Shown here: positions 1-64,000 of the stretch, piece after piece
How the letters are laid out: each line of letters starts with the position of its first letter
Position numbering within the stretch: the stretch's first letter is position 1
NCBI GenBank assembly: GCA_900469965.1
Contig: UBZP01000014.1
Coordinates: 62,001 to 126,000, forward strand
From: Hyphomicrobiales bacterium
GTDB taxonomy: Bacteria; Pseudomonadota; Alphaproteobacteria; Rhizobiales; Rhizobiaceae
Direction: 5' to 3'
Length of the DNA stretch: 64,000 nt
The notes under the pieces: model-generated
Told to the model about the DNA's origin: nothing
The model's input: the letters and a program-made list of their open reading frames with translations, nothing else
Databases searched by the model: none
Translations under genes and position numbers: made by a program

Positions 1-85
1 GGCCGTAGAGGTCCACCGAGGAGCGGCCGATCGCAATGACGTCGAGCGTCGTGTCCGCCAAGGTGTCTGGGTCTTCTGTCGGCAT
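1..85 (-). CDS. iolC: 5-dehydro-2-deoxygluconokinase IolC, N-terminal fragment
   Basis: Only the first 28 codons are inside the window; the gene runs off the left edge. The visible peptide contains DVIAIGRSSVDLYG, the characteristic N-terminal strand and loop of IolC, a PfkB/ribokinase-family sugar kinase that phosphorylates 5-dehydro-2-deoxygluconate in myo-inositol breakdown. The ATG at 85 follows a clear GGGAGGA ribosome site, which fixes the start. It lies 75 bases after an RpiR-type regulator on the same strand, the arrangement of iolR-iolC in rhizobia. The call rests on this short motif plus context; the rest of the kinase, including its catalytic Asp, cannot be checked. Confidence 0.82.
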   Translation of the reverse strand, partial: MPTEDPDTLADTTLDVIAIGRSSVDLYG

Positions 86-137
86 GAGGTCCTCCCGTCG
101 GCGCGATCCGGCTGCCCGGGATCGTGCACGCCGAAAT

Positions 138-181
138 GAAACATCAATTCCAGACCGCAGTCAATTCGGAATATTTGTTCC
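138..181. promoter_or_regulatory. Putative IolR operators upstream of iolC
   Basis: Positions 168-181 are a perfect GGAA-N6-TTCC palindrome, and 138-151 is a one-mismatch copy (GAAA-N6-TTCC). From memory, GGAA-N6-TTCC is the operator described for Sinorhizobium meliloti IolR. The perfect site overlaps the last codons of the regulator gene and lies about 83 bases before the iolC start, so it would sit in an iolC promoter. A third related site is at 1127-1140. Confidence 0.6.
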
Positions 182-1084
182 ATTGCGTTTCGGCGCCGCC
201 CGGCGGCCGCGCTCGCGCTGGCGGCGCTTTTCGGCGATCGCGACCGGCAGCGCCATGGCGAGCGCCATCGATGCGGAGAGCGAGCGGAAGCCGCCGTAGT
301 CGGCTTCGGCGACCTCGAACCAGTGGGTGGCGCAGCCCGAAAGCGGCGAGAAGGCCGAATCGGTGATCGCCACGATCGGCACGCCCCTGTCGCCGAGCGC
401 CTGCGCCTGGCCGATGCTCTCGGCGGCGTAGGGGGCGAAGCTGACCGCGATCGCCGCATCCCGCGGCGTGGCGAAGCCCGCGAGCTCCGTGTCGATCCCG
501 TTCGGCGAGGCGATCATCTGGTGGCGGATGCCGAGCTTGCCGAAGGCATAGGCCATGTGCGCGGTCAGCGGATAGGACCGGCGCTTGGCGACCAGAAAGA
601 TCGTCTCCGCGCCGGCGAGAAGCTCGACCGCCCGTGAGAAGAGGTCCCGGTCGATCGTCGCGGCGAGCCGCGCCACCGATTGGCTGGCGGCGGTGATGAA
701 ACCCGTCAGGAGTTCGGCGTCCGCATCCGCGGCCGAGCCCTGCTCCAGCGTCGCCAGCCGCTCCTCGTAGGACAGCGTGCGGTCGCGCAGGCGTTCGCGG
801 AAGACGGTCTGCAGGTCGGAGAAGCCGTCGAAGCCGAGGTGATGGGCGAGGCGGACGAGCGTGGACGGCTGCACCTCGGCGGCGGCGGCGATGCTGGCCG
901 CTGTGCCGAAGGCGATCTCGTCCGGGTGGCCGAGCGCATAGGCCGCCACCTGCGCCAGCCGCTTCGGCATCGCCGCCTTCCGTTCGATGATGACGCTGCG
1001 CAGGCTGTCGAAATCGCGCGGCACGCGGATCGCTCCGTCCTGCCCCGATACCTCGTTCTGATGGTCGTCCTGATGATCGTCCAT
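161..1084 (-). CDS. iolR: MurR/RpiR-family transcriptional regulator, probable inositol repressor IolR
   Basis: A 307-residue cytoplasmic regulator. Residues about 20-100 form the RpiR helix-turn-helix domain (segment IAAAAEVQPSTLVRLAHHLG), and about 150-285 form a SIS sugar-phosphate isomerase fold (TIFLVAKRRSYPLT near its start and VAITDSAFSPLS further on) that would bind a phosphorylated sugar intermediate. The C-terminus is a basic tail. The gene precedes iolC on the same strand and diverges from a Gfo/Idh/MocA oxidoreductase, as around iolR in sinorhizobia. GGAA-N6-TTCC-like sites occur on both sides. The ATG at 1084 has only a weak ribosome site. The RpiR family is certain; the IolR role is inferred from position and operators. 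Confidence 0.85.
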   Translation of the reverse strand: MDDHQDDHQNEVSGQDGAIRVPRDFDSLRSVIIERKAAMPKRLAQVAAYALGHPDEIAFGTAASIAAAAEVQPSTLVRLAHHLGFDGFSDLQTVFRERLRDRTLSYEERLATLEQGSAADADAELLTGFITAASQSVARLAATIDRDLFSRAVELLAGAETIFLVAKRRSYPLTAHMAYAFGKLGIRHQMIASPNGIDTELAGFATPRDAAIAVSFAPYAAESIGQAQALGDRGVPIVAITDSAFSPLSGCATHWFEVAEADYGGFRSLSASMALAMALPVAIAEKRRQRERGRRAAPKRNGTNIPN

Positions 1085-1126
1085 ATGCGATCCAAATCTC
1101 CGGTGCAGTGTCGTTCCGTCGAAAGT

Positions 1127-1140
1127 GAAACATTTATTCC
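1127..1140. promoter_or_regulatory. Putative IolR operator in the divergent iolR/oxidoreductase promoter
   Basis: GAAA-CATTTA-TTCC, one base off GGAA-N6-TTCC, in the 132-base divergent spacer between the RpiR regulator and the oxidoreductase. It closely matches the imperfect copy at 138-151 (GAAA-CATCAA-TTCC), so the two look like the same element and may serve autoregulation. Confidence 0.45.
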
Positions 1141-1216
1141 ATAAGATTTGAAAAATGTCACTTTCATTCCGAAATATTCGGGTCCATCATCCCCGCCGTC
1201 GTCAGAAGGAGGAGAC

Positions 1217-2341
1217 ATGATGGCAGCCATCGGCGTCGGATTGATCGGTACGGGATATATGGGCAAGTGTCACGCACTCGCCTGGAACAATGTTGCGACC
1301 ATTTTCGGCGATGTCGAGCGGCCCCGGCTGGTCCATCTTGCCGAGCGCGACACAGGGCTCGCGCAGGCGAGGGCGCGCGAATTCGGCTTTGCAAAGGCGA
1401 CGTCCGACTGGCGCGACCTGCTCGCCGATCCCGATGTCGACGTCGTCTCGATCACCACGCCCAATCAGTTCCACGCCGAGATGGCGATCGCAGCCCTCGA
1501 GGCGGGCAAGCACGTCTGGTGCGAGAAGCCGATGGCGACGTCGCTGGCCGATGCCGAGCGGATGGCGGCCGCGGCGAGCCGGTCCGGCCGGGTCGCGATC
1601 GTTGGCTACAACTACATCCAGAACCCGGTGATGCGCCACATCCGCGCCCTGATCGACGAGGGCGCGATCGGTGCGGTCAACCAGGTGCGCGTGGAGATGG
1701 ACGAGGACTTCATGGCCGATCCGCAGGCTCCGTTCTCGCCGCGCAGCGAGAAGGCGTCGGGATACGGCGCGCTGGACGATTTCGCCGTCCACACGCTGTC
1801 GCTGCTGTGGAACCTGTTCGGCCATGCCGAATCCGTCATGACCGATCTCGGCAAGCCCTATGCGGATCGCCCGCTTGCGGCGGGCGGGCGGCGAGCCGTC
1901 GAAAACCACGACCAGGCCAACGTGCTCCTGCGTCTTTCCGGCGGCATTTCCGCAGTCCTGATGGTCAACCGCGCCGCCTGGGGCCGAAAGGGGCGGATCG
2001 CCCTGCAGATCTTCGGCTCGAAGGGCGCGATCCTCTACGACCAGGAGCGGATGAACGAGTTCCAGATCTACCGCGCCACCGACCTTGCGGGCGAGCAGGG
2101 CTTTGCCACCGTTCTCGCCGGTCCGCAGCATCGCCCCTATGGCAGCTTCGTTCCGGCCCCCGGCCACAGCCTCGGCTTCAACGATCTGAAGGTCATCGAA
2201 TGCCGCGAGCTTCTGGCCGCGATCGCAGGCGCACCCTGCCGCGTGGTGGATTTTGCCGAGGGGCTGCGGATCGAACGCTCCGTGCATGCGATGGCGCAGT
2301 CCTTCGCCGAGCGCCGCTGGGTGGACGTCAGCGCCGCCTGA
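1217..2341 (+). CDS. Gfo/Idh/MocA-family NAD(P)-dependent oxidoreductase
   Basis: A 374-residue dehydrogenase-like protein. GLIGTGYMG at residues 8-16 is the Rossmann dinucleotide motif, and CEKPMA around residues 102-107 is the EKP catalytic signature of inositol/glucose-fructose oxidoreductases; the rest is the alpha/beta C-terminal domain with the expected length. The start at 1217 (ATGATG) is chosen because GAAGGAGGAGA precedes it; an in-frame ATG at 1148 has no such site. It is divergent from the RpiR regulator and shares its operator region, so it probably handles inositol or an inositol-derived sugar. The exact substrate cannot be read from the sequence. Confidence 0.88.
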   Translation: MMAAIGVGLIGTGYMGKCHALAWNNVATIFGDVERPRLVHLAERDTGLAQARAREFGFAKATSDWRDLLADPDVDVVSITTPNQFHAEMAIAALEAGKHVWCEKPMATSLADAERMAAAASRSGRVAIVGYNYIQNPVMRHIRALIDEGAIGAVNQVRVEMDEDFMADPQAPFSPRSEKASGYGALDDFAVHTLSLLWNLFGHAESVMTDLGKPYADRPLAAGGRRAVENHDQANVLLRLSGGISAVLMVNRAAWGRKGRIALQIFGSKGAILYDQERMNEFQIYRATDLAGEQGFATVLAGPQHRPYGSFVPAPGHSLGFNDLKVIECRELLAAIAGAPCRVVDFAEGLRIERSVHAMAQSFAERRWVDVSAA

Positions 2342-2399
2342 GGCGCCGTCATCGCCCGGGGGCGGCCGGGCAGACCCGCGCGTGCCGCGGCGAAGGCAG

Positions 2400-2431
2400 G
2401 ACAGGGCGCCGGCGATTGCCGGCGCCCTGTC
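2400..2431. terminator. Bidirectional terminator hairpin between convergent genes
   Basis: Perfect 14-bp stem (GACAGGGCGCCGGC and its complement) with a 4-base GATT loop, in the 129-base gap between the convergent oxidoreductase and RTX genes. There is no T-run on either side, so its strength as an intrinsic terminator is uncertain. Confidence 0.6.
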
Positions 2432-2470
2432 GCTCTTCTGGGAGGTTCTTCGTTCGGAGGCGGCCTTCGC

Positions 2471-3505
2471 TCAGAGGACGAAGTCGCTGGAGTAGTACTT
2501 CGTCAGGTTGGCATCGATCTGGAAATCGGCCCTGCCGTCGCCGTCGACGTCGCCGGAGATGATGTGGCCCGAGTAGCGCAGTTCGCCGGCCTTGTCGTTG
2601 AACGAATGGGTGCCGATGAAGGTGAATGACTGGTTGCCGCTCCTGTCGACGTTGGCGTCGATGTTGCTGACGTCGATCTTGTCCTTCTCCGAGCGGTAGA
2701 AGTCCTCGATCACGTCGCGATTGCTGCCGACGACCGAATCCTTGATGGAATCGAAGATGAAGTAGTCCGCGCCCGTGCCGCCGTCGAGAATGTCCATGCC
2801 GCGGCCGCCGATCAGGTCGTCGTTGCCGTTGCTGCCCAGGAGCTCGTCGCTGCCCGAGCCGCCGTAGAGATAGTCGTTGCCGCTGCGCCCCGACAGGATG
2901 TCGTTGCCGCTGCCGCCTTCCAGGTCGTTGGCACCGGAATTGCCGCGCAGCGTGTCGTCGTAGCCCGTGCCGATGGCGTTTTCGATGCTGGTGAAGGTCT
3001 CCTTGTTCGCGCCGACCTTCGCGTACTTGCCGTCGAGATCCACGAGCACACCCCGGCCGCTCAGGTCGCTGTCGTCCTGCAACTCGTAGCTCAGCGTGTC
3101 GCGGCCGGAACCGCCGTTGAAATAGTTGTCGTAGCCGGCCGAAAGGAACGTGTCGTCGTCGTCCTCGCCATAGTAGTCGCTCTGCAGCGTCAGGACCTCG
3201 AACCAGTCGTCCCCGGAGCCGCCATAGACCCGGTCATAGTAGTCGTCGTCGATGGCATAGCCGTTGTGGATGTAGGTGTCGTCGCCCGAGCCGAGATCGA
3301 TCTTGTTGCCGCCCTCGAACCAGTTCTTCACATAGTCGTTGCCGCTGCCGGCCTCGACATAGTTGAAGCCGCCCCATTTGTCGGCCAGGTTCAGATAGAT
3401 CGTGTCGTTGCCGCCATAGGTGAAGATTTCGACCTCATCGCGGTCATCCTGGTAGACGGTGTTGCGCCCGTCGGTGCCGTAGTAGGTGTAGCCGTTCCAA
3501 CCCAT
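2471..3505 (-). CDS. RTX-type calcium-binding secreted protein
   Basis: A 344-residue acidic protein rich in Asp, Gly, Tyr and Asn. Residues about 175-250 carry tandem nonapeptides of the GGxGxDxL type (GGSGNDILSG, GGSGSDELLG), which form calcium-binding beta-roll turns; less regular copies occur nearer the N-terminus. The C-terminal 90 residues resemble a serralysin-type C-terminal domain and end in DFVL, like the uncleaved hydrophobic signals of type I secretion substrates. There is no Sec signal peptide and no catalytic motif. The start has an AGAGGA site. A related protein is encoded at 43445-44599. No type I exporter lies in the window, so secretion is inferred. Confidence 0.82.
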   Translation of the reverse strand: MGWNGYTYYGTDGRNTVYQDDRDEVEIFTYGGNDTIYLNLADKWGGFNYVEAGSGNDYVKNWFEGGNKIDLGSGDDTYIHNGYAIDDDYYDRVYGGSGDDWFEVLTLQSDYYGEDDDDTFLSAGYDNYFNGGSGRDTLSYELQDDSDLSGRGVLVDLDGKYAKVGANKETFTSIENAIGTGYDDTLRGNSGANDLEGGSGNDILSGRSGNDYLYGGSGSDELLGSNGNDDLIGGRGMDILDGGTGADYFIFDSIKDSVVGSNRDVIEDFYRSEKDKIDVSNIDANVDRSGNQSFTFIGTHSFNDKAGELRYSGHIISGDVDGDGRADFQIDANLTKYYSSDFVL

Positions 3506-3698
3506 GGTATTCGTCCTCTTGCTGCAATGCTTCGTTGCTGGAGGGCAGCTTATGCATCTTTCCTGAATGGGCGTTGAATGGACCGTTCACGTCCGGGTGA
3601 TGGCACGGCAGCGCCGTCCCGCAAAACATTGCAGGGTGCGCCGCGCCCCGTTTCGCGGGGGCGAGGACTGGCCGCTTCGCCCGGAATTTCGGCCGGTT

Positions 3699-4250
3699 CT
3701 ATCGCTTGCCGTACGCCGTGAAGATGAAGTCGGTCGATTCCGCAAGCTGATGGCAGGCGGCGCCGCACTTGGCGTCGTTGCCCTGCAAGGCGGTATTCGG
3801 CACGAGGGTGTCGGAAGCGGGGTCGTAGTCGAACTGGGCGTAGCCCCAGCCGCCGGTGTCCGCAAAGCGGCCGCTGTCCTTGACCATGCAGCCGATGCTC
3901 GAAATCCGGTCCGGGACCTTGACGCCGAACGGTGCCACGTCGTTGTTCTTCGGCACCCAGAGGATCTTGACGATCCTGGATCCGTCGGGGAAATGCTTGC
4001 CCTCGGCCGGTATGCCGGCCCTGTAGGCCGCGATCATGGTGGGGTTCGCCACGATCAGATTGAGCTTCACTTCGGGTTCCTCCGGCAGGCTTGCGGCAAC
4101 CGCAGGCCAGTCGTCGTAGCCGCGACATTCGCCAAGCGACAGGCCGCCCGGGACCTGCACGGTGAACTTGTCCTGCGCGGCGATGGCGACGCCGCCGACG
4201 AAGGCCAGAATGGCCGACACGAACAAACAGGTCTGGATTTCTCTCCTCAC
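3699..4250 (-). CDS. Cytochrome P460-family protein
   Basis: A 183-residue exported protein. A hydrophobic segment at residues 7-25 ending in AIAA is a signal peptide. The middle (RIVKILWVPKN, GCMVKDSGRFADTGGWGYAQF) follows the cytochrome P460/c-prime-beta fold as I know it, and the C-terminus carries the haem site CGAACH followed by DFIFTAYGKR. The two cysteines are separated by three residues (CX3CH) rather than the usual two. Translation appears to start at a GTG, since GGAGGG is correctly placed before it and no better ATG exists. P460 proteins bind covalent haem and may oxidise hydroxylamine or bind NO; the role here is unknown. It stands alone between the RTX gene and ohr. Confidence 0.75.
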   Translation of the reverse strand: MRREIQTCLFVSAILAFVGGVAIAAQDKFTVQVPGGLSLGECRGYDDWPAVAASLPEEPEVKLNLIVANPTMIAAYRAGIPAEGKHFPDGSRIVKILWVPKNNDVAPFGVKVPDRISSIGCMVKDSGRFADTGGWGYAQFDYDPASDTLVPNTALQGNDAKCGAACHQLAESTDFIFTAYGKR

Positions 4251-4469
4251 GACGCGCCCTCCGCTGTCCTATGAGATCGCAATGGCACCGCGCCGATGAC
4301 CGGACCGCGGCGAGCGACGAAATTGGCAATGGACTTGAGAAGCTTCGGCCCGAAACCCGGTTCCTGGACGCGAGCCGAAGGCCTGCCGACTATCTCACAT
4401 GGCGGGGAGAGCGTCCATCAGCGATGGCTCATATGGTGATCCGGACGGCTCCTGGGACGTCAAGCGAAA

Positions 4470-4500
4470 ATGCGTGGCTTCCTGCCGGAGAGCCACGCAT
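4470..4500 (-). terminator. Intrinsic terminator of ohr
   Basis: Perfect 10-bp stem (ATGCGTGGCT/AGCCACGCAT) with an 11-base loop, followed on the minus strand by TTTCGC so that the T-run begins at the stem base. It lies 35 bases past the ohr stop codon. Confidence 0.75.
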
Positions 4501-4534
4501 CCCTTCATGCTGGTCTATTTGTTCGACGTCCGGC

Positions 4535-4930
4535 TCAGACCAGGTTGGTCTCGACGTCGATATTGCCGCGCGTCGCCTTGGAGTAGGGGCAGATCTCGTG
4601 GGCAGCGTGAATGATCGCATGTGCCACGTCACGGTCGAGGCCGGGCAGGCTGACGTTGAAACGTGCGCGCAGGAAGTACGACCCGTCCAGAGCGTTCAGA
4701 TCGATCTCGGCGTCGACTGCGGGGCCGGCCGGAAGCTTGACCTTCCGCTGCAGGGCAGCGAGCTCGATCGCGCCGATGTAGCAGGCGGACCAGGCCGCGC
4801 CGAACAGGTTTTCGGCGGCCGGATGCGGCTGCGCCAGGCGCAGGTCCAGCATGCCGTCGCTGCTGCGGGTGCCGCCGTCGCGGCCGCCGGTGTTGTGCGT
4901 CTTGCCGGTGAAGAGAACCTTCTCAGTCAT
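4535..4930 (-). CDS. ohr: Organic hydroperoxide resistance protein Ohr
   Basis: A 131-residue OsmC/Ohr-family thiol peroxidase that reduces organic hydroperoxides in the cytoplasm with lipoylated partners. Both reactive cysteines are in place: WSACYIGA near residue 60 (peroxidatic) and CPYSKATRGN near residue 118 (resolving). The length is typical of Ohr rather than OsmC. An AAAGGA ribosome site precedes the ATG. The gene is divergent from ohrR, with a repeat-rich operator between them, and ends in a clear terminator. A second Ohr is encoded at 6746-7117. Confidence 0.95.
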   Translation of the reverse strand: MTEKVLFTGKTHNTGGRDGGTRSSDGMLDLRLAQPHPAAENLFGAAWSACYIGAIELAALQRKVKLPAGPAVDAEIDLNALDGSYFLRARFNVSLPGLDRDVAHAIIHAAHEICPYSKATRGNIDVETNLV

Positions 4931-4951
4931 TGCGATGTCCTTTCGTTTTTA

Positions 4952-5035
4952 ATCGCATCCGTTTCAATCGGATGCGATCTATATAAGCGATCTCAAAAAT
5001 GATGTCAACAACATTGCGATTTAATCGGATGCGAT
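4952..5035. promoter_or_regulatory. Putative OhrR operators in the ohr/ohrR divergent spacer
   Basis: Two copies of the core CGGATGCGAT occur at 4969-4978 and 5026-5035. The first is paired with its inverted partner ATCGCATCCG at 4952-4961, and the second has a half-site GCGAT ten bases ahead (5016). The first begins 21 bases before the ohr ATG and the second about 40 bases before the ohrR ATG, so one bound regulator could control both genes. The same elements recur at 7137-7219 upstream of the second ohr. Confidence 0.75.
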
Positions 5036-5074
5036 TTATATAGAGGAGGACATCGACCACAAAGAGGAACCGAC

Positions 5075-5566
5075 ATGCCCACGTCCCGGAAAGGAGAGCC
5101 GCAGGAGACGCCCGCAAGCGACGGCGGCACCGAAAAGCTCTCGAACTTCATGTGCTTCGCGATCTACTCCGCGAACCTCGCCTTCGGCCGCGCCTACAAG
5201 CCGCTGCTGGACAAGCTCGGCCTGACCTATACCCAGTACGTGACGATGGTCGCGCTCTCGGAGGAAGACGAGCAGACCGTCGGCGCGCTGGGAGAAAAGC
5301 TCTTCCTGGAATCGAACACGCTGACGCCCATGCTCAAGAAACTCGAGTCCGAAGGCTACCTGGAGCGTCGGCGCGACCCGGCCGACGAGCGGCAGGTTCG
5401 TGTGACGCTGACGCCGGCAGGAAGGGCGCTGATCGAAACGAACCCCGGTGCCGCGCTCGTCGGCGCGACCGGCCTGGGCGACGACTTCGCCAGCGTCCAG
5501 CGATCGGTGGCGAAAATGCGCGACAGTCTTCTGCAGGCGGCGCAGCCGGCAACGGCGAAGCGGTAA
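5075..5566 (+). CDS. ohrR: MarR-family organic peroxide sensor OhrR
   Basis: A 163-residue winged-helix repressor. The segment NFMCFAIYSANLAFGRAYKP near residues 28-47 carries the single conserved N-terminal cysteine that OhrR proteins oxidise to sense organic peroxide, followed by the tyrosine pair (Y35, Y45 region) that contacts it. The recognition helix LFLESNTLTPMLKKLE and wing RRDPADERQVRVTLT are nearly canonical for OhrR. It diverges from ohr and would repress both ohr and itself; oxidation releases DNA. An AGAGGA site precedes the ATG. The C-terminal 35 residues are longer and less conserved than usual. Confidence 0.95.
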   Translation: MPTSRKGEPQETPASDGGTEKLSNFMCFAIYSANLAFGRAYKPLLDKLGLTYTQYVTMVALSEEDEQTVGALGEKLFLESNTLTPMLKKLESEGYLERRRDPADERQVRVTLTPAGRALIETNPGAALVGATGLGDDFASVQRSVAKMRDSLLQAAQPATAKR

Positions 5567-5580
5567 CCGTGCAACGGTTT

Positions 5581-5610
5581 CGGGTCGGCACCGGCCGACC
5601 CGAAGCTTTT
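5581..5610 (+). terminator. Intrinsic terminator of ohrR
   Basis: Stem CGGGTCGG/CCGACCCG (8 bp) with a 6-base loop, followed by AAGCTTTT, 15 bases after the ohrR stop codon. Confidence 0.6.
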
Positions 5611-5642
5611 CGATCTCATCTGTCCGGCGATCCGGTTTCCGG

Positions 5643-6680
5643 CTAGTGCGACGACGCCTTGCGGAGCTTGTCCGGGTTCATCATCAGGGCGGCCTTCGCA
5701 TAGCCGCCATCCTGCCCGTCCAGGAAATGCAGATGCGCCCCTGATCCGCCCGACGGCACCAGGCAGGTCATCAACGCATGCGACTGACGGTGGAGGCCGA
5801 AGCTGATTTCGCCGCGTGCGCGCGCCGCGACAAGGACGGCCTCGACGGTTTCGATCTGCTCCACGGTGCAATCCAGCGTCAGCCGCAGGCCGTCGTCGAA
5901 CTTGCGGAAATCCGAACTTGCGACGACGTTCGACCAACGCTCGGCGCCGACGCGCGACCGGTCGCTCTTGGGCCGCCCGATTTCCTCCGGCAGCGGATGG
6001 GACTGGCGCGGGTCCTCGTCGACAATCGCAAGCACCTCTTTCGCCAGCGCCGAAAACCCCTCGGCCGTCGCATATTCGGACGGCTCGACCAGGAGCGACA
6101 GGATTTCGCCGCGCCGGCTGGCGAACGGCTGCCATTCACAGGCGAGGCCGGTCAGATCCGGATCGGTCGCATAGCGCCCGGGCTCGACCAGGTGGCGGCC
6201 GTCCTTGATCTGCTTCTCCGCCCACTTCAACCCGCCGCCCGAGAACATCGCATAGCTGGCGTTCGCGCTCGGCGCAAAGCAGGCGACCCGGACGTCGTGC
6301 GCATGGGCGCGGATCTCGCGCACGGTCAGCAGGCCGACGCGAAGATCGAGACGCAGGTGCGTTGCTGCGAAGGCCCGCACCTGCCGCAACGCCGACGTCG
6401 CGGTCAGGAGGCCCTCCGGGGGAAGGGCAAAGGCGGCGCCGTCGCCCCGGAAAACGAAGGGAAAATCGAAGCGCCCCCAGGCGTTGCCCAGTGCGGCAAT
6501 CGCCGACGCCCCGGCGAAGTTGACGTCCTCATATCGCCCGGAGGCGATCGCCACCGTCGAATCGACGACATCGGTGATGCCGACGAGCCAGTCGTCCGGC
6601 AGCGGTTCGTAGACGTCGGGATCGAGCAGGCGCGAAAACGCGCCGTGGGCGTTCAGGGACAAGGCGTCGGCCTTCCGCAT
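5643..6680 (-). CDS. DUF3095 protein with nucleotide-cyclase-like N-terminal half
   Basis: A 345-residue cytoplasmic protein that I recognise as the DUF3095 family, whose function is not established. The N-terminal half holds GITDVVDST near residue 40 and PFVFRGDGAAF near residue 85; the spacing and context resemble the two metal-binding aspartates of class III adenylate/guanylate cyclases. The C-terminal half has no motif I know. The start at 6680 is set by GGAGGA; longer readings would run through the upstream ohr gene. It lies 65 bases downstream of the second ohr on the same strand, so it is probably cotranscribed from the OhrR-like operator. Cyclase activity is inference only. Confidence 0.78.
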   Translation of the reverse strand: MRKADALSLNAHGAFSRLLDPDVYEPLPDDWLVGITDVVDSTVAIASGRYEDVNFAGASAIAALGNAWGRFDFPFVFRGDGAAFALPPEGLLTATSALRQVRAFAATHLRLDLRVGLLTVREIRAHAHDVRVACFAPSANASYAMFSGGGLKWAEKQIKDGRHLVEPGRYATDPDLTGLACEWQPFASRRGEILSLLVEPSEYATAEGFSALAKEVLAIVDEDPRQSHPLPEEIGRPKSDRSRVGAERWSNVVASSDFRKFDDGLRLTLDCTVEQIETVEAVLVAARARGEISFGLHRQSHALMTCLVPSGGSGAHLHFLDGQDGGYAKAALMMNPDKLRKASSH

Positions 6681-6745
6681 GACAGTCCTCCAAAGCGGGG
6701 GCGTCAGGTCCGCAGGCGCATGCGGCGGACCTGACCGGATCGGGT

Positions 6746-7117
6746 TCAGACCAGGTTGGTCGCGACGTCGATGTTGCCGTGGACCGCCCGGGAATAGGGA
6801 CAGATGGTGTGGGCCGCATCGATGAGTTCGCGCGCCGTCTCTCGGTCGACGCCGGGCATGCTGACGTTCAGGCGGGCCCGCAGCGCGTGCGAACCGTCGT
6901 CGTCGAGGTCGATCTCGGCGTCCACCTCCGCCCCCGGGGGAAGCGCGATGTGCCGCTCGAAGGCGGCAACCTGGACGGCGCCTAGGTAGCAGGCCGACCA
7001 CGCGGCGCCGAACAGGCGCCTTGCGGTCGGATGCAGCGGCGGCCGGGGAACGGCCGGCCCCTCGACGCGTCGGCCGGTATTGCTGCTGGAATCGGGAACG
7101 AAATGCGTCTCTGTCAT
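6746..7117 (-). CDS. Second Ohr-type organic hydroperoxide resistance protein
   Basis: A 123-residue Ohr paralogue. Both catalytic cysteines are kept (WSACYLGA and CPYSRAVHGN), and the last residues (GNIDVATNLV) almost match the other Ohr (GNIDVETNLV). It lacks about eight residues of the N-terminal region relative to its paralogue. ATG 7117 is preceded by GGAGGC. Its upstream DNA repeats the ohr/ohrR operator layout, but no ohrR copy follows on the right, suggesting duplication of ohr plus its promoter. It is the first gene of a probable two-gene unit with DUF3095. The relative role of the two Ohr proteins is unknown. Confidence 0.92.
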   Translation of the reverse strand: MTETHFVPDSSSNTGRRVEGPAVPRPPLHPTARRLFGAAWSACYLGAVQVAAFERHIALPPGAEVDAEIDLDDDGSHALRARLNVSMPGVDRETARELIDAAHTICPYSRAVHGNIDVATNLV

Positions 7118-7136
7118 CGATGCCTCCATTTTTAAT

Positions 7137-7219
7137 CGGATACGTTTATATCGGATGCGATGTAAATACACATGGGATCGCTGCGTGTCAACAAAATATG
7201 CGATCTGATCGGATGCGAT
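7137..7219. promoter_or_regulatory. Second putative OhrR operator region
   Basis: Contains CGGATACG at 7137, CGGATGCGAT at 7152-7161 and again at 7210-7219, the last preceded ten bases earlier by GCGAT (7200). The two full cores are 58 bases apart; in the ohr/ohrR spacer they are 57 apart with the same ten-base half-site offset. The first element begins 20 bases before the ohr2 ATG. Confidence 0.7.
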
Positions 7220-7421
7220 GATTATGCTGGTCTGTGGGGGCTCGAAGCAAGAAAGCACCAAGGGGAGCGTGGTTCGAGCCGCCATGGCGGCTTGCCGGGA
7301 GCGCCGGTGTCACATAGCGGAAGATGACTCAGGGGAGGGGTTGAGCGAACAGGGCGATCCAGTGTATTGCAGCTACCGCGGTGTGGTGTGCCACCGTTGA
7401 TACCCTGGGTAGGTGGAAACT

Positions 7422-8072
7422 ATGAGTGGACCCGAAACACATGCGATCACCGGAAGAGCCACGCTCACTCAAATCGACAACTTGAGCTTCCTGCTACCCC
7501 GGATGATCAAGCTCTCGGTCCTATTGGAGTTGGTGCAGTTTGGTTTTTGTCTGTTTTACTATTCTGCCAGTGGCATTGCGCCAATTTGGAGCGATCCGGG
7601 ACAAGCAATTTACAGGACATTTCGCAGCGGGGGATGGCAGATGTTGCAAATGCCGATCATTGCCGCCTCACTGATGCTGCTATTTGGCGCTCTGCCGTTC
7701 ATCCGGCTTCCCGCACAGAACAAGATACTCTCCTACGTGGTGGATCAGACTGGAATGACGATATCGGATGCGGCCGGCGTGTCACTTCAAACACCCTGGT
7801 CTGCCGTGAAGCGGGCGAGAAGAACCCGGCGGCACCTGGTCATGAAAATGCAGGCCGGCGGCGAGCGTTTCGCACCGTGGCGCGCTTTTTCTCCAGCAGA
7901 CGCCGAAAGGCTGTGGAACCTGGTCCAGTTGAAAACACGAAACCGTCAGCGGCCAACCCGTGGGCAGTCCCCTGGAAGCAACCTGCCACGCGCGACGTCT
8001 GCGGATCGAGCCATCCCGGCGTGGCCGCCGTCCGGCTGCGCCTTCGCGAATGTTCCACTTCTAACGCGATAG
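7422..8072 (+). CDS. YcxB-like membrane protein
   Basis: A 216-residue protein with lower GC than its neighbours. Two hydrophobic segments (about residues 28-50 and 70-92) form a transmembrane hairpin. They are followed by a cytoplasmic stretch containing VVDQTGMTISDAAGVSLQTPW and RFAPWRAFSPADAERLW, the pattern of YcxB-type C-terminal domains (a PH-like fold of unknown function). About 50 poorly ordered residues extend past the usual end. ATG 7422 is taken as start because AGGTGG precedes it; a GTG at 7413 is possible. It is monocistronic, and the first 200 bases upstream hold nothing else I recognise. Confidence 0.6.
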   Translation: MSGPETHAITGRATLTQIDNLSFLLPRMIKLSVLLELVQFGFCLFYYSASGIAPIWSDPGQAIYRTFRSGGWQMLQMPIIAASLMLLFGALPFIRLPAQNKILSYVVDQTGMTISDAAGVSLQTPWSAVKRARRTRRHLVMKMQAGGERFAPWRAFSPADAERLWNLVQLKTRNRQRPTRGQSPGSNLPRATSADRAIPAWPPSGCAFANVPLLTR

Positions 8073-8127
8073 TTGGTTGTCCTGCGCCCTCCGGAGGAGC
8101 AAGCTCCGTCGTTTGGAGGATAGGGCT

Positions 8128-8385
8128 ATGGTTGATTTCGCAAACGCTGGATGTACCGGCCCCGGCGAGGCTGCGCGGCTTCGGGAGCTCTTCGATACGG
8201 TCTGCGAGCAGGAGCACATCGCGCACCGGTCGGCGGCGGCCGACGAGGTCGCACGGCGCATGATGATTCTCTATCGCGCCGGGGTGAGGGACAGGACCGT
8301 GTATCTGGAAATCGTCCGCCCGGCGAAGCACCGGGCGAATGGGGAGAAACCGGACAACTGCGTCAGAGGCAGCGTACCCCATTGA
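8128..8385 (+). CDS. Small conserved hypothetical protein (RSAAADE family)
   Basis: An 85-residue soluble protein of unknown function. Residues about 10-55 (GPGEAARLRELFDTVCEQ, then HRSAAADEVARRMMILYRAG) match a second small protein at 12118-12342 in the same order, so the two are paralogues. The shared core is predicted helical, with a conserved Cys and an RSAAADE block. The start is fixed by GGAGGA eight bases before the ATG. The C-terminal 25 residues are not shared. I know this type only as uncharacterised rhizobial proteins. Confidence 0.7.
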   Translation: MVDFANAGCTGPGEAARLRELFDTVCEQEHIAHRSAAADEVARRMMILYRAGVRDRTVYLEIVRPAKHRANGEKPDNCVRGSVPH

Positions 8386-8583
8386 CGGGGCGGTGATCGC
8401 CGGCTGCGGACCGCAACCTGCCGGTCGCATGAACGACCGCGAGACCGAAGCTTGCCAAGCCTGATCTCCAGGCCGCGGCGAGCGCAGCCTGGAGGAGTGG
8501 TGGTGCGGATTTGCCCCGGTCGGCCGGCGCGCAGCCTACTGGGACGCGGCGTCCTTCACGAGGAACCTGCGACCGGGCGTGGC

Positions 8584-9054
8584 TCAGTGATTGATCTTCG
8601 AGACGGCCAGGTTCGTCAGCACGTTGTTTGCCGCCTTCTCCTGATCGAGGATCTCGCTCAGCAGCACGTGCGCCTCCTCGTTTCCGAGAACCTTGGCCCA
8701 CTCCCGCAGCGAGCCGTAGCGGGCAATCTCGTAGTGCTCGACCGCCTGGCAGGCGGCAAGGACGCCGGCATCGAGCGCAACGCCCTTGCCCTCGTCGATG
8801 ATGCCGTCGGCCTCCTTCAAAAGGCCCTCGGCGGCATCGCACTTTTCGCCGGCCGGCTTGACGTTGATCGTCTTGAAGACCTTCTTCAGCGTTTCGATCT
8901 GCCCCTTCGTCTCGTCCAGGTGGGCGTCGAGCGCCTTTTTCAGCTCCGCGCTCTTTACGGCCTTGGAGACCTTGGGAAGCGACTTCGCGATTTCGTTCTC
9001 CGCGAAGTAGATGTCCTTCAGGGTGTGTTCGAACAGTTCGGACAGTGACTGCAT
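8584..9054 (-). CDS. DUF892 / YciE-YciF-type ferritin-like stress protein
   Basis: A 156-residue all-helical protein with the DUF892 signature: LSELFEHTLKDIYFAENEI at the N-terminus, and an AVEHYEIARYGSL helix near residue 105 carrying the Glu/His residues of a di-iron ferritin-like site. Family members are general stress proteins thought to bind metal. A GGGAGG ribosome site precedes the ATG. A perfect EcfG-type promoter (9087-9111) lies 33 bases upstream of the start, so it probably belongs to the general stress regulon, as does the next gene upstream. Confidence 0.9.
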   Translation of the reverse strand: MQSLSELFEHTLKDIYFAENEIAKSLPKVSKAVKSAELKKALDAHLDETKGQIETLKKVFKTINVKPAGEKCDAAEGLLKEADGIIDEGKGVALDAGVLAACQAVEHYEIARYGSLREWAKVLGNEEAHVLLSEILDQEKAANNVLTNLAVSKINH

Positions 9055-9086
9055 CTTATCCTCCCGATGGGTTGTGGCGCTGCTTC

Positions 9087-9111
9087 AACGATCTGCGGCA
9101 GAGATCGTTCC
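9087..9111 (-). promoter_or_regulatory. EcfG-type general stress promoter of the DUF892 gene
   Basis: On the minus strand it reads GGAAC-N16-CGTT, an exact match to the alphaproteobacterial EcfG sigma-factor consensus, located 33 bases before the start codon. Confidence 0.8.
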
Positions 9112-9142
9112 GGACCGCGTGCGCGAAGTCTTGCCCGACGTG

Positions 9143-9583
9143 CTAGCGGGCGATCTCGATCGTGCCGTTCGCATTGCCGTCCCAGTAGTCGACCCTGCTC
9201 CCGACCACCTTGATCAGGATGAGCCCCTCGGTTTCGATCCCGTCCGGGAACCACCGGTCGAGACCGTCGACCCAATGCTGCTGGAACTCGGTCTTGTCCT
9301 TGCTCAGCACCGCATCGCCCTGGACGGCGACGAAGATCCCGGGCTTTCCGAAAAGGGAAGGGGCCCCGCTGAAGGTGAGCGAGACGCCCGGCGCCTGCCG
9401 GATATCGGCGACCTTCCGCGTGTCCTCGTAGGAAAAGAAATAGCAGTCGCCATCAAACGCGACGTCGCCGTTGTTGCTCATCGGGCGGGCGGAAATCCGG
9501 CCGCTCTCGCTCCGTGTGGACAGCATCCCGAAATCGATGGCCTTCATTTCCCTTGCGATGTCCTGCAGCGTCAGATCCGTCAT
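9143..9583 (-). CDS. General stress protein 26-like FMN-binding split-barrel protein
   Basis: A 146-residue member of the pyridoxamine-5-phosphate-oxidase-like split barrel group. Features seen are IDFGMLSTRSESGRISARPM near residues 16-35, the CYFFSYEDTRKVADI strand-helix, and WFPDGIETEGLILIKV towards the C-terminus, all typical of general stress protein 26. These bind flavin; the physiological substrate is unknown. GGGAGG precedes the ATG. A perfect EcfG promoter lies at 9642-9666, 59 bases upstream. It is followed by the DUF892 gene, which has its own EcfG promoter, so the two are coregulated but separately started. Confidence 0.88.
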   Translation of the reverse strand: MTDLTLQDIAREMKAIDFGMLSTRSESGRISARPMSNNGDVAFDGDCYFFSYEDTRKVADIRQAPGVSLTFSGAPSLFGKPGIFVAVQGDAVLSKDKTEFQQHWVDGLDRWFPDGIETEGLILIKVVGSRVDYWDGNANGTIEIAR

Positions 9584-9641
9584 CGAAACCTCCCGAATTG
9601 GCCTCGCCTGATCGCGAGCGCATCCTCTTTCGGCGAAGTAA

Positions 9642-9666
9642 ACGCGCCTTGCGCCACGACGTTCCG
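9642..9666 (-). promoter_or_regulatory. EcfG-type general stress promoter of the GSP26-like gene
   Basis: The minus strand reads GGAAC-N16-CGTT with the same 16-base spacer as the site at 9087-9111, 59 bases before the start codon. Confidence 0.8.
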
Positions 9667-10014
9667 CAACGTGCAGCAGGTGTTGCCGGGGCGCGCGCCG
9701 AAAAGGCGTGTGCGCCCACTGGTCAGACCAAGGACGTCATACGCCCGCGCGCCGAGGGCGGTTGGGAATCAGTGGACGCAACGCTCGCCAATCCATCGAT
9801 CGGCGCGCTCGCCCAAAAGCTCGCCTACCACTTCTCGTTTGAGAAAGAAGCGGGATCAAAATGTTGCGGAAACTTTGCGGGAGCACGCCGGAAACCAAGG
9901 TTTGTTCGCGTCTGTTCCCGTATGGGGGAGGCATAGGATGGCGCGGGAAAATTCTGGCGAGTACCGCAAAAAAGCCTTGCAATCACAGCAGTCGCCGCAT
10001 ACTGAAACCGCGAC
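9667..10014. other. Gene-free stretch before tRNA-Ser
   Basis: About 350 bases between the EcfG promoter and the tRNA. No reading frame here has a ribosome site or recognisable protein. TTGCAA at 9977-9982 followed by an AT-containing CATACT could be the tRNA promoter, but the spacing is not convincing. Confidence 0.4.
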
Positions 10015-10104
10015 GGAGAGGTGGCCGAGTGGTCGAAGGCGCTCCCCTGCTAAGGGAGTATACCGGAAACGGTATCGAGGGTTCGAATCCCTTCTTCTCC
10101 GCCA
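10015..10104 (+). tRNA. tRNA-Ser (anticodon GCU)
   Basis: A 90-base class II tRNA. The acceptor stem GGAGAGG pairs with CTTCTCC (10094-10100), followed by discriminator G and an encoded CCA. The anticodon stem CTCCC/GGGAG encloses loop CTGCTAA with anticodon GCT at 10049-10051, reading AGC/AGU serine codons. The long variable arm (TACCGGAAACGGTA) and T-loop TTCGAAT are standard for tRNA-Ser. A lower-GC gene follows, so this tRNA may have been an integration site. Confidence 0.97.
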
Positions 10105-10156
10105 TCTACCCTTAGAGCCCTTGATATTCCAGCAACCCCTTGCAAATCAGGCGTCT

Positions 10157-10192
10157 CTGCTACAAACCTTGCTAAAAAATCTGCCACAAAAC
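10157..10192 (+). repeat. Three imperfect 12-base direct repeats downstream of tRNA-Ser
   Basis: CTGCTACAAACC, TTGCTAAAAAAT and CTGCCACAAAAC follow one another at an exact 12-base period, 53 bases after the tRNA. Short spaced repeats of this kind occur as arm sites beside integrase genes, but no integrase remains. A 28-codon frame at 10207-10293 follows and runs into the terminator; I do not call it a gene. Confidence 0.45.
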
Positions 10193-10291
10193 GGGTTTCG
10201 CAAGGTATGAAAAAGCTCGGCAAGAACCTTCATCTGGAGCTATCGGCGCAAATAGAAGCGCCATCGATAGCGATCCTCCCACCTAATGAGT

Positions 10292-10320
10292 AGCCCGCCG
10301 CTGAAGATCGGCGGGCTTTC
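10292..10320 (+). terminator. Intrinsic terminator downstream of tRNA-Ser
   Basis: AGCCCGCCG/CGGCGGGCT, a 9-bp GC-rich stem with an 8-base loop followed by TTTC. It could end the tRNA transcript or a lost gene. Confidence 0.7.
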
Positions 10321-10408
10321 GCATTCTGGGGAAAACCTTCGGCGGTTACGCGCTATCGTTGGTTAGTCGTGTATTGTTTCAATCGCTTGTCAGCATCGGA
10401 ACGTAAAA

Positions 10409-11383
10409 ATGGATAATCCGTTTGTTCTTCGAGATATCTTTGCTCCACATGAGGCGCGTAGGAGGGACGCGCTCATAAAGAATGGCAAGAAGCTTGTTCA
10501 CTACACATCTGCAGATGCCGCCATCTCGATAATTCGCCACAGTCGCATTTGGATGCGCAATGTTCGCTGCATGAATGACTTCATGGAAGTCGAGCACGGA
10601 ATTCAACTGATGCAGGCATCTATTGCGCCGCCGGTGGACACCGAGGCCGAGAAGGGGCTCCGTGCGTTGATTACGGTCCTTGATTCCATCTTCCCCGGCA
10701 TATCCGACGAAGCGGTAAAACTCTTTGATGGCTGGCTCTTTGAACTTCGGCACAAGACATATGTCACATGCCTGTCGGAACATGAGCCAAACGAAGAAGT
10801 CTATGGACGACTGTCGATGTGGAGGTCCTACACTGCCAATCAAGTCGGGGTTGCGCTAATAATTAATCCAATGCCTCTATACAGCCTTAGTCAAACGTTT
10901 GGCGCATTCAGTAGCCCGGTTCATTATTTCGGGGACCGTGAATTTGGAGAAATGTTCATGGAGGTGGCGCAAAATGTAGGAGCCAATAAAAGCCTTCTGT
11001 CGACAATGGAGAGAAGCGAAATAATTGGATATTTCTTCACGTTGCTTCGCGCGACAGCCATGTGCACGAAGCACCCCGGATTTGTTGAGGAAAAGGAGTG
11101 GCGAATAATGCACACTCAGGGCCTCGATGACCCGGGCGCTCTAGAACTAGATGTTCAAACCATCGGTGGGATCCCCCAGCCGGTCTACAAAATTCCACTT
11201 CATGACCACGAACCGTCCGGCATGAAAGGAATTTCAATTCCGCATTTTCTAGAGCACGTCATTGTCGGGCCGACGCAATTTCCCGTTGCGGTGTGGGATG
11301 CCCTCGCAATTGAGCTTGAGAAGGCTGGCGTCCCGAACGCACAAAGCCGGGTTTCCTATTCAAGTATCCCGTTGCGAACCTAA
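10409..11383 (+). CDS. DUF2971 domain protein
   Basis: A 324-residue soluble protein. The N-terminal part shows the DUF2971 pattern: LVHYTSADAAISIIRHSRIW near residues 30-50, then RCMNDFMEVEHG, then YVTCLSEHEPNEEVYGRLSM and a conserved WRSY. The family has no settled function; members are patchily distributed and I recall them near mobile elements and defence genes. GC is clearly lower than the surrounding core and codon use is less biased, pointing to acquisition. It lies directly downstream of tRNA-Ser with no partner gene. The start ATG at 10409 lacks a strong ribosome site, so the exact start is less certain. Confidence 0.8.
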   Translation: MDNPFVLRDIFAPHEARRRDALIKNGKKLVHYTSADAAISIIRHSRIWMRNVRCMNDFMEVEHGIQLMQASIAPPVDTEAEKGLRALITVLDSIFPGISDEAVKLFDGWLFELRHKTYVTCLSEHEPNEEVYGRLSMWRSYTANQVGVALIINPMPLYSLSQTFGAFSSPVHYFGDREFGEMFMEVAQNVGANKSLLSTMERSEIIGYFFTLLRATAMCTKHPGFVEEKEWRIMHTQGLDDPGALELDVQTIGGIPQPVYKIPLHDHEPSGMKGISIPHFLEHVIVGPTQFPVAVWDALAIELEKAGVPNAQSRVSYSSIPLRT

Positions 11384-11664
11384 TGATTGATGCTCACCGT
11401 TAGTGCGTCCGGTAGCATTGCGACGCTAGGCATCGCATCACGATTTGGTTGCATCTGCTAACGAATCCCGGCCGCAAGAAACATGGCGTCATATCTATCA
11501 ACGATGCCTTACACTCACGACGGAATACGCGAGGCCGTGCCGATCGGCCATCGATATTTCCTAAGATCCGGGGCAGTATGGCTCGGAGTTCTCTTCCCGC
11601 TGCTCCCGACGCGCGCTCGCGCCTTCCGGGCGGGCGACGGCATGTGATGCGGAGCGACGGACCG

Positions 11665-11940
11665 ATGAGCAAGCGAGAGCCGAGAATCCTCAGATCTGCA
11701 CTGTCCCGCAAGTTCACGTCCGACGGCATGACGATCGACGTCGAGATCTACCAGCTCGAGGGCGCGGCCGGGTGGGTGCTGGAACTGGCGGAGCCCGACG
11801 GCAGCTCGACCGTCTGGGAGGAACTCTTCCCGACCGACCAGGCGGCATGGGAGGAATTCGAGCATGGCGTGCGGGAGATCGGGCTGATCGCGCTGCTTGA
11901 TGCCGGCGAGGCCGAGGACGCCCCGCCGACGCTGCACTGA
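11665..11940 (+). CDS. Small acidic hypothetical protein
   Basis: A 91-residue cytoplasmic protein with no domain I recognise. It opens with a basic stretch (SKREPRILRSALSRKF) and continues as an acidic two-strand plus helix segment (VEIYQLEGAAGWVLELAEPD, then AAWEEFEHGVREIG). Codon use is strongly GC3-biased like core genes, which supports its being real. ATG 11665 has a GCGGAG site ten bases upstream; an in-frame ATG at 11647 would add six residues. It sits in an accessory zone with no operon partner. Confidence 0.6.
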   Translation: MSKREPRILRSALSRKFTSDGMTIDVEIYQLEGAAGWVLELAEPDGSSTVWEELFPTDQAAWEEFEHGVREIGLIALLDAGEAEDAPPTLH

Positions 11941-12117
11941 CGGGCGGGTTGCCGCCGGCGCCGGATCGCGGCGTTGCATGCCTGCGCCGGGTCCCCCATC
12001 GAGGACGAGCCCCGCTCGCGGCCGGATCGACGGAAACCCCGGATGTGTTACACTTCATGATTGCTTGTACCGCCCGGGAGGAGGGCGCACTCTTTTCCAC
12101 CAAAAAGGGAGGTGTCG

Positions 12118-12342
12118 ATGATTACGCGCTTTATCCGAGCCGACGATTTCGTCGGGCCGGGTGATCTCGCTATGCTGCAGCGGGTCTTTGACGATCTCTG
12201 CAAGGAATGCCTGCTCTCGCAGAGGTCCGCCGCCGCCGACGAACTCGCCAAGCAGGTCATCCAGCTCTACAAGGCCGGCGCTCGCGAACCCGAGAAGCTC
12301 ATGTCCATGGCCGGCAACCGCCTGCGGCGCCCGACAGGCTGA
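12118..12342 (+). CDS. Small conserved hypothetical protein (RSAAADE family, paralogue)
   Basis: A 74-residue helical protein of unknown function, paralogous to the one at 8128-8385: GPGDLAMLQRVFDDLCKE followed by SQRSAAADELAKQVIQLYKAG aligns without gaps with that protein. GGGAGG five bases before the ATG fixes the start. It is the shorter copy, ending soon after the shared core. No operon partner is evident. Confidence 0.75.
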   Translation: MITRFIRADDFVGPGDLAMLQRVFDDLCKECLLSQRSAAADELAKQVIQLYKAGAREPEKLMSMAGNRLRRPTG

Positions 12343-12415
12343 ACACAGGCGGATTGGAGCGGGCCGGCCCGGGCCGACCCAGCCTGCAAATATGCGATCG
12401 ATGTCGGGGCTGGCT

Positions 12416-12781
12416 TCAGGCGGGATCCGCAGCCGGCTTGGCGCGGCGCTTGGCCGATTGCTTTGTGGCTGACGGCTTGGCGGCGGGCTGCTTGGCTGCC
12501 GTTTTCTTGGCTGCAGGTTTTGAAACTGCCGATGTCTGCGCTTCCGGTTTTCCGGCAGCGGCTGCCTCGGCTTTCGATTTCGCGGCCGGGGATTTCCTGG
12601 TTGCCGGCTTGGTGGCGGATGCCTTCCGGGCGGCGGGCCTTGCGGCCGGCGCGGCGGTCTCGATTTCCGCCTCGGCCTGCCGCCAGTGGCGTTCGTCCTG
12701 GCCGTCCGGGCGCCCCTCCGTCTCCCAGATCGCATAGGCCTTCTTGCGGATCAGTTCCTGTCTGTCGCTGCCGTTCGTCAT
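12416..12781 (-). CDS. DUF2934 protein with histone-H1-like tail
   Basis: A 121-residue protein in two parts. Residues 5-37 (RQELIRKKAYAIWETEGRPD, then DERHWRQAEAE) are the short DUF2934 domain common in rhizobia. Residues 38-121 are a low-complexity Ala/Lys/Pro/Ser tail with PAAKKTAAKQPAAK-type repeats like histone H1 and the bacterial H1-like proteins, predicted disordered and strongly basic. It may bind nucleic acid, which is inference from composition. AGGAGA precedes the ATG at 12781; longer readings have no ribosome site. It stands alone in the accessory zone before ftsZ. Confidence 0.8.
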   Translation of the reverse strand: MTNGSDRQELIRKKAYAIWETEGRPDGQDERHWRQAEAEIETAAPAARPAARKASATKPATRKSPAAKSKAEAAAAGKPEAQTSAVSKPAAKKTAAKQPAAKPSATKQSAKRRAKPAADPA

Positions 12782-13012
12782 TCCCTGTCTCCTAGTTTCC
12801 CAAGACACCTCAAGAGCGCCGCCCTGCGACAATGTTCCATGCCGGGCGATCCGTCCACCATTTCGATGTCGCAGCCGCCCCGGCACCCGCAGGGGCTTCG
12901 TCGCCGGTCGGCGGCGGCGACGTTCACGAAACCGTTATCAGCGGTTGCGAAACAAATTCGCATGGCTCGCGCGTTACCTTATTCGGGTGGCTCGAAGGGG
13001 CAGGAGGTTGGA

Positions 13013-13183
13013 TTGGGCAAGAGCAGCAACGGTCCGGAAAAGGCGGTCACGGTCGTCAAGCAGAGCGGCAAGTGGATCGTGACGGTGCGTGTCGACGACA
13101 GCACCGTTCATTCGGCATTCGCGAGCGAGGACGAGGCGAGGCGATACGAGGCCTACCATCGCGACAGGCTGGGTCTCAAGTAG
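13013..13183 (+). CDS. Small hypothetical protein (56 aa)
   Basis: A short basic protein with alternating strand-forming residues (AVTVVKQSGKWIVTVRVDD) and a C-terminal helix (DEARRYEAYHRDRLGL), consistent with a small DUF2188-like or dsRBD-like alpha/beta fold, though I cannot assign it. The best start is TTG 13013 because AGGAGG lies five bases ahead; an in-frame ATG at 12962 without a ribosome site would add 17 residues. It is the last small gene before the FtsZ paralogue and has no clear partner. Confidence 0.55.
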   Translation: MGKSSNGPEKAVTVVKQSGKWIVTVRVDDSTVHSAFASEDEARRYEAYHRDRLGLK

Positions 13184-13486
13184 CCGCCGCGCCAGTGTTT
13201 CGCCCGGTCCCGGTTATCGCCGGCACAGGCATCGGGCTCAACTGCCGCTGCCGGCCGGGGGGGGGGGGCACTCTTGCGTTCAAAGGCCGGGACGGATTTC
13301 CGGTTGCCGGCAGAAAGTCACATTCTTCCGGTCTCATCGATTCGTGCGCGACTCGCTGGAGGGAACTGCCGGTTGCGTTCATTTGCGGCGGACATCTGCT
13401 ATCCGGTAGTCACGAACAGGGATGCGGTGATTCGCGATTGCCGGCAGGCTGAACGTGACGCCCCCGATGCTACGAGGAGACGAGAC
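13184..13486. other. Gene-free stretch upstream of the FtsZ paralogue, with a G12 tract
   Basis: No convincing gene. Positions 13257-13268 are twelve consecutive G residues, 219 bases before the start codon. The region must contain the ftsZ-paralogue promoter, but I cannot place its boxes. Confidence 0.5.
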
Positions 13487-14521
13487 ATGACGAATTCCCG
13501 GGCCCATGAGGTCGCGGAGATGCGGCCGAAGATCACCGTGATCGGCGTCGGCGGCGGCGGCGGCAATGCGGTCAACAACATGATCGCCGAAGACCTGCAG
13601 GGTGCCGACTTCGTCGTCGCCAACACCGACGCCCAGGCCTTGACCATGTCGAAGGCGACCAGGATCATCCAGCTCGGCTCCGACATCACCGGCGGCCTCG
13701 GCGCCGGCGCCCATCCGGAGATCGGCCGGGCCGCGGCCGAGGAATCGATCGACGAGATCATGGATCACCTGGCGGGCACCCACATGTGCTTCGTCACCGC
13801 CGGCATGGGCGGCGGCACCGGCACCGGCGCTGCGGCCGTCATCGCCCAAGCGGCGAAGAAGGCCGGCATCCTGACGGTCGGCGTCGTCACCAAGCCGTTC
13901 AGCTTCGAGGGCCGGCGCCGCATGCAGATGGCGGACGAAGGCATTGCCCGCCTGCGTGAGAGCGCCGATACCGTCATCGTCATCCCCAACCAGAACCTGT
14001 TCCGCGTCGCGACCGCCAACACCACCTTTGCCGATGCCTTCATCATGGCCGACCGGGTGCTCTATTCCGGCGTCAGCTGCATCACCGATCTGATCGTCAA
14101 GGAAGGCCTGATCAACCTCGATTTCGCCGACGTCCGGGCGGTGATGAAGGACATGGGCCGGGCGATGATGGGCACCGGCGAGGCGAGCGGCGAGGGCCGG
14201 GCGATGAAGGCGGCCGAGGCCGCGATCGCCAACCCGCTGCTCGACGAGGCCTCGATGAAGGGCGCCCAGGGCGTGCTCATCTCCATCTCCGGCGGCACCG
14301 ACATGACCCTGTTCGAGGTCGACGAGGCGGCCTCGCGCATCCGCGACGAGGTCCATCACGACGCCAACATCGTCGTCGGCGCGATCTTCGACCAGGATCT
14401 GGCCGGCACCTTCCGCGTCTCGGTGGTGGCGACCGGCCTCGGCGCCGGCGAGGCCGAGGAGGTCCAGCCGGGCACCGGCGCCGCCGCCGCACCCGGCATG
14501 GTGGTCAACTTCCAGCGCTGA
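13487..14521 (+). CDS. FtsZ paralogue lacking the C-terminal tail (FtsZ2-type)
   Basis: A 344-residue tubulin-fold GTPase. Seen are [18 protein letters not shown] at residues 14-31, the GTP-binding box GGGTGTGAA near 105-115, the T6/T7 region [12 protein letters not shown] and the catalytic T7 loop [12 protein letters not shown]. It therefore has the full GTPase and polymerising core. Right after the second domain it ends in a short Ala/Gly stretch and VVNFQR, so the flexible linker and the conserved C-terminal peptide that recruits FtsA, ZipA or MinC are absent. This matches the second, short FtsZ known in sinorhizobia. AGGAGA precedes the ATG. It is not in the dcw cluster; its neighbours are accessory genes, so it is unlikely to be the main division protein. 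Confidence 0.9.
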
Positions 14522-14731
14522 CGGACGCCGTCTGCAGACAGGGGCCCGGATCGGCCGGGCCTCGATTGCGTCGGCGATCGTGCCGACGCCGGCGCGCGGG
14601 TCTCGGTAGGTCCCCGTAAGGTTCCCCGGTCGCCGTGCCTTGCGGGAAACGGCGCCGCCGCCTCCGCCTCCACTGTGCGAGGCCTGATCCTGCGAGCCGC
14701 GCCTCTGCCCGGCTTTCACCCTTCGGGCGGT

Positions 14732-15769
14732 TCAGAAATTGCGCTGGACGCGGATCACCCCGCCCCAGTCGCCCGCCTTCGGGCCGGCCTTCTCCTCCAT
14801 GTGGTTGCGGTAGTTGACTTCCGGGGTGACGGTGAAGCCGGGCACGACGGTATAGCTCAGGTTCAGCGCCGCTTCCGCGTCGCCGCCGTCGTCGAAGTTG
14901 GCCGACGCGTTCATCGTCGCCTTGTCGGTCATCTTGAACGAACCGCCGACCCAGAGCGCCCAGTCGCCACTCCACCTTGCATAGTCGTTCGGCTCGCCGC
15001 CGATAGTCCATCCGCCCATGGCGAAGAGCTCAACCGGGCCGAGGATGCCGTCCACCCGCAGCTTGGCGGCGCCGGCTTCCGCCTGCTCGTCATAGCCGCC
15101 GGTCGCGCGGATCCTGAACGTGTCGGTCCCGTATCCCGCCGCCGCGACCAGGTCGGGCATGTAGCTGTCGGTCTGGTCCCCGTCCTGGTCGCTGCTGTCC
15201 TCGGCGGCGAAGGCGAAGCTGAAGCCCTTCTCGCCGCCATGGGTGTAGCGGATCTGCGTGCGGCCGAAGTCGCCGTAGTCGACGTCGTAGAAGTCGTTGA
15301 TGGTGTTGCCGGCATCCCCCATGAACTCGGTGTAGAGGGTGTCGGAGAAACCGACGCGCAGGCCGCCGAGCTCGAGATAGGCGTTCTCGACGTTGATCTC
15401 CGTCGGTCCGTTGTCGTCGTTCTGGATTTCCGCCTCGCTATAGGTCGAAAGCGCGCCAAAATCCGTATCGGCCGCCGTCGACAGGCGCAGCGCCAGCCGT
15501 GCGCGCGTGGACCAGGAATCGCCGCCGCCGCCCGGAAACGTATCCTGTTCGTTGACATCGCCCCCCGAGGCCTCCGCCCGCAGGTAGCCGCCGATCTTCA
15601 GGCAGGTCTCCGTTCCCGGGATATAGAAGTAGCCGGTGCCGAAGGCGTCGCAGACGCGGACATATTCGAGAGGAGAGGCCGCGTCCGCAACGATCGCGTC
15701 GGCGCCGCGGGACGTCGTCGCAGCGGATGCGGCTGCAAGGACTGCAGCGGGAAGAAAAATCGTGCGCAT
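14732..15769 (-). CDS. Rhizobiales-type porin
   Basis: A 345-residue outer-membrane beta-barrel. The signal peptide (residues 1-22, MRTIFLPAAVLAAASAATTS) is followed by the family hallmark LEYVRVCDAFGTGYFYIPG with two cysteines, CDAF and TCLKIGG. The barrel then consists of alternating strands, ending in WGGVIRVQRNF with a terminal Phe as required by BamA. It is more diverged in the leader than the two porins at 16682 and 18231. It faces them across the mini-porin and an AT-rich spacer. It allows diffusion of small solutes; selectivity cannot be read. AAGAGA provides a modest ribosome site. Confidence 0.9.
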   Translation of the reverse strand: MRTIFLPAAVLAAASAATTSRGADAIVADAASPLEYVRVCDAFGTGYFYIPGTETCLKIGGYLRAEASGGDVNEQDTFPGGGGDSWSTRARLALRLSTAADTDFGALSTYSEAEIQNDDNGPTEINVENAYLELGGLRVGFSDTLYTEFMGDAGNTINDFYDVDYGDFGRTQIRYTHGGEKGFSFAFAAEDSSDQDGDQTDSYMPDLVAAAGYGTDTFRIRATGGYDEQAEAGAAKLRVDGILGPVELFAMGGWTIGGEPNDYARWSGDWALWVGGSFKMTDKATMNASANFDDGGDAEAALNLSYTVVPGFTVTPEVNYRNHMEEKAGPKAGDWGGVIRVQRNF

Positions 15770-15861
15770 TGCCGGTCTCTTGCGCATGGCCCCATGCCCT
15801 TCGCGCGGCGACCGCCGCGGTGGCGGAATTCTCCCGGGGCCCGCCGAAGCAGGGCCCGGTC

Positions 15862-16113
15862 TCAGTCTTCGGACGGCCCGTCGCCGCGCGTGGTGACGCC
15901 GCCGCCGACGTCGAACCGGATGCTGCCGCCGATCTTGATGCAGGTCTCGGTGCCGGCGAGCTTGAAGTAGCCCGGTCCGAAATGCCGGCAACCGTCGGCC
16001 TCGGTCGATTCGGGCGGCTCGCGCGAGGGGATGGCCTCGTCCGCCGCAGCGCTCGCCCCCATGCTGAAGATCATGCAGGCGAGCACGTAGAAATGGACGC
16101 TTCCGCGGCGCAT
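15862..16113 (-). CDS. Tiny exported porin-like protein
   Basis: An 83-residue protein with a signal peptide (residues about 8-23, then SAAADEAIP). The only further recognisable feature is the porin N-terminal hallmark: GCRHFGPGYFKLAGTETCIK followed by IGGSIRFDVGGG, with both cysteines spaced as in the full porins. There the frame stops after a short polar end. So it is either a decayed porin or a real small protein of the kind seen in other rhizobia, with a disulphide-closed first strand. The start is uncertain: ATG 16113 gives a clean signal peptide, while ATG 16155 would add 14 residues. It lies 92 bases upstream of the first porin on the same strand. Confidence 0.6.
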   Translation of the reverse strand: MRRGSVHFYVLACMIFSMGASAAADEAIPSREPPESTEADGCRHFGPGYFKLAGTETCIKIGGSIRFDVGGGVTTRGDGPSED

Positions 16114-16681
16114 GAGCGTTGAACCCTGGCCTTTCCGATGCCGTTTCCAAGTCATGTTCGCCGATCCTGCCACCATAGGCAAGGCTGATCCATGGCCGCG
16201 AATCTCGGCGCCCGCGGAGCGGCGATGCGATCTATTGCGGGCGGCGTCGGGAGAACGGAGGTCTTTCATCGTTTTCTCAGTGATTTAAGTATAAATAGGT
16301 ATATATCAGATTTCACTCATTTCATATCCTGCGTTTTTCGCATTTCTATAAAAATTGTAGCTCGATTACGAAGTAAAAGTAAGAAACAAAAGTGTTACTG
16401 AGGATCAGAAATGTTATCAATGTCCGCTTAAAAACCGAAAGGAATCCGATAGATAGGCAAAATTCACTCAAAACGGACGTGTTATTATTGCAACAATTGT
16501 GGCGATCTATTTGAAAACGGAAGGTCTTATTCAATTTTGTTGGTTGCGCGGCAGCGGTCTGGCTGCAATGTGGCTGCAGCAGGTCAGGGCTTCCCGTCCC
16601 GGGCATGCGTCAGTCGGACGGATGGACGAGGAGTTCGCCCGCCGACGCAATCGGATCAGAATGTTTGACTGGAGGTCAAAA
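16114..16681. promoter_or_regulatory. AT-rich divergent regulatory region between porins
   Basis: A 568-base gene-free stretch. About 16270-16510 is strikingly AT-rich compared with the rest of the window, with segments such as TAAGTATAAATAGGTATATA. It separates the minus-strand mini-porin and porin from the plus-strand porin at 16682, so it probably holds both promoters and the sites of regulators such as OmpR-type or nucleoid proteins. A small RNA is possible. I cannot define individual boxes. Confidence 0.5.
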
Positions 16682-17722
16682 ATGAACATCAAGAGCCTTC
16701 TTCTTGGCTCCGCTGCGGCACTCGCAGCAGTTTCCGGCGCCCAGGCTGCCGACGCCATCGTCGCTGCCGAGCCCGAGCCGATGGAATACGTTCGCGTCTG
16801 CGACGCTTTCGGCACCGGCTACTTCTACATCCCCGGCACCGAGACCTGCCTCAAGATCGGCGGTTATGTCCGCGTCGACATCGAAGGCGGTGACATCGGC
16901 GCTCAGGACACCTTCCCCGGTGGTGGCGGTGACTCCTGGCGGACCCGCACCCGTGTAGCCCTGCGTCTCTCCACGGCGACCGACACCGAATACGGTGCCC
17001 TGAAGACCTACACGGAAGTTCGCTTCGACCGTGACGACAACAGCGATTCCGACAGCTACCTGCAGGAAGGCTACATCGAGCTCGGCGGCTTCCTGGTTGG
17101 CTACACCGACTCGGCGTTCTCCAGCTTCACCGGCTTCGCCAACGAAAACATCAACGACTACTGGGATGTCGACTACGGCGACTTCCAGACCACTCAGTTG
17201 ACCTACAAGTACGACACCGGCGCCGGCTTCTCGGCCGTCATCTCGCTCGAAGACGGCAGCGACAGCGACGACGTCGACTACGACAGCTACGTGCCGAACG
17301 TCGTTGCCGGTCTCGGCTACAATGGCGGCGTCTGGCAGCTCCGCGCCGTCGGTGCCTATGACGATTTCGCCGAAGAGGGCGCGATCAAGGTTCGCGGCGA
17401 CGTCACCTTCGGCCCGGTCTCGCTGTTCGCCATGGGCGGCTGGAACACCGACGGCGACTTCCAGAACAAGTACGCCCGTTGGGACGGCGACTGGGCTGTC
17501 TGGCTCGGCGGCTCCTACACGCTCACCGAAAAGGCTACGATCAACGGCTCCGTCAACTTCGACGACGGCGACAACGTCGAAGCTGCTCTGAACGTGGCCT
17601 ACCAGGTCGTTCCGGGCTTCTCGGTCATCCCGGAAGTCAACTACCGCAGCGACATGGACGAGAAGGCTGGTCCGGAAGCCGAAGACTGGGGCGGCATCAT
17701 CCGCTTCCAGCGCAACTTCTAA
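16682..17722 (+). CDS. Rhizobiales-type porin
   Basis: A 346-residue outer-membrane porin. A signal peptide with SGAQA cleavage is followed by ADAIVAAEPEPMEYVRVCDA, the CDAFGTGYFYIPG hallmark and TCLKIGGYVR. Strand-rich barrel sequence continues to a terminal Phe (IIRFQRNF). Its first 62 residues are identical to those of the porin at 18231, and both genes share TTGACTGGAGGTCA just before the ATG, including the GGAGG site. A strong terminator follows. It is a general diffusion pore; three copies within 4.6 kb suggest interchangeable or conditionally expressed pores. Confidence 0.94.
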   Translation: MNIKSLLLGSAAALAAVSGAQAADAIVAAEPEPMEYVRVCDAFGTGYFYIPGTETCLKIGGYVRVDIEGGDIGAQDTFPGGGGDSWRTRTRVALRLSTATDTEYGALKTYTEVRFDRDDNSDSDSYLQEGYIELGGFLVGYTDSAFSSFTGFANENINDYWDVDYGDFQTTQLTYKYDTGAGFSAVISLEDGSDSDDVDYDSYVPNVVAGLGYNGGVWQLRAVGAYDDFAEEGAIKVRGDVTFGPVSLFAMGGWNTDGDFQNKYARWDGDWAVWLGGSYTLTEKATINGSVNFDDGDNVEAALNVAYQVVPGFSVIPEVNYRSDMDEKAGPEAEDWGGIIRFQRNF

Positions 17723-17740
17723 GCCATCCGTCGAATCAAA

Positions 17741-17771
17741 GGAAAAGCCCGGCCGCAAGCCGGGCTTTTCC
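17741..17771 (+). terminator. Terminator of the porin at 16682
   Basis: GGAAAAGCCCGGC/GCCGGGCTTTTCC, a 13-bp stem with a 5-base loop whose 3' arm contains the T-run, 18 bases after the stop codon. Confidence 0.85.
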
Positions 17772-18230
17772 ACGTTGGCGATCCCGATGATTCTCGATTC
17801 GGGACAGAATCGAACTCGGACGGCAGTCGCCATCCCGTGCCGCTGCGACGGGTCGCCCGCCTGAAAACGGTCCATTGCGCACGTCCGGACGGCAGTTTTC
17901 CGCATGAATCGGCCCGTCCGTGCTGCGGCAGGAGCGTCTTTTGCGTCTTGCTAAGTGTGCGGATCGTAAGCTCTTTTATTAACGCATCGTAAATTTTTCT
18001 GTCTCCCGGTTACAGTTTTGTGTCCTTTGCGCAACACGGTAACCGGAAGGGTGTGACAAACGCTTGCTTCCGACGGTTTCAAGATTGCACCAAGTTCTCC
18101 GTTTTGTATTTTCAACTCCGGAAGCAGGGGCGGTGATCGTCCGCTTCCTGAAATTGGGGATGGGGCAGGGAACGCTGTCCTTCAGCAAAAAGACCCAGAC
18201 CCGAATGAAACTTTTGACTGGAGGTCAGAA
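17772..18230. promoter_or_regulatory. Intergenic region between two porins
   Basis: 459 bases without a gene. The middle (about 17950-18120) is less GC-rich and contains CTTTTATTAACGCATCGTAAA and the inverted pair CCGGTTAC/GTAACCGG, loci for the promoter or regulators of the downstream porin. The last 25 bases repeat the leader of the upstream porin. Confidence 0.45.
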
Positions 18231-19316
18231 ATGAACATCAAGAGCCTTCTTCTCGGCTCCGCTGCTGCTCTCGCAGCAGTATCCGGCGCTCAGGCTGCCG
18301 ACGCGATCGTCGCTGCTGAGCCGGAGCCGATGGAATACGTTCGCGTCTGCGACGCGTTCGGCACCGGTTACTTCTACATCCCCGGCACCGAAACCTGCCT
18401 CAAGATCGGCGGCTACATCCGCGTTGAATGGCGCGGCGGCGACGTCCTCGGCCAGAACACCTTCCCCGGTGGCGGCGGCGACTCCTGGCAGACCCGCAGC
18501 CGTGCGACCATGAAGTTCTCGACGGCTACGGACACCGAATACGGCGCCCTGAAGACCTACGCTGAAGTTGAGTTCCAGAAGGACAACAACAACGGCGGCA
18601 GCACCAACCTGGCGCACGGCTACATCGACTTCGCCGGCTTCCTCATCGGTTACACCGACTCGCTCTTCGCGGGCGGCTACATCGGTGGCGGCTACTCGAT
18701 GAACGACTACATCTTCGTCAACTACGGTGATACGGCTCGCAACCAGATCCGCTACACCTACGGCGACGTCAGCAACGGCTTCACGTTCACGGCTGGTATC
18801 GAAGACAGCAGCGACGCTGCTGGCGACTTCACCCGCGATGACGGCGAAATCGACACCTACGTTCCGAACGTTGTCGGCGGCGTTGGCTACTCGGCCGGCG
18901 GCTTCCAGGCATTCTTGGTCGGCGGCTACGACGCCGTCGTCGAAGAAGGTGCCATCAAGGGCCGTATCAACGCGACCTTCGGCGCCTTCAGCGCATACGT
19001 CATGGCCGGCTGGAACACCGACGGTGACTACCAGAACGACTACGCTCAGTGGTACGGTGACTGGGCTGTCTGGCTCGGTGCGAAGTACCAGGCCACTGAA
19101 AAGCTGGCCATCTACGGCGACTTCAACTTCATGGACGAAGGTGCCGGCTTCGACACCGACACCGGCAAGTTCGAAACCTCGGTTGGCCTGGCATATGCCG
19201 TCGTTCCGGGCTTCACGATCCGTCCGGAAGTCAGCTACGTGTCTGACTTCGACGAATTCGCTGGCGAAGAAGCCAACGATTGGGGCGGCATGATCCGCTT
19301 CCAGCGCGACTTCTAA
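18231..19316 (+). CDS. Rhizobiales-type porin
   Basis: A 361-residue outer-membrane porin. The signal peptide and first 62 residues are identical to the porin at 16682 (CDAFGTGYFYIPG, TCLKIGGY), after which the barrel diverges in loops, including YIGGGYSMNDYIFVNYGDTA, and closes with MIRFQRDF ending in Phe. GGAGG lies in TGACTGGAGGTCAG before the ATG. The 5' identity contrasting with divergence later suggests recent duplication or gene conversion. It is terminated by a strong hairpin. Codon use is highly biased, as for abundantly expressed proteins. Confidence 0.94.
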   Translation: MNIKSLLLGSAAALAAVSGAQAADAIVAAEPEPMEYVRVCDAFGTGYFYIPGTETCLKIGGYIRVEWRGGDVLGQNTFPGGGGDSWQTRSRATMKFSTATDTEYGALKTYAEVEFQKDNNNGGSTNLAHGYIDFAGFLIGYTDSLFAGGYIGGGYSMNDYIFVNYGDTARNQIRYTYGDVSNGFTFTAGIEDSSDAAGDFTRDDGEIDTYVPNVVGGVGYSAGGFQAFLVGGYDAVVEEGAIKGRINATFGAFSAYVMAGWNTDGDYQNDYAQWYGDWAVWLGAKYQATEKLAIYGDFNFMDEGAGFDTDTGKFETSVGLAYAVVPGFTIRPEVSYVSDFDEFAGEEANDWGGMIRFQRDF

Positions 19317-19343
19317 TCTGATCTGACCTCGGTCATTTTGGAG

Positions 19344-19369
19344 GGAGCCCGGCCGCAAGGCCGGGCTCT
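19344..19369 (+). terminator. Terminator of the porin at 18231
   Basis: GAGCCCGGCC/GGCCGGGCTC, a 10-bp stem with a GCAA tetraloop followed by TTG, 27 bases after the stop codon. Confidence 0.8.
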
Positions 19370-19573
19370 TGTCGTTTCAGCGAACGACAGAGACGGCCCG
19401 GGCCGTTGGTGGAGCCCGGCCGGCCGCGCCAGGCCGCACCGGATCACAGGCGGCGGGCTCCCGCCAGATGATATCCGGCCGGGCGATTGCCCTCCGTCGA
19501 GGGTATGCGGGCAGGCGTTTGCCGGCGCCGCCGGATCGGACGCCGAGATGCCGGAGGGGATCGGCGAAAGGCG

Positions 19574-20458
19574 TCAGACCCGCAGCAGAAAGTCCTTCAC
19601 CGCCGCGAGCTCGTCCGGCGTGTGCAGAAGCGGTGCGTGGCCCTGGCCGCGGGCCGTCAACGCGGTGAGGTTCGGGTGGCGCATTGCCATCGCCGCGAAG
19701 GTCTCCGGCGACAGCAGCGACGAATGCTCGCCCCGGATCGCCAGCATCGGAAAGGGGCGGAGCGCGTCGAACTGGGCCCAGAGGTCGGGCAGGGGGCCGG
19801 TGAGATCCAGATCCAGCAATTGCCGGGCGATGGCCGGGTCGAAGTCGGCGACGATCGCCCCGTCGCGCTCGACATAGATCGCCCGCGCCATCTCGGCCCA
19901 GTCAGCCTGCGTCAGCGCGGGAAAGGCCGTGCCATGCGTCGCCTGGAGGATGGCGGCGGCCTCCGCCCAGTCGGCCGGCGCCTGCCGCCGGTTGAGATAG
20001 GTGGCGATCTCCTGCAGGCCCCTCGGCTCGATCACCGGTCCGATGTCGTTCAGGACGACGCCCTTCAGCCTGTGCGGCGCGACGGCGGCGAGGAGATGGA
20101 GGATGAGCCCGCCGCGGGACGTCCCCACGAAGATCGCGCTCTCGATGCCAAGTGCCTCCAGTGCCGTCTCGACGTCGGCGCATTCGACGGCGAGGCTGTA
20201 GTTCGCCTTGTTGTCGTCCATCGCCGAGCGTCCACGACCACGGTAGTCGAGCGCCACCACGCGCCGGCCGAGGTCACCGGTGATCGCGCCGGCAAAGGCG
20301 TGGAAGTCCCGCGCATTGCGGCTCAAGCCGGCAAGGCAGACGATCGGCACCTGACCGGCCGCCGCGGTGGCGGGGCCGTAGTCGCGGGCATGGAGCATGA
20401 GACCGTCACGCGCGGGGAAAAAGCGTTCCTGGTAGGGTAGTGAAGTTTCCGCCGTCAT
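19574..20458 (-). CDS. Alpha/beta-fold hydrolase
   Basis: A 294-residue cytoplasmic hydrolase. The oxyanion region IVCLAGLSRNARDFHAFA, ALDYRGRGRSAMDD and the nucleophile elbow VGTSRGG (Ser near residue 106) are plain. The acid is probably in the later AIRGEHSSLLSPETF strand, and the catalytic His in GQGHAPLLH. Overall it follows the haloperoxidase/epoxide-hydrolase-like subgroup. ATG 20458 is preceded by GGAGACC. It lies 143 bases downstream of slt on the same strand and may be read through from it. The substrate is unknown. Confidence 0.88.
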   Translation of the reverse strand: MTAETSLPYQERFFPARDGLMLHARDYGPATAAAGQVPIVCLAGLSRNARDFHAFAGAITGDLGRRVVALDYRGRGRSAMDDNKANYSLAVECADVETALEALGIESAIFVGTSRGGLILHLLAAVAPHRLKGVVLNDIGPVIEPRGLQEIATYLNRRQAPADWAEAAAILQATHGTAFPALTQADWAEMARAIYVERDGAIVADFDPAIARQLLDLDLTGPLPDLWAQFDALRPFPMLAIRGEHSSLLSPETFAAMAMRHPNLTALTARGQGHAPLLHTPDELAAVKDFLLRV

Positions 20459-20601
20459 CCGGTCTCCATGCAAGGGCATGCTATGCTGCCATCCTGCCGC
20501 AAGGTCGCACCGATGGACAGCCCCAAGCAGGCAGTTCCGCGCGAAAGGCCCGAGGCACGATGGCGGGCCGCGGCGGTGCGGCCGGCCTTCCGTCCGACGC
20601 G

Positions 20602-22686
20602 CTACGACCGGCCGAGGCGCAGATCATGGACGATGTCGGCCTTCTGCCCGAGCCGCGTCTTGTAGACCTGGTAGTTCTCCATCACGCGCTGGACATAGCT
20701 TCGCGTCTCGGAGAACGGGATCTTCTCCACCCAGTCGACCACCTCGTCGATCGGCTTGCCGCGGGGGTCGCCGTAGCGCTCGATCCATTGGCCGACGCGG
20801 CGCGGGCCGGCATTGTAGGCGATGAAGGTCAGGATGTAGGAGCCGTTGAAGTCGCTGATCTGCTCGCCGAGGAAATGGGCGCCGAGCGTGGCGTTGTAGG
20901 CGGCATCGCTGGTCAGCCTCTCGGCGGAGTAGGCAAGGCCATAGCGCTTCGCCACCCCTTTGGCCGTGCCGGGCAGGAGCTGCAGCAGGCCGCGCGCATT
21001 GGCCGGAGAGACGGCGGCGGGGTTGAAGGCGCTCTCCTGCCGCGCGATGGCATAGGCGAGCGCCTTGCCGGAGCCGGAGATGTTGGCGCTGGCCGGGATC
21101 ACGCCCACCGGAAAGGCGAGCGCTGCGACGTCGATGCCGCGCCCGAAGGCGATCTTGCCAATCTGCAACGACAGCTGGTGGTCGCCGCCGGTCTCCGCGC
21201 GTGCGGCGAGCAGCGCCAGTTCGCCGGGGCTCTGCAGCTCCTCGGCAAGAGCGCGGTAGAGGCTTGCGGCCCGCCATCCATGCCCCGCCGCGGCGAGCCG
21301 ATCGATCGCACGGACGGCCTCGCGCGACTGGAAGCGCGCGCGTTCGTCCTGGCTCGGGGTCGGATAGACCACGTTCAGGCCGCTCTGCCCGATCCGGGCG
21401 GCGGCGAGCTGGCCATAATAGGTGCCGCCGAAATGGGCGGCCTTCGCGTAGTATTCCCTGGCCTCGGCGGCGCCCCCGGCCTCCGCCGCCCGGCCCATCC
21501 AGTACCAGGCGCGGGAGACGGCGAGCGGCCGGTTCGAGACGCGCAGGATCTTCCGGAAATGCGAAAGGGCGGTCTTCGGGTCTTTCAGGCCCCTGAGCGC
21601 ATACCAGCCGGCGTGGAATTCCGCCTCGACCATGTCGGTCTCGCTGCGGGCGGCGTGATGGGCGGCAAGTTTGTAGGCGGCGGCGTATTTGCCCTGTTCC
21701 GCAAGCCCGCGGCTGGCGATCCGCTGTTCCACCCACCAGGCCGAGGAGGCCGCGCTGTCGTCGTCGCTGCCGTCTTCAAGCGGCGCGTCCTTCGACAGGA
21801 GCTCTGCGGCGAGCGCGTACTTCTCGGCGCGATTGGCGATCTCGGCACGCAGGAAGGCATAGGCCGGATCCCTGTGCCAGGAGGGATCGACGGCCTTGAC
21901 CAGCGCCTCTGCGTTCTTCGCCTTGTGGATGACGGCCGCCCAGGCGCGATAGAGGGATTGCGCCTCGGCGAGGTCGCCGAAGCGCTGCGCCTGCTGCGCC
22001 CGTTCCCGGTAGAGCAGCATCTCCATCCGCCGGCGATGATCGGCCACGGTGAGCAGCGAACCGAATTCGCCGAGGATCTTCGTCTCGGTGTCGCGGTCGA
22101 GCGCATCGGCGTGCCAATAGGGCCGGAGCGCCTCGCGCGCAGCCGCCGTGTCGCCCTTGGCGGCCTTGGCCCGTGCCAGCGCGATCGCGCCTTCCACGGT
22201 CTCGGCGCGCGTCGTGCCGAAGGCGGCGATGACGGCATCGGGTGCAGCGTTTTCGCGGGCGAGCGCCCGTTCCGAATTGGCGCGCAGCGATTTCAGCCCC
22301 GGCCAGCCCTTCAACGTCTTCTGTGCCGCAGCTATCTCGTAGGAGGGCACGCCGGCCTGGCCGGATACGGCGATCGCCCATGTCAAGATGTGCCGGTCCA
22401 GGCTGTCCGGCGGCAGGGTGTCGCGAATGCGCAGCGCCTCGGCCGCATCCCGGTCCGAAAGGGCGTCGAGGCCGTTCTTCAGGGCCTCCGAGACCGGCGC
22501 TTTGCCGGTGATGCCGGCAATCGCGCCTCCCGCCTCGTTCGCCGGCATGCTGGCGGCAAATCCGAGCGGCTTCGTCCGGGGCAGGGGCAGCTTGTCGTCC
22601 GGCAGCGTCCCGGCATGGGCCGTCGGCGCCGCGACAACCGTTACCGCAAGCAGAATGAGTGCCGCATGGCTGATGACTCTGGTCAT
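20602..22686 (-). CDS. slt: Soluble lytic murein transglycosylase
   Basis: A 694-residue periplasmic peptidoglycan-cleaving enzyme. After a signal peptide (residues 1-25, ending PTAHA) comes a long alpha-superhelical region, the U-shaped domain of Slt70, and then the catalytic SLT domain from about residue 545: ARQESAFNP with the catalytic Glu near 551, GLLQLLPGTAK and FIAYNAGPRRV. The C-terminal region continues to the end of the protein as usual in Slt. It cuts glycan strands to form anhydromuropeptides. It diverges from dapA with a 299-base shared promoter region. No motif is missing. Confidence 0.92.
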   Translation of the reverse strand: MTRVISHAALILLAVTVVAAPTAHAGTLPDDKLPLPRTKPLGFAASMPANEAGGAIAGITGKAPVSEALKNGLDALSDRDAAEALRIRDTLPPDSLDRHILTWAIAVSGQAGVPSYEIAAAQKTLKGWPGLKSLRANSERALARENAAPDAVIAAFGTTRAETVEGAIALARAKAAKGDTAAAREALRPYWHADALDRDTETKILGEFGSLLTVADHRRRMEMLLYRERAQQAQRFGDLAEAQSLYRAWAAVIHKAKNAEALVKAVDPSWHRDPAYAFLRAEIANRAEKYALAAELLSKDAPLEDGSDDDSAASSAWWVEQRIASRGLAEQGKYAAAYKLAAHHAARSETDMVEAEFHAGWYALRGLKDPKTALSHFRKILRVSNRPLAVSRAWYWMGRAAEAGGAAEAREYYAKAAHFGGTYYGQLAAARIGQSGLNVVYPTPSQDERARFQSREAVRAIDRLAAAGHGWRAASLYRALAEELQSPGELALLAARAETGGDHQLSLQIGKIAFGRGIDVAALAFPVGVIPASANISGSGKALAYAIARQESAFNPAAVSPANARGLLQLLPGTAKGVAKRYGLAYSAERLTSDAAYNATLGAHFLGEQISDFNGSYILTFIAYNAGPRRVGQWIERYGDPRGKPIDEVVDWVEKIPFSETRSYVQRVMENYQVYKTRLGQKADIVHDLRLGRS

Positions 22687-22985
22687 GAGGCGTCCCGCCC
22701 GCTGATTGTCCCCTGCGCGAAAGGCGCTTGCGAATCCGTCTCTGATGATTAGCGTCCCGTCTCGTTAATGAAGGGTTACCAAGGAATTCAGGACCATGTG
22801 ACCACGCCTGTCGGTTGCCCCCGTTTCCTGCGCAAGCGGGGCCCTCCGCGCTTGCTGGCGGAGTGGGAAAACGCCGCTTCCGCCGCTTGCCGCCCGACCG
22901 CCACATGATTATGGTGCGGCAGCATTTAATCAAGGAATACGGCCAAAGGATGGGATTTTCGCCCCTCCGGCCTCAGGAGTTCTCG
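22687..22985. promoter_or_regulatory. Divergent slt/dapA promoter region
   Basis: 299 bases between divergent starts. An inverted pair GCAAGCG/CGCTTGC occurs near 22834-22857. AGGAG before dapA is clear. I see no well-matched promoter boxes, although TTAATGAAGGGTTACC near 22767 may be part of one. Confidence 0.35.
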
Positions 22986-23870
22986 ATGTTCAAGGGGTCC
23001 ATACCCGCTCTCGTTACCCCCTTTGCCGAAAACGGCGAGGTGGATGAAGCCGCCTTCGCAGCACATGTCGAGTGGCAGGTCAAAGAGGGCAGCCACGGCC
23101 TGGTCCCGGTCGGCACCACGGGTGAATCCCCCACGCTCTCGCATGCCGAACACAAGCGGGTGGTCGAGCTCTGCATCGAGGTCGCCGCCGGCCGCGTGCC
23201 GGTGATCGCCGGCGCCGGGTCCAACAACACGCGCGAGGCCGTCGAACTGGCCGTGCATGCCGAGAAGGCCGGCGCGGACGCGATCCTGGTGGTTACGCCC
23301 TATTACAACAAGCCGACCCAGAAGGGGCTGTTCGCCCACTATGCGGCGATCGCCGAGGCGGTGAAGCTGCCGATCGTCATCTACAACATTCCCGGCCGCT
23401 CTGTGATCGACATGACGCCGGAGACGATGGGCGCGCTGCACAAGGCCCATCCCTCGATCATCGGCGTCAAGGATGCGACGGGCAAGATCGAGCGCGTCTC
23501 CGAGCAGCGCATCGCCTGCGGCAAGGACTTCGTCCAGCTCTCCGGCGAAGACGCGACCGCGCTCGGTTTCAACGCCCATGGCGGCGTCGGCTGCATCTCC
23601 GTCACCGCCAACGTCGCCCCGCGCCTCTGCGCCGAGTTCCAGATGGCCACGCTCGCCGGCAACTATGCCAAGGCGCTCGAACTCCAGGACCGGCTGATGC
23701 CGCTGCACAAGGCGATCTTCATGGAGCCGGGGCTGTGCGGCGCCAAGTACGGCCTGAACCGCCTGCGCGGCATGAGCCGCAAGGTGCGCTCGCCGTTGCT
23801 GTCGACGCTGGAGCCTGCCACCGAAGCGGCCATCGACGCGGCACTGCGGCACGCCGGTCTTTTGAACTGA
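22986..23870 (+). CDS. dapA: 4-hydroxy-tetrahydrodipicolinate synthase DapA
   Basis: A 294-residue TIM-barrel class I aldolase that condenses pyruvate with aspartate semialdehyde in lysine and diaminopimelate synthesis. [11 protein letters not shown] (substrate Thr pair), [13 protein letters not shown] (catalytic Tyr and the Arg) and [10 protein letters not shown] with the Schiff-base Lys near residue 163 are all present. The ATG at 22986 follows AGGAG; the length is standard. It is followed after 8 bases by smpB, the common order in rhizobia, and diverges from slt. Confidence 0.97.
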
Positions 23871-23878
23871 GGCCGGCC

Positions 23879-24358
23879 ATGGCAGTCAAGGCCAAGCCGG
23901 CGACGGTGAAGAAGATCGTGGCGGAGAACCGCAAGGCCCGCTTCAACTACGAGATCGTCGATACCTACGAGGCGGGCCTGGTGCTGACCGGCACCGAGGT
24001 CAAGTCCCTGCGCGACGGCAAGGCCAACATCGCCGAGTCCTACGCCTCCGACGAGGGCGGCGAGATCTGGCTGATCAATTCCTACCTGCCCGAATACCTG
24101 CAGGCCAATCGCTTCAACCACGAGACGCGGCGGCGGCGAAAGCTGCTGTTGTCGAAGCGCGAGGTGCACCGGCTGCGCAATGCCGTCAACCGCGAGGGCA
24201 TGACGCTGGTGCCGCTGAAGATCTACTTCAACGACCGCGGCCGGGCTAAGCTCGAGCTGGCGCTCGCCAAGGGCAAGAAGCTGCACGACAAGCGCGAGAC
24301 CGCCAAGGAGCGCGACTGGAACCGCCAGAAGAGCAGGCTCCTGAAGGATCGCGGATAG
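23879..24358 (+). CDS. smpB: SsrA-binding protein SmpB
   Basis: A 159-residue tmRNA partner that rescues stalled ribosomes. The OB-fold opens with [20 protein letters not shown], then [20 protein letters not shown], the [20 protein letters not shown] segment and [20 protein letters not shown]. The C-terminal tail ([20 protein letters not shown]) is the part that enters the mRNA channel. It lies 8 bases after dapA, so it is cotranscribed. tmRNA itself is not in the window. Confidence 0.97.
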
Positions 24359-24425
24359 TCCGGCCCTTTTCCCTGAGACCCGTTCTCCTGATACCCGTTC
24401 TCCGGCGCAGGCGGCCCGGGTTCGA

Positions 24426-24848
24426 TCAGAACTGCCGGTAGAGCTTGCTGATCAGCGATTCGGAGGCGACGGCCGGCACCTGTGCCGGGGCGGTTGCGCC
24501 CGTCTGCTTCGGGGCAGGCGCGGCGGGGGTCATCAGCGACGACAGGAGGGCGGTCATCTGGGTGCTCTCCATGGCAATCCGGGCAGGCGCGCTGCCGGCG
24601 TCTGTCGATTGCGCCGCGGCTTCGCCCGGCTGCGAGGTCGTCAGGGCGGGATACCCGCCCGGTCCGTACAGGAACGACAGCGCCTGGCCGTCGTCGTCGG
24701 AGTGATCGGAGACGGAGGGCAGGGGACGGACCGGCGCAAGCGCGGCGAGGGCTGCAGCCGCCGCATCGCTGCGCGCGCTGCGTTGCTGCAATCGCTCCGC
24801 CGCCAACTGGTGGGCGGCACCGTTGATGTTCGAAATGGCGCTCAGCAT
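24426..24848 (-). CDS. Hypothetical Ala/Pro-rich protein
   Basis: A 140-residue protein I do not recognise. It begins with MLSAISNINGAAHQLAAERL, amphipathic and vaguely like flagellar or hook-associated N-termini. It is then low-complexity with Ala, Pro and Ser, and ends SLISKLYRQF with a terminal Phe. No signal peptide or transmembrane segment. Convergent with smpB; 136 bases lie between its start and the end of the NYN gene, so it may be cotranscribed with it. Composition and codon bias support translation, but the function is open. Confidence 0.55.
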   Translation of the reverse strand: MLSAISNINGAAHQLAAERLQQRSARSDAAAAALAALAPVRPLPSVSDHSDDDGQALSFLYGPGGYPALTTSQPGEAAAQSTDAGSAPARIAMESTQMTALLSSLMTPAAPAPKQTGATAPAQVPAVASESLISKLYRQF

Positions 24849-24984
24849 TGTCCGGGCATGTCTCCTGCGTAGGAGGCCTGCATATCAGCCATTCGTGAAA
24901 AAGGGATAAGCCGGATATTTCGCATTTTATCGAATGCGCGTGCGGGCGACGATTTCGCCCGCACGATGACGAAGCGATCCGCCG

Positions 24985-25566
24985 TCAGTTCTCGATGTCT
25001 TCGGCCGGATGCGGCTCGACCTGGCGGGCAGGCCGCTCCGAGGGATCGCGCCCGATTTCCGCCTTCAGCGACACGAGGTCGATGAAATAGTCGGCCTGCC
25101 GGCGCAGGTCGTCGGCGATCATCGGCGGCTGCGTCGACATGGTCGAGACCACCGACACCTTGCGGCCCCTGCGCTGCAGCGCCTCCACCAGCGTCGTGAA
25201 GTCGCCGTCGCCGGAGAAGATCACCAGGTGGTCGACGGTCTCCGACTGCTCCATGGCGTCGATGGCAAGCTCGATGTCCATGTTGCCCTTGATCTTGCGG
25301 CGGCCGAGGGAGTCGGTGAATTCCTTGGCCGGCTTGGTCACCACCTTGTAGCCATTGTAGTCCAGCCAGTCGATCAGCGGGCGGATCGAGGAATATTCCT
25401 GATCCTCGATCAGGGCCGTGTAGTAATAGGCGCGCAGCAGATATCCGCGCTTCTGGAAAGCCTTCAACAGCTTACGGTAGTCGATGTCGAACCCTAGCGT
25501 GCGCGATGCGGCGTATAGGTTTGCGCCGTCGATAAAAAGTGCGATCTTCTCGCGGGGATCAAACAT
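24985..25566 (-). CDS. NYN domain (LabA/DUF88-type) putative ribonuclease
   Basis: A 193-residue protein. IALFIDGANLYAASRTLG at residues 8-25 holds the first acidic residue of a PIN-like site, KGNMDIELAIDAM the second, and VIFSGDGDFTTLVEALQRRG the third, all in the NYN order. The family cuts RNA. The C-terminal 30 residues are Pro- and Glu-rich. It is divergent from rpoZ across a 293-base spacer, as frequently seen in rhizobia. The ATG at 25566 lacks a strong ribosome site, but the motif starts within ten residues, so a longer form is unlikely. Confidence 0.88.
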   Translation of the reverse strand: MFDPREKIALFIDGANLYAASRTLGFDIDYRKLLKAFQKRGYLLRAYYYTALIEDQEYSSIRPLIDWLDYNGYKVVTKPAKEFTDSLGRRKIKGNMDIELAIDAMEQSETVDHLVIFSGDGDFTTLVEALQRRGRKVSVVSTMSTQPPMIADDLRRQADYFIDLVSLKAEIGRDPSERPARQVEPHPAEDIEN

Positions 25567-25859
25567 TCATTCTTATCCTTTTTGTCGAAAGCGCTTGAAA
25601 ATACTGCGTGAGTCGAAAGGGGCCACGCATGTCCTCCTCCCGAACATTACGAAGCAATGATATACGCGATTTAGGGCAGGGCCCAGAAATTTCCAAGCAA
25701 ACTTAGGTTGAAAGCGGCGAATTTGTGTTCCGATCCCCTGTTCGTTGCCGCAACGGGCGCGAGCGGGGAGCGGGGGGAAGGAAAAACTTGAATTCGCCGG
25801 CCATTGATTGTATCGGGGCATCCAAGCTCCAGAAATTCCAAGACCGCAAAGGACAGGCA

Positions 25860-26264
25860 ATGGCCCGCGTCACCGTTGAAGACTGCATTGACAAGGTGGA
25901 CAACCGCTTCGAGCTGGTTCTCCTTGCAAGCCACCGCGCCCGCCTCATTTCCCAGGGTGCATCGATCACCGTCGACCGCGACAACGACAAGAACCCGGTG
26001 GTCGCGCTCCGCGAGATCGCCGACGAGACGCTCTCCCCGGGCGACCTCAAGGAAGACCTGATCCACTCGCTGCAGAAGCATGTCGAGGTGGACGAGCCGG
26101 AACCCGATGCCGCTTCGATCGCCGCTGCCGAGGAAACCGGCTTCGTCGTCGCCGAGGAAGACGAGGACCAGCCGGAAGTCGTGGCCTTCGACCGCATGTC
26201 GGAAGAAGAACTGCTCGCCGGTATCGAAGGTCTTGTCCCGCCGGAAAAGAGCGACGATTATTGA
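25860..26264 (+). CDS. rpoZ: RNA polymerase omega subunit
   Basis: A 134-residue omega subunit: [20 protein letters not shown] followed by [20 protein letters not shown] and the [15 protein letters not shown] helix. The last 60 residues are acidic and typical of alphaproteobacterial omega, longer than in enterics. It stabilises the beta-prime subunit and may bind ppGpp. It is followed by a strong terminator and then rsh, a classic rpoZ-rsh pairing, although the terminator implies partly separate transcription. The ribosome site before the ATG is AAAGGA. Confidence 0.96.
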
Positions 26265-26299
26265 TGACGGCCTAGCCGTCACATATATCTGAAATGTGC

Positions 26300-26331
26300 A
26301 GTGCGCCGTCCTCACGATCGGCGCACTTTTT
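26300..26331 (+). terminator. Intrinsic terminator of rpoZ
   Basis: GTGCGCCG/CGGCGCAC stem extended by an A-T pair, 10-base loop, then a run of five T residues; 36 bases after the rpoZ stop and ahead of rsh. Confidence 0.88.
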
Positions 26332-26451
26332 CGTTGCCGCGCATGACCCGGAGAGCGGCGGACCGGCTCCTCGGGCGATGTGCAATATAGGGGAAGCAAC
26401 TGCGCCCCTGGGCGTTCTTCGGACGTCCGGCGCAGAGGGAGCTCAAGCAGG

Positions 26452-28674
26452 ATGATGCGCCAATATGAACTCGTCGAGCGGGTTCAGAAATACAAGCCCG
26501 ATGCGAACGAGGCCCTTCTGAACAAGGCCTACGTCTATGCCATGCAGAAGCATGGCCAGCAGAAGCGGGCGAGCGGCGATCCCTACATCTCCCATCCGCT
26601 CGAAGTGGCCGCCATCCTGACGGACATGAAGCTCGACGAGTCGACCATCGCCGTCGCCCTGCTGCACGACACGATCGAGGACACCTCGGCCACCCGCGCC
26701 GAGATCGACGAGATCTTCGGCGAGGACATCGGCCGTCTCGTCGAGGGCCTGACCAAGATCAAGAAGCTCGACCTCGTCTCCAAGAAGGCCAAGCAGGCGG
26801 AGAACCTGCGCAAGCTGCTGCTCGCGATCTCCGACGACGTGCGCGTCCTGCTCGTCAAGCTCGCCGACCGCCTGCACAACATGCGCACCCTCGACCACAT
26901 GTCGCCGGAGAAGAAGGCGCGCATCTCCGAGGAGACGATGGACATCTATGCGCCGCTCGCCGGCCGCATGGGCATGCAGGACATGCGCGAGGAACTGGAA
27001 GACCTCGCCTTCCGCCACATCAACCCGGAGGCCTATGACACGGTGACGCGCAAGCTCGCCGAGATGTCCCAGCGCAACGAAGGGCTGATCCGCAAGATCG
27101 AGGCCGAGCTCGGCGACCTGCTGATCGCCAACGGCCTGCCGTCGGCCATCGTCAAGGGACGGCAGAAGAAGCCCTACTCGGTCTTCCGCAAGATGCAGTC
27201 GAAGTCGCTGTCCTTCGAGCAGCTCTCCGACGTCTATGCCTTCCGCATCCTGGTCGACGACGTGCCCTCCTGCTATCGCGCGCTCGGCATCGTCCACACC
27301 CGCTGGCGCGTCGTCCCCGGCCGCTTCAAGGACTATATCTCGACGCCGAAGCAGAACGACTACCAGTCGATCCACACCACCATCATCGGTCCCTCGCGCC
27401 AGCGCATCGAGCTGCAGATCCGCTCGCGGCGCATGCACGAGATCGCCGAGTACGGCATCGCCGCGCATGCGCTCTACAAGGACAAGGAAACGACCGCCAA
27501 CGGCGAGAAGCCGCCGTCCAACGCCTATGCGCTGCTGCGGCGCACGATCGAGTCGCTGGCCGAGGGCGACAATCCCGAGGAATTCCTGGAGCACACCAAG
27601 CTGGAGCTGTTCCAGGACCAGGTCTTCTGCTTCACGCCGAAGGGGCAGCTGATCGCGCTTCCGCGCGGGGCGACCCCGATCGACTTCGCCTACGCCGTCC
27701 ACACCAATATCGGCGACACCTGCGTCGGCGCCAAGATCAATGGCCGGATCATGCCGCTGGTGACGCGGCTGAACAACGGCGACGAGGTGGAGATCATCCG
27801 CTCGGGCATCCAGGTGCCGCCGCCGGCCTGGGAAGAGATCGTCGTCACCGGCAAGGCGCGCGCCGCCATCCGCCGCGCCACCCGCGCCGCCGTGCGCAAG
27901 CAGTACGCCGGGCTCGGTTACCGCATCATCGAGCGCACCTTCGACCGCGCCGGCCGGCCCTTCTCGCGCGATGCGCTGAGGCCGGTACTGCACCGGCTCG
28001 GCCAGAAGGAGGTCGAGGATGCCATCGCCGCCGTCGGCCGCGGCGAGCTGTCCTCGCTCGACGTGCTGCGCGCGGTCTATCCCGATCACCAGGACGAGCG
28101 CGTCACCGTCAAGCCGAGCCAGGAGGAGGGGTGGTTCCCGATGCGCAGCGCCTCGGGCATGGTGTTCAAGCTGCCCGGCAAGTCCAAGGCCCAGCTCGAT
28201 GCGGCCATGGCCACGGCGGGGCCGGAAGCGCTGCCGATCCGTGGCCTGTCCGGCAATGCCATGGTGCATTTCTCCGCCGGCGGCGCCGTCCCCGGCGACC
28301 GGATCGTCGGCATCATGGAGAAGGACAAGGGCATCACCATCTATCCGATCCAGTCGCCGGCGCTGCAGAAGTTCGACGACGAGCCGGAGCGCTGGATCGA
28401 TGTCCGCTGGGACCTCGACGAGGCCAACAACACCCGCTTCATGGCCCGCATCGTGCTGAACGAGCTGAACGAGCCGGGCTCGCTCGCCGAGGTCACCCAG
28501 GTGCTGGCGACCGGCGACGTCAACATCCGCTCGCTGACGATGAACCGGGTCGCGGCCGATTTCACCGAGGTGCAGATGGACCTGGAGGTCTGGGACCTGC
28601 GCCAGCTGAACCAGATCATCGGCCAGCTCAAGGAACTGGCCTGCGTCTCGACGGTCAGCCGCGTCTTCGCCTGA
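26452..28674 (+). CDS. rsh: Bifunctional (p)ppGpp synthetase/hydrolase Rsh
   Basis: A 740-residue RelA/SpoT homologue. The N-terminal HD hydrolase domain has LLHDTIEDTSA with His72-Asp73, so hydrolase activity is likely. The synthetase domain has GRQKKPYSVFRKM, VYAFRILVDDVP and RFKDYISTPKQNDYQS. A TGS domain (VFCFTPKGQLIALPRGATPI) and a C-terminal ACT domain (NEPGSLAEVTQVL) complete it. In rhizobia a single Rsh does both reactions and controls stringent and symbiotic responses. The start is ATGATG at 26452 with a modest GAGGGA site; rpoZ is upstream. Confidence 0.96.
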   Translation: MMRQYELVERVQKYKPDANEALLNKAYVYAMQKHGQQKRASGDPYISHPLEVAAILTDMKLDESTIAVALLHDTIEDTSATRAEIDEIFGEDIGRLVEGLTKIKKLDLVSKKAKQAENLRKLLLAISDDVRVLLVKLADRLHNMRTLDHMSPEKKARISEETMDIYAPLAGRMGMQDMREELEDLAFRHINPEAYDTVTRKLAEMSQRNEGLIRKIEAELGDLLIANGLPSAIVKGRQKKPYSVFRKMQSKSLSFEQLSDVYAFRILVDDVPSCYRALGIVHTRWRVVPGRFKDYISTPKQNDYQSIHTTIIGPSRQRIELQIRSRRMHEIAEYGIAAHALYKDKETTANGEKPPSNAYALLRRTIESLAEGDNPEEFLEHTKLELFQDQVFCFTPKGQLIALPRGATPIDFAYAVHTNIGDTCVGAKINGRIMPLVTRLNNGDEVEIIRSGIQVPPPAWEEIVVTGKARAAIRRATRAAVRKQYAGLGYRIIERTFDRAGRPFSRDALRPVLHRLGQKEVEDAIAAVGRGELSSLDVLRAVYPDHQDERVTVKPSQEEGWFPMRSASGMVFKLPGKSKAQLDAAMATAGPEALPIRGLSGNAMVHFSAGGAVPGDRIVGIMEKDKGITIYPIQSPALQKFDDEPERWIDVRWDLDEANNTRFMARIVLNELNEPGSLAEVTQVLATGDVNIRSLTMNRVAADFTEVQMDLEVWDLRQLNQIIGQLKELACVSTVSRVFA

Positions 28675-29062
28675 CAGGACACCGGCGCGGCGGCCCGCCG
28701 TTGCGATGCATCAAGGCGGGACGGCCCGCGCCGGGCTAAGTGTGTTGCCTACTTTCGAGCCGGCACGTCGATCCTGCTGCCCGCTCCGTGCATGGCAGAT
28801 GGCCGCTTTCGGTGCGGCCGTCCGGGTTTGTCGCCCGGCGGCGCGTCCCGCTGTTCGGCGCGCTTTGCTGCGGCCCGTGGAATTTCAGGTATTTTCTGTG
28901 CAGTCGCGACCGCGGATGCCCGCAAAACATGCACGTCTGCCTAAATGTTGGTGCGTCGATATGCGCAGATCGCATGGCTGAGATCTGTTACTAACGCTGG
29001 TTGTTTTTGCCGGTTTTACTATCTTTGTACTCGGGAGGTTGAACCGAACAAGGGTTTTACCG
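28675..29062. other. Gene-free stretch between rsh and the DUF3563 gene
   Basis: 388 bases with no gene I can support. The right part (from about 28980) becomes less GC-rich and contains GGTTGTTTTTGCCGG and TTTACTATCTTTG, probably the promoter of the small gene. Nothing resembling a riboswitch is visible. Confidence 0.4.
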
Positions 29063-29215
29063 ATGTTGAAGCAGATCAGAAATTTCACCCGCGCCCTGCG
29101 CGTACCGAGTGCCGCCGAACGTGAGACGGCCTACCTGAACGGCGCGATCGACCGCATCGATCTCGAATACCGCCAGCGTCAGATCGACCGCGGCCTGTTC
29201 CGCAAGTACTACTAA
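29063..29215 (+). CDS. DUF3563-family small protein
   Basis: A 50-residue protein: a basic start (MLKQIRNFTRALRVPSAAE) followed by the DUF3563 core ETAYLNGAIDRIDLEYRQRQ and a short basic end RGLFRKYY. The pattern AYLxGAxDRxDLExR is shared by DUF3563 and YjiS-like small proteins widespread in proteobacteria, of unknown function; relatives of the YjiS group bind RNA or affect phosphate and carbon responses in Agrobacterium. AAGGG lies eight bases before the ATG. A hairpin follows, so it is a monocistronic short transcript. Confidence 0.8.
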   Translation: MLKQIRNFTRALRVPSAAERETAYLNGAIDRIDLEYRQRQIDRGLFRKYY

Positions 29216-29230
29216 GACGATGCCGATCCG

Positions 29231-29254
29231 TGGCGCAACGATCTGATTGCGCCA
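29231..29254 (+). terminator. Hairpin after the DUF3563 gene
   Basis: Perfect TGGCGCAA/TTGCGCCA 8-bp stem with an 8-base loop, 15 bases after the stop codon. There is no T-run (CCGCCT follows), so it is a weak or Rho-assisted terminator. Confidence 0.5.
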
Positions 29255-29324
29255 CCGCCTGGCCGTGGCCGACCATACGTTGCGGTCATTGAAATGCCAC
29301 CAATCGATCGGCTATGTCTGGACC

Positions 29325-29903
29325 ATGCTGTTTAGACGCCGCAAGCCGGCAACCTGGCGCGACCGGGTCCGAGATCTGTTCTGGCCCAGAAAGGGCCTCA
29401 GCCGCCCGTTCCGCTATCTCGGCAAACGGATCCTGAGGTTGTCCGCCTCGCCGCATTCGGTGGCAATGGGCGTCGCCGTCGGGACGTTTTCGGCGCTCAC
29501 CCCGTTCCTGGGGCTCCATGTCGTCCTCGCCGTGGCCGTTTCCTACCTTCTTTCCGGCAATGTCATCGCGGCGGCGCTGGCGACCACCTTTGCCAATCCG
29601 CTGACCCTGCCGTTCATCTGGGCCGGAACCTTCCGGACCGGCGAACTCGTGCTCGGGACCGCATCGGGACACGGCGACAGCCCCATTGACCTTGCACACC
29701 TGCTCGACCATCTGACATTTGTCGATCTCTGGGCGCCGGTCCTCAAGCCGATGCTCGTGGGTTCGCTCGTGCTCGGGGCCCCGCTCGCCGTCGCCGCCTA
29801 CCTTTTCACGCGGTTCGGCGTCGGTGCGTTCCGCAGGCGGCGCCTGCAAAGGGTTGTGGATCGCGGCCTGGAGGCGAGGCTGCCGCCGGCGACCTGGAAA
29901 TGA
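29325..29903 (+). CDS. DUF2062 membrane protein
   Basis: A 192-residue inner-membrane protein. The DUF2062 signature [20 protein letters not shown] with [17 protein letters not shown] lies around residues 45-85, in two closely spaced hydrophobic helices. Another hydrophobic stretch ([17 protein letters not shown]) is near residue 150, and a basic C-terminal tail follows. The function of the family is not established; in rhizobia this gene commonly precedes acpS-lepB-rnc-era, as here (43-base gap to acpS). The start at ATG 29325 is chosen by the basic N-terminus; no strong ribosome site. Confidence 0.9.
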
Positions 29904-29946
29904 GACGTTCGGCATTGCGGTTCGAGACGAAGACGGGAAGAAGAAC

Positions 29947-30354
29947 ATGATCATCGGCATCGGCAGCGACCTGATCGACATCCGCCGGGTGGAGAAGTCG
30001 CTCGAGCGCTTCGGCGAACGTTTCACCCATCGTTGCTTCACCGAGATCGAACGGCGCAAGTCGGACGGCCGCAAGAATCGCGCCGCCTCCTATGCCAAGC
30101 GCTTCGCCGCCAAGGAAGCCTGCTCCAAGGCGCTGGGCACCGGGCTGGCGCAGGGCGTCTTCTGGAAGGACATGGGCGTGGTCAACCTGCCCGGCGGCAA
30201 GCCGACCATGCGGCTGACCGGCGGCGCCGGCGAACGGCTGAAGGCGATGACGCCGCCCGGCCACGAGGCCCACATCCACATCACCATCACCGACGATTTC
30301 CCGCTGGCGCAGGCCTTTGTCATCATCGAGGCGCTGCCGGCGAAAGGCGCCTGA
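29947..30354 (+). CDS. acpS: Holo-(acyl-carrier-protein) synthase AcpS
   Basis: A 135-residue phosphopantetheinyl transferase that activates ACP for lipid synthesis. [20 protein letters not shown] supplies the metal-binding Asp (D8 equivalent), [18 protein letters not shown] the second acidic site and Lys, and [18 protein letters not shown] the C-terminal strands. The AAGAAC site before the ATG is modest. It is the first gene of the conserved acpS-lepB-rnc-era cluster. Confidence 0.97.
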
Positions 30355-30433
30355 GCGGCTCGCGGCCGGGCGGGCTTGCGGCATTTTCGTTGCTCGCATT
30401 TCAATTCGACAGGACTTGCGCTAAGAGGGCGGC

Positions 30434-31204
30434 ATGGTTGCACAAGAGGACAAATCAGGCGTGACAGAGAAGACTAAGAAGGCCGAGAGCGGCCTGTGGG
30501 AAAACGTCAAGGTCATCATCCAGGCGCTCCTGCTGGCGGTGGTCATCCGAACCGTCCTTTTCCAGCCTTTCACCATCCCGTCCGGCTCGATGATGCCGAC
30601 GCTGCTCGTCGGCGACTACCTGTTCGTCAACAAGTTCTCCTACGGCTATTCGAAGTATTCGCTGCCGTTCTCGCCGGACCTCTTCTCCGGCCGCATCTTC
30701 GGCAGCGACCCGAAGCGCGGCGACATCGTCGTCTTCCGCTTTCCGCCGAATCCGGACATCGACTACATCAAGCGCGTGATCGGCCTGCCCGGCGACCGGA
30801 TCCAGGTGCGCGACAGCGTCCTCTACGTCAACGACAAGGCTGTTCCGCGCCAGCCGGCCGGCTTCTTCCGCGCCGACGGCCAGTACGACAACGGCGAGAA
30901 CATCCCGGTCTTCCGCGAGACGCTGGACAACGACGTCTCCTACGACACGCTCGACACGCGCATCGGCACGATCGGCGATAATACCCGTGAGTTCATCGTG
31001 CCCGAGGGCCACTACTTCATGATGGGCGACAACCGCGACAACTCGGCCGACAGCCGCTTCGACGTCGGCTTCGTTCCCGCCGAGAACCTGATCGGCCGCG
31101 CCAGCCTGATCTTCTTCTCGCTCGGCAACGACACCGCCTTCCGCGAGATCTGGAAATGGCCGACCAACCTGCGCTGGGATCGCCTGTTCAAGGTCGTCGA
31201 ATGA
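30434..31204 (+). CDS. lepB: Signal peptidase I LepB
   Basis: A 256-residue inner-membrane serine peptidase that removes Sec and Tat signal peptides. One N-terminal transmembrane segment (residues 23-45) is followed by PSGSMMPTL with nucleophile Ser52, and YIKRVIGLPGD with the general base Lys113, then MMGDNRDNSADSR (box E). The stop overlaps the rnc start by four bases (ATGA), so translation is coupled. AGAGGGC lies just before the ATG. Confidence 0.97.
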   Translation: MVAQEDKSGVTEKTKKAESGLWENVKVIIQALLLAVVIRTVLFQPFTIPSGSMMPTLLVGDYLFVNKFSYGYSKYSLPFSPDLFSGRIFGSDPKRGDIVVFRFPPNPDIDYIKRVIGLPGDRIQVRDSVLYVNDKAVPRQPAGFFRADGQYDNGENIPVFRETLDNDVSYDTLDTRIGTIGDNTREFIVPEGHYFMMGDNRDNSADSRFDVGFVPAENLIGRASLIFFSLGNDTAFREIWKWPTNLRWDRLFKVVE

Positions 31205-31914
31205 AGTCGGCCAAGCCGCTGAACGACGATTATCGCGGCCGGCTCGAGGCCGCGATCGGATACGCCTTCACAACCAAGGAGCGGCTCGACCGGGCGATCA
31301 CCCATGCGAGCGCGCGCCCCGCCAAGGGCAGCAACTACGAGCGGCTGGAATTCCTCGGCGACCGCGTCCTCGGGCTGTGCGTGGCCGAACTGCTGTTCCA
31401 GACCTTCCGCGAGGCGAGCGAGGGCGAGCTGTCGGTGCGGCTCAACCATCTCGTCAGCGCCGAGACCTGCGCCAAGGTCTCCGACGACCTCGGCCTGCAC
31501 CAGTTCATCCGCACCGGCGCGGACGTCAAGAAGCTGACCGCCAAGCCGATGATGAACGTCCGCGCCGACGTGGTCGAGGCGCTGATCGCCGCGATCTATC
31601 TCGACGGCGGGCTGGAGGCGGCGAGGGGGTTCATCCTGCGCAACTGGCAGGAGCGGGCCAGGAGCGAGCACGGCGGCCGGCGCGACGCCAAGACCGAGCT
31701 GCAGGAATGGGCGCACGCGAAGTTTTCGACGACGCCGGTCTACCGCATCGACGAGCGCTCCGGTCCCGACCACGACCCGCGCTTCACGGTGACGGTGGAG
31801 ATCGCCGGGGTGGCGCCGGCGACCGGCACCGAGCGCTCCAAGCGTGCGGCCGAACAGGCCGCGGCGACGAAGATCCTCGAGCGGGAAGGCGTCTGGCAGA
31901 AGCCGGAGGACTGA
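31201..31914 (+). CDS. rnc: Ribonuclease III
   Basis: A 237-residue double-strand-specific RNase for rRNA processing. The signature NYERLEFLGDRVLGLCVAEL and the second acidic site VRADVVEALIAAIYLDGG make up the Mg-binding endonuclease domain (about residues 10-150). The C-terminal dsRNA-binding domain runs from DAKTELQEWAHAK to the end. The start ATG overlaps the lepB stop, and era follows after 145 bases. Confidence 0.97.
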   Translation: MKSAKPLNDDYRGRLEAAIGYAFTTKERLDRAITHASARPAKGSNYERLEFLGDRVLGLCVAELLFQTFREASEGELSVRLNHLVSAETCAKVSDDLGLHQFIRTGADVKKLTAKPMMNVRADVVEALIAAIYLDGGLEAARGFILRNWQERARSEHGGRRDAKTELQEWAHAKFSTTPVYRIDERSGPDHDPRFTVTVEIAGVAPATGTERSKRAAEQAAATKILEREGVWQKPED

Positions 31915-32059
31915 GCCGCGGTCACATCAGCGAAGCACGGCCGGCCGGAAGCCCGCCGAAGCGGCCGACTGAAGAAGGCCATTGAAGAAGATTGAGTGCG
32001 GCGGCGACCTGTGCGCATCATGGATGCGCGGCGCGAGCAGCCCCAGAAACGGATTTGTC

Positions 32060-32989
32060 ATGACAGAACAAGAAAATGAAGCCGTCGAAGACGGCGCCCC
32101 GACCCGTTCCGGCTTCGTCGCCCTGATCGGTGCCACCAATGCCGGCAAGTCGACGCTGGTCAACCGGCTCGTCGGCGCCAAGGTCTCGATCGTCAGCCAC
32201 AAGGTCCAGACGACGCGGGCGATCGTGCGCGGCATCGCCATCCACGACAACGCCCAGATCGTCTTCATGGATACGCCCGGCATCTTCAAGCCGCGCCGCC
32301 GGCTCGACCGGGCCATGGTCACGACCGCCTGGGGCGGCGCCAAGGATGCCGACCTGATCATGTTCCTGATCGACAGCGAGCGCGGCCTGAAGGGCGATGC
32401 CGAGACGATCCTGGAGGGCCTGAAGGAGGTCAAGCAGCCGAAGATCCTGGTCCTGAACAAGGTCGACCAGGTGTCGCCGGAGACGCTGCTGACGCTGGCC
32501 AAGGCCGCAAACGACGTCGTGCCCTTCGAGCGCACCTTCATGATCTCGGCGCTGAACGGCTCCGGCTGCGACGACGTCATGGACTATCTCGCCAAGGCCC
32601 TGCCGGAAGGTCCCTGGTACTATCCGGAGGACCAGATCTCCGACCTGCCGATGCGCCAGCTCGCAGCCGAGATCACCCGCGAGAAGCTGTTTTTGCGCCT
32701 GCACCAGGAGCTCCCCTACGCCTCGCATGTCGAGACGGAGAAGTGGGAGGAGCGCAAGGACGGCTCGGTCCGGATCGAGCAGGTGATCTATGTCGAGCGC
32801 GACAGCCAGAAGAAGATCGCGCTCGGCAAGAACGGCGAGGCGATCAAGGCGATCTCCATGGCCTCGCGCAAGGAGCTGTCGGAAATCCTCGAGCAGCCGG
32901 TGCACCTCTTCCTGTTCGTCAAGGTGCGCGAGAACTGGGGCGATGATCCCGAGCGCTTCCGCGAGATGGGCCTCGATTTCCCGCATTGA
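32060..32989 (+). CDS. era: GTPase Era
   Basis: A 309-residue ribosome-assembly GTPase. The G1 loop GATNAGKSTLVNRL at about residue 22, G2 TTRA, G3 DTPGIF and G4 NKVD are followed by a C-terminal KH domain (SVRIEQVIYVERDSQKKIAL, then GKNGEAIKAISM) that binds the 3' end of 16S rRNA. The start MTEQENE at 32060 is preferred; an in-frame ATG at 31982 would add an unusual 26-residue leader. In many relatives recO follows directly; here a divergent block of signalling genes intervenes. Confidence 0.96.
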   Translation: MTEQENEAVEDGAPTRSGFVALIGATNAGKSTLVNRLVGAKVSIVSHKVQTTRAIVRGIAIHDNAQIVFMDTPGIFKPRRRLDRAMVTTAWGGAKDADLIMFLIDSERGLKGDAETILEGLKEVKQPKILVLNKVDQVSPETLLTLAKAANDVVPFERTFMISALNGSGCDDVMDYLAKALPEGPWYYPEDQISDLPMRQLAAEITREKLFLRLHQELPYASHVETEKWEERKDGSVRIEQVIYVERDSQKKIALGKNGEAIKAISMASRKELSEILEQPVHLFLFVKVRENWGDDPERFREMGLDFPH

Positions 32990-33002
32990 GCGGGCTTGCG
33001 GA

Positions 33003-33971
33003 TCACGGCTGCGCGCGCAGCAGCGGGGCGGTCGAAAGGATCCGGTTCGTCCAGACATAGCCGGGGAAGGGGGAGGGCAGTTCCGCCACTTCGTCCGGCC
33101 AGTCGACGCCGGCCGTGCCGTCGCCGCCATAGGGCCCGAACACGATCACCTCGCTGCCGGCTTGCTGCATCCGCTGCATGAAACGGTTCGGCCAGCCCCA
33201 GAGCAGCCAGGCATAGTTCTGCGGGACGGGAACGATCGTGTCGCGGCAGGATTGCGGCACGTAGCCGATCCAGCCGGTGGCGAGATAGCCGAGCAGGCAG
33301 GACTTGGCCGATGCGCCGGTAAAGCCGGGCAGGCCGTCGATCCTTGCTGTGGCCGCATCCGTCGGCTCGCCGCCGCCGTAGACCGCCCAGACAGCGCTGC
33401 GCCATTGCGGCTGCGCTTCCAGCAGCGCCGCCAGCGCCTCCCCCTCTTCGGCCCGCCGGCTCTTGAAGTTGACGATGAACTTCTTGTCGGGAAAAGCGGC
33501 CAGGACCTCCTCCAGCGTCGGCATCAGCCCTTTGCCCTTGCCGCGGAAGGGAAAGGTCTTCCCGCCGTCGGCGGTATAGCCGTAGCCGATGTCGAGCCCC
33601 TTGAGCACCGTCATCGGCGTCTGCTCGGTGACGCCCTTGCCGTCGGTGCGGCAATCGAGCGTCCAGTCATGGAAGACGGCGAACGTCCCGTCAGGCGTCA
33701 GGTGCACGTCCAGCTCGACCACGTCGGCCCCGGCCTCGAACGCGGCCCGCATGCTGTCGATGGTGTTCTCCAGATAGGGGTTTTCCGGCGGCAGGATGCG
33801 CGTTGCGGTGCAGGTGTCGTTCTCGACCCCCTCGGGCGAAAAGATCTGGTGGACGCCGCGATGGGCGATGATCCGCGCCTTGCCCTCGGGCATCTCCGCG
33901 ATCAGGCTCGAATTGAAGGACCACACGAGCAGGCCGCAGCCGCCGAGGAACATCAGGATTTTCCGGAGCAT
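33003..33971 (-). CDS. Glycerophosphodiester phosphodiesterase-family protein
   Basis: A 322-residue protein with a single hydrophobic N-terminal segment (residues 3-24) that is a membrane anchor or signal peptide. The GDPD TIM-barrel motifs follow: RIIAHRGVHQIF, YLENTIDSM, VVELDVHLTPDG and VFHDWTLDCRT, which hold the catalytic His pair, the Ca-binding Glu/Asp and the acid. It would hydrolyse glycerophosphodiesters in the periplasm. It is 86 bases downstream of the GGDEF-EAL gene on the same strand and may share its transcript; convergent with era. Confidence 0.9.
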   Translation of the reverse strand: MLRKILMFLGGCGLLVWSFNSSLIAEMPEGKARIIAHRGVHQIFSPEGVENDTCTATRILPPENPYLENTIDSMRAAFEAGADVVELDVHLTPDGTFAVFHDWTLDCRTDGKGVTEQTPMTVLKGLDIGYGYTADGGKTFPFRGKGKGLMPTLEEVLAAFPDKKFIVNFKSRRAEEGEALAALLEAQPQWRSAVWAVYGGGEPTDAATARIDGLPGFTGASAKSCLLGYLATGWIGYVPQSCRDTIVPVPQNYAWLLWGWPNRFMQRMQQAGSEVIVFGPYGGDGTAGVDWPDEVAELPSPFPGYVWTNRILSTAPLLRAQP

Positions 33972-34057
33972 GGTTCGCCTTTCGCCGATCTACGAAGCAC
34001 GCATGACGTGCAACGCGAATCGGCGAAATTGCGGCAGGCGCCCCGGGGGCGGCCGTC

Positions 34058-36436
34058 TCAGGTCCGGCCGGTCTTGGGCCCCTTGGCCGGCGCCTTCGCG
34101 ACCGCATTCTCCCGCGCCTGTTCGAGCAGCCGCTGCATCGCCCAGATGCCGAGATCCTCGATCGTGCGCGGCTGGCTGATCAGGTAGCCCTGGTAGAGGT
34201 CGCAGCCGGCGGCGGCCAGCAGCGTCATCTTTTCCGTCGTGTCGACCCCCTCGGCCACCACCTGCATGTCCTGGGCGTGGCAGAGCGCGATCAGCGCGCG
34301 CAGCGTCGGCAGCGCCGCCGCGTTGGTCAGGCTCTCGACCAGCGCCCGGTCGAGTTTGATCGTCTCGGCCGGATAGTCGATGATCTGCTGGACCGAGGTG
34401 TAGCCGGCGCCGAAGTCGTCGATGGAGATGCGGAAGCCCTTCTGGCGCAGCATGTCGATGTTGCGCTGCGACTGGTCGCCGAGCTTGACGGCGAACGTCT
34501 CGGTCAGTTCGATCTCGATCGCGCGCGCCTCCACCGAGTGCCGGTCGAGCGCATCGCTGAAGCGGTCGGCGATCGAGCGGTTGTACAGTTCCGCCGAGGA
34601 GATGTTGATGCACAGGATGGTCTCGGCGCCGAACAGCTGCTTGAGCCGGTGGCAATGGGCCATGGCCGTGTCGATGACCCAGGAATCGATCTTGCTGAAG
34701 AGGCCGGTCGTCTCCGCGATCGGGATGAACTCGTCCGGCGTCACCCTGCCGAGCAGGGGAGAGGCCCAGCGCAGCAGCGCCTCGCAGGCCGTCACTTTGC
34801 CGCGGCCGTCGACGATCGGCATGAACACGAGGTGCATCTCGTCGTCCGGGTTCATCGCCCGCAGTTCTTCCTCGATGTGCCGCTGCCGCGTGCGCTTCTC
34901 GTGCAGGGAGCGCGAGTAGCGGGCCGAGCCGTTCTTGCCCTGCGCCTTGGCCTGGTACATGGCCGCATCGGCATTGGCGAGCAGTTCCGGCAGGTCGGCG
35001 GCATCCTCCGGAAACACCGCGATCCCGATGCTGGCGGTCACCGGATAGGACTGTTCGAGCACTTCGAAGCCGCCGTCGAACAGCCGCACGATCGCCTCGG
35101 AGATCTCGCTGACGGTGCCGTCGCCCGGATGCGACTGCACCATGATCGCAAACTCGTCGCCGGAAAGCCGCGCCACCAGCGCATCGGGCAGGCCGCGACG
35201 CTCCGTTGCCGCCTTGACCCGCGTTTCCAGCCGTGCGGCGAGCGTCGTCAGCAACTCGTCGCCGACCTTGTGGCCATACTTGTCGTTGACGAACTTGAAG
35301 TTGTCGACGTCGATGAACAGAAGCGTGCAGCCGGCGCCGGATGCCCGGGCGACCTCGAGCATCTGGGTGGAGCGGGCGTTGAAGTGCGCCCGGTTGGAGA
35401 TGCCGGTCAGGGTGTCGGTCCAGGAGGCGGTCCGCACCAGCCCGAAGGATTCCACCGCATTGTCGTGAAGCTGCTTCATGTTCACCGAAAGCCGGCCGAT
35501 CTCGCCGACCTCCTCGACCGGCGTCAGCTCGCTGCGCTTGCCGGACATGACGTCGGTCAGCTGCTGGTCGAGGTGGGCGATCGGATTGGTGATGAAGCGG
35601 CGCACCAAGAGGAGCACGAGGCCGATGGTGAACAGGCTGAGGCCGATGGCGCCGATGGCGAGCAGCGCCTTCAGGTTCTGCAGCTTGCCCTCGACATGGC
35701 CCTCGTGCGGCGTCAGCCGCGCATAGAGCGTCGGGCCGAGCTTGGCCGTGGCGGAGACGGCGCCGACCGCGGTCAGCGGATGCGTGGAGACCTCGACCTC
35801 GGCGCCGTATTCCCGCTCGAGCATCGCCTTCATCTCGAGGAACTGGCGCGGGCGGACGGCGGTCTGGATCAGGATCGATCCGGCCTTGGCGCTGGAGACC
35901 GGGCGATTGAAGGTCTGCTGGTCGAGGAATTCGGAGTGGACGATCAGCGGTTCCGCCCCTTCCGGCTTGATATAGGTCCAGTCAGAAAGCTTGGGGCTGT
36001 CGATGAGCCGGCGGGCATAGTCGACCTGGGTCTTCGGAATTTCCGCAAAGGGATCGTCGCTGTTCTCGTAGTAGTAGTCGATCGAGAGCGGCGGGCGGAT
36101 GACGGTCAGCGAGACGAAGCGGGTCGGATCCTCCGACAGCGAGCGGATGCTTTCCTGCATCATCACGCCGATGGCGTTCGACCGGTAGCCGGCATCCGGC
36201 TCGTTGACGAACAGGCGCATCGCCGTTCCCTCGACCAGCGAATAGATCAGGCTCTTGTTCTGCGTCACGTCGTTCTGGAAGACCGCGCTCAGAAGACCCA
36301 GCTGCTGCCACAGGCGCGCCCGTTCGAGCGCGCGGACGGAGGCGCTCTGGCTCATGTAGAGCAGGGTGGCCGCCACCACGTAGCCTGCGAGAACGACCGG
36401 GAAGATGAGGAGAAAGGCGCGTTTACCGAGTGTCAC
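34058..36436 (-). CDS. Membrane GGDEF-EAL protein (c-di-GMP turnover), MbaA-like
   Basis: About 792 residues. The first transmembrane helix is at residues 5-27, a periplasmic sensor region runs to about 255, and a second helix spans 255-279. Then come a HAMP-like linker, a GGDEF domain with SGDEF near 423 (first Gly replaced), and an EAL domain from about 550: CEALLRW, ELTET, IDDFGAGYTS, VVAEGVDT, all catalytic residues intact. So phosphodiesterase activity is likely; cyclase activity is possible. The GTG at 36436 is taken as start because it overlaps the binding-protein stop by 14 bases; an ATG at 36550 would overlap 128 bases and add a poor leader. Together with the overlapping periplasmic binding protein it matches the NspS/MbaA layout. 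Confidence 0.86.
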   Translation of the reverse strand: MTLGKRAFLLIFPVVLAGYVVAATLLYMSQSASVRALERARLWQQLGLLSAVFQNDVTQNKSLIYSLVEGTAMRLFVNEPDAGYRSNAIGVMMQESIRSLSEDPTRFVSLTVIRPPLSIDYYYENSDDPFAEIPKTQVDYARRLIDSPKLSDWTYIKPEGAEPLIVHSEFLDQQTFNRPVSSAKAGSILIQTAVRPRQFLEMKAMLEREYGAEVEVSTHPLTAVGAVSATAKLGPTLYARLTPHEGHVEGKLQNLKALLAIGAIGLSLFTIGLVLLLVRRFITNPIAHLDQQLTDVMSGKRSELTPVEEVGEIGRLSVNMKQLHDNAVESFGLVRTASWTDTLTGISNRAHFNARSTQMLEVARASGAGCTLLFIDVDNFKFVNDKYGHKVGDELLTTLAARLETRVKAATERRGLPDALVARLSGDEFAIMVQSHPGDGTVSEISEAIVRLFDGGFEVLEQSYPVTASIGIAVFPEDAADLPELLANADAAMYQAKAQGKNGSARYSRSLHEKRTRQRHIEEELRAMNPDDEMHLVFMPIVDGRGKVTACEALLRWASPLLGRVTPDEFIPIAETTGLFSKIDSWVIDTAMAHCHRLKQLFGAETILCINISSAELYNRSIADRFSDALDRHSVEARAIEIELTETFAVKLGDQSQRNIDMLRQKGFRISIDDFGAGYTSVQQIIDYPAETIKLDRALVESLTNAAALPTLRALIALCHAQDMQVVAEGVDTTEKMTLLAAAGCDLYQGYLISQPRTIEDLGIWAMQRLLEQARENAVAKAPAKGPKTGRT

Positions 36437-37484
36437 GGAACTGGACCAGGCTGCTGATGATGCGACGGCGGGATTGGACAGAGGGAACGGAGAGTTCCTC
36501 CTGATACTGGCTCTTCGCCAGGATCTCGGGTGCGGTGTAGATTTCGGCATTCTCGCGCATGTCGGCGGGGATCAGCTTGAGCGCTTCCCTGTTCGCCGTC
36601 GGCATCTGCAGAGAGATGGCATTGCGGGCAGCGCTCCGGGCGCTGGTGATGTGGTTCAGAAGATCGAGCGCGGCCTCGGTATGCTTGGAGCGGGTGCTGA
36701 CGGCCATGCAGTCGAGCCAGAACAGCGTGCCCTCGGCCGGCACGGCATAGCGCCACAGCCGTTCCTTGCCGGTCATCTCGTCGAGCACGTGCTGGTCGCC
36801 GCTGTAGCCGAGCGCCATGTGCACCTCGGGGCCGACCTCCGGGTTCTGGATCGAGGTGATGACGTAGTCGTAGGTGAGGACATAGGGCGCCTGCGCCTTC
36901 ATCAGCTGGAAGGCTTCCCGAAGCGTCGCCTCGTCATTGGCGTTGATCGACTTGCCGAGCAGGACCAGGGCCGGCACGAAGGCCTCGTTGTGGTCGTCGA
37001 ACATGGCGATGTGGTGCCGCAGCGGCTCGCCGGGCTTCATCAGATCGGCCCAGGAGGTCGGCGCCGCAGTGACGGTATCCGACCGGTAGAGGATCCCCAT
37101 CGTTCCCCAGAGATAGGGCACGCCATAGCCGCCGCAGCGCTTCGTCCAGCTGTCGTCATACTCCAGCAGCGAGGGAAGCGTATCGGCCGAAAGCGATTTG
37201 AGAATACCGCGGTCGCCGAAGAGCCGGGCCCCGTTCTCGCCGGTGACGACGAGATCGATGTCGCTGCTCGGATTGGACAGGACCTCGTCGCGCGCGTCGC
37301 CGCTGTCGTAGTAGGTCTGGTGGACGTCGATGCCGGTCCGGGCCGTCCAGTCCGACAGGATGGACGGATCGATATAGGCTTCCCAGATCAGGAGATTGAT
37401 CGTTTCGGCAGCCGTCGCGGGCAGCGATGTCGACAAGGCGACCGCCGCCGCTGTCGCCATCAGCAAGGATTTTCGCATCCGCAA
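36423..37484 (-). CDS. Periplasmic polyamine-type solute-binding protein, NspS-like
   Basis: A 353-residue PotD-family binding protein. Signal peptide residues 1-25 end with LPATAAE. LLIWEAYIDPSILSDWTART near residues 30-50 follows the first strand and helix of PotD/NspS, followed by SSDIDLVVTGENG and GGYGVPYLWGTMGILYRSD, which line the ligand cleft. There are no ABC permease or ATPase genes nearby; instead the gene overlaps a membrane GGDEF-EAL gene. It therefore probably signals a ligand, perhaps a polyamine, to that protein rather than feeding a transporter. The ligand is inferred from family only. ATG 37484 or 37478 is the start. Confidence 0.86.
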   Translation of the reverse strand: MRMRKSLLMATAAAVALSTSLPATAAETINLLIWEAYIDPSILSDWTARTGIDVHQTYYDSGDARDEVLSNPSSDIDLVVTGENGARLFGDRGILKSLSADTLPSLLEYDDSWTKRCGGYGVPYLWGTMGILYRSDTVTAAPTSWADLMKPGEPLRHHIAMFDDHNEAFVPALVLLGKSINANDEATLREAFQLMKAQAPYVLTYDYVITSIQNPEVGPEVHMALGYSGDQHVLDEMTGKERLWRYAVPAEGTLFWLDCMAVSTRSKHTEAALDLLNHITSARSAARNAISLQMPTANREALKLIPADMRENAEIYTAPEILAKSQYQEELSVPSVQSRRRIISSLVQFRDTR

Positions 37485-37668
37485 GCCCCGCGTTGCATGA
37501 ACGGGGCAAGGATAGGCAGCAACAAATTGAGGAATTGTTACGGAGAAACCGCATGTTGCGCCGATTTGCTGCGGGCGGCAGGTTGCGCCGCGCCGGCAGA
37601 TGGCTAGGCTCGCAGGTCACGTTCGCATCGGTGCCGCCGGCAGTGGAAATTCAGCAGGGGTAACGCAT

Positions 37669-38922
37669 ATGGTCTCGGAATTCTCCGCAATGCTCGGCCG
37701 GGTGATCAGGACCGGCCGGCTGCAGCTCATCGATCCGGCGGGCGGCGTGGCCGACTTCGGCGACGGTTCCGGCCCCGCTCTGCGCGTGCGCCTTGCCGAC
37801 GACGAAGTGGGGCGCGAGATCGCCGCGGATCCCGCCCTGAAGCTCGGCGAGGCCTACATGGACGGGCGGCTGGTCGTTGAGGAGGGCGACATCTTCGAGA
37901 TGCTCTCGCTGCTGCGCCGCAACGGCATCCGCCGGGCCGCGACGCCGGGCCTGAAGGCGAAGTCGCTGCTCAGGATGCTCGCCTACCAGTTTTCCGCCCG
38001 GGTCCCGGTCAACCGCAACCGCCGCAACGTCGCCCACCACTACGACCTCGATGCGCGCCTGTTCGATCTCTTCCTGGACCATGACTGGCAGTATTCCTGC
38101 GCCTACTTCCAGCCGCGCGGCATCTCGCTGGAGGAGGCGCAGACCGCCAAGAAGCGCCACATCACCGCCAAGCTGCTGCTCGAGCCCGGGCAGCGCGTGC
38201 TCGAGGTCGGCTCCGGCTGGGGCGGGCTCGGCATGTACATGGCCGAGAGTTCCGGCGTCGACGTCACCGGCATCACGCTCAGCGAGGAACAGCTCGCCGT
38301 CTCGCGGGCGCGGGTGGCCGAGCGCGGCCTCTCCGACCGCGTCCGCTTCGAGCTGACCGACTATGTCGATCTCAAGGGCGAGTTCGACCGGATCGTCTCG
38401 GTCGGCATGTTCGAGCATGTCGGACTTGCCAACTATGGGAAATTTTTCAAGACGATGGCGCGGGTTCTTAAGAAGGAGGGTGTCTTCGTCCTGCACTATA
38501 TCGGCCGGGTGAAGCCGGCCTACACGATCAATCCCTGGATCGAGAAGTACATCTTCCCGGGCGGCTACCTGCCGGCGCTGTCGGAGGTGCTGCCGGCGAT
38601 CGAGCGCGCCGGCTTCCTCGTCAAGGACGTCGAGATGCTGCCGATGCACTACGCCTGGACGCTGAAGGCCTGGCGCGAACGCTTCGTCGCCCGCTGGGAC
38701 GAGGCGGCGAAGCTCTACGACGAGCGCTTCTGCCGGATGTGGGAATTCTACCTCGCCGCCATGGAAGCCGCCTTCCGCCACGACCGCCTGCCGATCATCC
38801 AGCTGCAGCTCGCCCGCCATCAGGACGCCGTTCCCTACGCCCGCGACTATATCGGCGAGACCGAGGCGCAGCTGCGGGCCTTCGAGGCAACCCGCCCGCC
38901 GCTGGCGCCGGTCAGGTTCTGA
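37669..38922 (+). CDS. cfa: Cyclopropane-fatty-acyl-phospholipid synthase family protein
   Basis: A 417-residue SAM-dependent enzyme that methylenates unsaturated acyl chains of membrane lipids. The N-terminal part is the Cfa lipid-binding region. AHHYDLDARLFDLFLDHDWQ and YSCAYFQP are Cfa signatures, LEVGSGWGGLGMYMAE is the SAM site (near residue 185), and VGMFEHVGLANYGKFF and LHYIGR hold catalytic residues. ATG 37669 is preceded by AGGGG. It is divergent from the binding-protein gene. Rhizobia often carry two cfa genes; this looks like a full-length functional one. Confidence 0.92.
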   Translation: MVSEFSAMLGRVIRTGRLQLIDPAGGVADFGDGSGPALRVRLADDEVGREIAADPALKLGEAYMDGRLVVEEGDIFEMLSLLRRNGIRRAATPGLKAKSLLRMLAYQFSARVPVNRNRRNVAHHYDLDARLFDLFLDHDWQYSCAYFQPRGISLEEAQTAKKRHITAKLLLEPGQRVLEVGSGWGGLGMYMAESSGVDVTGITLSEEQLAVSRARVAERGLSDRVRFELTDYVDLKGEFDRIVSVGMFEHVGLANYGKFFKTMARVLKKEGVFVLHYIGRVKPAYTINPWIEKYIFPGGYLPALSEVLPAIERAGFLVKDVEMLPMHYAWTLKAWRERFVARWDEAAKLYDERFCRMWEFYLAAMEAAFRHDRLPIIQLQLARHQDAVPYARDYIGETEAQLRAFEATRPPLAPVRF

Positions 38923-38978
38923 GCTTCGCCGTGCGACCTGCCGGCCTTGCAGGTTGCCATCGCCGGGCGAACATGGCG

Positions 38979-39293
38979 TCAGTCCTCGAAGTCGAAGTTA
39001 TCGTCTATTTCGAGGCCCGGCGGCCGCTGCCGCCCATGCCGAATGGCAAGAATGACGACAGTCGTTTCCCGAATTTCGTAGTCGAACAGATACGAGCCGA
39101 TGACGAACCGCCGGATGCCCGGAAAAGGCAGATCATCCGGCGGGTGTCCCAATTGGGGAAAGCGCGCCAGCTCCTGTTGCAGCCGCCTGAGGCCGTCGCG
39201 AAACGCCAGGGCCGCGCGCGGGCTTCGTGCCATGAGGTACGACGCTTCCGCCTTCACATAGTCCCTGGCGTCCGGCGACAGGATGACTTTCAA
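38979..39293 (-). CDS. parE: RelE/ParE-family toxin
   Basis: A 104-residue toxin of the ParE fold: VILSPDARDYVKAEASYLMA at the start, AFRDGLRRLQQELARFPQLG in the middle and FVIGSYLFDYEIRETTVVIL near the end. ParE members poison gyrase. The start is a TTG whose last two bases lie in the antitoxin stop (TTGA), giving a four-base overlap and translational coupling at a low initiation rate. Whether it is active cannot be seen. Confidence 0.85.
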   Translation of the reverse strand: MKVILSPDARDYVKAEASYLMARSPRAALAFRDGLRRLQQELARFPQLGHPPDDLPFPGIRRFVIGSYLFDYEIRETTVVILAIRHGRQRPPGLEIDDNFDFED

Positions 39294-39550
39294 GCAGCCG
39301 CACCCTTGATGATCGCATCCAGCTCCTCGATTGCCTCGTCGAGGTCGCTGCCGCGTCCATCGTCGATGTCCCGGCGGGCCTTGGCCAGCGCGACGATCTC
39401 GCGCCCCTCGGCAGCGAGATAGGACTTGAGTGCCCGGACGACGACCCAGCTGCGGCTGCGTTCGCAGACGGCGGCAATTTCCTCGATCTCGGCCAGCACA
39501 TCCAAGGGCAGGCGCATCGTGATCGGATCGGACAATTCCCGTTCAGACAT
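39290..39550 (-). CDS. parD: Ribbon-helix-helix antitoxin (ParD/CopG-type)
   Basis: An 86-residue antitoxin. ITMRLPLDVLAEIEEIAAVC near residues 9-28 is the ribbon-helix-helix DNA-binding part, and SRSWVVVRALKSYL the second helix; the acidic tail (DLDEAIEELDAII) would wrap the toxin. GGAGG is nine bases before the ATG. It is first in the operon, overlapping parE. A palindrome 15 bases upstream of its start is the likely autoregulatory operator. Confidence 0.87.
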   Translation of the reverse strand: MSERELSDPITMRLPLDVLAEIEEIAAVCERSRSWVVVRALKSYLAAEGREIVALAKARRDIDDGRGSDLDEAIEELDAIIKGAAA

Positions 39551-39564
39551 CGTTTTTGCCTCCG

Positions 39565-39577
39565 TTTGTAATACAAA
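39565..39577. promoter_or_regulatory. Putative ParD operator
   Basis: TTTGTA-A-TACAAA, a perfect 6+6 palindrome around one base, 15 bases upstream of the antitoxin start, positioned over the promoter as expected for an autorepressed toxin-antitoxin operon. Confidence 0.65.
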
Positions 39578-39760
39578 ATCTAGTTCAGACCGCCCGAATC
39601 GTCAAACGGGTCCTTTCCCCTTTCCGTCCCATAAACTGTGGAACCCGCACCATCCGGCGATTGGCGGGCGGGCGGTGGCGCACTATGGTCGCCGCCCGCC
39701 GCAGCGTTTTGTCCGAACCCCCGTCATGGTCTGCGCGCAATCATCGCATAGGAGATCTTC

Positions 39761-42082
39761 ATGGCCGCAACCCCGCTCAAGATCGCGAACATCATCGCCG
39801 CCGAGATCAAGGCGAGTGCCGCGCAGGTCTCGGCCGCTGTGGGGCTTCTGGACGAGGGCGCGACGGTTCCCTTCATCGCCCGCTACCGCAAGGAGGTCAC
39901 CGGCGGCCTCGACGACACCCAACTGCGCACGCTGTCCGAGCGGCTCGTCTACCTGCGCGAACTGGAAGCGCGCCGTGCCTCCATCCTGGAATCGATCGCC
40001 GGCCAGGGGAAGCTGACCGACGAGCTTTCCACGAGGATCGCCGCCGTCTCCACCAAGGCGGAGCTGGAGGACATCTACCTGCCCTTCAAGCCGAAGCGCC
40101 GCACCAAGGCCGAGATCGCCCGCGAGCGGGGTCTCGGGCCGCTCGCCGAACGGATCCTCGCCGAGCGCGACCAGGTGCCGGCCGAACTTGCGGCAGGCTT
40201 CCTCTCCGCCGAAGTTCCGGATGCCAAGGCGGCGCTCGAAGGCGCCCGCGACATCGTCGCCGAACAGATCACCGAGAATGCCGATCTCCTGAAGCGGCTG
40301 CGCGACTACATGAAGGACAATGCCTGGCTGCGCGCGCGCGTCGTCGACGGCAAGCAGGAGGCCGGCGCCAAGTTCTCCGACTATTTCGACCACACCGAGC
40401 GCTGGTCGGGCGTTCCGAGCCACCGCGCGCTCGCCATGCTGCGCGGCTGGAACGAGGAGGTCCTCTCCGTCGACATCGTCGTCGATCCGGATACGACGGA
40501 AACGGTCAAGCCGGTCGAGCGCATCATCGCCTCCTTCTACGCACTCGGCAGCCAGCCCGGCGACAAATGGCTCTCCGACGTCATCGGCTGGACCTGGCGG
40601 GTGAAGCTCTCCATGTCGTTGTCGCTCGACCTGATGCGCGAGATGCGCGAGCGCTCGGAGGAAGAGGCGATCCGCGTCTTTGCCCGCAACCTCAAGGACC
40701 TGCTGCTCGCCGCCCCCGCCGGCACCCGCGCCACCATGGGCCTCGACCCCGGCATCCGCACCGGCGTCAAGGTGGCGGTCGTCGACAACACCGGCAAGCT
40801 CCTGGAGACCACCACGGTCTATCCCTTCCCGCCGAAGAACGACATCCGCGGTACCCAGGCCGAGCTCGCGAGCCTCATCCGCAAGCACAAGGTCGAACTG
40901 ATCGCGATCGGCAACGGCACCGGTAGCCGCGAGACGGAGAAGCTCGTCGCCGACATGCTTTCCGCGCTGCCGGCGCCGAAGCCGACCAAGGTGATCGTCT
41001 CGGAGGCCGGCGCCTCGGTCTATTCGGCCTCGGAGGCCGCGGCCGCCGAGTTTCCGAACCTCGACGTGTCGCTGCGCGGCGCCGTCTCGATCGCCCGCCG
41101 CCTGCAGGATCCGCTCGCCGAACTCGTCAAGATCGAGCCGAAGTCGATTGGCGTCGGCCAGTACCAGCACGACGTCGACCAGGGGAAGCTGTCGCGCTCA
41201 CTCGACGCCGTCGTCGAGGACGCGGTGAACGCGGTCGGCGTCGACCTGAACACGGCGTCGGCGCCGCTGCTCGCCCGCGTCTCCGGGCTTGGAAAATCGT
41301 CGGCGGAAGCCATCGTGGCGCACCGCGACGCCAACGGCCCGTTCGACAGCCGCAAGGACCTGATGAAGGTCGCCCGTCTCGGCGCGCGCACCTTCGAGCA
41401 GTGCGCCGGCTTCCTGCGCATCCCGAACGGCAAGGAGCCGCTCGACGCCTCCTCCGTCCACCCCGAGGCCTATGGCGTCGCCAAGAAGATCGTCGCCGCC
41501 TGCGGCCGCGACGTGCGCGCGCTGATGGGCGACAGCGCCGCCCTGAAGAAGCTCGACCCAGCGCTCTTCGTCGACGAGCGCTTCGGCCTGCCGACGGTGA
41601 AGGACATCCTGGCCGAGCTGGAAAAGCCCGGCCGCGACCCGCGCCCGGAGTTCAGGACCGCGACCTTTGCCGACGGCATCGACGACATCAAGGACCTCAA
41701 GCCCGGCATGCTGCTGGAGGGCACGGTGACGAACGTGGCGGCCTTCGGTGCCTTCGTCGACATCGGCGTCCATCAGGACGGGCTCGTCCACGTCTCCCAG
41801 CTCGCCGACCGTTTCGTCAAGGATCCGCACGAGGTGGTGAAGGCCGGCGACGTGGTGAAGGTGCGGGTGACGGAGGTGGACGTGCCGCGCAAGCGCATCG
41901 GCCTTTCCATGCGCAAGGACGGCGGCGGCGCGCAGCCGCAGCGCGAGGACCGGGGGCGGGATGACCGGGGCCGCGACGCCCAGCGCGGCGGCAACGCCCG
42001 CCCGCCGCAGCAGCAGAAGCCGCAGGCCGCCGGGCAAGGGGCGCTGGGCGCAGCCCTTGCGGAAGCGTTGAAGCGCCGGTGA
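39761..42082 (+). CDS. tex: Tex-family S1 RNA-binding protein
   Basis: A 773-residue cytoplasmic protein with the full Tex architecture: N-terminal helical Tex region ([20 protein letters not shown]), YqgF/RNase H-like domain from about residue 326 ([16 protein letters not shown]), two helix-hairpin-helix units, and an S1 domain from about 645 ([20 protein letters not shown]). A Gln/Arg/Gly-rich tail ends the protein. Tex proteins are thought to interact with RNA polymerase and act in transcription or RNA quality control. AGGAGA precedes the ATG. No operon partners. Confidence 0.95.
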
Positions 42083-42224
42083 GGGGAATAGGTCAGGGAC
42101 GGCGGCGTTCCGTTCCGGCACAGGGACGAGGACGAGACCGTTAAGGCTGATCGGGGCAATGATTTGAGCCGGCCGGCGCAGTCGTTCTTCTATGCATGCC
42201 GCGTGATGAGACGGAGATGACCGA

Positions 42225-43256
42225 ATGGGCCAGAGCGTGCTGATCCCCGCCAACGAGACGGACCGCCTGGTTGCGGTGCGGGCACTGAACATGGCGGGCG
42301 GCAGTGCGACCACGCCGGAGCTCTCGGCCCTTGCCGATCTCGCAAGGGATATCTTCGAGACGCCCTTCGCGGCCGTCAACATCATCGACGAGGACTGGCA
42401 GCGCACCGCGGCCCAGGCGGGGCTGCAACTGTCGGAGTGCGCGCGCGACCTGTCGATCTGCACCCGCGTCGTGTTCGAAAACGAGATCCTGGTCGTCCCC
42501 GATCTCGCCGCGCATCCGGAGCTGCGCGGCATGCCCTATGTCACCGGCGAGCCGGGTTTCCGCTTCTATGCCGGCGCCCCGGTCGAGACGGAGGCGGGAC
42601 TGCCGGTCGGCGCGCTCTGCATCCTCGACACCCGGCCGCGCGAACTCGGTGCGGGCGAGCGGGCGAGCCTTGCGCGGCTTGCGCTGGTGGCCGGCGCGCT
42701 GTTGCGCCTGCAGAAGGCCAACCTCGTGATGGCGCTGGCGGAGCGCAGCCTGCGGGCGGCCGCCATGACCGATCCGATGACCGGCTTCTTCAACCGCTCG
42801 GCACTGCCGACGATCGTCGATGAGGCGCTGGAGGACACGCTGGTCTCCGGCAGCACCTTCGGCGCGCTCTATCTCGACATGGACGGCTTCAAGGGCATCA
42901 ACGACCGCTTCGGCCACCACGCCGGCGACGAGGTGCTGCGGCAGGCGGCCGACCGGATTCGCGCCGTCATCCGCGGCGCCGACATCGCCGTGCGCATGGG
43001 CGGCGACGAATTCGCGATCTTCATCCCCGATCCGCCCGATGCCGCCACGCTGGCGCTGGTTGCCGGCCGCCTGGTCGCCGCCTTCCACGAGCCCTTCCAG
43101 GCGGATGGCCACACCGTCTCGGCCCGGCTCAGTGTCGGCGGGGCGCTCGCCCCGCAGAGCGGCCGCCGGCGCGTCGAGTTCCTGAAGGTCGTGGATGGTG
43201 CCCTCTACGAGGCGAAGGCCGCCGGCCGCAACGGCTACCGCATCGTCGGGCTTTGA
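42225..43256 (+). CDS. GAF-GGDEF diguanylate cyclase
   Basis: A 343-residue cytoplasmic protein. A GAF domain spans about residues 25-165 (FAAVNIIDEDWQRTAAQAG to PVGALCILDTRPREL). The GGDEF domain follows: MTDPMTGFFNRSALP, YLDMDGFKGINDRFGHHAGD and the intact active-site loop RMGGDEFAIF near residue 257, with no visible EAL. It is therefore an active-looking c-di-GMP synthase gated by a GAF-bound signal or redox state. No signal peptide or helix. It is independent of the GGDEF-EAL protein upstream. Confidence 0.93.
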   Translation: MGQSVLIPANETDRLVAVRALNMAGGSATTPELSALADLARDIFETPFAAVNIIDEDWQRTAAQAGLQLSECARDLSICTRVVFENEILVVPDLAAHPELRGMPYVTGEPGFRFYAGAPVETEAGLPVGALCILDTRPRELGAGERASLARLALVAGALLRLQKANLVMALAERSLRAAAMTDPMTGFFNRSALPTIVDEALEDTLVSGSTFGALYLDMDGFKGINDRFGHHAGDEVLRQAADRIRAVIRGADIAVRMGGDEFAIFIPDPPDAATLALVAGRLVAAFHEPFQADGHTVSARLSVGGALAPQSGRRRVEFLKVVDGALYEAKAAGRNGYRIVGL

Positions 43257-43444
43257 TCCGGCTCCAATGGGCGAGTTGCACGTTTGCAATCAGGACCAGG
43301 ACAAGCGAGGTCGAAGCCACCCTCGCCAGTCAGGGTGGAGACGCTCGCTATCCCGCAAACAGCATTGAAGCGAACGCGAATCTGTGACCATCTATGGTGG
43401 AGATGGCTATCGCCTCAATCTTGGCGGGCGTAGGAGTGGGGCGA

Positions 43445-44599
43445 ATGACGAAGACTATCGAGATGCAGGAAATAGGCGGCCTGGGAGCCGGCTGGAACCT
43501 TGACTTCGAAAAAAGCAAGATGGTCCCGGCGCCGATCGAAACAAGCCGTGTCCTCCTTTGGGCGGAGACGCCTCTGCCAAAAGAAACGTGGAGGCCAATG
43601 CTCTATGAGACCTCATATCACTACACTGGACACATCGCACTTATCCGCGACCAGATATGGCACTGGGCTGATGGCGACTATACAGCCCATTACAGGTTGA
43701 ACATTGAAAAGACGTCGATAAAGAAAATCGAGGAAATAGGGCGGAGCGAGCTACTATCTATTACGTTCGACACCCCGGTTGGCTACAGCCTGCTTGCCGG
43801 AAAAAGACTTGGTGACCTGATTGAGAACGGCGATACTATTATGGGCTCGCACCTCGACGATCGCTATAAGCTGACCGCGAAGTCTGAGATTGTCAAAGCC
43901 GGACAAGGCGACGACGTCGTCGATGGGCGTGCCGGAAATGACAGGCTCTATGGCGCTGACGACAATGACACGCTCATCGGTGGAGCCGGGGCAGACCGTT
44001 TGGACGGAGGCCCGTTCCTCGACACGGCTTCGTATGCGGGTGCAGCCAAGGGCGTGAGGGTGAGCCTGGCAAACCCTGCGGTCAACACCAACGACGCCAA
44101 GGGCGACGTCTACATCTCGATCGAGAACCTTACCGGTACCAGCCATGCCGACAAGCTCTACGGCGACCGCGGTGCGAATACGCTCTCGGGTGGGGAAGGC
44201 AATGACATTCTGAAAGGCGGACCCGGATTCGGCTCCGACAAACTCCACGGCGGCGCCGGCGCAGACGATCTCTACGGCGGCAAAGGACATGACGTGTTCC
44301 AGTTCAAGGCGTTATCAGACTCCACCGTTTCACGCGCCGGCCGCGACACCATTTTTGACTTTTATGGCGACGACCAGATCGATCTCTCCAAGATCGATGC
44401 CAGCACGAAGTCAGCGGGAAACCAGGCATTCCAGTTTATCGCCACGGAAGCATTCCACGGCAAAGCCGGCGAACTGCGGTATTACAGACACTCGTCCGAC
44501 ACCTACGTCGTGGGCGACGTCAATGGCGACAAGAAGCCCGACTTCACAATCCATCTGGATGACCGCCTGACGTTAGACAAATACGATTTCGTTTTCTGA
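43445..44599 (+). CDS. RTX-type calcium-binding secreted protein, second copy
   Basis: A 384-residue protein with lower GC than its neighbours. Residues 1-150 have no recognisable domain. From about 152 there are RTX nonapeptides (GQGDDVVDGRAGNDRLYGAD, GGAGADRLDGG, GGEGNDILKGG). The C-terminal 90 residues share FIATEAFHGKAGELRY and VVGDVNGDKKPDF with FIGTHSFNDKAGELRY and ISGDVDGDGRADF of the RTX protein at 2471-3505, and end in YDFVF. It is a likely type I secretion substrate. ATG 43445 is chosen because AGGAG lies eight bases ahead; in-frame ATGs at 43394 and 43403 are possible. Confidence 0.78.
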   Translation: MTKTIEMQEIGGLGAGWNLDFEKSKMVPAPIETSRVLLWAETPLPKETWRPMLYETSYHYTGHIALIRDQIWHWADGDYTAHYRLNIEKTSIKKIEEIGRSELLSITFDTPVGYSLLAGKRLGDLIENGDTIMGSHLDDRYKLTAKSEIVKAGQGDDVVDGRAGNDRLYGADDNDTLIGGAGADRLDGGPFLDTASYAGAAKGVRVSLANPAVNTNDAKGDVYISIENLTGTSHADKLYGDRGANTLSGGEGNDILKGGPGFGSDKLHGGAGADDLYGGKGHDVFQFKALSDSTVSRAGRDTIFDFYGDDQIDLSKIDASTKSAGNQAFQFIATEAFHGKAGELRYYRHSSDTYVVGDVNGDKKPDFTIHLDDRLTLDKYDFVF

Positions 44600-44731
44600 T
44601 CGAGCGCCGCAACCGCGTCTGCACCAACCTCGACGAGCGGCGCGCCGCATCGGCCTGACGCGCGGTCGCCTCCGTCCTCCGGCGCCTGCTTCGCACTTGC
44701 CGATCCCGCCCGCCCGGCGTAAGGCTTGCCC

Positions 44732-45487
44732 ATGCAGTGGACCGATGAGGCAATCGTGCTCGGCGTGCGCCGTCATGGCGAGACCTCCGTCATCGCGGAG
44801 ATGATGACGCGCAGCCATGGCCGGCACCTCGGCGTAATCCGCTCCGGGCGGTCCCGGACGATGCAGCCGGTGCTGCAGCCCGGCAACACGGTGGAGGCGA
44901 CCTGGCGCGCGCGCCTCGACGAGCATATCGGCGAATACCGCATCGAGCCGCTGCAACTGCGGGCCGGCCGGCTGATGGAAGCGGCGATCGCCGTCTACGG
45001 CGTGCAGGCGATGGCGGCGCTGCTGCGCTTCCTGCCCGAGCGCGACCCGCATCCGCATCTCTTCGAGATGCTCGGCGTGATCCTGGAACATCTGGAGGAC
45101 CCGGCGGACGCCGGCGAACTCTTCGTCCGCTTCGAACTGGCGGTGCTGGAGGATCTCGGCTTCGGTCTCGATCTTGCCCGTTGCGCCGCAACCGGCGACA
45201 CGGATGACCTGGTCTTCGTCTCGCCGAAATCGGGCAGGGCCGTCTGCCGCAACGCCGGCGCCCCCTGGGCCGACCGGATGCTGGCGCTGCCGGCGTTCCT
45301 CGGCGCCGGCCGCAACAGCGCCGCCGACGTGCAGGCGCTGTCGGAGGGCTTCCGGCTGACCGCCTATTTCCTCAACCGGCACGTCTGCGAGCCGCGCGGG
45401 CTCGAACTGTCGAGCGCGCGGGACGGCTTCGTCCAGGCGACGCTGAAGGCGCTTGCCGCCGCACACCCACCGGAGACCGTTTCATGA
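44732..45487 (+). CDS. recO: DNA repair protein RecO
   Basis: A 251-residue recombination mediator of the RecFOR pathway. The OB-fold N-terminus begins [20 protein letters not shown] and includes GVIRSGRSR and [15 protein letters not shown]; the C-terminal helical part carries [16 protein letters not shown] in place of the four-Cys zinc site of some relatives. The stop overlaps the next gene by four bases (ATGA). In other rhizobia it follows era; here they are 11.7 kb apart. Confidence 0.95.
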
Positions 45488-45993
45488 ATGTCGAACTCTA
45501 TCCCGGCCTTGCCGTTTCCGGCATCGGCACGCTGCCGCTCGACGTCGTCGCGCGCGACGGCGGGCTGAAGGCGATGCAGGCGATGCTGGAGGGCCGTCTG
45601 CCGGCGCCGCCGATGGCGCAGACGCTGAAATTCGGCATGACCGAGGTCGAGGAGGGCAGGGTCGTCTTCAAGGGGCTGCCGGACGAGACCCATCTCAACC
45701 CGCTCGGCACCGTGCATGGCGGCTGGACGGCGACGATCATGGATTCGGCGCTGGGCTGCGCCGTCTTCTCGGCCATCAAGCCGGGCGAGGCCTATACGAC
45801 GGTCGAGTTCAAGGTCAACCTCGTGCGGCCGGTGCTGCCCGGCATGGGCGAGGTCACCTGCGAGGGGCGGCTGGTCCATCGCGGCCGCACCATCGCCACC
45901 TCGGAGGCCTGGCTGCGCGACGGCGCCGGCAAGCTTCTCGCCCACGGCACGGAGACCTGCGCGATCTTCCCGATCGCCAATCTGACGCGCTGA
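45484..45993 (+). CDS. PaaI-family hotdog thioesterase
   Basis: A 169-residue hotdog-fold protein. [20 protein letters not shown] near residues 70-90 is the typical PaaI segment with the catalytic Asp/Glu helix, and [20 protein letters not shown] follows. It would hydrolyse acyl- or aryl-CoA thioesters in the cytoplasm. Its ATG overlaps the recO stop, so the two are cotranslated. The substrate is unknown. Confidence 0.9.
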
Positions 45994-46109
45994 TCGCAAT
46001 CCGTTTTACAAAGCGCGGACACAGGCTAGGATTGCGGCGGCATCGTCCCGCCGGGCCCGGTGTCGAAGCACACTAGCGCGCGGGACATTGACCGCGCAGG
46101 CGGAGAGAC

Positions 46110-49100
46110 ATGGCGGAAATACTCGCTCTGGTCGCCATCGTGCTTGCCATTGCCGCGATGAACCGGAATGGCAAGACAACGGCGAAACTCACTGAAGAGA
46201 TTCGCAGACTTCGCGAGGAACTGGAGGCGATGAGGGCCGGCGGTGGCGCGGCCGCGTCGCCGCTGCGTGAGGCGGACGAAACCGCCACCGCCACCACCAT
46301 GGCAACTGGAGCAGCGGCCCCGGGCGATGCCGAGCCGGCCTCCGCCGAACCATCCTTCCCAAGTCCCTGGCTGCGCGGGCGCGCAGCGGCCGATGGCGAC
46401 GAAGTGGCGTCGCCGGCAGGCGCGGGCGTGTCGGCATCGGCAGGCGCGGAAACGACGGCCGCGGCGATCGCGCAGCCGATGCGCGAGAGCCTGGAAAGCC
46501 GGATCGGTGCGCGCTGGGCGGTCTGGGTCGGCGGGCTTGCGCTGGCGCTCGGCGGCGTCTTCATGGTCCGCTATTCGATCGAGGCCGGCGTGCTCAGCCC
46601 CGCCGTCCGGCTGACGCTGGCAGCCCTGTTCGGGCTCGTGCTGGTCGCGGCCGGCGAGATCGTCCGCCGCCGCGGCATGCCGATCGAGATGGTGGCCTTC
46701 CGCAACGCGATGATCCCCGGCGTCTTGACGGCCGCCGGCGCGCTGACGCTGTTCGGCGTCACCTATGCCGCGCACGGCTTCTACGGCTTCATCGGCGCGC
46801 CCCTTTCCTTCCTGCTGCTCGCGGCGATCGCGCTGGCCACGATTGCGCTGTCGCTCCTGCATGGGCAGGCGCTCGCCGGTCTCGGCCTGCTCGGCTCGAT
46901 GGTGACGCCGCTGCTCGTTGCGAGCGACGAGCCCGATCCGTGGCTGCTGTTCGGCTATCTCTCGATCGCCTGGCTCGCGACCGCGGCCGCCGCGCGCCTG
47001 CGACGCTGGCAGGTGGCGCCGACGCTCGCCAATGTCGCGCTCGGCCTCTGGGCGCTGCTCTACCTGGCCTCAGCGGAGCCGCTGCCGACGCCGCCCGTCA
47101 CGCTCGCCCTCCTCGTCATGCTGGCCGGTGCGGCCGTGCTCTGGCCCGGCGCCGGCGGGGCGGCAGGCGAAGCCGATGCCGGGGTGCCGGCCGGCGCGCC
47201 TGCCGGCGCCGACAGCGTGGCGGCAACGCCGCAGGGTGAAGCCGCAGCCGTCGTCGCCATGGCCGAAGGCGGTCCGGTCACCGGCGCCGCTGCAATGACC
47301 GGCGCAGCCGCGCCCGCCGCCGGGGCCCGGTCCGCGGCCGCCCGCTGGCGGCGGATCCTCGCGCCGGCGTTCCTCGCCATCTCGCTCAGTGCCGCGCTGG
47401 CAGCGTCGTTTCCGGCCATCGTCCTCGCCTTCCTGCATCCGTCGCCGGCCTCGTCGGCCGCAGCCTTCGCAGTCCTCGCCTTCGCGCTGGCCGTCCTCGG
47501 CGCGGCCCGATGGTGGGCGCTCTATCCCGCCGTCCTCGGCCATCTCTGCGCCCTTGCCGGGGCGATGGTGCTGGCCGGAGTATCGGGGCGAAATGCGCTG
47601 GAGACCTTGACGGCCTTGCCGGGGCAACCGGGTTTCGACACGGCCGTGCCGATCGCCGCAGGGGCTGCCCCGGTCGCAGTGCTCCTGCTTCTGTCCGCGG
47701 CCCTTGCCGCTGCCGGTGCGGGCGCGATCTGGCGGTGGAAGGAGCGGATGCCGCGACATTCGGCGCTGAACGGCGTACTCATGGCCATCTTCCCGGTGGC
47801 GATCGCCGCTGTCGCCTTCCTCGCCTTCGGCAACCTGTCGTTCGACCTGACGCACGGGCTGTTCGCGCTCGTCCTCGGACTGGCCTATCTGGGGGCGGCC
47901 GAGATCCATGCCCGCACGCTGCCGCCGGGGCCGGCGCCCGTGCCGCAATGGACGCTGGTGCTGGGCGGCTTCGCCTTCCTCACGCTCGCCCTGTTCGCGT
48001 TGACGGACGGTCTTGCCACGACGCTTCTCGTTGCGATCCTGGGCTTCGCGATGGTGCTTGCGACCCGCCTGCGGCCATGGCCCGTCCTGCCCTGGGCGAT
48101 GGTCGGCGCGGCCCTCGTCGTTGCTGTCCGCATCGGCTGGGACCCGACGATCGTCGGGCCTGCGGACCTGTCGAAGACGCCGGTCTTCAACCAGTTGCTG
48201 CCCGGCTACGGCATCCCGGCGCTACTACTGGCAGCCTCCGCCTGGCTGCTTCGCAGCTGGCCCGGCGAGCGCGCACGCAACCTGCTGCAGGCGCTGGCGA
48301 GCCTCTTCGTCCTGCTGTCGGTCGCGATCCTCGTCCGCCACGCGATGAACGGCGGCGTGCTCGACAGCGCAGCGCCGACGCTCGGCGAGCAGGCGATCTA
48401 CACCCTCCTTGCCGCCGGCGCCTCCGCCGCGCTGATGACGCTGGAGCTGAAGCAGCCGAGCCCGGTCTTCCGCTACGGCTCGATGGCGGTCGGCGTGCTG
48501 TCCATGCTGTCGATCCTGTCGGCGCACTTCTTCGCGCTCAACCCCTATTTCAGCGGCGAACTGACCGGCCGCTGGCCGTTCTTCAACCTGCTGCTCGTCG
48601 GCTACCTGCTGCCCGGCCTCGCCTTTGCCGGGCTGGCCTGGTATGCGCGCGGCCGGCGCCCGGCGGCCTATGTGACGCTGCTGGCGCTGACCGGCGCCGT
48701 GCTCGTCTTCGCCTGGGTGACGCTCTCGGTGCGCCGCTACTGGCACGGCGAGGGCATTGCCGGCTGGAAAGGGTTCATCGAGGGGGAGACCTACACCTAT
48801 TCCGTCGTCTGGCTCCTGCTCGGCGTGGCGCTTCTGGCGCTCGGCTCGCGCCTCGATGCGAGAAGCCTGCGTCTCGCATCGGCGGCCCTGGTGCTGCTCG
48901 CCGTGGTCAAGGTGTTCCTGGTCGACATGTCGAACCTGCAGGGCATCCTGCGCGCACTCTCCTTCATCGGCCTCGGCGCCGTCCTGATCGGCATCGGCCT
49001 GTTCTATCAGAAGATCCTGACCGGCAGGGCGGACGGCCCCGCTTCCGACCCGGCTCCGGCCGGTCCGCCCGCTTCCGCCCCATCCGGATCCGGCACGCCG

Positions 49101-49121
49101 GCCTCGCCGGATGCGGCCTGA
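46110..49121 (+). CDS. Large DUF2339 integral membrane protein
   Basis: A 1003-residue protein. The N-terminus is a single hydrophobic segment (MAEILALVAIVLAIAAM) followed by a short coiled-coil (TEEIRRLREELEAMRA) and an Ala/Thr/Gly-rich stretch. The DUF2339 hallmark is near residue 130: RIGARWAVWVGGLALALGGV. From there about twenty or more hydrophobic helices fill the rest, interrupted by a Gly/Ala linker near 360-400. The family has no known function; similar giant proteins are common in rhizobia. No operon overlap is seen on either side. Confidence 0.85.
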   Translation: MAEILALVAIVLAIAAMNRNGKTTAKLTEEIRRLREELEAMRAGGGAAASPLREADETATATTMATGAAAPGDAEPASAEPSFPSPWLRGRAAADGDEVASPAGAGVSASAGAETTAAAIAQPMRESLESRIGARWAVWVGGLALALGGVFMVRYSIEAGVLSPAVRLTLAALFGLVLVAAGEIVRRRGMPIEMVAFRNAMIPGVLTAAGALTLFGVTYAAHGFYGFIGAPLSFLLLAAIALATIALSLLHGQALAGLGLLGSMVTPLLVASDEPDPWLLFGYLSIAWLATAAAARLRRWQVAPTLANVALGLWALLYLASAEPLPTPPVTLALLVMLAGAAVLWPGAGGAAGEADAGVPAGAPAGADSVAATPQGEAAAVVAMAEGGPVTGAAAMTGAAAPAAGARSAAARWRRILAPAFLAISLSAALAASFPAIVLAFLHPSPASSAAAFAVLAFALAVLGAARWWALYPAVLGHLCALAGAMVLAGVSGRNALETLTALPGQPGFDTAVPIAAGAAPVAVLLLLSAALAAAGAGAIWRWKERMPRHSALNGVLMAIFPVAIAAVAFLAFGNLSFDLTHGLFALVLGLAYLGAAEIHARTLPPGPAPVPQWTLVLGGFAFLTLALFALTDGLATTLLVAILGFAMVLATRLRPWPVLPWAMVGAALVVAVRIGWDPTIVGPADLSKTPVFNQLLPGYGIPALLLAASAWLLRSWPGERARNLLQALASLFVLLSVAILVRHAMNGGVLDSAAPTLGEQAIYTLLAAGASAALMTLELKQPSPVFRYGSMAVGVLSMLSILSAHFFALNPYFSGELTGRWPFFNLLLVGYLLPGLAFAGLAWYARGRRPAAYVTLLALTGAVLVFAWVTLSVRRYWHGEGIAGWKGFIEGETYTYSVVWLLLGVALLALGSRLDARSLRLASAALVLLAVVKVFLVDMSNLQGILRALSFIGLGAVLIGIGLFYQKILTGRADGPASDPAPAGPPASAPSGSGTPASPDAA

Positions 49122-49250
49122 CGGCGGATCCGGGCGGATTCCTTCAGGTGTCGTTTCCCCGCCGGGGCAAATCGGCTAAGGAGTGGGCCGGATCGTTCCC
49201 GCGCCGCGTGCAGCGGCGACCGGACGGCACACAGATACGAGGGGACAGGG

Positions 49251-50111
49251 ATGACGGCGAAGGACATGACGGTCGCGGGCTTGAACATCCATCCGCTGAA
49301 GAGCGGCCGTGCGATACCGATGCAGGCCGTCTCGGTCGGGCTCGACGGGATCGCCGACGACCGGCGCTTCATGGTGACCGAGCCGGACGGCCGCTTCATC
49401 ACCCAGCGCGAATTGCAGGCGCTGGCGCAGGTGGAGGCCTATCCGCAGGACGGCACCGTCCGCCTGGTCATGAACGGCCGCGAACTTGTCCCGTCCTTCG
49501 ACGCCGCCCGCCGCCTTCCGGTGACGGTCTGGGACAGCGCCGTCGATGCGGCGCTCGCCGACGCGGCGTCGAACGCGACCCTGTCGGACTGGCTCGGCCG
49601 CGCGGTCAGGCTCGTCCAAATGGACGGCCAGGCGAGCCGCCACGTCGGCGCGAAATGGGCGGGCCATCCCGTGCCCGTCGGTTTCGCCGACGGCTTTCCC
49701 GTGCTGATCACCACCACCGGCTCGCTCGCCGATCTCAACCGGACGCTGGCCGAAAAGGGCCAGGAGCCGGTCGGCATGGACCGTTTCCGCACCAACATCC
49801 TCGTCGAGCACGACGAGCCGTGGGCCGAGGACCTGTGGCAGTCCGTCGAGATCGGCGGCATCGTCTTCGATCTCGTCAAGCCCTGCGCCCGCTGCATCAT
49901 GACCACGCAGGACCAGATCACCGGCGAGCGCATCGGCGGCAACCCGATCCAGGGGCTCGCCGAAAAGCGCATGTCCGCCGACCGCAGCGTCGCTGGCGTC
50001 TTGTTCGGCTGGAACGCGGTGCCGCGCGGCGAGGGCGAACTGCGCCTGGGAGAGGCGGTCAGCGTGCTGCGGCGGCGGGACGAACGCTGGCCGATGCGGG
50101 TGCGCGGCTGA
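49251..50111 (+). CDS. MOSC domain protein (YcbX-like)
   Basis: A 286-residue protein. An N-terminal MOSC beta-barrel (VAGLNIHPLKSGRAIPM) precedes the MOSC domain, with MDRFRTNILVEHDEPWAEDL and the conserved cysteine in VKPCARCIMTTQD. YcbX-like proteins use a molybdenum cofactor to reduce N-hydroxylated compounds or transfer sulfur. No C-terminal ferredoxin domain is fused. The ATG is preceded by a GAGGGGACAGGG segment. Monocistronic; downstream is the MFS gene after 112 bases. Confidence 0.88.
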   Translation: MTAKDMTVAGLNIHPLKSGRAIPMQAVSVGLDGIADDRRFMVTEPDGRFITQRELQALAQVEAYPQDGTVRLVMNGRELVPSFDAARRLPVTVWDSAVDAALADAASNATLSDWLGRAVRLVQMDGQASRHVGAKWAGHPVPVGFADGFPVLITTTGSLADLNRTLAEKGQEPVGMDRFRTNILVEHDEPWAEDLWQSVEIGGIVFDLVKPCARCIMTTQDQITGERIGGNPIQGLAEKRMSADRSVAGVLFGWNAVPRGEGELRLGEAVSVLRRRDERWPMRVRG

Positions 50112-50223
50112 GGCGCCGGCGGCCTGCCATTCATCAAGGTCCCTGATCGTTCGCTGCAAATTAATTCACTTTTTCTCATGGGACGGCGCGGCTAACGTGG
50201 CGGCCGATCAACCGGAGTCGCCC

Positions 50224-51465
50224 ATGTCCGCCCCCACATCGACCATTGCCGCCGCCGCAGGGCGCGCCCACATGCCCTGGCTCATCATCGCGGCCGGCTC
50301 GATCGTCGTCATGCTGACCTTCGGACCGCGCTCGGCCATGGGCTTCTTCCAGCTGCCGATGCTGCAGGATACCGGCTGGGACCGCACCACCTTCGGGCTG
50401 GCCATGGCGTTGCAGAACCTGTGCTGGGGCCTGAGCCAGCCGTTCTTCGGCGCCATCGCCGACAAGTACGGCACCTGGCGGGTGCTGGCCATGTCCGGCA
50501 TCGTCTATGCCTGCGGCCTGTTCCTGATGTCGCTCGGCGGCTCGCCCTGGACGCTGCATGTCGGCGGCGGCGTGCTGGTCGGCCTCGGCGTCGGCTCCGG
50601 TTCCTTCGGCATCGTGCTCTCCGCCTTCGCCCGCAACGTCACGCCGCAGCAGCGCTCGATGGCCTTCGGCATCGGCACGGCGGCGGGCTCGGCCGGCATG
50701 TTCCTGTTCGCGCCGCTGAGCCAGGGGCTGATCTCGTCGCTCGGCTGGTCCGACAGCCTGGTGGCGCTCGGCGGGCTGATGCTGCTGGTGCCGGTCTTTG
50801 CCATTCCGCTCCGCGGCAACGCCGCCACCGCCGGCAAGGGCGGCGAGACCGCCCTCCAGCAGACGGTCGCCCAGGCGCTGACGGAGGCCCTGGGCCATCG
50901 CAGCTATCTGCTGCTGGTCGCAGGCTTCTTCGTCTGCGGCTATCAGGTCGCCTTCATCACCGCGCATTTCCCCGCCTATCTCGGCGACATCGGCATCGAC
51001 GCGCGCTATGCGGTGATCGCGCTGGCGCTGATCGGCTTCTTCAACATCATCGGCTCGCTCGCCTCCGGCGTCATCAGCCAGCGCCATTCCAAGCCCTATT
51101 TCCTGGCGCTGATCTATCTCGCCCGCTCGGTGGCCGTCGCCGCCTTCCTGCTTCTGCCGCAATCGCCGCTGTCGGTGATCATCTTTGCGATCGTGATGGG
51201 CCTCCTGTGGCTTTCCACCGTGCCGCCGACCAACGCGCTGGTGGCGATCATGTTCGGCACGCGCCACCTCGGCCTGCTCGGCGGCATCGTCTTCCTGTCG
51301 CACCAGATCGGCTCGTTCCTCGGCGTCTGGATGGGCGGCTATCTCTACGACCACTTCGGCACCTACGATCCGGTCTGGTGGTTCGGCGCCGCGCTCGGCA
51401 TCTTCGCCGCGGTCGTCCACTGGCCGATCCGCGAGCAGCCGGTGGCCCGGCCGGCGATGGCCTGA
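50224..51465 (+). CDS. MFS transporter
   Basis: A 413-residue inner-membrane carrier with 12 predicted helices. The typical motif between helices 2 and 3 appears as [19 protein letters not shown], and the second half repeats it weakly around [19 protein letters not shown]. It belongs to the oxalate/monocarboxylate-like branch of MFS from overall pattern. The start ATG at 50224 is preceded by CGGAG; a GTG at 50197 would add nine residues. It lies upstream of nadA by 182 bases but does not carry the NadQ-type site in its own promoter, so a link with NAD precursors is unproven. Confidence 0.88.
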
Positions 51466-51589
51466 GGCAAACGGAAAAGACGAGATCCGGCCGGCCCGGC
51501 GAAAATGTCCGGGCCGCCTCCTTGCAAACCGTCACAAAACTTTCTAAATCAACCCGGCCGGCCTCGCCGGTTTTATTTGGCTCCAGTTA

Positions 51590-51604
51590 TGCTCAATGTG
51601 AGCA
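51590..51604. promoter_or_regulatory. Putative NadQ operator upstream of nadA
   Basis: TGCTCA-ATG-TGAGCA, a perfect 6+6 palindrome with a 3-base centre, flanked by TA on the left and AAT on the right, 43 bases before the nadA start codon. It fits the predicted Rhizobiales NadQ box as I recall it, and the nadQ gene is nearby. Confidence 0.7.
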
Positions 51605-51647
51605 AATATGGGGCCTCGCCGATGGGCGGACACTCAGGGAGGGGTTC

Positions 51648-52730
51648 ATGACCCAGCTTGCCACCGGTTCGATCGCCGCACGGGAGGAGGTGGCCCCGCT
51701 TTCGGCCGCCGAGCGCTTCGGCATCGTCGACATGCCGGATCTGACCTTCACGCCCGCCGTCGCCCGCGAGACCGAGCATCTCTACGAGCGCGTCAGGCAG
51801 TTCATCCCGGCGATCGAGTGGCCCGTCTATGCGCCCTACGTGCACGCCATCAACCGGCTGAAGAAGGAGCGCGGCGCGGTCATCCTCGCCCACAACTACC
51901 AGACGCCGGACATCTTCCACTGCGTCGCCGACATCGTCGGCGATTCGCTGCAGCTTGCCCGCGACGCCACCAAGGTCGATGCCGAGATCATCGTCCAGTG
52001 CGGCGTGCATTTCATGGCTGAGACGTCCAAGCTCCTGAACCCGGAAAAGACCGTGCTGATCCCGGATGCCAAGGCAGGCTGCTCGCTGTCGGAATCGATC
52101 ACCGGCGCCGACGTGCGCCTCCTGAAGCAGCGCTATCCGGGCGTCCCCGTCGTCACCTATGTCAACACCTCGGCCGACGTGAAGGCGGAGACCGACATCT
52201 GCTGCACCTCCTCGAACGTGCTCGCCGTCGTCGAGAGCCTGGAGAGCGACACGGTCCTGTGCATTCCCGACGAGTACCTGGCGATGAACGTCGCCCGCCA
52301 GACCAACAAGAAGATCCTGACCTGGAAGGGCCATTGCGAGGTGCACGAGCGCTTCACCCCGGCCGAACTGCTCGCCTACAAGGAGGCCGATCCGTCGATC
52401 GAGATCATCGGCCATCCCGAGTGCCACCCGGACGTGATCGCCGTCTGCGATTTCTCCGGCTCCACCGCCGGCATGATCAACTACGTCAAGGACCACCGCC
52501 CGCCGCGCGTGCTGCTGGTCACCGAATGCTCGATGGCCTCCAACATCCAGGCCGAAGTCGAGGGCGTCGATTTCATCAAGCCGTGCAACCTCTGTCCGCA
52601 CATGAAGCGCATCACGCTGCCGAAGATCCTCGACAGCCTGGTGAACATGACGGAAGAGGTGCTGGTCGACCCGGTGATCGCCGGTCGCGCCCGCCTCGCC
52701 GTCGAGCGGATGATCAATTTGAAGCAGTAG
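51648..52730 (+). CDS. nadA: Quinolinate synthase NadA
   Basis: A 360-residue [4Fe-4S] enzyme that condenses iminoaspartate and dihydroxyacetone phosphate to quinolinate. [20 protein letters not shown] is the family opening, [17 protein letters not shown] carries the first cluster Cys, DICCTSSN the second, and [15 protein letters not shown] the third. GDSLQLAR and KAGCSLSE are also present. The N-terminal 70 residues form a longer leader than in the enteric enzyme. AGGGAGGGG lies just before the ATG. First gene of nadA-nadB-nadC. Confidence 0.97.
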
Positions 52731-52798
52731 CGCGAGCACCGTTCCGCGCAAACAGATGGAGAGGCCGCACGACAGATCGTTCCGCCATACCGGCTTGG

Positions 52799-52915
52799 CC
52801 CCTCATCCCCCTGCCGGGACCTTCTCCCCGCAAGCGGGGAGAAGGAGCAAGGCGGCGCGCCCATCGCTCCTCGCCCCGCTTGCGGGGAGAGGATGCCGGC
52901 AGGCAGGTGAGGGGC
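52799..52915. repeat. Rhizobial-type palindromic intergenic repeat
   Basis: An imperfect long inverted repeat of about 117 bases: outer arms CCCCTCATCCCCCTGCCGG and CCGGCAGGCAGGTGAGGGG, with two internal hairpins, CTTCTCCCCGC/GCGGGGAGAAG at 52821-52844 and CCTCGCCCCGC/GCGGGGAGAGG at 52869-52892. This kind of element is scattered through rhizobial intergenic regions; here it separates nadA from nadB. Confidence 0.75.
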
Positions 52916-52945
52916 GGTCGTGAGCGCGCAGAGGAGGAATAGGAC

Positions 52946-54544
52946 ATGCCACTGGAAAGTTTCCGCCCCCAGTCCTGGAACGCCATCGATGATATCGTCA
53001 TCGTCGGCGGCGGGCTTGCCGGCCTGTTCTGCGCGCTGAAGCTCAGCCCGCGGCCGGTGACGATCCTGGCGGCGGCGCCGATCGGGCAGGGCGCGTCCTC
53101 GGCCTGGGCGCAGGGCGGCATCGCCGCGGCGATGAGTTCCGGCGACACCTTCGACAAGCACGTGGCCGATACGCTCGAAGCCGGTGCCGGCATCGTCGAC
53201 GAGAAGATGGCGCGCTCGATGGTCGCCGAAGGCCCCGCCCGCATCGCCGACCTCCTGGAATACGGCGTGCCCTTCGACCGCGACCTGGAAGGCAAGCTGC
53301 TCTTGTCGCGCGAGGCGGCCCATTCGGAGCGCCGGATCGTGCGCGTGCGCGGCGACATGGCCGGCAAGGCCATCATGGAGGCGCTGATCACAGCCGTCCG
53401 CAACACGCCCTCGATCCGCGTGCTGGAAGGCTATGTCGTCGAGGAACTGGTGCGCGAGGGCCGCTTCGTCTCCGGCGTTATCGCCCGCCCCGATGCCGGC
53501 CAGTCGAAGAAGCGCGTGCATTTCCCGGCCCGCGCCGTCGTGCTCTGCTCGGGCGGCGTCGGCCATCTCTACGCGGTCACCACCAATCCCTGGGAGGCCT
53601 GCGGCCAGGGCGTCGGCATGGCCGCGCGCGCCGGCGCCATCATCGCCGACCCGGAATTCGTCCAGTTCCATCCGACCGCGATCGACATCGGCCGCGACCC
53701 GGCGCCTCTGGCGACCGAGGCGCTCCGCGGCGACGGCGCCCATCTCGTCAATGCGGCGGGCCACCGCTTCATGCTCGACATCCACCCGGACGGCGAACTC
53801 GCCCCGCGCGACATCGTTTCGCGCGGCGTCTTCGCCGAGGTCCAGGCCGGCCGCGGCGCCTATCTCGATTGCACCAAGGCGGTGGGCAAGCACTTCCCGG
53901 ACATGTTCCCGACCGTCTATGCCTCCTGCATGGCCGCCGGCATCGACCCGGTCACCCAGCCGATCCCGGTGGTGCCGGCCGTGCACTACCACATGGGCGG
54001 GGTGCTGACCGACGCAGAGGGCCGCACCTCGATCGACGGCCTGTGGGCGGCGGGCGAGGTGACCTCGACCGGTGTCCACGGCGCCAACCGCCTGGCGTCG
54101 AACTCGCTGCTCGAGGCGGTCGTCTTCGCCGGTCGCATCGCCGACAACATCAAGGGCATGCTGCCGGAGCCGAAGACCGGCGACTGGGGCCAGAACGCCG
54201 GCGAGAGCGACGACCTGGTGACGCTGGAGGACAGCCCGGCGCTGACCCGGCTGCGCCGGCTGATGAGCGCCCAGGCCGGCGTGATCCGCAACCGCGACGG
54301 GCTTTGCGATGCGATCCGCGCGATTGCCGAGCTCGAGCGCGAGAACACCCGCATGCGCTTCCACAACATCGCCACCACCGCCAAACTGATCGCCGTCGGC
54401 GCCTACCTGCGCGAGGAGAGCCGTGGCGGCCACTTCCGCGCTGATTTCCCCGAGCCGCGAAAGGCCTGGCAGCACCGCACCTACATGACGCTGGAGGACG
54501 CCGACCGGCTGGTCGCCGAGCTCTCCGAGACCGCGGCGGCGTAA
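52946..54544 (+). CDS. nadB: L-aspartate oxidase NadB
   Basis: A 532-residue flavoprotein that oxidises aspartate to iminoaspartate for NadA. The FAD-binding [13 protein letters not shown] is near residues 18-30, with [12 protein letters not shown] close behind. [18 protein letters not shown] and the [17 protein letters not shown] segment of the succinate dehydrogenase/aspartate oxidase family follow, and the capping helical C-terminus includes [18 protein letters not shown] precedes the ATG. It is the middle gene of the NAD de novo operon, separated from nadA by a palindromic repeat. Confidence 0.97.
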
Positions 54545-54571
54545 CCAGGCTGGAAGCGCCAAACTTCAGGA

Positions 54572-55486
54572 ATGACCACCATGACCAAGGCCCATCTGCC
54601 CGTCCTCTCGCCGCTTCTGATCGAGGATCAGGTGCGGGCGGCCCTCAACGAGGACCTCGGGCGCGCCGGCGACATCACCAGCCAGGCGACGATCGCGCCG
54701 GACCTGTCCGCGACCGCCGAACTGAACGCGCGCGAAAACGGCGTGATCGCCGGCATGGCGCTTGCCGCGGCCGCCTTCCGGCTGATGGACCCGTCGATTT
54801 CCTTCGAGGCCTTCGTCAGCGACGGCGACCACGTCGCGCCTGACACCGTGCTGGCGCGGGTGGGCGGGCCGGCCAGGGCGATGCTGTCGGCCGAGCGCGT
54901 CGCGCTCAATTTCCTGATGCACCTCTCAGGGGTCGCGACCTATACCGCCACCTTCGCCAACGAGATCGCCCACACGCCGGCCCGGGTCTGCTGCACCCGC
55001 AAGACCATTCCCGGCCTGCGGGCGTTGGAGAAATATGCCGTGCGCATGGGCGGCGGCTCGTCGCACCGCTTCGGCCTCGACGATGCGATCCTGATCAAGG
55101 ACAACCACATCGCCGTCTCGGGCGGCGTCACCGGCGCGGTCTCTGCCGCCCGCGCCTTTGCCGGCCATCTCGTCAAGGTCGAGGTGGAGGTGGCGACGCT
55201 GGAGGAACTGGAGGAGGCGCTGGAGGCCGCACCCGACGTGATCCTGCTCGACAACATGGGGCCGGAACTGTTGCGCCGCGCCGTCGAGATCAACCGCGAC
55301 TGCGCCGGCCTGTCCGACGAGGCCTATCCGGCCGATCCGCGCCGGGTGAAGCTGGAGGCATCCGGCAACGTCAACATCAAGACGATCCGCGCGATCGCCG
55401 AGACGGGCGTGGACTATATCTCCACCTCGAAGATCACCATGGCCGCCCCGACACTCGACATCGGCCTGGATATCGCGGTCGGCTGA
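54572..55486 (+). CDS. nadC: Nicotinate-nucleotide pyrophosphorylase NadC
   Basis: A 304-residue enzyme making nicotinate mononucleotide from quinolinate and PRPP. ALNEDLGRAGDITSQATI at residues 24-41 is the family start, TRKTIPGLRALEKYAV the substrate loop, and DDAILIKDNHIAVSGGV and VEVEVATLEELEEAL the barrel strands with catalytic Lys/Glu. The ATG at 54572 follows AGGA; ATG 54581 is an alternative. It ends the nadABC unit; sodC follows 85 bases later under separate control. Confidence 0.97.
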   Translation: MTTMTKAHLPVLSPLLIEDQVRAALNEDLGRAGDITSQATIAPDLSATAELNARENGVIAGMALAAAAFRLMDPSISFEAFVSDGDHVAPDTVLARVGGPARAMLSAERVALNFLMHLSGVATYTATFANEIAHTPARVCCTRKTIPGLRALEKYAVRMGGGSSHRFGLDDAILIKDNHIAVSGGVTGAVSAARAFAGHLVKVEVEVATLEELEEALEAAPDVILLDNMGPELLRRAVEINRDCAGLSDEAYPADPRRVKLEASGNVNIKTIRAIAETGVDYISTSKITMAAPTLDIGLDIAVG

Positions 55487-55571
55487 GGGAATTTTCTGCC
55501 GCGCGTGCGGGAACACGCGGCAGACGGGTGAGTTGATGTCCTGACACCACTTCAAGATGGGAAGGACAGTC

Positions 55572-56084
55572 ATGACCCGGATTGCCGCCGCAACGCTCGC
55601 CGCCGGACTCCTCGCCACCAGCGGCTCTTTCGCGCAGGACAGCAACACCGCACAGGCGGATTTCCTCGGTCTGGCGGGAACCGAAAGCGGCCGCGCCACG
55701 CTGACCGGGAGCGATGGCGGGGTGCTGTTCGAGATCGAGCTGACCGGCCTGCCGCCGCGCAAATGGGTGGCGCTGCACATCCACGAGACCGGCGCCTGCG
55801 ATCCGAGCTCGTCGCACGAATCCGCCGGCGGGCACTTCGATCCGGGCGGGAAGGAGCACGGTTTCCTGGCCGCCGACGGTCCGCATGCCGGCGACATGCC
55901 CAACCAGTACGTCGGTGACGACGGCGTCATGCGCGCCCAGGTCTTCAACGCCATGGTGCGCCTCGAGGACGGCGACAACGGCATCCGCGGCCGCGCCATC
56001 GTCGTCCATGCCGGCTTCGACGACTATCGCACCGCGCCCGCCGGCGGCGCCGGCGACCGGCTGGCCTGCGCGGTGATCAAGTAG
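55572..56084 (+). CDS. sodC: Cu/Zn superoxide dismutase SodC
   Basis: A 170-residue periplasmic enzyme. The signal peptide (residues 1-20, ending SGSFAQ) is followed by the copper site HIHETGACDP near residue 70, HESAGGHFDPGGKEHG with bridging and zinc His residues, and VVHAGFDD with the last copper His and RLACAVIK with the disulphide Cys. The pattern is that of bacterial SodC with the active-site Arg in the final loop. ATG 55572 is preceded by GAAGGA. It is convergent with nadQ; unlinked in function to nadC. Confidence 0.95.
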   Translation: MTRIAAATLAAGLLATSGSFAQDSNTAQADFLGLAGTESGRATLTGSDGGVLFEIELTGLPPRKWVALHIHETGACDPSSSHESAGGHFDPGGKEHGFLAADGPHAGDMPNQYVGDDGVMRAQVFNAMVRLEDGDNGIRGRAIVVHAGFDDYRTAPAGGAGDRLACAVIK

Positions 56085-56157
56085 GGGGCGGCGGGAAACG
56101 CCCGTCGCCTTCGACCGGCGGCGGGATTGGCTTGCGGGCAGTCAGGTCAACCGCCGG

Positions 56158-57126
56158 TCACCGCCCGCCGACCTTGAGCCCGGGGGCGGGGCGTTCTTCC
56201 AGGATCTGTTTGCGGAAGCGGAAGAGGGCGGCGGGGCGGCCACCGGTGGTCGAGCTTGTCGCGCCCGTCGGCTCCACCAGTTCGGCGCCCTCGACGAGGC
56301 GGCGGAAGTTCTGCTTGTGCAGGTGGCGGCCCGAGATCGCCTCGACGGTCGCCTGCAGATCGGTCAGGGTGAATTCCACCGGCATCAGTTCGAAGATCAC
56401 CGGGCGATACTTGATCTTGCCGCGCAGGCGCGCCACCGCGGTTGCCAGGATGCGCCGGTGGTCGTGGCGCATGGCGACGCCGGCCGCGGGTTTGCCGGGG
56501 GCGGCCCAGCCGTCGGTCACCGCTTCCGCCGCAAGGCCGCCTTCGTAGAGCAGTTCGTAGCGCTCGAGCACCCGCTCCTCGTCCCAGGGAAAGTCGTCGA
56601 GCCCGAAGGCGAGCCGCAGCCGCGCCTTGCGGCCGGGCAGCGCCTTACTGTCGTGCGGCGCGCTCTCGGCCGCCCACTCGGTCAGCGCCGGGATGATCGT
56701 CCGGTCGAGGATCGCCGGTCGGCCGCCGCGCCAGTCCTCCCAGGGCAGGAAGGCGTACCAGTCGCGCCAGCGCGCGCCCACCGCCTCCAGCTTCTCGGTG
56801 GCCTCCGCGTCCATGCGCGTCAGCGCCAGATAGCCGACCGAGACCATGTGCGTGCCGGCCTCGTCCGGCGCCTTCTGCCGGCCGCGGTCGCCGAAGGTGT
56901 AGAGCTGCTCGATATAGCCGAGCTTCAGCGCCGTCTGCGCCTCGACGCTGGCGCGCAGGCTGGTCTCGAAGGTGCGATGGCGCGTCGGCTCGAACGGGCC
57001 GAAGGGCAGGGCATCGCGCACGCCCTGCTCGCCCGCGATGACGAGAATCGCCGGGGCGCGGTTGTCGATCGCCACCACCGCCGCATTCAGCCCGATCTCG
57101 ACCGGAGGCGAGGCGGAGAGGCTCAC
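56158..57126 (-). CDS. nadQ: NadQ-type transcriptional regulator (Nudix-like plus winged helix)
   Basis: A 322-residue protein. The N-terminal half resembles a Nudix fold (ALKLGYIEQLYTFGDRGRQK) but lacks a proper Nudix box, so it is a ligand-binding rather than hydrolytic domain. The C-terminal half contains a winged-helix segment FELMPVEFTLTDLQATVEAI with HLHKQNFRRLVEGAELVEP, and a final GGRPAALFRFRK wing. This is the architecture of NadQ, the NrtR-like regulator of NAD synthesis in Rhizobiales. GTG 57126 is the start, overlapping the phosphatase stop (GTGA). It is the last gene of a four-gene overlapping operon and lies close to nadABC, which it probably represses. Confidence 0.82.
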   Translation of the reverse strand: MSLSASPPVEIGLNAAVVAIDNRAPAILVIAGEQGVRDALPFGPFEPTRHRTFETSLRASVEAQTALKLGYIEQLYTFGDRGRQKAPDEAGTHMVSVGYLALTRMDAEATEKLEAVGARWRDWYAFLPWEDWRGGRPAILDRTIIPALTEWAAESAPHDSKALPGRKARLRLAFGLDDFPWDEERVLERYELLYEGGLAAEAVTDGWAAPGKPAAGVAMRHDHRRILATAVARLRGKIKYRPVIFELMPVEFTLTDLQATVEAISGRHLHKQNFRRLVEGAELVEPTGATSSTTGGRPAALFRFRKQILEERPAPGLKVGGR

Positions 57127-57722
57127 GGCAGCGCCCCGCCGTCGGCCAGGACGTCGGCTGCGACCGCCTCGACCGGCAGGCTGAAGGGCTGGTCGCCGAC
57201 GTAGTCCGCACCGCGGCCGATGTTTTTCACGGCAGCGACGAGCCGCCCCTGCCGTCCGAGCAGCGCATCGCCGATCGCGACGATCCGGGCATTGGGCGTC
57301 GCCTGCCGGGAGACCGCGCGCAGCCGCAGCGCCAGCGCCTCGTCGTCCTGGTCGGGGGCGACGGCGAGCGCTGCGATCAGGGCCGCGGCCGGCGAGCGGG
57401 AGACGCCCATCATGCAATGGATCAGAAGCGGGGCGGTGCGGTCCCAACTGCGCGCGAAGGCGATCACCGCCGCGACATGCTCCTCCTGCGGCGCGACCAG
57501 CGCGCCGGTGCCGGCAAAGGCGATATCGTTCAACGACAGCAACAGGTGACGGGCGGGATCGATCACCGCCGGGCGATGGAAGAACTGCTTTGGCGCCACC
57601 AGGCTGATCATCTCGCGGCAGCCGTTGCGCACCGCCATTTCGGCGACCTTCGGCAGCGGCGCAACGACGATCCGGCCTGCGCCCGTGCCGGCAACGCCAC
57701 CGGTGCCCGCGCCGACGCTCAT
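57123..57722 (-). CDS. Tyrosine/dual-specificity phosphatase-like protein
   Basis: A 199-residue protein with the Cys-based phosphatase loop HCMMGVSRSPAAALIA (CX5R) near residue 105 and an upstream LLSLNDIAFAG with an Asp that could serve as general acid. The N-terminus is Gly/Ala-rich. It belongs to a rhizobial family of predicted protein tyrosine phosphatases. ATG 57722 overlaps the HD-gene stop by four bases, and its own stop overlaps nadQ, so it is cotranslated with both. Substrate unknown. Confidence 0.82.
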   Translation of the reverse strand: MSVGAGTGGVAGTGAGRIVVAPLPKVAEMAVRNGCREMISLVAPKQFFHRPAVIDPARHLLLSLNDIAFAGTGALVAPQEEHVAAVIAFARSWDRTAPLLIHCMMGVSRSPAAALIAALAVAPDQDDEALALRLRAVSRQATPNARIVAIGDALLGRQGRLVAAVKNIGRGADYVGDQPFSLPVEAVAADVLADGGALP

Positions 57723-58354
57723 GCCTGCCGCTCCCGGGCCCCGCCCGAGCGGTCCGCCTCCAGCGCCTCGAACCGCTCGACGAAGAGCCGTTGCGCCTGC
57801 AGCGCCGGCAGCGGGGTCACCGGCAGCATCTCGATCGTGATGCCGCGCGGCTCGCCGAAGAATTTCGAGGCTTCCGCGCGCGAGAAGCCCGCAAGCTCGG
57901 TGGCCTCGAAGAAGGCGGCGACGCGGTCGGCCTTCTTGATCTTGTCCTTCAGGGTGCGCGGCGTCTCGGCAGGCAGCCCGAAGCGCAGGTGCACGGCCGC
58001 CTCCAGCCGCTTCTCGACGGTCTTGTAGCCGCCGCCGACCACCGCCTTGAACGGCGAGATCATGTCGCCGATGACGTATTCCGGCGCGTCGTGCAGCAGC
58101 GCCATCAGGCATTCGTCGGGTCCGCAGCGGTTCTGCTGGCGGAAGATCGCTTCCACGACGAGCGAGTGCTGGGCGACGGAGAAGGCGTGGTCGCCGGCGG
58201 TCTGCCCGTTCCAGCGGGCGACGCGGGCAAGGCCGTGCGCGATGTCGGAAAGCTCGACGTCGAGCGGCGAAGGGTTCAACAGGTCGAGCCTGCGGCCGGA
58301 CAGCATGCGCTGCCAGGCGCGGGGCTCGCTCCTCGTCCGTCCCGTCCCGCTCAT
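57719..58354 (-). CDS. HD-family hydrolase (YfbR-like)
   Basis: A 211-residue cytoplasmic HD-domain phosphohydrolase. GDHAFSVAQHSLVVEAIF near residues 54-71 has the first His, ALLHDAPEYVIGDMISPFKA the HD metal pair, and DKIKKADRVAAFFEATE the last Asp. The pattern is like YfbR-type 5'-deoxynucleotidases. It overlaps YgfZ upstream and the phosphatase downstream by four bases each. It probably cleaves a nucleotide; the substrate is inferred. Confidence 0.88.
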   Translation of the reverse strand: MSGTGRTRSEPRAWQRMLSGRRLDLLNPSPLDVELSDIAHGLARVARWNGQTAGDHAFSVAQHSLVVEAIFRQQNRCGPDECLMALLHDAPEYVIGDMISPFKAVVGGGYKTVEKRLEAAVHLRFGLPAETPRTLKDKIKKADRVAAFFEATELAGFSRAEASKFFGEPRGITIEMLPVTPLPALQAQRLFVERFEALEADRSGGARERQA

Positions 58355-59193
58355 TGCGCGGGCGCCTCGGCGCTCTCTTCGGGGAACGACAGCCCCGTCC
58401 AGTCCGGCAGGCGGGCGCTCACCTCGATGTCGCCGGCCTGGATCGGCATGCCGGCGCGCAGCGCATCGGCGACGCGGTCGATGCGGACGATGGCAAGGCC
58501 GCGCTTGCCCGCGGCCGTGCCGAGCGTGCCGATCGTCTTTCCTTCCGCCGTGATGTCCGTGCCCGGGGCCGGCAGCGCCGCCTGCGCCTCGATGATCACC
58601 GGTCGGCGGCGGGCGGTGCTGCGATGTTGCATGCGCGACACCACCTCCTGGCCGACATAGCAGCCCTTGCGGAAGGAGAGCCCGCCGGACAGGTCGAGCA
58701 GCACGTCGTGCGGAAAGGCATCCGAAAGCGCATAGTCGGCCCCCGATTCGACGATCCCGCAGTCGACCCGCAGCGCATCGTAGAGCGAGGCGGGCGCGTC
58801 GCCGCCGCCGCCCGGCCGGCGCAGCAGCGTGCGGCCGGCCTTGGCGAAGCGGCCGTCGGCGATCCCTTCGCCGTCCTCGTCCCAGGTGACCGTCGTCTCC
58901 GTCGCCTCGGTGGCAGCGATCGCCACCTGGGCCCGCAGCTTGTACATGGTCAGCCGCTTGACGAGCGGATCCCGCTCCTCCTCGGCGGTCTCCAGGACAA
59001 GCCCGCCGCCGGGCAGGCGGGAAACCAGGAAGTCGAACAGGATCTTGCCCTGCGGGCTGAGCAGCGCCCCGGCCCGGGCCTCGCCTTCCGGCAGCGCGGC
59101 GATGTCGGTGGTGATCAGCCCCTGCAGGAAGTCTTCGGTGTCGGTGCCGGTGATCGCCACGAAGGCGCGTCCGGAAAGGGTAACTGCGGGCAT
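58351..59193 (-). CDS. ygfZ: YgfZ/GcvT-type folate-binding protein
   Basis: A 280-residue tetrahydrofolate-binding protein for repair of Fe-S enzymes. SGRAFVAITGTDTEDFLQGL is the opening, GALLSPQGKILFDFLV the second segment, and the definitive motif KGCYVGQEVVSRMQHR near residue 170. It is shorter than GcvT and lacks the aminomethyl chemistry. First gene of the overlapping ygfZ-HD-phosphatase-nadQ operon. Confidence 0.93.
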   Translation of the reverse strand: MPAVTLSGRAFVAITGTDTEDFLQGLITTDIAALPEGEARAGALLSPQGKILFDFLVSRLPGGGLVLETAEEERDPLVKRLTMYKLRAQVAIAATEATETTVTWDEDGEGIADGRFAKAGRTLLRRPGGGGDAPASLYDALRVDCGIVESGADYALSDAFPHDVLLDLSGGLSFRKGCYVGQEVVSRMQHRSTARRRPVIIEAQAALPAPGTDITAEGKTIGTLGTAAGKRGLAIVRIDRVADALRAGMPIQAGDIEVSARLPDWTGLSFPEESAEAPAQ

Positions 59194-59338
59194 GGCTCAA
59201 TCCAGTCTGAAGCGCGCGCCGCCGCCGGCGCACTGCAAATCTCGTCCTGATCAGAGGTAGAATGCCGGTCGGGCCGGCGCAAGTCTTATAGCGTCCGCTG
59301 GAGGCCGGCGTCCGACCTGCAGCCGTCGTGCAGCCGCC

Positions 59339-60127
59339 TCAGTCGCCCGCGACGAAGAACTTCCACTGGCCATCCGGCGAAATGCCGACGCGGTAGAAGT
59401 TGTAGCCGCCGAATTCCTGCATGTCGGCGAAGTCGCCGGCGGTGACGATCCGCAAGAGCTCCACCTTTTCCGGCGGCGACAGCATCTCGAGCGACTTCTC
59501 GGCGAAATAGGGCCAGACATACATCTCGTTCGGCGTGCCCGCGTCGACCTTGACGAAGCCGGTCGCCAGCACGTCGAGCAGGATCGCCAGGATCTCGACG
59601 CCCTCCGGATCGCCGGACAGGCCCTTCAGCGTCGTGACCGGATCGTCGGCGCCTTCGACGACGGAGACCTGGGTCTGCGTCGGTCCCTTGCCGAGCAGCG
59701 GCCGCAGCCGTTCGATGTCGCCGGAGGCGGCCGCCTCGACGATCAGTTCGCGCATGCGCTGGACGGATTCCGGCGCCTTGGTGATGTCGTAGAGAACCTC
59801 GACCGGCGGCTCGGGCTCGGTGACCGCCTTGTCGTCTGCCGGCTCCGTCACGGCGTCTTCACCGGCGTTGCGGCGAATCAGCGGGTCGGGCATGGGCAGT
59901 TGCAGCGGCTCGCCTTCCTCGGGCTCGGCTTCCTCGGAGGGCGCCTGCGCCGGCTCGGCGCCGTCGCGCGCGGGCTGTTCCTGCGTCGTCTGTCCGGGAA
60001 TCTGTTTCAGTTCGCTGAGCGCGAAGGCGGGGGAGACGGTGCCGAGGGAAGCCGTGGTCGCCAGCACGAACGAGACGGCGAACACGCTGCCGCGAAGCAG
60101 CCTGATGCGGTCGTACAAGCTCAGCAT
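59339..60127 (-). CDS. Conserved exported hypothetical protein
   Basis: A 262-residue protein with a signal peptide (about residues 15-36, ending PAFA). Residues 40-105 are a Pro/Glu-rich disordered linker (EEAEPEEGEPLQLPMPD). The C-terminal 150 residues form a globular domain: VQRMRELIVEAAASGDIERL, YVWPYFAEKSLEML and GGYNFYRVGISPDGQWKFFV at the end. I know this type only as a rhizobial periplasmic protein of unknown function. It lies 18 bases upstream of nothing else on its strand; a small conserved gene follows its start side at 60146. Confidence 0.7.
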   Translation of the reverse strand: MLSLYDRIRLLRGSVFAVSFVLATTASLGTVSPAFALSELKQIPGQTTQEQPARDGAEPAQAPSEEAEPEEGEPLQLPMPDPLIRRNAGEDAVTEPADDKAVTEPEPPVEVLYDITKAPESVQRMRELIVEAAASGDIERLRPLLGKGPTQTQVSVVEGADDPVTTLKGLSGDPEGVEILAILLDVLATGFVKVDAGTPNEMYVWPYFAEKSLEMLSPPEKVELLRIVTAGDFADMQEFGGYNFYRVGISPDGQWKFFVAGD

Positions 60128-60145
60128 CCTTCTGGCCTTTTCGCC

Positions 60146-60424
60146 CTATTGAAGCGTGCGTTCCGGAGAAAACTCGCCAGCGAGCATGCGCTCGCGCAGG
60201 GAAGTCAACATGGCCTCGGCGCCTTCTTCACCGAGCAGGCGGATCGTCTCGCGCATGGCAAGCGCGATCGCGGCATCGGCGATGATCTCCGGCTCGATGC
60301 CGTCGGCCATCCCGTCCGCCCAGGCCTCGTTCTGGTGTTCCAGCGCGGCCTGCATCTTCTCGTGTACGATCATCTCGTCGATATCGTTGAGGCTTGGTTC
60401 CATCATGTGATCCATGCGAGGCAT
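60146..60424 (-). CDS. Small conserved hypothetical protein
   Basis: A 92-residue cytoplasmic helical protein, acidic and Met/Glu-rich (EPSLNDIDEMIVHEKMQAAL, then MADGIEPEIIADAAIALAM). No domain is known to me. It lies 18 bases upstream of the exported protein gene and is probably cotranscribed with it. Codon use is that of core genes. Confidence 0.7.
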   Translation of the reverse strand: MPRMDHMMEPSLNDIDEMIVHEKMQAALEHQNEAWADGMADGIEPEIIADAAIALAMRETIRLLGEEGAEAMLTSLRERMLAGEFSPERTLQ

Positions 60425-60508
60425 CTACTTCTTTACCAGACTGTTAATGAGCTTATCAGCCTTTTATCAAAACGACACGGGTGCGGCGAAAAAGAGGTTA
60501 ATTATCCG

Positions 60509-61003
60509 CTAATTTCCGAACCGGGCGGTAATTTCCGTGGCAAGTGTTGCACCTTCGTTACGGTATCGCTGTTCTGCGACAACGGCCTGTTCGGTGCAAG
60601 AGGCATAGACGGAGGCGAACGAACGGTATCCCCGGTTGAATGCGGCCGTCAGCCGTTCCTTGCGCGCCTGCTCGCTCCCGGCCTCCATCGCGATCAGCTC
60701 TTCCATCGACGCGCGCCAGGTGTCTTCCTTGTCCTTCAGGCAGAGATTACGCAGGTAGTGGACGGCGCCGAGGATCTCCGAAAGCCGCTCCAGCCGCCCG
60801 TCATAGGGCGCCGGCTTGCTCTCGGCAGCCGGTGCGGGAGGCGGAGAAGCCGGCGAACCGGGCGCGGCCGGGGCGGCAGCCTCCTGCGCTGCGGCGGCAA
60901 ACGGCGCGCCGGATAGAATCAGCGCCAGCGCCAGCGCGCGCACCGAACGGGGAAGGGCCGGATAGGGAAGGGCAAGGCGGGAAGCGTTCTTCATCCGGCT
61001 CAC
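60509..61003 (-). CDS. TIGR02301-type exported protein
   Basis: A 164-residue protein with a signal peptide (residues about 18-38, ending FAAAAQE) and a Pro/Ala linker. The conserved core is YDGRLERLSEILGAVHYLRN followed by LCLKDKEDTWRASMEELI and FNRGYRSFASVYASC, a helical domain with two Cys that may form a disulphide, described as TIGR02301 in rhizobia. GTG 61003 overlaps the Nudix stop (GTGA); ATG 60994 is an alternative start. Function unknown. Confidence 0.85.
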   Translation of the reverse strand: MSRMKNASRLALPYPALPRSVRALALALILSGAPFAAAAQEAAAPAAPGSPASPPPAPAAESKPAPYDGRLERLSEILGAVHYLRNLCLKDKEDTWRASMEELIAMEAGSEQARKERLTAAFNRGYRSFASVYASCTEQAVVAEQRYRNEGATLATEITARFGN

Positions 61004-61440
61004 CAGAGGCCGCCGACATGCGGCGGATCGCCACCCGCCCGGTCGCGGTCGGCCTGAAGCCGGCGGATGCAGTCGCGGACGCTCTCGGGGGCCGGCAGCG
61101 ACAGGATCTCTTCGGCGGTGAACCAGCCGAGATCGGCCGCATCGTCCGCCGCGACGGCAACCGCGTCGGCATCGGCCTCGACGCGGAACACCGACAGGAA
61201 GAAGTGACTGGCGGTCGACCGGCTCTTCAGGTCGTAGGTGGCGTAGAGGCGGGGATCGCGCACGGCAATGCCGGTCTCCTCCCGAAACTCCCGAAGCGCC
61301 GTCTCCGCCGGCGTTTCCCCCGGCTCCGCCCGGCCGCCGGGAAAGGCATACATGTCCGCAGCCGGAGGGTTGCGCCGCAACACCAAAAGGTATCGCCCGT
61401 CGCGCTCGAGAATGGCAGAGGAGGCTGCTTTTGCGGTCAT
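61000..61440 (-). CDS. Nudix hydrolase
   Basis: A 146-residue pyrophosphatase. The Nudix box is GRAEPGETPAETALREFREE followed by TG, complete with the REEXG-type glutamates, after the strand YLLVLRRNPPAADMYAFPGG. MutT-like proteins clear oxidised or excess nucleotides, but the substrate here is unknown. It overlaps the TIGR02301 gene by four bases, a pairing that suggests cotranscription. Divergent from the SRAP gene. Confidence 0.92.
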   Translation of the reverse strand: MTAKAASSAILERDGRYLLVLRRNPPAADMYAFPGGRAEPGETPAETALREFREETGIAVRDPRLYATYDLKSRSTASHFFLSVFRVEADADAVAVAADDAADLGWFTAEEILSLPAPESVRDCIRRLQADRDRAGGDPPHVGGLW

Positions 61441-61591
61441 CGGCGGTTCCGACTCTTCATGTCTTCCTTATAGTGGTCGCCTGCGGATTGATCCAGATGC
61501 GCCTGCCTTGCGGCGTCGGCTGGCGTTGAAATCGGCCGGTGCGCCGTCTATCTCGTATCTCGAAGGGCGGACACGGGAACAGGCTGTCATC

Positions 61592-62413
61592 ATGTGCGGA
61601 CGCTTTGCATTGACCGAACCGGCCGCCAGGCTGAAGGAGTTCCTGGACGTCGTGGACGTGGAGGAGTTTCCGGCGCGGTACAACATTGCGCCGACCCAGC
61701 CGATCCTGGTGGTGATCGCAGGCGAGCGGCAGGAGCCGGGCAGCAACCTTCCCGACCGCAAGGCGCTGCTGGTGCGCTGGGGCTTCACGCCCTCCTGGGT
61801 CAAGGATCCGCGCGAATTCCCGCTTCTCATCAACGCCCGCGCGGAGACGGCGATCGGCAAGGCCTCCTTCCGCGCCGCCATGCGCCATCGGCGCATCCTC
61901 GTGCCGGCGAGCGGGTTCTATGAGTGGCATCGCCCGCCGAAAGGGTCGAAGGAGAAGTCGCAGGCCTACTGGATCCGGCCGAGGAACGGGCGGATCGTCG
62001 CCTTTGCAGGCCTGATGGAGACCTGGTCGTCGGCCGATGGATCGGAGGTGGACACCGGTGCGATCCTGACGACCGCCGCCAATGCCGCGATCGGCCGCAT
62101 TCATGATCGCATGCCGGTCGTGATAGAGCCGCGGGACTTCGCCCGCTGGCTGGATTGCAAGACGCAGGAACCGCGCGCGGTGGAAGACCTGCTGCGTCCG
62201 ATCGACGACGATTTCTTCGAAGCGGTCCCCGTCTCCGACCGGGTCAACAAGGTCGCCAACGTCGACCCGGAGATACAGGCGCCGCTTGCCCCGGCTCTTG
62301 CCGAGGCGGCCGCCCCATCAGCGGGGGAAAGGGCGCGGGAACGGCGCCGGAAGACCGGCACCGGAAACGATGAGGGCGGACCGGACGACGGCGGGCAGCT
62401 GTCGCTGCTCTGA
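61592..62413 (+). CDS. SOS response-associated peptidase (SRAP/YedK family)
   Basis: A 273-residue protein. The invariant start MCGRFALTEPAARL places catalytic Cys2 directly after the initiator Met, which fixes the start. FPARYNIAPTQPILVV, ARAETAIGKASFRAAM, VPASGFYEWH with the active-site Glu, and IHDRMPVVIEP with the His are all present. SRAP proteins form a thiazolidine crosslink to abasic sites in single-stranded DNA and protect them. The C-terminal 50 residues are disordered and charged. No obvious LexA box was seen upstream. Confidence 0.95.
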   Translation: MCGRFALTEPAARLKEFLDVVDVEEFPARYNIAPTQPILVVIAGERQEPGSNLPDRKALLVRWGFTPSWVKDPREFPLLINARAETAIGKASFRAAMRHRRILVPASGFYEWHRPPKGSKEKSQAYWIRPRNGRIVAFAGLMETWSSADGSEVDTGAILTTAANAAIGRIHDRMPVVIEPRDFARWLDCKTQEPRAVEDLLRPIDDDFFEAVPVSDRVNKVANVDPEIQAPLAPALAEAAAPSAGERARERRRKTGTGNDEGGPDDGGQLSLL

Positions 62414-62442
62414 CGGCCGCGCCGGTGGCATACCTGTTTGCA

Positions 62443-62458
62443 CGCGGGCAAGCCCGCG
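62443..62458. terminator. Hairpin between convergent genes
   Basis: CGCGGGC/GCCCGCG 7-bp stem with an AA loop, 30 bases after the SRAP stop and 27 bases after the end of the small gene on the other strand. No T-run; weak evidence. Confidence 0.35.
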
Positions 62459-62484
62459 CGCGAGAACCGGCCGCTCGGGCCTGC

Positions 62485-62679
62485 TCAGGCCTCTTCCATG
62501 TCCTGCAGGCAGGCCGGCAGGTCTTTCTTGTTCCCCTTGGTCCGCTTGTCCTCTTCCGGCTTGCGCTGGCTGGCTGCCGCCAGCACCGCCTTCAACCGCA
62601 GCGGTTTGTATTGTTCCTCGAGCTTCTCCGATTTTCGCGCTTTCGGCGAAGTTGAACCCTTCGCACCTACAGTAAACAT
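62485..62679 (-). CDS. Small basic hypothetical protein
   Basis: A 64-residue lysine-rich protein (KARKSEKLEEQYKPLRLKAV, then KPEEDKRTKGNKKDLPACL). No domain recognised. GGGAG lies six bases before the ATG, and the sequence upstream is AT-rich like a promoter. It is convergent with the SRAP gene. It could bind nucleic acid by charge, but nothing shows this. Confidence 0.5.
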   Translation of the reverse strand: MFTVGAKGSTSPKARKSEKLEEQYKPLRLKAVLAAASQRKPEEDKRTKGNKKDLPACLQDMEEA

Positions 62680-62692
62680 TATTTACTCCCAT

Positions 62693-63385
62693 TAATAATT
62701 CCGGAGCGTCAAGCTATCCTCATGTAGTGCCTGATGCGCCTTCGGAATATAGATGTCGATTTTGGTGAAATTCTGCCGAAAAGTCGAATTATGTTTGATC
62801 TCTCCGGCGAGAATGTCGTTAACAATGGTTAACGTGCGCACGATATACAGAACGAGAAGCCATGCGCCGGTGACCATGCCCCGCAAGCCGGTCAGGCGTT
62901 GGGGACGGATTTTTCCTGCCGTCGCGCGTTGATCTGCATGGCGGCGGCGATGACCGCCCTCAGCCCTGCCGGACGGCGCCGGTAGGTTGCACTCTTGCCG
63001 GGCGTCAGTCTGGCGGCAATTTTCGAGATCATCTTCGTTGTCCTCCGTCAGCCTGTTGTTGAATGTGCGGTGCCTGCTTTTTGCCAGCATCGGTCCGGGC
63101 ACGGTGTTTCCGAAGGAACAGGGCGGGCGGTTTTCCTTGCAGGCGCACCGGAGGGGAGGGGCGATGATCTTGAAGGGGCGACGATCTTGTCGATCCCGCG
63201 CCCGGGGCACCCTTGACCGCCGCGGATTCCGGCGCGATAAAGCGTTCCATGAAAACGGAACTCTGCATTATTTGCCGGAGCATTATTCGCTAGCTGCACA
63301 GCTGGCTTGGCCGTTTTCGTCTCCTGAAATCCCCAGATGACAAACGGGCCGGGCCAACCGGACGCTTGCCCTTGGGAGATTTTTG
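62693..63385. other. Intergenic region before cysS, with one very small gene candidate
   Basis: About 690 bases. The left part (62700-62840) is AT-rich and holds two GTTAAC copies at 62818-62823 and 62828-62833. The 46-codon frame at 62892-63032 on the minus strand is the only gene I can support. Before cysS there is CTTGGGAG as ribosome site. No riboswitch or T-box is visible. Confidence 0.5.
62892..63032 (-). CDS. Very small basic protein candidate (46 aa)
   Basis: A 46-residue frame whose ATG lies eight bases after a strong GGAGGA site. The product is basic (MISKIAARLTPGKSATYRRR, then AAAMQINARRQEK). No family is recognised. The clean ribosome site in a long gene-free stretch is the only argument; base composition is neutral. 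Confidence 0.45.
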   Translation of the reverse strand: MISKIAARLTPGKSATYRRRPAGLRAVIAAAMQINARRQEKSVPNA

Positions 63386-64000
63386 ATGGCCGACAAACCG
63401 GTCCTGACCCTCTACAACACGCTGACCCGGTCGAAGGCGCCGTTTGCGCCGATCGATCCGGACAATGTGCGTCTCTATGTCTGCGGCCCGACCGTCTACG
63501 ACTTCGCCCATATCGGCAACGCCCGCCCCGTGATCGTCTTCGACGTGCTGTTCCGGCTACTGCGGCATCTCCATGGCGAAAGCCACGTGACCTATGTCCG
63601 CAACATCACCGACGTCGACGACAAGATCAACGCGCGCGCGCTGCGCGACTTCGGCCGCGAGATCGACGCCGGCACGGTGACGCTGAACGAGGCGATCCGC
63701 CGCGTCACCGAGAAGACCGCCGACCAGTTCCACAAGGACGTGGCGGCGCTCGGCACGCTGCCGCCGACGCACGAGCCGCGCGCCACCGATTTCGTGCAGA
63801 AGCGGCAGGACGGCCGCGCCGACATGATCACGCTGATCGAGCGGCTGATCGAACGCGGCCATGCCTATCAGGCGGGCGGCGAGGTTCTGTTCGACACCTC
63901 CTGGTCGGGCTATGGCGAGCTGTCGAAGCGCAATCTCGACGAGCAGCAGGCCGGCGCCCGCGTCGCCGTCGACGGCCACAAGAAGAACCCCGGCGATTTC
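63386..64000 (+). CDS. cysS: Cysteinyl-tRNA synthetase CysS, N-terminal part
   Basis: The first 205 residues are in the window; the gene runs off the right edge. [20 protein letters not shown] holds the zinc-binding Cys and the HIGH-like HIGN motif near residues 32-45, and [16 protein letters not shown] follows. This is the class I catalytic core that charges tRNA-Cys. TTGGGAG precedes the ATG. The KMSKS loop and C-terminal domain lie outside the window. Confidence 0.95.

Follow-up and report, generated by a model that had tools for sequence, protein, structure and literature searches.

The window, the 64,000-nucleotide stretch of a rhizobial contig analysed here, very probably encodes an NspS-MbaA system, in which a periplasmic binding protein is predicted to bind its ligand, dock on a membrane sensor and set c-di-GMP output by the mechanism known from Vibrio cholerae. 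The pair belongs to a system whose rhizobial form has been characterised before, and it is not a new kind of system: NspS-MbaA of S. meliloti (smc00991-smc00992) has been in print since 2023, together with the phenotypes of mutants, as described in the accessible text of PMC9993111, and for this reason the claim of the earlier note that no established rhizobial counterpart existed does not hold, although its observation is sound and its interpretation mostly right. A rhizobial NspS-MbaA system is also cited in the available part of PMC13293326, and the accessible text of PMC9993111 counts the pair in 222 of 16,076 proteobacterial genomes, including Shinella. With the window pair, the range of this polyamine-to-c-di-GMP receptor grows by one rhizobial genus, probably Mycoplana in the GTDB sense, for which a search of the literature together with c-di-GMP returned no title on NspS-MbaA and one paper on lysine acetylation.

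Table 1. Features of the NspS-MbaA locus in the window
Feature	Coordinates	Strand	Remarks
NspS-like periplasmic polyamine-type binding protein	36423..37484	-	353 aa from TTG; PotD/PotF fold; apparent signal peptide
MbaA-like membrane sensor	34058..36436	-	792 aa, GTG start
Sensor domain order			TM1, periplasmic Cache-like domain, TM2, HAMP-like linker, SGDEF cyclase domain, EAL phosphodiesterase domain
Modelled sensor stretch, residues 27-295 (periplasmic domain and TM2)	35552..36358	-	Mean pLDDT 88.6
Overlap of binding-protein and sensor frames	36423..36436	-	14 bases, from the coordinates of both ORFs
GDPD-family gene	33003..33971	-	86 bases downstream of the sensor gene; mere neighbour outside the system

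Coordinates, Pfam matches and hydropathy agree with the description in the earlier note of a PotD-family binding protein overlapping, by 14 bases, a GGDEF-EAL sensor with a large periplasmic loop. The binding-protein gene lies directly upstream of the sensor gene, and overlaps of the same length occur in relatives, L020, L022 and L059 among them, with 4 bases in the S. meliloti locus (L058); the 14-base overlap might entail translational coupling. The GDPD-family gene does lie at the distance given in the earlier note, but was rejected as a functional partner, being present at two of the 37 loci searched (the sensor is present in 35, and two loci were counted twice).

The binding-protein frame opens with TTG, and an in-frame ATG two codons further on, at position 37478, is the likelier start and would yield a product of 351 aa. 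The protein has an apparent signal peptide, as judged by eye, and matches SBP_bac_8 (Pfam, 5e-26); its best NCBIfam models are PotD and PotF, with scores far below the model cut-offs. The PDB entries nearest to its predicted structure (mean pLDDT 92.9) are PotD, PotF, SpuD and SpuE (TM 0.73-0.87), and many of the nearest entries contain bound polyamines. In an unrooted tree of 44 binding proteins, several of which have long branches, 29 sensor-linked proteins are separated from 15 transporter-type proteins by a 100/100 branch that was recovered in all 200 bootstrap trees. The transporter set was picked by matches to the PotD model and SBP_bac_8, and a crude motif scan placed an ATPase or permease in the vicinity of 11 of 14 of its loci, with none near L104, L113 and L114; an extra transport locus, L108, yielded no binding-protein match and was excluded from the tree. 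The motif Y-S-G-D (residues 227-230 in the window protein) is present in 29/29 sensor-linked and 0/15 transporter-type proteins, and the cysteines at positions 117 and 259 are likewise found in all 29 sensor-linked proteins, compared with none and two, respectively, of the 15 transporter-type ones. The window protein resembles PotD, PotF, SpuD and SpuE of ABC transporters in its fold and in the core of the polyamine pocket, whereas the Y-S-G-D motif and the two conserved cysteines mark the sensor-linked group to which it belongs. Unlike the genes for these transport proteins, the window pair has no cognate permease or ATPase genes detectable beside it by crude patterns. Motif scans with crude regular expressions detected neither an ABC ATPase nor a permease in window ORFs of at least 100 aa, as the earlier note had stated. 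The same holds for the flanking DNA retrieved with the sensor loci, where permease and ATPase genes always co-occurring with the binding protein, which the note had named as evidence against its reading, were not seen. Together with the lack of ABC genes, fold and kinship suggest that the protein binds a polyamine-type ligand and has no transporter to feed.

The sensor combines GGDEF (2e-37) and EAL (5e-62) domains by Pfam with two hydropathy-predicted transmembrane segments (approximately residues 3-29 and 254-286), the loop between which spans about 225 residues. Evidence for a HAMP domain comes from a profile comparison with solved HAMP domains, in which the match is weak (E 0.03). For the periplasmic domain, we could not identify a confident Pfam family in a scan of 27 members; the weak matches that it gave are to seven families, dCache_1 (E 0.09) among them, each in a single member. 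The fold matches of this domain are marginal as well (best E 6e-4, TM mostly 0.3-0.5), many of them being to sensor domains titled Cache, PAS, CHASE4 or chemoreceptor ligand-binding domain. The cyclase motif, SGDEF at residues 425-429, is intact, including the metal-site and GDEF residues, and the usual EAL motifs were found intact, as the earlier note had it. The residues considered for the GGDEF and EAL domains were in part those that we presume to matter. Another part of this choice follows the accessible text of PMC9993111. Across the sensors, the cyclase motif is SGDEF in 32/34 and AGDEF in 2/34, and none of the 34 has RxxD at the usual I-site spacing.

Relatives of the sensor are found by name in Mycoplana azooxidifex (94%) and Rhizobium sp. 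GN54 (93%), as well as in R. subbaraonis, M. dimorpha, Pararhizobium arenae and R. rhizolycopersici, and the sensor is present in 7/7 genomes of the window's genus. Of 151 family genomes, 18 carry its N-terminal half (residues 1-340), and in 16 of these the half is full length. Among 398 genomes of the phylum, the sensor-half profile matched 14, two of them over the TM2-HAMP part only and two from the window's genus, and among 240 genomes drawn from the class it matched the window's own genome alone; four pattern matches on viral contigs included no relative. The NspS profile, at E<=1e-60, recovered 16/151 family genomes, the same 16 that carry the full-length sensor half, and 0/135 of the others, with up to 13 candidates scored per genome and the two 151-genome draws apparently identical by their listed handles. 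Because all 16 genomes had contributed rows to the NspS profile, the informative part of this co-occurrence is its absence from the other 135. In the sampled genomes of the family, the two halves of the pair are either both present or both missing. A binding-protein gene adjoins the sensor gene at 29 of 34 distinct sensor loci, a count that rests on the choice of loci by their sensor; L041 and L042, matching over the GGDEF-EAL half only, were left out, and the five loci without an adjoining NspS (L060 and L067-L070) are included in the sensor alignment and not in the binding-protein tree. Given that binding proteins ranging from 91% down to 28% identity to that of the window adjoin the same kind of sensor at these 29 loci, the gene arrangement is not due to chance. 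The 100/100 branch, the gene order and the shared presence in 16/151 family genomes all support the earlier designation of the pair as NspS/MbaA-like.

Among ten genomes from outside the rhizobia that carry the full sensor, NspS adjoins it in six, in one case across a 242-base gap, and does not in four. In three of these four, the best match anywhere in the genome (185-188 bits) is below NspS grade, and therefore the sensor, which some Vibrio-like genomes carry with no recognisable binding protein, may not always need NspS. In V. campbellii, for which the single record L060 was examined, the sensor is present and has no binding-protein ORF just upstream. A different arrangement is found at L034, from the family member G088, where the NspS gene overlaps a gene for a 512-residue cyclase with the motif AGDEF, in which Pfam recognises no EAL domain; the 1.8 kb that follow the cyclase gene show no evident EAL remnant.

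The closest characterised counterpart is the S. meliloti pair, which shares with that of the window its family (Rhizobiaceae), the gene order, the overlapping frames and the SGDEF and EAL motifs. The S. meliloti binding protein is 57.1% identical to that of the window (92% covered) and the sensor half 48.5%, whereas the frames overlap by 4 bases by our count (3 bp in the accessible text of PMC9993111), compared to 14 in the window, and the neighbouring genes, purD and an MFS transporter, are different. V. cholerae likewise encodes a periplasmic PotD-like NspS and an SGDEF sensor with two transmembrane segments and an EAL-type domain, from genes that overlap according to the available part of PMC9993111; its sensor has EVL in place of the EAL of the window, and the Vibrio-like relatives are approximately 28-34% identical to the window proteins. 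In the accessible portions of PMC8079147 and PMC8967002, V. cholerae MbaA is described as a bifunctional receptor with SGDEF and EVL motifs, in which both domains are needed. As regards the components and the way they are linked, the window pair is strongly analogous to the known NspS-MbaA systems. By this analogy, the NspS-like protein would be secreted to the periplasm and bind a polyamine-type ligand that it does not pass on to a transporter, and its ligand-dependent closed form would dock on the Cache-like periplasmic domain of the sensor, as in V. cholerae. The signal would then run via TM2 and the HAMP-like linker and tip a bifunctional output towards either c-di-GMP synthesis (SGDEF) or its breakdown (EAL), with docked, ligand-bound NspS expected to favour synthesis and the lack of docking to favour breakdown; the shifted c-di-GMP level could in turn change biofilm, exopolysaccharide and motility. 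In a mirror-tree comparison, NspS distances correlate with those of the periplasmic domain (r 0.91) and with those of the GGDEF domain (r 0.93), and the former correlation is no evidence of contact, given that the latter is equally high.

The S. meliloti phenotypes bear on the ligand and on the sign of the response. As reported in the accessible text of PMC9993111, putrescine and spermine reduce biofilm and exopolysaccharide in strain 1021, an effect lost in the nspS mutant, treated by the authors as practically an nspS mbaA mutant; for the quorum-sensing-proficient strain Rm8530, the dependence on nspS is only partial. The same text reports that the reciprocal polyamine control of V. cholerae was not found in S. 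meliloti, and neither the sign of the response nor the ligand should therefore be assumed for the window pair.

That the architecture and mechanism are the same, with the pocket changed to accept a non-polyamine or a polyamine other than norspermidine or spermidine, such as homospermidine or putrescine, is possible, if short of probable. Eight residues have been modelled as norspermidine contacts in V. cholerae NspS, as listed in the available part of PMC9993111. The comparison with V. cholerae NspS that the earlier note had proposed gave a divided result: six of the eight contacts are kept in the window protein (W34, D63, Y227, D230, W256 and D258), whereas D90 and F131 are replaced by G82 and L125, the mapping having been made via L065 and L066, in which the residue spacing equals the published numbering, and not via the V. 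cholerae sequence itself. We consider L065 and L066 to be Vibrio-like, judging by this spacing and by a pheA-like gene upstream, a neighbourhood found in V. cholerae. With only 6/8 modelled contacts retained, the ligand could differ. The S. meliloti record keeps all eight, and among the sensor-linked proteins, D is found at the D90 position in only 7/29 and F at the F131 position in 7/29, which is consistent with an altered ligand. The nspS-dependent response of S. meliloti 1021 to putrescine, 1,3-diaminopropane and spermine, described without reciprocal control in the accessible text of PMC9993111, points in the same direction. By contrast, the conservation of the remaining six contacts, five of them in 29/29 sensor-linked proteins and D70 in 26, and the polyamines bound in many of the nearest solved structures argue for a polyamine ligand of the known kind. 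Going further, it is conceivable, though less likely than not, that in the Mycoplana branch the NspS-MbaA pocket has been re-tuned (D90 to G, F131 to L) to a polyamine other than those that the Vibrio and Sinorhizobium systems read, within a family of polyamine receptors that have diversified in ligand while controlling c-di-GMP, and that includes the EAL-less variant (L034) and genomes with two pairs (L123). The pocket changes offer a handle on ligand choice, and the EAL-less relative one on which activity the receptor switches.

It is rather unlikely that the sensor is a phosphodiesterase only, with a dead SGDEF domain, as the earlier note had assumed in predicting that ligand binding probably changes phosphodiesterase output. 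This reading could appeal to the serine in place of the first glycine of GGDEF and to the lack of RxxD at the usual I-site spacing in all 34 sensors, as well as to earlier work, mentioned in the available part of PMC8079147, that took V. cholerae MbaA as a pure phosphodiesterase; furthermore, S. meliloti mbaA mutants form slightly more biofilm and more exopolysaccharide, according to the accessible text of PMC9993111, which fits the loss of a phosphodiesterase. However, the step from SGDEF to phosphodiesterase output fails because V. cholerae MbaA, described as bifunctional, has the same motif, with mutants indicating both activities (PMC8079147, accessible text). The intact metal-site and GDEF residues of the window sensor and the retention at L034 of an NspS partner for a cyclase domain alone likewise argue against a pure phosphodiesterase.

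Finally, it is highly improbable that the binding protein belongs to PotD-type transport and has strayed next to a c-di-GMP gene by chance: PotD and PotF are its nearest named models, and the 5.34 Mb genome carrying the window encodes further PotD-like proteins, with ABC ATPases near several of them, but the separate sensor-linked branch, the adjacency at sensor-selected loci and the lack of NspS, at E<=1e-60, in the 135 family genomes without the full-length sensor all speak against it.

Some genomes carry two NspS-sensor pairs (L123). In two non-rhizobial genomes, one with and one without NspS beside the sensor described above, an NspS-like gene (291 and 299 bits) is located elsewhere and is followed, after 3 bases, by a gene for a GGDEF-EAL protein of 808-809 residues, forming a further pair of the same design.

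Two cysteines, C117 and C259 of the NspS-like binding protein encoded in the window (36423-37484), are invariant in the sensor-linked binding proteins (29/29 at both positions), whereas among the 15 transporter-type homologues used for comparison, C117 is found in none and C259 in two. The two residues of the sensor-linked proteins possibly form a disulfide.

Two Vibrio-like genomes possess, at another locus, an additional pair of binding-protein and GGDEF-EAL genes, separated by 3 bases. The MbaA-like sensor lacks an adjacent NspS gene at five loci, four of them from Vibrio-like genomes (L067, L068, L069 and L070) and one from a V. campbellii record (L060); in three of these four genomes, no match of NspS grade was found anywhere. 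In a member of the Rhizobiaceae, the sensor, of 512 aa, contains a cyclase domain with an AGDEF motif but lacks the EAL domain, no remnant of which is evident downstream.

With regard to polyamine synthesis, the TIGR01047 (nspC) family being responsible for that of norspermidine or spermidine, one gene matches this model with 391 bits, slightly under the 409-bit cut-off. The window also contains a further GGDEF gene, located ~5 kb from the NspS-like/MbaA-like pair.

Features of the window and of other loci
Feature	Location	Strand	Remark
nspC-model match	G000:C5:48977-50059		TIGR01047
Binding-protein/GGDEF-EAL pair	L122:5074-8538		genome G398
Binding-protein/GGDEF-EAL pair	L123:5541-9002		genome G214
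NspS-like gene and cyclase-type sensor	L034:5983-8551		genes overlap; genome G088
ParE-family toxin	window 38979-39293	-	PF05016, 3e-16
Further GGDEF protein	window 42225-43256	+	weak GAF match
Protein with RTX calcium-binding repeats	window 43394-44599	+	serralysin C-terminal-type region
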